Below are positions 1-19,563 of a stretch of DNA of 19,563 nt, piece after piece. Source of the stretch: Deltaproteobacteria bacterium RBG_13_61_14 (GTDB lineage Bacteria > RBG-13-61-14); the NCBI GenBank assembly GCA_001797815.1, contig MGQK01000099.1:30957-50519 (forward strand), written 5' to 3'. The notes beneath the pieces are model-generated. The model was not told where the DNA came from, ran no database searches, and saw only the letters and a program-made list of their open reading frames with translations. The position numbers and the translations under genes are program-made. Positions within the stretch are counted from its first letter, which is position 1; each line of letters opens with the position of its first letter.

Positions 1-2
1 AA

Positions 3-1772
3 AAGGAAAGCCGCTCCGCGAGGGGACTGGTTCTGCCGGAGTTGACGAGCCGGCTCGTGCGCGAAGACCCGGAGCGGGCGCGGGAGCTGCTGGACGCGTT
101 GCCGCTGCCGGCGCGGGTGCCGGCGGTGCTGGAGCATGCGAGCAAGGAGCGGATGGAGTTGATCCTGCTTTCAGAGGAGGGCAGGGCGCTCAGCCAGGCG
201 CTGCCGGAGGAGGAGTGGTGGCGGACGATCAAGGAGGTGGGGGAGGAGGACGCGCTGCCGCTGGTGGCGATGGGCTCGGATGAGCAGCTCACCTTTCTGG
301 TGGACCTGGAGTGGTGGTACCAGGACATCCTGGACCCGCTGATGGTGATCCGGTGGTGGGTGCTCTTCCTGGAGGCGGGCGCGGAGGTGTTGCCGCAGTG
401 GCTCGAGCAGGCGGACGAGGAACTCCTGGTCCTGAGCCTGGCCAAGTTCTTCGAGGTCTATGTGGCGGACCCGGACGACCTGGGTTATGAGCCCTGGCGC
501 CGCTTCCGGCTCTTCAGCCTGGACAACACCTATTTCCTTCATTTCCGCGACCCGAACCTGGCCCCCCACCTGGAGCAGGTCTTGCGCGTGCTGCGCAGTC
601 GTTTCCAGGACCGCTATTATTCGATCTTGGATCGAGTCCGGACCTGCGCGCCGGCGGAAGAGGAAGAGGCGGCCGAGCGGCTGCGCCGGGGCCGGCTCTT
701 GGACCACGGCTTCCCCGAGTTCGAGGACGCCATCAGCCTCTACGCCTATCTCAGCCCGGAGCGGATGCAGGCCCTGGAACAAGCCGCGAAGCCGCGCCAG
801 GGGAAGGCGGAACAGCCGGCCGGCGCGAGCGCGCCCCGTTACGACCTGGTCAAGACCGACCTGCCGCCGCTCCTGGGACGGGCGCTGGCGGCGATCGAGG
901 ACCCGGCGGCGCTGGAAGAGTTCCGCTTCCAGTTCGCCCGGCTGGCCAACCGGGTGCTGGTGGCGGATGGGGCCGAGTTATCGAAGCTTTCGAACCTGGC
1001 CGCGGCGGTGGACAAGGTCTATGGCTACCTGGAGATCGGGCTGGATGTCTGGAGCGAAGGCGACCCGGCTCGCGGCCGCCGGCTCCTGGAAGAGCAATGG
1101 CTGCCGCATATTTTCCAGGCGGGTTATGCGCAGGCGCTGCGCTTGCACCGCCGGGCCCAGCGGCTTCTGCGGGAAGGGTGGCTCCGGCAGGTGGAGCATC
1201 CTTACGACCTGCTGGAAGAACCCATCGGCCCCATCCTGGAGGGATTGCTCAAGAAGCGGCCGGCCTGGTATGCCGGCCCGGATGACAAGGGCGCCGGGAC
1301 CTTCCGCGAGTTCCGGAGCCTCCCGGAAGTGCGCCGGGCCGAGACGGCGCTCGAGCAGTCGGAATTCCTGGGCCGGCTTTTCTTTGAAGCCCTGGGTCTG
1401 GAACCGGGCGCGCTCCTGGAGCTCGAAGATCACAACCTGCCGGTGTTGACCTGGACCGCGGTGTTCTTGACCGCCCTGGTCCGGGGCGCTCTGCACCATC
1501 GGTTTGCCTTTGCGCCGCTCGCGGCTCCGGACCTGGGCCGGATGAGGGAAGAAGTTTTTGCCGATGGCGCGCCCCGCCGGGTGCGGCCGGAGCTCAGGGA
1601 AGCCTGGGCCCAGTGGCTGGGTCGCCGGCTTTCGCGGGTGGACCCGAAGTTGCAGGCGGCCGGACTGGCTTTCTTCAAGCAAAGCCTTAATCGGCTGGAG
1701 GATGAGTTCAGCCGGCGTTCTCCCACGTCCCTGGAGCCGAAGTATCTTTCCACTCTCATTGTGAGTGCCTGA
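3..1772 (+). CDS. DUF6178 family protein (5' end probably outside window)
   Basis: The reading frame is open from base 3 to the TGA at 1770-1772. The first usable start inside the window is a TTG at 42 with no convincing ribosome binding site, so the true start probably lies to the left. The visible protein is about 590 residues, soluble, rich in Leu, Arg and Glu, with no signal peptide or membrane segment. The acidic N-terminal part with repeated Trp pairs (EEEWW, LEWWYQD) and the later region match what I remember of the DUF6178 family, a large uncharacterised family seen mainly in Desulfobacterota and relatives. No catalytic motif is recognisable and I assign no function. It converges on the minus-strand genes that end at 1878. 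The family call is from memory of sequence style. Confidence 0.75.
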   Translation, partial: KESRSARGLVLPELTSRLVREDPERARELLDALPLPARVPAVLEHASKERMELILLSEEGRALSQALPEEEWWRTIKEVGEEDALPLVAMGSDEQLTFLVDLEWWYQDILDPLMVIRWWVLFLEAGAEVLPQWLEQADEELLVLSLAKFFEVYVADPDDLGYEPWRRFRLFSLDNTYFLHFRDPNLAPHLEQVLRVLRSRFQDRYYSILDRVRTCAPAEEEEAAERLRRGRLLDHGFPEFEDAISLYAYLSPERMQALEQAAKPRQGKAEQPAGASAPRYDLVKTDLPPLLGRALAAIEDPAALEEFRFQFARLANRVLVADGAELSKLSNLAAAVDKVYGYLEIGLDVWSEGDPARGRRLLEEQWLPHIFQAGYAQALRLHRRAQRLLREGWLRQVEHPYDLLEEPIGPILEGLLKKRPAWYAGPDDKGAGTFREFRSLPEVRRAETALEQSEFLGRLFFEALGLEPGALLELEDHNLPVLTWTAVFLTALVRGALHHRFAFAPLAAPDLGRMREEVFADGAPRRVRPELREAWAQWLGRRLSRVDPKLQAAGLAFFKQSLNRLEDEFSRRSPTSLEPKYLSTLIVSA

Positions 1773-1803
1773 CCTCCGGACTGGCAGTCGCCGGCGGAAA
1801 GGC

Positions 1804-1854
1804 TTAAAAAATCCGGCCCTCAAGGCTCCGCCTGGGAGCAGAGCTTTGAGGGCC
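1804..1854 (-). terminator. Rho-independent terminator, minus strand
   Basis: A 14-bp stem (1815-1828 with 1841-1854, one G-T wobble) encloses a 12-nt loop. Read on the minus strand, the stem is followed by GGATTTTTTAAG, a T-run in the right place for an intrinsic terminator of the unit ending at 1878. The stem may also stop + strand transcription from the DUF6178 gene, but there is no T-run on that side. Confidence 0.75.
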
Positions 1855-1877
1855 CTCCCAGTAGGAATCGGCTATGC

Positions 1878-2102
1878 TCAAGCTGTGATTTGGCCGGTTT
1901 CCACCAAGGAAGCGATGCCGTAAAGAGCCCCGACGGCTTCGTCGAGCGTAGGCGCCGAGACCGCGAAGCACAGGCCGTTGCGGGAGATTTCCACCCACTC
2001 CTTCGGTTTGGAGTTGGTCTTGTTCTTGACCGCTTTGCGGCGATAGCTCCAGCCCTCAGCCTGCAAGAAATCCAGCGCATGTTCCCAGGGATAACCCGTC
2101 AT
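1878..2102 (-). CDS. Small hypothetical protein (74 aa)
   Basis: I do not recognise this protein. The open frame extends upstream to 2276, but that part is Pro/Arg-rich and overlaps glgC. The ATG at 2102 has an excellent ribosome binding site (AGGAGGGG, 7 nt upstream), so I place the start there. The product begins MTGYPWEHALDFLQAEGW, has a basic middle (RRKAVKNKTNSKPKEW), a short beta-like stretch and an Ala/Gly-rich helical end. It has no signal peptide or membrane segment. It starts 19 nt after the stop of the glgC-like gene on the same strand and is followed by a terminator, so it is probably the last gene of that unit. Good ribosome binding site and normal codon use support it being real. 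Confidence 0.65.
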   Translation of the reverse strand: MTGYPWEHALDFLQAEGWSYRRKAVKNKTNSKPKEWVEISRNGLCFAVSAPTLDEAVGALYGIASLVETGQITA

Positions 2103-2121
2103 GTTCGTGCCCCTCCTCTGA

Positions 2122-3438
2122 TTAAGATTTGGAATGGGCGGCCTCGTGGGCGATGCCCCTGCCGGCCTTGGTCGAGGCCAGGAGGGGAGAAGCCGCGGTT
2201 GGCCGACGGTGGCGGCGGAGTTGTTTGACCGAGACCGGCGACCGGGCCGGGGCGTAGGAGGCGGCCGCGGCGGCAACCTGGATTGCCGGCAACAGGTGGT
2301 GCCCGGCGTCTGGCTGGGCTTGGGGTTTTAGGATCAAGCTCGCTTCGGCCTTGATCTCGACTCTTGGCCCTACCAACGCCGTGTCCAGCTCCGCCCATTT
2401 CCGGATGATGGCACCGTCCAGGATGAGCGAGCGCTCCACCACCGCGCCGTCCTCGATGACGACGTCCGGCCCGATCACGGAATCTTCAATCAGCGCATCT
2501 CCGACCTGGGCGGTCTCCGAAATCCAGGAGTTGTAAATCCAGCGATCAGTCCCGAGCCGGCGGCGGACCAGGTGGGAGATGGAAAGAGGCGGCCGGATGC
2601 CGGGAAGGCACGGTTCCGCGTAAAGCGTTTGGCTCACGCCATGGAGCAGTTCCATGTGAGCCAGGTAATAGGAACGGAAATCCCCGATATCCCGCCAATA
2701 GCCCGGGCTGCCGTCCGGTGAGCGGAAGTTATAGGCCCAGGCTTGCCGGTCGGCCACGATCCGCGGGATCAGGTCGCGGCCGAAATCATGAGAGGCTTCT
2801 TTCTGGTTTTGTTCGAGGTAGCGGAGCAGCTTTCGCCGGGTAAAGACGTAGACGCCCATGGAAGCAAGGGAGAAGTCGCCCGGCACAAGATCGCGCTCCC
2901 GATGGCAAGGTTTTTCGTGAAAGGCACTGACCAGGCCTCCGTTCCGGGTCTCGAGGATGCCGAAACGAAGGGCCTCTGACCAGTCGCACTCGACCGCGGC
3001 CACGGTCGCCGCGGCGCCGTGGGTCCGATGCCATTCGATCATCGGCCGGTAGTCCATGCGGTAAACATGGTCCGCGGAGAGCACGACCACGTATTCGGGC
3101 GCGTGGTTGGGGTGAAGGAGCGCCTGATAGACCGCGTCGGCGGTGCCCAGGAAAGCGCCCTTCGCGCTCCGGGCTGAGGGCAGGGTCCAAAGCTTTTTAC
3201 CCTGGCCGGCGAAGGCGGGCCGCCACTCGCGTTCCAGATGCTGCTCGATCATCTCGCCCAGATACTGGGTGAGCACGATCACCTCCGCGCTTTCCGAGGC
3301 CAGGCAATTGTAAAGCGTGAAGTCAATAACTTTTGCTGAAGGTCCGAACCTCAACAAAGGCTTGGGGAACCGATCGGTGAGCGGTCGCAGCCTCTCCCCG
3401 TTGCCTCCCGCCATCACCACGTAAAGTGCCTGATCCAT
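2122..3438 (-). CDS. glgC: Glucose-1-phosphate adenylyltransferase (ADP-glucose pyrophosphorylase)
   Basis: This enzyme makes ADP-glucose from ATP and glucose 1-phosphate, the committed step of bacterial glycogen synthesis in the cytoplasm. The 438-residue protein has the nucleotidyl-transferase signature AGGNGERLRPLT (10-21), the FPKP lysine (K26), GTADAV (98-103), the DH metal site (D123-H124), EKP (175-177), MGVYVF (194-199), SHDFGRDLIP (216-225) and YWRDIG (247-252). All of these match GlgC rather than the general sugar-nucleotide transferases. A left-handed beta-helix region follows (about 300-370). The last ~70 residues are Ala/Arg/Pro-rich and resemble no GlgC tail I know. A GAGGGGCG ribosome binding site precedes the ATG. 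No other glycogen gene is in the window. It lies downstream of the response regulator and 72-aa gene on the same strand, with a palindrome between. Confidence 0.9.
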   Translation of the reverse strand: MDQALYVVMAGGNGERLRPLTDRFPKPLLRFGPSAKVIDFTLYNCLASESAEVIVLTQYLGEMIEQHLEREWRPAFAGQGKKLWTLPSARSAKGAFLGTADAVYQALLHPNHAPEYVVVLSADHVYRMDYRPMIEWHRTHGAAATVAAVECDWSEALRFGILETRNGGLVSAFHEKPCHRERDLVPGDFSLASMGVYVFTRRKLLRYLEQNQKEASHDFGRDLIPRIVADRQAWAYNFRSPDGSPGYWRDIGDFRSYYLAHMELLHGVSQTLYAEPCLPGIRPPLSISHLVRRRLGTDRWIYNSWISETAQVGDALIEDSVIGPDVVIEDGAVVERSLILDGAIIRKWAELDTALVGPRVEIKAEASLILKPQAQPDAGHHLLPAIQVAAAAASYAPARSPVSVKQLRRHRRPTAASPLLASTKAGRGIAHEAAHSKS

Positions 3439-3537
3439 AGCGCCCCTCGCTTTCCTCCTTCAATCTCAAACTGGAATAGTTACCCGATCAATCCTCTTTG
3501 GTCCTGCTGCGGAATTGCTCGCGGCAAATTCATAAGG

Positions 3538-3560
3538 GCCACGGGTTTTAAACCCGTGGC
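3538..3560. repeat. Perfect 23-nt palindrome
   Basis: GCCACGGGTTT-T-AAACCCGTGGC has two perfect 11-nt arms around one T. It lies just upstream of glgC, and the TAA stop of the 72-aa gene is inside it. On either strand it could act as a weak terminator or RNA-processing hairpin. Its form is like dispersed palindromic repeats seen in many genomes. Only one copy is in this window. Confidence 0.7.
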
Positions 3561-3766
3561 ACCTCGCCGCGCATGTCTCTCAAGACTTGCCGGGAGAGTT
3601 TCTGCTTGGACACGGACGGAGGAAGTCCTTGGGAAGCCCGCCGCGGGGGAATCCCCTGAGGCACTTGTAACTTTTTCGCTGCCTCGAGCAGATCCTCGTT
3701 TGCGGCCCGGTTGAATTTATGCTTGAGCACGTTGTAAATCATTTCACTTCCGGCTTCAGGTTTCAT
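3548..3766 (-). CDS. Small hypothetical protein (72 aa)
   Basis: I do not recognise this protein. The ATG at 3766 is preceded by a very strong ribosome binding site (GGAAGGAGGAGGAAAAGA), which argues for a real gene. The N-terminal half (MKPEAGSEMIYNVLKHKFNR, then an Ala/Leu-rich stretch) looks like two short helices. The rest is basic and Pro/Ser-rich without structure I can name. The last six residues are encoded at and next to the 3538-3560 palindrome, so the C-terminus may have been changed by arrival of that repeat. It starts 71 nt after the stop of the response regulator on the same strand and probably shares its transcript. Confidence 0.6.
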   Translation of the reverse strand: MKPEAGSEMIYNVLKHKFNRAANEDLLEAAKKLQVPQGIPPRRASQGLPPSVSKQKLSRQVLRDMRGEVPRV

Positions 3767-3837
3767 TCTTTTCCTCCTCCTTCCCTCGCTGCTCTCGAAA
3801 GCGTCGCCTTCCCGGCGGCTGATCCCGGCCGTCTCCC

Positions 3838-4263
3838 CTAGTCCTTGGTCGTTTCCGATCGGGACTTGAGATTGGCGCGGCTTTCCGACAAACGGATTAA
3901 CAAGAGCTCCAACTCTCCCAGGCGAATCGGCTTGTTCAGATAGCCATACACGCCTTGGGCCAGGGCTTCTTTGAGCGGCAGAATCGAATTGTGTCCGCTC
4001 ATGATCACGAGGTCGGCCTCGGGATAATGCCGGTGAATGTCCCGGATTACTTCGCCCCCGCGGCCGTGAGCTAAATTGGTATCCACCAGAATCACGTGCA
4101 CCGGCAATCCTTTTCCGGCGGAGGCCCCCAGCAGCTCGGAAACCGAGGAAAAAGTTTGAACCTGGTGGCCCAGGTCATTCAGAAAGCTCTCCAGGGTTTT
4201 CAGCACGATGAGTTCATCGTCAACGATGTCAATGCGCATATTCAATATTTTTTGAACCGGCAT
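3838..4263 (-). CDS. Single-domain response regulator (CheY-like receiver)
   Basis: The product is a 141-residue stand-alone receiver domain with no output domain. It has the acidic pair D15-D16 in IVDDE, the phospho-acceptor D61 in VILVDTN, the switch serine S89 in IMSGH and the conserved lysine K111 in YLNKP, so it should be phosphorylatable. An in-frame ATG exists at 4356, but the stretch before 4263 contains the sigma-54-type promoter, and the ATG at 4263 has an AGGGAG ribosome binding site, so I start there. No histidine kinase is in the window. Such proteins relay phosphate or bind target proteins; the target here is unknown. The 5' end and upstream region are duplicated at 9594-9965. 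The 72-aa gene follows. Confidence 0.85.
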   Translation of the reverse strand: MPVQKILNMRIDIVDDELIVLKTLESFLNDLGHQVQTFSSVSELLGASAGKGLPVHVILVDTNLAHGRGGEVIRDIHRHYPEADLVIMSGHNSILPLKEALAQGVYGYLNKPIRLGELELLLIRLSESRANLKSRSETTKD

Positions 4264-4334
4264 TGGGCTCCCTTTATATCCGGTGGCTAACCATCCCTGG
4301 TCTGGAATTTGGCTCCACATGCCCTTCTTGAAGG

Positions 4335-4350
4335 AGCAAACGCTATGCCA
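4335..4350 (-). promoter_or_regulatory. Sigma-54 (-24/-12) promoter of the response regulator
   Basis: On the minus strand this reads TGGCATAGCGTTTGCT. Against the RpoN consensus TGGCACRN4TTGCW, all positions except C6 match, and GG and GC have the exact 12-nt offset. It predicts transcription starting near 4323 and a ~60-nt leader before the ATG at 4263. An enhancer-like array lies upstream and an NtrC-type activator gene is in the window. Confidence 0.75.
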
Positions 4351-4433
4351 GAGCAAAACATTTTTTGATTATTAAAGTTTTTCCAATAGTTAGGTGAATC
4401 AGGAAGAAATTAAAAAAAAGAGTTGACTTGGAC

Positions 4434-4483
4434 TTGGCAACTGTTGCTAATAACAATTGCTAACAAGGGTTAGGAATTGCCAA
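4434..4483. promoter_or_regulatory. Heptamer array, candidate enhancer for a sigma-54 activator
   Basis: Four related heptamers lie on the + strand: TTGGCAA (4434), TTGCTAA (4444), TTGCTAA (4457) and TTGCCAA (4477). They form two imperfect dyads, TTGGCAA-N3-TTGCTAA and TTGCTAAC-N4-GTTAGGAA. The array is roughly 110-160 bp upstream of the predicted start of the -24/-12 promoter, the usual place for activator binding. The same heptamers with the same spacing are at 9882-9931, where the spacer of the second dyad has changed but its arms have not. Confidence 0.55.
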
Positions 4484-4517
4484 CTTTTCGGAAGGAATTT
4501 AACAAGGGGTCAGACCC

Positions 4518-5432
4518 ACTACTGTCCCAACGTTAGATGATGATCGGTTCATAACATTATGAAGATAAATGGTTTTTCAGTCAATTCGCGATTTTTCGAT
4601 TTGAATTCGGAATTGTTCCGCGGCCATACTTTCGCATCGCTGCGAAAGGAGATGGCCGATGAATTCCGGGAAACCCATTTTTACTCAACTGATGGACTTT
4701 CTTCCTGCTTACGAATTTCAAAAGTGCGTCAAGCGTTATCATGGTCATTACAAGGTCCAAAGCTTTTCCTGCTGGGATCAATTTCTCTGCCTAGCCTTCG
4801 CCCAACTGACTTATCGGGAAAGCTTGCGCGACATCGAAGTCTGTCTGCGCGCCGCCAAGACCAAGCTCTATCACTTGGGATTTCGCGGCCAGGTCTCCCG
4901 CAACACCTTGGCCAACGCCAATGCGGTCCGCGACTGGCGCATCTACGCCGATTTCGCGCGGGTGTTGATCGTTATCGCGCGCAAGCTTTACGCCCACGAG
5001 GACTTCGGCTTGGAACTCCAACAGACCGCCTACGCTCTCGATTCCACCACCATCGATCTTTGCCTGGCGCTCTTTCCCTGGGCCAAATTTCACCAACGCA
5101 AAGGCGCGGTGAAACTGCATACGCTACTCGATCTGCACGGCTCCATCCCCACCGTGGTCTGGATTACCTCGGGTAAAGTGCACGATGTCAAGGTCCTCGA
5201 CGAACTTCTGATCGAGACCGGCGTGATTTACGTAATGGATCGCGGCTATCTCGATTTCGCCCGGCTACACCGCCTCCAACGAGAATTGGCTTTCTTCGTC
5301 ACCCGCGCCAAGAAGAACTTCAACTTTCGTCGTCTCTACTCGGCGCCGGTGGGCAAAAGCCGCGGATTGTTGTTCGATCGGACCATTGCCCTGCAAGGCT
5401 TCTATGCGGCCAAAGATTATCCCGACAAATTG
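4518..5432 (+). mobile_element. Truncated IS4-family insertion sequence
   Basis: The left end is placed at about 4518, where the duplicated response-regulator segment stops and ACTACTGTCCCAACG begins. This border is inferred, not proven by a visible inverted repeat. The 140 bp before the transposase start hold no other gene. The right part is missing: transposase similarity ends near 5432 and sequence of the neighbouring membrane-protein gene follows. No matching right terminal repeat or target-site duplication can be seen. The element is therefore a dead remnant. Confidence 0.7.
4659..5432 (+). pseudogene. IS4-family transposase, 3'-truncated
   Basis: The ATG at 4659 has a GGAG ribosome binding site. 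The first ~258 codons resemble IS4-family DDE transposases with a DUF4372-like N-terminus: conserved start (FTQLMDFLPAYEF), CWDQFLCLAFAQLTYRESLRD, VSRNTLANAN, first catalytic Asp D128 in ALDSTTIDLCL, and second Asp D194 in VMDRGYLDF. Family members run to about 380 residues with the catalytic Glu in a WQVELFFKWIK-like helix, which is absent here. After YPDKL (near 5432) the open frame continues to 5696 only as antisense of the next gene, so I end the feature there. Without the Glu it cannot catalyse transposition. Confidence 0.85.
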
Positions 5433-5660
5433 CTAGTTGTTTTTCCGATTGAGCGGAACAACCAGGAGCACGCCACCGACGACGATCGCCCCCACGCCAG
5501 CCCAGACCGGGATGTTGACCGTCTCCCGGTCCTTGACCGACAGCTCAATCGAGCCCAGCTTAGCCTTATGGGTCTCCTTGGTGTACCGGAAACCGCCATA
5601 CGCCAGCCCCAGGATGCCGGCCGCGATCAGAGCGATTGCCACTATCTTGACTGCGTTCAT
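5433..5660 (-). CDS. Small two-helix membrane protein, C-terminus altered by IS remnant
   Basis: The 75-residue protein has a hydrophobic N-terminal helix (KIVAIALIAAGILGLAYGG), a short polar middle (KETHKAKLGSIELSVKD) and a second hydrophobic helix (WAGVGAIVVGGVLLVV). I recall similar small proteins, sometimes labelled DUF3185-like, in envelope-stress neighbourhoods of Desulfobacterota and Nitrospirota; the function is unknown. The ATG at 5660 has a strong AAAGGAGG ribosome binding site. It starts 16 nt after the ompA-type gene stop, so the two are surely co-transcribed. The last residues (PLNRKNN) and the TAG stop look supplied by sequence at the IS4 breakpoint, replacing the native tail after the second helix. 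The protein may still insert in the membrane. Confidence 0.75.
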   Translation of the reverse strand: MNAVKIVAIALIAAGILGLAYGGFRYTKETHKAKLGSIELSVKDRETVNIPVWAGVGAIVVGGVLLVVPLNRKNN

Positions 5661-5676
5661 TTCGTTTCCTCCTTTC

Positions 5677-6693
5677 CTATTTCACGACGATGGTAAACAG
5701 GACTCTCATGTTGGACTTGGCGGCCCTTGACTCAAGGTCCGCAGGATACTGTTCATACGTGGCCGGTCGGTTCTCGCCATATCCGATTTTCGTTAGCCTT
5801 TCCGGGGCAATGCCTCCCTCGATGAGGGCTTGTCTGACCGTGGTTGCTCTTCTTTCGCTCAACTTTTGGTTATATTCATAACTGCCGCTGGCGGAGGTAT
5901 ACCCCGCAATCAGGATATTCAGATTCGGGTTGGCTTTCAGAGTCCGGATGTTCTTAACCAGAATCTCTTTCCCGAGCGGGGTAAGGGCCGATTTATCGAA
6001 TTCGAAATGCGTGTCCAGGAGCTCGATCAGAATCACTTTCGGCTTTGGTTTGGGAGCCGGCGCCGGTGCGGCCTCCACGGGGCGGGGGGCCGGGGCTGGG
6101 ACTGCGGCTGGAGGAGGGGCTGGAGGCGCGGCTGCGACCACCTGCTTCTTACCGCCTAACAGGATGGTCACGCCTCCGGTGTATTCCAGATTGCTGCAGG
6201 GCTTGTCAAATTCGCATAACAAATCATGCCGGACGTCGGCCCGCAGGGCCACATTTTCGACGATGAAGTACTTGAGCCCAGCGCCATAGTCGATCATCCC
6301 CCGCTCGTGGTCATTGAGGCCCGACGGGTCGTTAATTTGAATGCCCCCGAAACCGGCCGCCAGGAACGGCACGAATTTCTTTTTCGGCATGAAATTATAC
6401 AGGATGTCTCCCCCGTAGCGGAAGACGCTGACCTCCCGGCCGTCGAACCCGCGCGCATTGCTCTCGGTGGGGACATAGCCGAACAGGCCCTCCGCTCCCC
6501 AGTGTTCGGTGAAATTGTAGCCGGCGCGCAGTCCATAGTACCAGTTGTTGTCCAGGTGCTGAAAACATGCAAACATATAACCGCCCACGAACGGCGACAG
6601 AGTTACAGCGCCGGCCCGGTTCTGGGCCAATGCGGGGGTGGCGATAGCAAGCAGGAACAAAGCGAGCGGTAAGAGCATTGTTTTTTTTCGCAT
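5677..6693 (-). CDS. OmpA-family outer-membrane protein (beta-barrel plus peptidoglycan-binding domain)
   Basis: The 338-residue protein has a signal peptide (1-23, cleavage after ALA), then a region of alternating aromatic/Gly strands (about 28-180: FVGGYMF, WYYGLRAGYNF, YGGDILYNF, YGAGLKYF) typical of an eight-stranded OmpA-like barrel. A Pro/Ala-rich linker follows (about 188-220), then an OmpA C-terminal domain (about 225-337) with FEFDKSAL, the NQKLSERRATTVRQAL helix and IGYGENRP. Family members anchor the outer membrane to peptidoglycan. Cys160 and Cys166 could form a disulfide. The ribosome binding site AAGGAGAATCCC is good. It lies between the Ig-like lipoprotein gene and the small membrane protein gene, in one envelope block. 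Confidence 0.9.
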   Translation of the reverse strand: MRKKTMLLPLALFLLAIATPALAQNRAGAVTLSPFVGGYMFACFQHLDNNWYYGLRAGYNFTEHWGAEGLFGYVPTESNARGFDGREVSVFRYGGDILYNFMPKKKFVPFLAAGFGGIQINDPSGLNDHERGMIDYGAGLKYFIVENVALRADVRHDLLCEFDKPCSNLEYTGGVTILLGGKKQVVAAAPPAPPPAAVPAPAPRPVEAAPAPAPKPKPKVILIELLDTHFEFDKSALTPLGKEILVKNIRTLKANPNLNILIAGYTSASGSYEYNQKLSERRATTVRQALIEGGIAPERLTKIGYGENRPATYEQYPADLESRAAKSNMRVLFTIVVK

Positions 6694-6713
6694 TTGGGAT
6701 TCTCCTTTTCAAG

Positions 6714-6751
6714 TGGGCCTTCCCGTATTTCCGTAATACGGGAAGGTCCCA
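6714..6751. terminator. Intergenic hairpin between Ig-like and OmpA-family genes
   Basis: CTTCCCGTATT pairs perfectly with AATACGGGAAG around the loop TCCGT; allowing one bulged T, the stem extends to about 16 bp (tgggc with gtccca). It lies in the 90-nt gap after the Ig-like gene. There is no T-run on the minus strand, so it could be a processing or stabilising hairpin rather than an intrinsic terminator. Confidence 0.5.
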
Positions 6752-6783
6752 CGTGTCTTGTTGGTCACCCAATACCTCATGCC

Positions 6784-8592
6784 TTACGGTATGGTAACGA
6801 TATCGGAAATTAAGGTAACCGCGCCGGCGCCTGAGGGTTGAGCTCCGGACAACAATCGGCCATTGATCTGGGCGCCGGTATCGATCGAGATGTCGTCATT
6901 AGCCAGGATGGTTCCCTCGAAGGCCGTGAACTGTCCAATCGTCGCGGCGCTGCCCACCTGCCAAAAGACATTGGCAGCGTCGGCGCCGTTAATGAGCATC
7001 ACATTGCCTCCGGTTGCGCAAGGAACGGATGCCCCGCAACCGACCGTGGTGAGGGTGGACGCGATTTGGAAAATCCAGACGGAATTCGCATCTCCTTGTC
7101 CGTCAAGGGTGAGATTTCCTGACGCGATACTGAGGGAGGACGTGGATTTGTAGATCCCGGGAGGAAGGGTTGTTCCCCCTTGATCTCCGGAGACCGTGGC
7201 CGGAGCAGGAACGGTTCGTCCCGCCGCGTCGTTAAACGCAACCGTCAGGGCGGCTTTGGCGGCAGTTAGCCCGGCGGCATCAATCGCCGCGCATGCCGGA
7301 CCGGCCGCATCAACCGCGTAGACCGTCCCGTTGACTTCTGGGCAGGTTAGGGGTGAGCTGAATCCGGTGATAAAGGCGCCCGAGGCCGGGCTCACCCCAA
7401 TATCCCCGGTAATCGCGGAAGTCGGAACGTTGGAGATTCCGTCGCCGGCCAGAATCACGAAATTGGCGGCCGCGCCCAGGGCTACCGGCGCTGGATTTAT
7501 CACTACGGCGGCGGCCGTAGTAAAACTCCAGACATAATTATTTAACAGTCCATTGCCTCCCAGGTCCTTGGCCCCGGTCGTAATCGTGGCGGTATATTTG
7601 GTGTTGACGGCGAGAGGGCTTAAGGGGGTAAAGGTCGCAATGTCGGTCAATAAATTGTAAGTGACGATTCCGACCACAGGAGTTAGGCCAGGCCCGGTCA
7701 GCGTGAAGTTGGCGGTGATGATCGTTCCAGGATTCATCGCCTCGCTGAAGGTGGCGTTGACGGCCGTGTTGATCGGCACCCCGGTGGCAAGATTAGCGGG
7801 GACGACTAAAATCACCGTGGGTCTGGTGGTGTCTGGCGTTGACCCGGTGGTAAAGCTCCAGACGAAGTCACTTCCCAGTGCAATGCCTGCCAGGTCCATG
7901 GCCCCGGTGGTAATCGTGGCAGTATAGACGGTGTTGATGGCGAGAGGGCTGGATGGGGTAAAGGTCGCAATCACGCCCACATAGGTCACCGTGCCTGAAA
8001 TCGGCGTGGCCCCTTGCTTTAAGGTAAAGGTGGCGGTGGTGATCGTGGCCGGGTCCATCGCCTCACTGAAGGTGGCGGTGACGGCCGTGTTGATCGGCAC
8101 CCCGGTGGCAAGATCGGCAGGGCTGACGAGAATCACTTCGGGTTGGGGGGTGTCTGCCGTTGCACCCGTGGTAAAGATCCATACAAAGGGAATTGCCAGT
8201 GAAACGCCTGCGGGGTTCTTGGCTCCGGTGGTAATCGTGCCGATATAGGTGGTGTTTGGTGTGAGATCGCTGTCCGGTGTAAAAATTGCAATGTGGTTTG
8301 TTCCATCATAGGTGACGGTTCCGGTTACGGGAGCTGTGCCCGGTCCGGTCACCGTAAAGGTTGCGGTGTTGATCGTTGCCGGGTCCATCGCCTCACTGAA
8401 GGTGGCGGTGATTTTCCGGTTGATCGGCACCCCGGTTTCAGTATTAGCCGGGGTTACGAAAGTCACGGTGGGACGGTGGCGATTCCAACCATCGCCATCT
8501 CCGCACTCATCATCTTGGCACGTGCATCCGATCATAAAAACAGACAGGAGCGCTGCCATCGCCCAAATCGCATAGCCTTTCAATTTTCGCAT
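6784..8592 (-). CDS. Lipoprotein with three Big_5 Ig-like domains and a DUF3494 (ice-binding-like) domain
   Basis: The frame opens at 8664, but the ATG at 8592 has the ribosome binding site (AAGGAG) and starts a lipoprotein signal (MRKLKGYAIWAMAALLSVF, then MIGC with Cys23), so I use it: 602 residues. After an acidic Cys-rich linker come three ~100-residue Ig-like repeats (about 40-143, 150-249, 256-360), each with P-A-N/D...TGVPIN, ATFSEAMDP/NP, and ending in a W-(I/S)-FTT strand; this is the Big_5 pattern. Residues ~368-600 match DUF3494: LGAAANFVILAG, TGDIGVSP, PGIYKS, FQI, FWQVGSAATIG, GTILA and NGRLLSGA. That fold includes ice-binding proteins, but many members are likely adhesins or surface proteins of other function. 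It is predicted to be attached to the outer membrane. The ice role is not implied by sequence alone. Confidence 0.88.
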   Translation of the reverse strand: MRKLKGYAIWAMAALLSVFMIGCTCQDDECGDGDGWNRHRPTVTFVTPANTETGVPINRKITATFSEAMDPATINTATFTVTGPGTAPVTGTVTYDGTNHIAIFTPDSDLTPNTTYIGTITTGAKNPAGVSLAIPFVWIFTTGATADTPQPEVILVSPADLATGVPINTAVTATFSEAMDPATITTATFTLKQGATPISGTVTYVGVIATFTPSSPLAINTVYTATITTGAMDLAGIALGSDFVWSFTTGSTPDTTRPTVILVVPANLATGVPINTAVNATFSEAMNPGTIITANFTLTGPGLTPVVGIVTYNLLTDIATFTPLSPLAVNTKYTATITTGAKDLGGNGLLNNYVWSFTTAAAVVINPAPVALGAAANFVILAGDGISNVPTSAITGDIGVSPASGAFITGFSSPLTCPEVNGTVYAVDAAGPACAAIDAAGLTAAKAALTVAFNDAAGRTVPAPATVSGDQGGTTLPPGIYKSTSSLSIASGNLTLDGQGDANSVWIFQIASTLTTVGCGASVPCATGGNVMLINGADAANVFWQVGSAATIGQFTAFEGTILANDDISIDTGAQINGRLLSGAQPSGAGAVTLISDIVTIP

Positions 8593-8752
8593 TGGTTTCT
8601 CTCCTTCTCTCGAGATTGTCCAGCCTCTAGTTGAAATTGAGAGGCGGCCTGTTTGGTAACCCATCCTAACGCCACCTTCACTTCCCTATCAAGATTTTTC
8701 GTCAATGATTCTCCTTTCTCGTTAAGACAGAGCCGCCGATTCGAGGCCTGCG

Positions 8753-9253
8753 TTATTTTTGCGCCGAGGCCACGAGGAGGCTCCATTCCGCCTCGGGGTT
8801 GTCGTTTACGGTCAGGGAAAGGGAATACTTTCCGGCCGCGAGTTCCGCCGGAAGGGCAAATTCCATGGGGCCGATCTTTTCACCTTGGGCCACGTTGCGG
8901 TCGAGGAGCGAAACCACGCGACCGTCCTGGTCTTGGATCGTGACCGCGACCTCAGCGTCCTGGGGGGCTGGGCCGCGAAGACGGAAGGTGAACTTCTGGC
9001 CGGGCGCCGCGTTCATGGCCGTGCCGGATTCGTAAATGCCCCCGGTGGAGAAGTCAACCGCCAGCGCCACCACGCCCGGGATCACCCCCACGAAAAACCA
9101 CAGGCAATCCAGCACCAGAGAGGTCGCGTCAATCCTGCCGCCGTTCTGCCCTCTACGCTCGGGATGCATAATATACCCGCAGTTGATGGCGGCTAAGGTC
9201 AACGCGACCAGCATCAGCAGCACCAATCCCTTGTTCTTCAATAACCGTTTCAT
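8753..9253 (-). CDS. Conserved secreted or lipoprotein-like protein (166 aa)
   Basis: The start at 9253 has a strong ribosome binding site (AAGGAGG). The N-terminus is a signal peptide (MKRLLKNKGLVLLMLVALTL) reaching Cys25; the residues before the Cys are AIN rather than the usual lipobox (L-A/S-G/A), so lipidation is uncertain. Next is YIMHPERRGQNGGRID followed by a hydrophobic stretch ending in PGVVALAVDFSTGGIY (about 46-74), a pattern I recognise from small uncharacterised envelope lipoproteins of proteobacteria. The C-terminal ~90 residues look like one beta-sandwich domain (FTFRLRG, VAVTIQDQDG, KYSLSLTVND). Function unknown. It lies between the lmo0937-type gene (110 nt upstream) and the Ig-like lipoprotein gene (160 nt downstream), same strand. 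Confidence 0.75.
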   Translation of the reverse strand: MKRLLKNKGLVLLMLVALTLAAINCGYIMHPERRGQNGGRIDATSLVLDCLWFFVGVIPGVVALAVDFSTGGIYESGTAMNAAPGQKFTFRLRGPAPQDAEVAVTIQDQDGRVVSLLDRNVAQGEKIGPMEFALPAELAAGKYSLSLTVNDNPEAEWSLLVASAQK

Positions 9254-9316
9254 GATCGTTCGCCTCCTTGGCAGTACAACCGGATCGTCAAGCGATCAGG
9301 CTGTCCTGCGGTTAAT

Positions 9317-9348
9317 GATACCAACAACAACAACTGGGCCTTGGTATC
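9317..9348. repeat. Inverted repeat between lmo0937-type and lipoprotein-like genes
   Basis: GATACCAA (9317-9324) and TTGGTATC (9341-9348) form an 8-bp stem around a 16-nt loop. It is just past the stop of the 52-aa gene on the minus strand. There is no T-run; it may be an operator or an RNA hairpin. Confidence 0.35.
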
Positions 9349-9363
9349 TAAATTAACTGCTTC

Positions 9364-9522
9364 TTAAAACGCCCGCCGCCCCCGAATGACCCTGACCAGC
9401 ACCGCGATAATGGCGGCCACCAGCAGGAGGTGAATGAGCCAAGCTATCCCGCTCACCGTGACGTGGGTTATAAACCCCAACAGCCACAGAATTACCAGGA
9501 TTGCGACAATGGTCCAAAACAT
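9364..9522 (-). CDS. lmo0937-family mini membrane protein (52 aa)
   Basis: The reverse complement from the ATG at 9522 encodes MFWTIVAILVILWLLGFITH, then a short turn (VTVSGIAWLIH), a second hydrophobic helix (LLLVAAIIAVLVRVI) and a basic end (RGRRAF). This two-helix pattern with the starting MFWTI is typical of the lmo0937/DUF5670 family, small membrane proteins of unknown function often found among stress genes. The ribosome binding site is AAGGAGAATCAA directly before the ATG. A perfect 12-bp palindrome TTTGACGTCAAA lies at 9571-9582, about 50 nt upstream, and could be an operator. The truncated response-regulator copy ends 44 nt upstream, so transcription from its sigma-54-type promoter would run straight into this gene. 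Confidence 0.85.
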   Translation of the reverse strand: MFWTIVAILVILWLLGFITHVTVSGIAWLIHLLLVAAIIAVLVRVIRGRRAF

Positions 9523-9566
9523 TTGATTCTCCTTACCGGGTTGCTCCGGCCCATTGGCGACTTATA

Positions 9567-9710
9567 CTAATTTGACGTCAAACATATTCCCCGGGAAAAA
9601 GTTTGAACCTGGTGGCCCAAGTCATTCAGAAAGCTCTCCAGGGTTTTCAGCACGATGAGTTCATCGTCAACGATGTCAATGCGCATATTCAATATTTTTT
9701 GAACCGGCAT
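9567..9710 (-). pseudogene. Truncated response-regulator copy (first 39 codons plus foreign tail)
   Basis: This frame starts at the same ATG and ribosome binding site as the intact gene at 4263 and is identical in protein through HQVQTFS. It then runs into RGICLTSN and a stop. It keeps the D15-D16 acidic pair but lacks the phospho-acceptor Asp, Ser and Lys, so it cannot be a working receiver. A 47-residue peptide may still be made, because promoter and ribosome binding site are intact. It probably serves now only as a leader upstream of the lmo0937-type gene. Confidence 0.9.
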
Positions 9711-9781
9711 TGGGCTCCCTTTATATCCGGTGGCTAACCATCCCTGGTCTGGAATTTGGCTCCACATGCCCTTCTTGAAGG

Positions 9782-9797
9782 AGCAAACGCTATGCCA
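9782..9797 (-). promoter_or_regulatory. Sigma-54 (-24/-12) promoter, copy 2, facing the envelope block
   Basis: This is identical to the site at 4335-4350: TGGCATAGCGTTTGCT on the minus strand, one mismatch to the RpoN consensus with exact GG/GC spacing. The predicted start is near 9770. The transcript would cross the truncated response-regulator frame and then enter the lmo0937-type gene at 9522 and the rest of the envelope block. Confidence 0.7.
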
Positions 9798-9881
9798 GAG
9801 CAAAACATTTTTTGATTATTAAAGTTTTTCGGATAGTTATGGAAAGGACGAGGAGATTAAAAGAAGAGAGTTGATCTAAGC

Positions 9882-9931
9882 TTGGCAACTGTTGCTAATA
9901 ACAGTTGCTAACGATGGTTAGGAATTGCCAA
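9882..9931. promoter_or_regulatory. Heptamer array, copy 2, candidate enhancer
   Basis: TTGGCAA (9882), TTGCTAA (9892), TTGCTAA (9905) and TTGCCAA (9925) have the same order and spacing as at 4434-4483. The three base changes relative to copy 1 all fall outside the heptamers (one before the third, two in the spacer of the TTGCTAAC/GTTAGGAA dyad). The array is about 110-160 bp upstream of the predicted start. Confidence 0.55.
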
Positions 9932-9973
9932 CTTTTCGGAAGGAATTTAACAAGGGGTCAGACCCCAAGTTAA

Positions 9974-11353
<1,380 letters not shown>

Positions 11354-11428
11354 CGTTTTACCCTTTTCCTAACCAGCGCGGGAGGCGGACTGGAAGTCAA
11401 GGACGGATGTTCTTTATCATCAGGACCG

Positions 11429-11469
11429 AAGTGCTTACCCTGGTGTACCCTGGTGATTATTTAGCACTT
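11429..11469. promoter_or_regulatory. Inverted repeat with tandem decamer upstream of the activator gene
   Basis: AAGTGCT (11429-11435) and AGCACTT (11463-11469) are perfect inverted arms. Between them TACCCTGGTG occurs twice in tandem (11436-11445, 11446-11455). The site is 75-115 bp upstream of the activator's ATG. It could be an operator; no promoter elements are clear enough to place it relative to a start site. Confidence 0.35.
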
Positions 11470-11720
11470 TTCCTGGGCTCTGGCAAGAACGAGGGGCTCG
11501 CGGCTCCGGGAGAAAAGGGCTGGATCCAAAAGCGGGAGAAGCGATGCAACCGGTAAAGCGTGCTCATCCGGGATCGTTTCGGAACGCGAGATCACGATTT
11601 TTTACAAGGCGACCGCCGGAAAAATTCCGCAACAGCGTACTTATCGAATTTTCCTCCGGCCACCGCGGTCACCAGAGCTAAACTGCCGGCAGCCGGATCA
11701 CGCGCAAGCAAAAAGAAATT

Positions 11721-11850
11721 GGCCGCCGGTTTTTGGAGTGCGGAGCTTCAGCGCTGCTTTCAAGGGCGACGATTTATCGTCGCCAATGCCCGCCGATCAA
11801 TCGGCGGGAACCAAAGCGGTGATCAATCACCGCACTCCATAGCGGCGGCC
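11721..11850. repeat. Composite palindromic repeat: nested outer stems with three tandem hairpins
   Basis: Outer stem GGCCGCCG (11721-11728) pairs with CGGCGGCC (11843-11850). A second stem GGAGTGCGG (11735-11743) pairs with CCGCACTCC (11830-11838). Inside are three near-perfect hairpins: GGCGACGAT-TT-ATCGTCGCC (11765-11784), CCCGCCGAT-CA-ATCGGCGGG (11789-11808) and GCGGTGAT-CA-ATCACCGC (11816-11833). All three have the core GAT-NN-ATC with different flanks. The last hairpin shares bases with the second stem, so the two would compete. CAGCGCTG (an 8-bp palindrome) is also inside. The design resembles dispersed multi-hairpin repeats of other genomes. Confidence 0.8.
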
Positions 11851-11858
11851 CCGGCCGC

Positions 11859-12086
11859 TCAGTCGGCCAGGCGTTTGAGCGTCTTGCCATATTTCCGCTT
11901 CAGCCCGGCCAGAGTTTCCTCAAATTCTTTCTGCCGCTTAGGGCCACGCCGCGGAATGAGAATAAGGCCTTGACCGTCGGTAAAGATCTCCAGTGGAGTA
12001 TTATCGTCAATTTGCAATAGTTCGAGAATCGGGCGAGGAATGACCAGGGCGTAACTATTGCCATGTTTGACCAATTTTCGAATCAT
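11859..12086 (-). CDS. AbrB/MazE/SpoVT-type DNA-binding protein (antitoxin-like)
   Basis: The 75-residue protein starts MIRKLVKHGNSYALVIPRPI, the swapped-hairpin AbrB fold: LVKHGNSYALVIPRPILELLQI, then an acidic beta turn and LILIPRR (about residues 1-46). This fold is typical of MazE/VapB-like antitoxins and small transcription regulators. The basic C-terminal tail (KRQKEFEETLAGLKRKYGKTLKRLAD) would normally bind a partner toxin. A ribosome binding site (AAGGAA) precedes the ATG. No toxin gene (PemK, PIN or Fic/Doc) is on either side: downstream is the multi-hairpin repeat, upstream the flippase-like gene. It is either an orphan antitoxin or a stand-alone regulator. The stop codon sits in a small hairpin (GGCCG...CGGCC) attached to the repeat. 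Confidence 0.8.
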   Translation of the reverse strand: MIRKLVKHGNSYALVIPRPILELLQIDDNTPLEIFTDGQGLILIPRRGPKRQKEFEETLAGLKRKYGKTLKRLAD

Positions 12087-12157
12087 GGGCCATTTTCCTT
12101 CGGGTCAACCAATGTAGCTATAATGTATCACTCAAGCGAGGTCGGATCAAGGTTTGA

Positions 12158-13105
12158 TTACGTATTGGCGGAGGTCGAGGGGGCGGAGGAAAAGTGGCGG
12201 AGGAAGAGCAGGCCGAAGATCCAGCGGAGCAGGTTCATGGCGAGCGTCCAGGCGAGGGAAAAGAGGAGGAGGTCTTGGGCCGGGGCTTGGCCGGCGAAGA
12301 GGACGAGCCAGGCGCCCTGGGTGGTGCCGAGGCGGCCGGGGGTGGGGATGGCGGCGACGAAAGAGATGAGGGGGAGCTTGAGGATCAGGTCCGCGAGCGG
12401 GAGGCGCAGGTCGAGCGAGCGGAGCGCGACCGCGGTCAGGGCGATCCAGATCAAGTTCTGAACGAGGCGAAGCGCGATGACAAAGGCATAGTCCGAAAGC
12501 CGGGCCTGGTCAAAGGCGGCCAGGAGCGGGGTGTGGAGGCGGCGGCGGAGCGACTGGGGCCGGCCCCTGACCCAGAAGAGGAGCGAGAGGGCGAAGAGGG
12601 GCCAGGCCACGGCCATGAAGAGCAGGAGCCAGTGGAACTCGCGGGTTTGTCCGAAGCCGGGGTCATGAAAGAAAGAGAAGAGCAAGAGGGTGGGCAGGAT
12701 CAGGAGCGAGTGATAGGTATTGTAGGCCAGGAAGAAAATGATCCCGGCGATTTCCGAGAGCGAGCGGCCGGTCTTCTTGCTGAGGATGTAAGCGATCGAG
12801 CCTTGGCCGTAGAGGAATCCCACGCTGGCCAGGAGATAGGAGGCGCCGCGGGCGCGGAGCACTTCCGGGTAAGGGAGCGGCGCCCCGAAGCGGCGGAGCA
12901 GCCAGGCGTGGGCGTAGCTGTCGAGGAAAAAGAGGACAAGGAAAAAGGCGACCAGGGGCCCGGCGAAGCCCAGGAGGTGAAAGCGCGACCAGGCCTGGGC
13001 CAGTTGGGAAAAAGGGACGCGGCGGAAAATGACGATCAGGATGGCGAGGGCCAGGGCCCAGAGGAAGAGAGACCGGATTCGACTCAGGAGCTTGGAAGCG
13101 GGCAT
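12158..13105 (-). CDS. Flippase-like integral membrane protein (LPG synthase TM domain family)
   Basis: The 315-residue protein has about eight hydrophobic helices (for example FLWALALAILIVIF near residue 15, LVAFFLVLFFL near 52, IIFFLAYNTYHSLLILPTLLLFSFF near 130). The pattern near residues 260-285, with PTPGRLGTTQGAW, is the usual signature of the lysylphosphatidylglycerol-synthase TM/UPF0104 family, whose members are thought to flip or modify lipids or serve as glycan-lipid transport partners. The soluble aminoacyl-transfer domain of MprF is absent. The true substrate is unknown. It begins 4 nt after the stop of the VOC gene on the same strand, so the two are co-transcribed. Confidence 0.8.
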   Translation of the reverse strand: MPASKLLSRIRSLFLWALALAILIVIFRRVPFSQLAQAWSRFHLLGFAGPLVAFFLVLFFLDSYAHAWLLRRFGAPLPYPEVLRARGASYLLASVGFLYGQGSIAYILSKKTGRSLSEIAGIIFFLAYNTYHSLLILPTLLLFSFFHDPGFGQTREFHWLLLFMAVAWPLFALSLLFWVRGRPQSLRRRLHTPLLAAFDQARLSDYAFVIALRLVQNLIWIALTAVALRSLDLRLPLADLILKLPLISFVAAIPTPGRLGTTQGAWLVLFAGQAPAQDLLLFSLAWTLAMNLLRWIFGLLFLRHFSSAPSTSANT

Positions 13106-13109
13106 CAGC

Positions 13110-13721
13110 TCAAACCGAGAGGGAGCGCCTTCCCGACCGTTTCTGGAGCCGGCCCAGGGCGTGGATCAGGCCTGGTCGAGGCCGGACGACCCGGCCGAAG
13201 ATGCGCATGGAGATGAACTCGATGATCAACCCGGCCGCGGCCATGGTATCCAGGTAGGCGAAGTCGGCGCGCATCGGCCCGGTTTTGATCTGGCCCCGCA
13301 CCCAGAGCGGGTGACCTGCGGCCACCAGCCGCTTGACCGCGGCATCCACCTCGGGCGCCAGAAAGCCCAGGTGCTGGACGACCATCCTCCCTTCCGGGTC
13401 CAGGCTCTGCCGGTAAAAGTCCGAGCCCCGGCCCGGCTCGAGCAACTCCAGCTCAAATCCCTGATGATAGGCGATCCCCAGCTTGCCGGAAAAATTCCGA
13501 TCCTCTTCCCGCTCGCGCCAGAGCCGGGTCGGGCCGGCCAGGATCAGGAAGGGACCGATGCCCCGCCCCTCCAACTGCGCGGCCGCGGCCTCCACCCCCG
13601 GCACCACAATCCCGAGCTGATGTAGAGCGGGCAGGCCAAACTTGATCCGGAACCCCTGCGCCAGAGCTTGCACCCCGGCCGCAAAATCCGGGCCGTCCAG
13701 CAAATCCGCGAGCAGAACCAT
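13110..13721 (-). CDS. VOC-superfamily protein (glyoxalase/dioxygenase fold)
   Basis: The frame opens at 13799, but that start would overlap a well-formed promoter on the other strand (13783-13811) and adds an unlike-family tail, so I start at the ATG at 13721 (203 residues), though its ribosome binding site is weak. Two VOC modules are seen: one from LPALHQLGIVVPGVE (about 30) to FELELLEP (about 95), the other from VVQHLGFLAPEVD (about 115) to LIIEFIS (about 172). His34, Glu92, His117 and Glu168 stand where the metal ligands of glyoxalase I-type members lie, so it probably binds a metal. It is more like the uncharacterised glyoxalase_4-type group than GloA. The reaction is not known. It forms a two-gene operon with the flippase-like gene. 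Confidence 0.8.
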   Translation of the reverse strand: MVLLADLLDGPDFAAGVQALAQGFRIKFGLPALHQLGIVVPGVEAAAAQLEGRGIGPFLILAGPTRLWREREEDRNFSGKLGIAYHQGFELELLEPGRGSDFYRQSLDPEGRMVVQHLGFLAPEVDAAVKRLVAAGHPLWVRGQIKTGPMRADFAYLDTMAAAGLIIEFISMRIFGRVVRPRPGLIHALGRLQKRSGRRSLSV

Positions 13722-13782
13722 GGTGGCAAGCTTAACAAATACCAGCCCCAGGGACAACTTCCCCTGCGCCTGACTTTCAGAC

Positions 13783-13811
13783 TTGCCTATTTCCCGCATT
13801 CTTGGTATAGT
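13783..13811 (+). promoter_or_regulatory. Sigma-70-type promoter of the symporter stump
   Basis: TTGCCT, 17 nt, TATAGT. The same arrangement in related sequence (TTGCAG, 17 nt, TATGGT) is in front of the intact symporter gene at 16110-16138. It lies in the divergent gap with the VOC gene. Confidence 0.6.
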
Positions 13812-13831
13812 TTTCGCCGGAGAATTTAGGC

Positions 13832-14034
13832 GTGGCGCCCACCCCCATAGACTTTTTCATCATCATCCTCCACTTCGTGGGCGTGGTCATCCTGGGCACC
13901 TAGTTCACCCGCTACGTGAAAAGCTCGGGCGATTTCTTCCTGGCCGGCAAGATGCTGCCCTGGTGGGCCATGGGCATGAGCCTGGTGGTCGCGGACATCG
14001 GCGCGCTCGACTTCATCGCGGTCTCGGGCCAGGG
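13832..14034 (+). pseudogene. 5' fragment of a second Na+/solute symporter gene
   Basis: The 203 bp align without gaps to 16160-16362, the start of the intact symporter gene. After a differing first 20 bp there are only about eight single-base changes. The fragment begins with GTG, has an in-frame TAG at codon 24 (13901-13903; TAC in the intact gene) and stops matching after codon 67, in CAGGG, where GAGATGGGGAGATGGGGTCAGG begins. Promoter and spacer are also related to the intact locus, so this was once a paralogous gene copy, not just a coding scrap. Most other changes are silent, which suggests it diverged under selection before it was broken. Confidence 0.92.
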
Positions 14035-14046
14035 AGATGGGGAGAT

Positions 14047-14152
14047 GGGGTCAGGCCTTGAATTCTGATTCTCGTGTGTCTTTGCGGGGCAACAATGGGC
14101 AGGTTATGCTCATCTGATGGAGGAGAAATGTCAAATGTCAAGACCTGACCCC
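14047..14152. repeat. Small element with inverted GGGGTCAGG ends
   Basis: GGGGTCAGGCCTTGA (from 14047) and TCAAGACCTGACCCC (to 14152) are inverted arms with one mismatch, enclosing ~76 bp without a gene. It abuts the symporter stump and precedes the radical SAM gene. The outer motif GGGGTCAGGTCTTGACATTT is one I associate with non-autonomous repeats of REP-associated tyrosine transposases, but no such transposase is in the window. Confidence 0.6.
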
Positions 14153-14154
14153 AA
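14088..14154. repeat. 67-bp direct repeat, left copy
   Basis: Matches 15902-15968 in the same orientation with one difference (A/G in ATGGAGG-R-GAAATG). It contains ATGGGC...GCTCAT, a short stem, and the tandem TGTCAAA/TGTCAAG before CCTGACCCC. It ends 50 bp before the radical SAM start codon. Confidence 0.93.
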
Positions 14155-14204
14155 ATCCTCAAATCCTGAAATAACATGGAGTAGACAATCGTCAGGAGTG
14201 AAAT

Positions 14205-15812
14205 ATGACCAACCCCCCAAATAAAACGCTTTTGCTGTCAAGCGTTTGTAAGCCGTTCGGGACAAAGTACTCGGATGGGTTCGGAGTCTCCTGCGAGGGC
14301 TCTCACCAGATCATGTGGGCCCAGGGAGTGTTTCGGCCAAGAGCCACCACCACCCAATGGGGGACTGATTTTATCGCGGAAAACCTGAAAATCCCCACCA
14401 CCAGCCTCCATTATCCGACGATGTCTCAATTCATCGCGGAGATCAAACAAGGATACGATTATGTCGGCATCGCCTTTGTGGCCTCAACCATGCACAAGAT
14501 GATCCCCATGGTCGAAGCCGTCCGCAAGCACGCGCCCTCAACCCAGATCATCCTGGGCGGATACGGGACCGCGCTGGGAGACGAAATCAAAAAGTACGCG
14601 GACTACGTCTGCCGCGAGGAGGGCGTGTCCTTCATGCGGAAGCTGCTGGGCGAGAAGGTCGAGGCGCCCATTGTCCAGCCGGACATCACTCAGCGGCAGA
14701 CCTTGTTCTCGATCCCGCTCCGGGGAGCTACCGGATACGTCTTCGCGGGACTGGGATGCCCCAACGGCTGCGACTTCTGCGCCACTTCTCATTACTTCAA
14801 GCAAAAGCATATCCAGTTCCTCCCGGACGGGCCGTCCATCCTGTCGGCGATCGAAGGGCTTCGCGGAAAGCATCCGGGCATGGACAAGTTCTGGATCAAT
14901 GACGAGGATTTCCTTTTGAACGAGGAACGGGGCAGGGGATTTCTCGAGGCCATCAGGAAATCCGAACTGCCGCCTCTTTCGATCAGCATCTTCAGTAGCG
15001 TCAAAGCTCTCTCCAAATATTCGGCTGAAGAGCTGGTGGAAATGGGCGTGGATTGGATTTGGGTCGGCTACGAAGGCAAGCGGTCGGGCTTTCCCAAGCA
15101 GCAGGGCAAGTCCTACCGGGAGCTGTTCCGTGACTTCCATCAGCACGGCATCAGCGTGCTCGCGTCCATGATCCTCGGCTTTGACTACCACACTCCGCAG
15201 ATCATCGAGGAGGAATTCGAGGAGCTGTTAAGTCTCCGGCCCTCCATGTGCCAGTTCCTCATCTATGGGCCATCGCCGGACACGCCCCTGCAAAAGCGGC
15301 TGAAGGCCGAGGGCCGGCTGATTCCCGAATTATTCATGGATCGGCGAAAGTACGATGGGTTCACCCTGGGCTTCGAGCATCCGCACATCGGCCAACAAGA
15401 GATGTCGCTGATCCAGCGGCGGTTGTATCAGGAGGAGTTCCAAAGGCTGGGACCCTCGGTTTTCCGCGTCGCCGAGGACTGGCTGACCGGCTATGTCCAT
15501 CTCAAAGATCACGCCCAACCCAGGGTAAGGGCCAAGGCGCAAAGATATAAAACCGACTCTCACGGCGCCATGACGCTCCTGCCCCAGTGCAAAAAATACG
15601 TGAATCAAAAGACGCAAGCCTGGATGGACAGCCTTGAGCAGAGGCTGGCCGTGGAGAACGGCCCTCTCACCCTGAAGGAAAAATTCCTGGCGAGAACCGT
15701 GATCCCGGCTCTGATCCGCTATGCGGATTTTAAGCTCCGCCATGACATCGGACAACAGCCGGAGTTCACGCGTAAAACCTTTAGGAGATCGGGGTCAGAT
15801 CGTAAGCGTTGA
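14205..15812 (+). CDS. B12-binding-domain radical SAM protein
   Basis: The 535-residue protein has an N-terminal Rossmann-like cobalamin-binding domain (about 8-155: YDYVGIAFVAST near 84, IILGGYGTALGD near 115) and a radical SAM core (about 175-400). The Fe-S cysteines are C185, C189 and C192 in CPNGCDFC (CX3CX2C). The cobalamin-ligand DXHXXG motif of methionine-synthase type is not evident, as in many members of this class. Substrate is unknown; related proteins methylate or rearrange lipids, cofactors or natural products. AGGAG six bases before ATG is a good ribosome binding site. The last residues (RRSGSDRKR) are read from sequence containing GGGGTCAG, so the original C-terminus was probably replaced. 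The gene is alone between 67-bp direct repeats, as a cassette. Confidence 0.9.
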   Translation: MTNPPNKTLLLSSVCKPFGTKYSDGFGVSCEGSHQIMWAQGVFRPRATTTQWGTDFIAENLKIPTTSLHYPTMSQFIAEIKQGYDYVGIAFVASTMHKMIPMVEAVRKHAPSTQIILGGYGTALGDEIKKYADYVCREEGVSFMRKLLGEKVEAPIVQPDITQRQTLFSIPLRGATGYVFAGLGCPNGCDFCATSHYFKQKHIQFLPDGPSILSAIEGLRGKHPGMDKFWINDEDFLLNEERGRGFLEAIRKSELPPLSISIFSSVKALSKYSAEELVEMGVDWIWVGYEGKRSGFPKQQGKSYRELFRDFHQHGISVLASMILGFDYHTPQIIEEEFEELLSLRPSMCQFLIYGPSPDTPLQKRLKAEGRLIPELFMDRRKYDGFTLGFEHPHIGQQEMSLIQRRLYQEEFQRLGPSVFRVAEDWLTGYVHLKDHAQPRVRAKAQRYKTDSHGAMTLLPQCKKYVNQKTQAWMDSLEQRLAVENGPLTLKEKFLARTVIPALIRYADFKLRHDIGQQPEFTRKTFRRSGSDRKR

Positions 15813-15966
15813 TTCCTCGCAGGGGTTTGCTTATGATTGAGGCAAGGTCAAGGCGGGGGAGGATACAATTTTCAGACGCCGACTCTCTCGTTTCAACGCG
15901 CGGCAACAATGGGCAGGTTATGCTCATCTGATGGAGGGGAAATGTCAAATGTCAAGACCTGACCCC
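15791..15966. repeat. Second GGGGTCAG-bordered segment
   Basis: GGGGTCAGATC starts at 15791, inside the 3' end of the radical SAM gene, and GACCTGACCCC ends at 15966. Between them are the stop codon, about 90 bp without a gene, and the right 67-bp repeat. The left arm matches the right arm only over GGGGTCAG plus a few bases. Confidence 0.5.
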
Positions 15967-15968
15967 AA
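15902..15968. repeat. 67-bp direct repeat, right copy
   Basis: Same sequence and orientation as 14088-14154 with one mismatch. The two copies are 1.8 kb apart and enclose only the radical SAM gene. Recombination between them would remove it cleanly. Confidence 0.93.
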
Positions 15969-15981
15969 TCCCTGATTCAGA

Positions 15982-16025
15982 ACCCCGCCCCAGGCGGGGT
16001 AGGGGCGGCTCGCGAGCCGCCCCTA
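15982..16025. repeat. Double palindrome
   Basis: ACCCCGCC-CCA-GGCGGGGT (15982-16000) is a hairpin with 8-bp arms. It shares its last T with a perfect 26-bp palindrome TAGGGGCGGCTCG/CGAGCCGCCCCTA (16000-16025). Together they lie just right of the second 67-bp repeat and ~85 bp upstream of the symporter promoter. They look like a dispersed palindromic repeat and might also end transcription from the radical SAM gene. Confidence 0.7.
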
Positions 16026-16109
16026 CTTACGCGTGTCAACCAATTACGCGATCCTCAATAGGACTGGACGCTCCCCCTTCTCGCCTCCCGGTTTTTACAA
16101 AGATTTAAC

Positions 16110-16138
16110 TTGCAGATTTTTTCAGCTCTTGCTATGGT
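16110..16138 (+). promoter_or_regulatory. Sigma-70-type promoter of the symporter operon
   Basis: TTGCAG, 17 nt, TATGGT, 21 bp before the ATG at 16160. It is related to the promoter before the symporter stump (13783-13811). A short untranslated leader of about 12-15 nt would result. Confidence 0.6.
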
Positions 16139-16159
16139 CTGGAGCCGAGGAACTGCCGG

Positions 16160-17767
16160 ATGGCGCTGGCCGGGATAGATTTTTTCATCATCATCCTCTA
16201 CTTCGTGGGCGTGGTCATTCTGGGCACCTACTTCACCCGCTACGTGAAAAGCTCTGGTGATTTCTTCCTGGCCGGCAAGATGCTGCCCTGGTGGGCCATC
16301 GGCATGAGCCTGGTGGTCTCGGACATCGGCGCGCTCGACTTCATCGCGGTCTCGGGCCAGGGCTTCAAATACGGGATCGTGGTCGCCAACTTCGACTGGA
16401 TCGGCTGTCTGCCCCCGATCATCCTGGCCGCTTTCATCTCCGCGCCCACCTTGTGGCGGGCCGGGGTCTATACCATCCCGGAATACATGGGGCTCCGCTA
16501 CAACAACCTCGTGCGCGCCATCCAGGGCCTGCTCTGGGGACTGTTCCTGACCGCCAACCTCGGCGTCATGTTCTGGGCCACCGGGCTGATGCTCAACGAG
16601 TTCGTCCCCATCCCCGACACCCTGCTGGGCGGAACGGTGAAAGCGGTCCTCGAACCCGTCTGGGGCGAACATTGGCCGATCATGGTGCACATCATCCTGA
16701 TCGGGGTGGCGGTGGGCATTTACACCGGCTCCGGCGGGCTGTCGGCCGTGGTCATGACCGACGTGGTTCAGTTGGTGGTCATGTTCGTGGGCGGCATCGC
16801 CGTGATCGCGGTCGGGCTTTACCAGGTCGGCGGAATTTCCGGCCTGAAAGAGGCGATCTACGCGCTGGGCCCGGAATACTCGCATCATTTCGATCTCTTG
16901 CTGCCGGTGGACCACCCCAGCCCCTACCCCTGGCCGGCCATTATCTTCGGCCTGGCCTTTGTCCTGGCCCCGGCTTACTGGCTCGGCAACCAGGCCATCA
17001 TCCAGCGCACCCTGGGCGCGCAAAGCGAATGGGACGCCAAGGCCGGCACCCTCTTCGCCGGGTTCCTGCACGCGCTGATCCCGATCCTGATCGCCTTCCC
17101 CGGCTTGATCGGGCTGGCGCTTTACGCCCACGAGGTCCAGAACTCGGACCTGGCCTTCCCTTACCTCATCCACAAACTGCTTCCGGCCGGGATGACCGGC
17201 CTGGTCTTCGCCGCCTTCATGGCCGCGCTTATGTCTTCGGTGGACTCGGTGCTGAATTCCGCGGCCACGCTCTGGACCCGGGACATCTACCAGCAATTTC
17301 TTTTCCGCCGGAAAAGCGACCGCCACTACTTGACCGTGGGCCGCATCCTCACCGCGCTCTTCGTGCTCGGCGGCATTTTCGCCGCGCCGGTCGTCAACTA
17401 CTTCGAGAGCATCTACCAGGCCATCCAGAACTTCCTCACCTTCATCCAGGGGCCTAACCTCGCGCTCCTCCTCTTCGGCCTGCTCTGGAAACGCGCCAAC
17501 GGCAAAGGCGCCCTGGCCGGGCTTTTCGCCGGCCTGACCACTTCCATCGGCCTGTTCACCTTGCAGCGGTTTTATCACCTCTTCACCCAGGACGATCCTT
17601 TCCTTTATATCGCCTGGTGGAGTTTCGTCGCTTCGGTGGCCGTCACTGTTAGTGTAAGCCTGCTTACCAAGCCTCCCTCGCCCGACAAGATCCGGGGCCT
17701 GGTCTTCCGGCTGGCGCGGGAGGACCGCGAGGTGCAGGCGGCGCTGGAAAAGAGGGCGGAAGGATGA
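16160..17767 (+). CDS. Sodium:solute symporter (SSS family)
   Basis: The 535-residue inner-membrane transporter has about 13 hydrophobic segments. Family hallmarks: FFLAGKMLPWWAIGMSLVVSD (36-55), the GIYTGSGGLSAVVMTDVVQ loop (186-204) and the signature FAAFMAALMSSVDSVLNSAA (350-369), then TLWTRDIYQ, which holds the Na+-site serines around 359-363. Such proteins take up sugars, amino acids, vitamins or organic acids with Na+. The fold and the GH2-like lipoprotein downstream point to a sugar or glycoside, though this is inference. A GAGG ribosome binding site precedes ATG at 16160. Its stop overlaps the next gene by 4 bp (ATGA), so translation is coupled. A second, broken 5' copy lies at 13832-14034. 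Confidence 0.93.
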   Translation: MALAGIDFFIIILYFVGVVILGTYFTRYVKSSGDFFLAGKMLPWWAIGMSLVVSDIGALDFIAVSGQGFKYGIVVANFDWIGCLPPIILAAFISAPTLWRAGVYTIPEYMGLRYNNLVRAIQGLLWGLFLTANLGVMFWATGLMLNEFVPIPDTLLGGTVKAVLEPVWGEHWPIMVHIILIGVAVGIYTGSGGLSAVVMTDVVQLVVMFVGGIAVIAVGLYQVGGISGLKEAIYALGPEYSHHFDLLLPVDHPSPYPWPAIIFGLAFVLAPAYWLGNQAIIQRTLGAQSEWDAKAGTLFAGFLHALIPILIAFPGLIGLALYAHEVQNSDLAFPYLIHKLLPAGMTGLVFAAFMAALMSSVDSVLNSAATLWTRDIYQQFLFRRKSDRHYLTVGRILTALFVLGGIFAAPVVNYFESIYQAIQNFLTFIQGPNLALLLFGLLWKRANGKGALAGLFAGLTTSIGLFTLQRFYHLFTQDDPFLYIAWWSFVASVAVTVSVSLLTKPPSPDKIRGLVFRLAREDREVQAALEKRAEG

Positions 17768-18000
17768 GCGAGCTCTGGAATACCCTGGGCAACAATCTGA
17801 TCGCGGTCCTGGGGGCCTTCCCCCACTGGCTGGTCAAGGCGCTGGTCCTGCTCGGGTTTGCGGGCCTGGCCCTGGCCGGGTTTTTCCTGCCCAAGAGCTA
17901 CATCTTCCAGGATGCGACCGACCGGAAGCCCTGGCGCGATCTCCGCTACTGGGCGCTGGTGGTGATCGCGCTGGAAATGATCCCTTATCTTTTCTTTTAG
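17764..18000 (+). CDS. Small two-helix membrane protein (78 aa), symporter partner
   Basis: I do not recognise a named family. Helix 1 is LVKALVLLGFAGLALAGFFL (about 23-42) and helix 2 is the C-terminal YWALVVIALEMIPYLFF (about 62-78). Between them is a charged loop, YIFQDATDRKPWRDLR. Its ATG overlaps the symporter stop (ATGA) with translational coupling. Small membrane proteins often accompany transporters of the SSS class as subunits, so I infer it works with the symporter. Confidence 0.8.
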   Translation: MSELWNTLGNNLIAVLGAFPHWLVKALVLLGFAGLALAGFFLPKSYIFQDATDRKPWRDLRYWALVVIALEMIPYLFF

Positions 18001-18009
18001 AGAGCGACC

Positions 18010-18255
18010 ATGAGTGATTCGCAGCCATCGAAACGTCCGGTTTATGATCCGCTCCAGCCCCTGGGAGTCTTCCTGGGGGTGGTCGGCCTGGCCGTGGTCT
18101 CGGCCGTGTTCATGCCCATGCCCCTGGTCGACCGCATCATCAACCTGGCCGCCGGACTGACCATCCTGGGAATCGGCATCGCCTTCATTGTCCTCGGCCA
18201 CCGCCGCGCCAAAAAGGCCCGGGAGCAAGACCGCTCCCGAGCGCCGGGGCCTTGA
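18010..18255 (+). CDS. Small two-helix membrane protein (81 aa)
   Basis: No named family is recognised. After a polar start (MSDSQPSKRPVYDPLQP) there are two hydrophobic helices, LGVFLGVVGLAVVSAVFMP (about 18-36) and IINLAAGLTILGIGIAFIVLG (about 43-63), then a basic tail (HRRAKKAREQDRSR). By the positive-inside rule the tail is probably cytoplasmic. It begins 9 nt after the preceding stop with only a weak ribosome binding site (GAGAG). It is presumed part of the transporter operon. Confidence 0.75.
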   Translation: MSDSQPSKRPVYDPLQPLGVFLGVVGLAVVSAVFMPMPLVDRIINLAAGLTILGIGIAFIVLGHRRAKKAREQDRSRAPGP

Positions 18256-18264
18256 TTTAACCAG

Positions 18265-18825
18265 GTGAAACTCTGCCTCGCCCAGATCCCCCAGGACCAG
18301 GCGCGGGCGCGTCTATCCCGGCGCCGCCTTTCCCGAGGCTTTCGCCGCACCCCTCCGGATCGCCTCGAGCTCGTGCATTTTCCTTTTTACTGCTTTGCGC
18401 TCCAGGTGGAAGATCGGGGCAGCGTCCGCGAGGTCTGGGCCGGCGCGGACGGAGTGCTGGGCACCCTGGTCCTCCTGGAAAAATCCCGACTGCAACTGAG
18501 CGAGCGAGATCAAACCCCGGAGTTCCCTTTTCTTCTCAGCCGGTCCGAGGCCCGGGCCAAGGTGGAAGCGGACTACCGCTGGATCCTGTATCGGGCGAAG
18601 CTCAAGCGCTACCCCTGTCGCCTTCTCTCCCTGGATGAAGGGGATGAACTATGGTATCCCTACTGGGTGGGCTATTTCCGGGTGCGGGGCCGATGGGACT
18701 TCGAGGTCCTGGACGCGGTCACCGGCCTGCCGGTAGGCGGACCCTTGCGACTGGCCTTTTTGCGCGGCCTGGTCGCTGGGGCGCAGGGGTCAAAACCGCC
18801 CGGCGGCCGCGGGGAGGGGAAATGA
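18265..18825 (+). CDS. Hypothetical protein (186 aa)
   Basis: Not recognised. GTG at 18265 is the likely start, 9 nt past the previous stop. No signal peptide or membrane helix is seen. The N-terminus is very basic (ARARLSRRRLSRGFRR), the middle has an acidic/aromatic beta-rich pattern, and the best-defined part is WYPYWVGYFRVRGRWDFEVL (about 128-147) followed by DAVTGLPVGGPLR. These features suggest a soluble or membrane-associated beta domain. Its TGA overlaps the ATG of the next gene (ATGA at 18822-18825), so it belongs to the operon. Confidence 0.75.
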   Translation: MKLCLAQIPQDQARARLSRRRLSRGFRRTPPDRLELVHFPFYCFALQVEDRGSVREVWAGADGVLGTLVLLEKSRLQLSERDQTPEFPFLLSRSEARAKVEADYRWILYRAKLKRYPCRLLSLDEGDELWYPYWVGYFRVRGRWDFEVLDAVTGLPVGGPLRLAFLRGLVAGAQGSKPPGGRGEGK

Positions 18826-19563
18826 AGGCAAGATGGAATTTATTCGGGATTGCATTAGCGGTGATCGCTCTGGCCGGGTGCGGGGTGATGCGGCCGCGGC
18901 TGCTCCACCACGGCTGGCAATGGGACGGAGTGTTCCGGGTCATGCCCAACTCCGTTTTCGAGCCGGTAGCCAAGGCCAAAGAAGTTTCGGTGGCGCCGAC
19001 CGCCGATGCGGCCGTGCCGGCTGCTTCCAGGCATGAAGAATTTTCTTTGAACGGCCTCTGGCGCTATCGGCCGGACGCCGAAGAAAGGGGCGAAGCCGAG
19101 GCATGGTTCGGCCCGAGCTTTGACGACTCCGGCTGGAAGACCATGGCCGTGCCCAACAACTTCTCGATTGATGACCTCTCCCTGAAGAACTTTTTTCAGC
19201 CGGTGTGGTTCCGGCGCTCGTTCGAGGTTCCGGCTTCCATGTCGGGTAAAAGGCTCCGGCTGGTCTTCGAGAGCGTGGATTATTTTGCCAAGGTCTGGCT
19301 CAACGACGAGCTTTTGGGCGAGCACGAGGGCTATTTCAATCCCTTCTCCTTCGAGATCACGGCCAAGGTCCGGCCGGGCCCTAACCTGCTGGTGGTCAAG
19401 GTCACCAACCCCTGGGACATGGGCCTGCAGGTGGCCGAGGAAGAATGGAGCGTGGAACTGGCCGAGAAGGTCTGGGTCAAGAGCGTGTTCAGCTACCACG
19501 ACTCGCGGCCGGGCGGCTATTCCTTCCGGGCCCAAGACAGCCAGAGCTTCGGCACCGGCGGCA
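18822..19563 (+). CDS. GH2-like sugar-binding-domain lipoprotein (3' end outside window)
   Basis: The frame runs from the ATG at 18822 (ribosome binding site GGAGGGG) to the window edge with no stop, 247 codons visible. The N-terminus is a lipoprotein signal, MKARWNLFGIALAVIALAGC, with lipid-modified Cys20. After a linker, residues from about 72 form the jelly-roll sugar-binding domain of glycoside hydrolase family 2: FSLNGLWRYRPD, a WK-tagged turn with VPNNF, VWFRRSFEVP, RLVFESVDYFAKVWLN, GEHEGYFNPFSFEIT, and NLLVVKVTNPWD. The active-site TIM barrel, if there is one, is outside the window. It could be a periplasmic or outer-membrane beta-glycosidase, or a non-catalytic relative. Overlap with the preceding stop shows it is the fifth gene of the symporter operon. 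Confidence 0.85.
   Translation, partial: MKARWNLFGIALAVIALAGCGVMRPRLLHHGWQWDGVFRVMPNSVFEPVAKAKEVSVAPTADAAVPAASRHEEFSLNGLWRYRPDAEERGEAEAWFGPSFDDSGWKTMAVPNNFSIDDLSLKNFFQPVWFRRSFEVPASMSGKRLRLVFESVDYFAKVWLNDELLGEHEGYFNPFSFEITAKVRPGPNLLVVKVTNPWDMGLQVAEEEWSVELAEKVWVKSVFSYHDSRPGGYSFRAQDSQSFGTGG

Follow-up and report, generated by a model that had tools for sequence, protein, structure and literature searches.

A duplicated sigma-54 promoter and operator beside an NtrC-type activator gene: a predicted regulon of at least three sites in a deltaproteobacterial genome

In a 19,563-nucleotide stretch of the genome of Deltaproteobacteria bacterium RBG_13_61_14 (the window), two sigma-54-like promoters of the same sequence each follow an array of short heptamers, and one of these arrangements adjoins the gene of an NtrC-type activator. 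The locus thus raises the question of whether this activator works through both arrays, and whether the duplication is what gave it more than one target. The reading favoured here, with a probability of about 85%, is that the activator encoded at 9974-11353 (minus strand) would act via a 30-bp operator on sigma-54 promoters at no fewer than three places in the genome.

The identification of the activator as NtrC-type proved sound. Its REC, sigma-54-interaction AAA+ and Fis-type HTH domains score above cut-offs (PF00072, PF00158, PF02954; PF25601 also matches), the GAFTGA motif is intact, and an rpoN gene was found on contig C123 (PF04552, 210.8 bits). In domain architecture and GAFTGA motif the protein resembles NtrC, AtoC and ZraR, but it falls far under all three curated cut-offs (357.1 bits against 558.6 for NtrC proper, TIGR01818; 370.1 against 714 for AtoC, NF008469; ZraR likewise). 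Orthologues with 58-66% identity occur in four other genomes (G002, G266, G388 and G389), of which one belongs to the same order and three belong to a different lineage, and the next group reaches at most 47%. In the first scan, the orthologues scored 566-638 bits (65% identity in G266, 59% in G002) and every other match 372 bits or less. G388 and G389 added two orthologues each (that on contig C23 of G388 is 66% identical), and such additions show 70-73% identity to the G266 protein. All six orthologues with an HTH share the recognition-helix signature WNRRxAAxxLxxPYSxLRxK (or PYSTFR), which is found in none of the 13 other activators, selected by GAFTGA, that were listed for comparison. A paralogue on contig C19 of G388 (L121:5039-6343) ends before the HTH and lies 8.6 kb from an operator-promoter module. 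A histidine kinase gene precedes the activator gene in G266, G389 and on contig C23 of G388; no kinase related to the G266/G389 type was found in the window or within about 20 kb on either side.

The promoter and array elements described by the first-pass annotation are present. The sigma-54-like boxes TGGCATAGCGTTTGCT occupy 4335-4350 and 9782-9797 (both minus), and the heptamers start at 4434, 4444, 4457 and 4477 in copy 1 and at 9882, 9892, 9905 and 9925 in copy 2, 111-160 bp upstream of the expected transcript starts near 4323 and 9770. With up to one mismatch, TGGCAYN5TTGCW matches only these two boxes in the window; because about one match is expected by chance, the number of boxes alone is unremarkable. 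What is conserved is an operator of 30 bp, TTRGCAA-N16-TTGCYAA, which does not include the fourth heptamer (4477, 9925); both window arrays have exactly 16 bp between the outer heptamers and a conserved inner core. The predicted operators or UAS (TTAGCAA-N16-TTGCCAA, minus strand) thus lie at 4434-4463 in copy 1, recognised by the pattern and the module profile, and at 9882-9911 in copy 2, which as a training member matches the module profile with 74.5 bits. The promoters follow at 83 bp (copy 1) and 84 bp (copy 2). These two operators are the only exact matches in the 4.74-Mb genome, and the dyad TTNGCAANNNTTGCNAA is likewise absent elsewhere in it. As a pattern for searching relatives, the 17-bp dyad alone was rejected as too loose, with chance-like matches in 19 other genomes.

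Scanning the genome and its relatives for promoters near such arrays, as had been proposed, yielded ten modules in six genomes and then one more site, the third, in the genome of the window. In G002, G266 and G389 (contig C51), the layout of the window recurs: immediately past the activator stop codon come a similarly built operator and a sigma-54 box. An operator-pattern search of nine genomes added core-bearing sites in G266, G389, G388 and G387. The promoter lies 83-87 bp downstream of the operator in the ten modules (98 bp in G002), and eight of the ten are within 10 kb of an activator orthologue. As a control, among the pattern matches that were examined as loci, every core-bearing operator has a box at 83-86 bp, on one strand, and core-less matches have none on either strand, against a background chance of about 0.0008 per site; the pattern had itself been refined on sites that also served to test it, the exception being the additional site in the genome of the window. 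No operator is visible alongside the orthologues on contig C23 of G388 and contig C12 of G389, the latter at a contig end. Because the same switch with the same spacing adjoins relatives of the activator in other bacteria, the predicted module is almost certainly real, and the comparison across lineages supports a tie between this activator family and an operator with a sigma-54 promoter at fixed spacing. At one of the G266 sites (contig C10, L138:4005-4470), operator and promoter come right after the 3' end of a kinase gene. No forward ORF between them and a convergent gene reaches 60 aa, and a single terminator-like site occurs at 4488; this operator-promoter possibly drives a small RNA.

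Overlooked at first was that the two modules of the window are not independent: both belong to a single direct repeat of about 371 bp, at 4147-4517 and 9594-9965 (both minus), with 94% identity over 371 bp. The upstream end of the repeat falls in an imperfect palindrome, TTAACTTGGGGTCTGACCCCTTGTTAA (9947-9973, minus), between the activator stop codon and copy 2. This palindrome is whole at copy 2 and has lost its left arm at copy 1, whose upstream edge lies within it. The other end is located inside a response-regulator gene. Copy 2 comprises half of the palindrome, the operator, the spacer, the sigma-54 promoter, the leader and the first 36 or so codons of the response-regulator gene, and it therefore holds a broken start of that gene. 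The palindrome is one of a dispersed family around GGGGTCWGACCCC, with 23 cores in the genome (L045-L059), often with TTAATCTAACATTT arms, and a member of this family thus abuts the duplicated segment. The leader RNA showed no excess stability (z -0.34) and no Rfam match as a conserved structure, and terminator-like hairpins in the repeat (4176-4159 and 9623-9606) were discarded, since matches of the scan were near the shuffle mean (15 vs 11.6). No match to the repeat DNA was found in 59 other genomes.

Divergence between the copies is uneven, with 3 differences in 83 positions of the palindrome and operator (one of them in the 30-bp operator), 17 in 52 of the spacer and 1 in 237 of the promoter, leader and coding start. 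For spacer versus downstream part this gives a Fisher p of 3e-13, with segment borders that were picked after viewing the alignment. The pattern would follow if selection had kept the operator in an old pair and the downstream part had recently been converted; alternatively, the spacer may be of different origin. Three orthologous loci have a site at the same activator-side position, and copy 2 is therefore probably in the old place, which would make the activator-side site the ancestral one. Each copy retains something intact, copy 1 the response regulator and copy 2 the palindrome, so neither is merely a fragment of the other, and the direction of duplication is one that we infer. It could be argued that the second module is a by-product of a recent segmental duplication and that copy 2 has no role. 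The truncated response-regulator ORF in copy 2 would fit this explanation, as would the single difference in 237 positions, which include third codon positions and suggest a recent copy or gene conversion; moreover, a second partial gene duplication in the same window demonstrates that such events happen here. However, the three orthologous loci lead one to expect a working site at the position of copy 2, and a spacer with 17 of 52 positions changed next to an operator with one change in 30 bp points to a conserved operator in an old pair. An idle copy 2 is thus improbable.

The ten modules were turned into a profile, from sequence only, with which 36 genomes were scanned; 24 of these, lacking a close orthologue, served as controls. 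Leaving aside opposite-strand echoes of training sites, the best non-training match of the profile is in the window's own genome, on contig C79 (E 3.6e-7), and the next in the 36 genomes is a partly plausible one on contig C34 of G002 (E 7.4e-4). The latter (L173:1237-1354) combines a good TGGCACAAATATTGCT box with a poor operator. On C79 a gap of 84 bp separates the end of the operator from the promoter, TGGCATAGGGCTTGCT; this operator is good in its inner core and right half but poor in its left half (GCAGCAC). Downstream follow a 227-aa ORF without a family match and then a gene for a single-domain response regulator, which shows no similarity to that of the window by pairwise BLAST. Also on contig C79 is an ORF with the look of a REP-associated (Y1-type) transposase (L172:12297-13247). 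With the C79 site found by the profile, the predicted regulon has at least three sites, one more than the two-target regulon first proposed. Nor is it supported that duplication created its multi-site character, as had been suggested: G266 has three sites and G389 two that are not recent copies of one another, and the activator-side site is common to orthologous loci. Judged from these sites, multi-site regulons are present in the relatives without duplication.

The genome encodes many other response regulators (29 REC matches), and the attribution of the operator to the neighbouring activator therefore rests on linkage and co-conservation. Binding of the arrays by another of the NtrC-type activators would agree with this abundance and with the sites on C79, contig C10 of G266 and contig C120 of G387, none of which is beside an activator gene in the sequence examined. 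However, the operator is linked to the orthologue group in several genomes and the recognition helix is unique to that group among the activators compared, so that another binding protein appears slightly less probable still than an idle copy 2. That the duplication created a private regulon of two targets, an idea to which the occurrence of only two exact operator matches in the genome lends some credit, is the least likely of all, given a third site with the same spacing on C79 and two or three unduplicated sites in relatives.

The activator at 9974-11353 acting at three or more sites is thus the preferred reading, and the genes behind the promoters indicate what it may control. That copy 1 precedes a response-regulator gene held up: the full-length single-domain protein is encoded downstream at 3838-4263 (minus; PF00072), and the DD, D, S and K active-site residues are seen in the translation. 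Its best match among the relatives searched has about 33% identity; against contigs of 85,000 species only six distant REC matches (27-31%) were obtained, and against plasmids only two weak ones. That copy 2 leads straight into an envelope block did not hold, because a truncated response-regulator ORF of 47 aa intervenes (9567-9710, minus), with 39 shared residues and 8 others before a stop. The first intact gene after promoter 2 encodes a 52-aa small membrane protein of the lmo0937 family (9364-9522, minus; NF033488 above cut-off, PF18919). Further downstream on the same strand are a lipoprotein-like envelope protein (8753-9253), a probable member of the promoter-2 block identified as an ORF with a weak Pfam match only and with paralogues and homologues, a Big_5/ice-binding-like surface protein (6784-8664; PF13205, PF11999) and an OmpA-family outer-membrane protein (5677-6693; PF00691, PF13505). 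No matching operator was found at the loci of the lipoprotein homologues. The gene right behind the orthologous operator-promoter of G002 encodes a lipoprotein that by inspection reads as a Big_5-type repeat protein. The OmpA gene is followed by a small ORF resembling the neighbour of a lipoprotein paralogue and then by a transposase-type ORF (4659-5696, plus; DUF4372, DDE_Tnp_1). At its 3' end, the transposase-type ORF runs antisense across an ORF for a small membrane protein (5433-5660, minus; resembling L068:2078-2299), and the element therefore looks truncated; no definable insertion-sequence ends were found. In the second partial duplication of the window, the 5' part of a symporter gene was copied upstream (13816-14034 and 16144-16362; 90%) and is interrupted by a stop, and 93-nt repeats (14067-14159 and 15881-15973; 88%) flank an ORF between the symporter copies (14205-15812).

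In the proposed mechanism, a kinase would phosphorylate the regulator, which would then bind TTRGCAA-N16-TTGCYAA as an oligomer, loop over the 83-84 bp and open sigma-54 RNA polymerase at TGGCATAGCGTTTGCT. Promoter 2, beside the activator gene, would serve the small membrane protein first, and transcription from it would probably extend into the genes of the lipoprotein, the ice-binding-like protein and the OmpA protein. The single-domain response regulator would depend on promoter 1, and the C79 site would control the 227-aa protein together with another single-domain response regulator that is unrelated to the first. We infer activator binding, phosphorylation, transcript starts and operon extents, and assume operon continuity past the first gene. 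The order activator-operator-promoter would be ancestral; the duplication in this lineage would have copied the operator, the promoter and the start of the response regulator as one segment, and the block-side response-regulator copy would have decayed to a fragment. It is conceivable, if rather doubtful, that the activator switches on single-domain regulators at two sites (copy 1 and C79) which compete with it for phosphate or bind its kinase and so exert negative feedback, the duplication having put a feedback gene and envelope genes under identical control. The feedback role is a guess for which the precedent is loose. In the CckA system (PMC9430884), a response-regulator-like protein gives negative feedback on the kinase, an imaginable likeness, but that system belongs to another lineage.

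Contrary to the suggestion that the arrangement lacked a description, an activator gene beside its own operator and sigma-54 promoter, with a small multi-site regulon, is standard (PMC4641369). In Desulfovibrio vulgaris, activator genes are co-localised with their sigma-54 promoters and most regulons comprise one to four operons (PMC4641369, PMC3333781); as here, the operator is upstream of the promoter, and many targets there concern the cell exterior (PMC4641369, PMC3333781). However, the validated sites of that organism are mostly inverted repeats of 4-6 bp, 3-8 bp apart, whereas here the outer heptamers are 16 bp apart and enclose a conserved inner core. The comparison of motifs covers the text, the logos being figures: the sole TTGC in the main text of PMC4641369 is a -12 element, and PMC3333781 has none. 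The PrsK-PrsR PEP-CTERM regulon is similar in that an NtrC-like regulator is combined with enhancer and sigma-54 motifs that precede surface-protein genes at a fairly constant distance (PMC1569441, PMC9850573). Its motif, however, includes TTTACA, and the spacer measures 62.8 +/- 10.6 nt (PMC1569441), compared with TTRGCAA-N16-TTGCYAA and 83-87 bp here, and unlike PrsR the window activator is below the cut-off of the PrsR model (TIGR02915, 327.7 bits against 502.6). A literature search by terms, which cannot prove absence, found no paper on the TTRGCAA-N16-TTGCYAA operator. Since such activators and regulons are standard in Desulfovibrio, the PEP-CTERM system is comparable, the operator was not found in the literature searched and the activator scores below the PrsR cut-off, the type of gene control is known and the example is new. 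The best reading is an uncharacterised NtrC-family regulon with a predicted operator.

The duplicated pair illustrates that operator and promoter can persist while the spacer between them diverges. For an uncharacterised NtrC-type family in at least two distant lineages, the analysis provides a predicted operator, a recognition-helix signature and a spacing rule. The prediction is made from sequence alone and is backed by an independent match, the C79 site; the regulon could be tested with one purified protein and short DNA probes.
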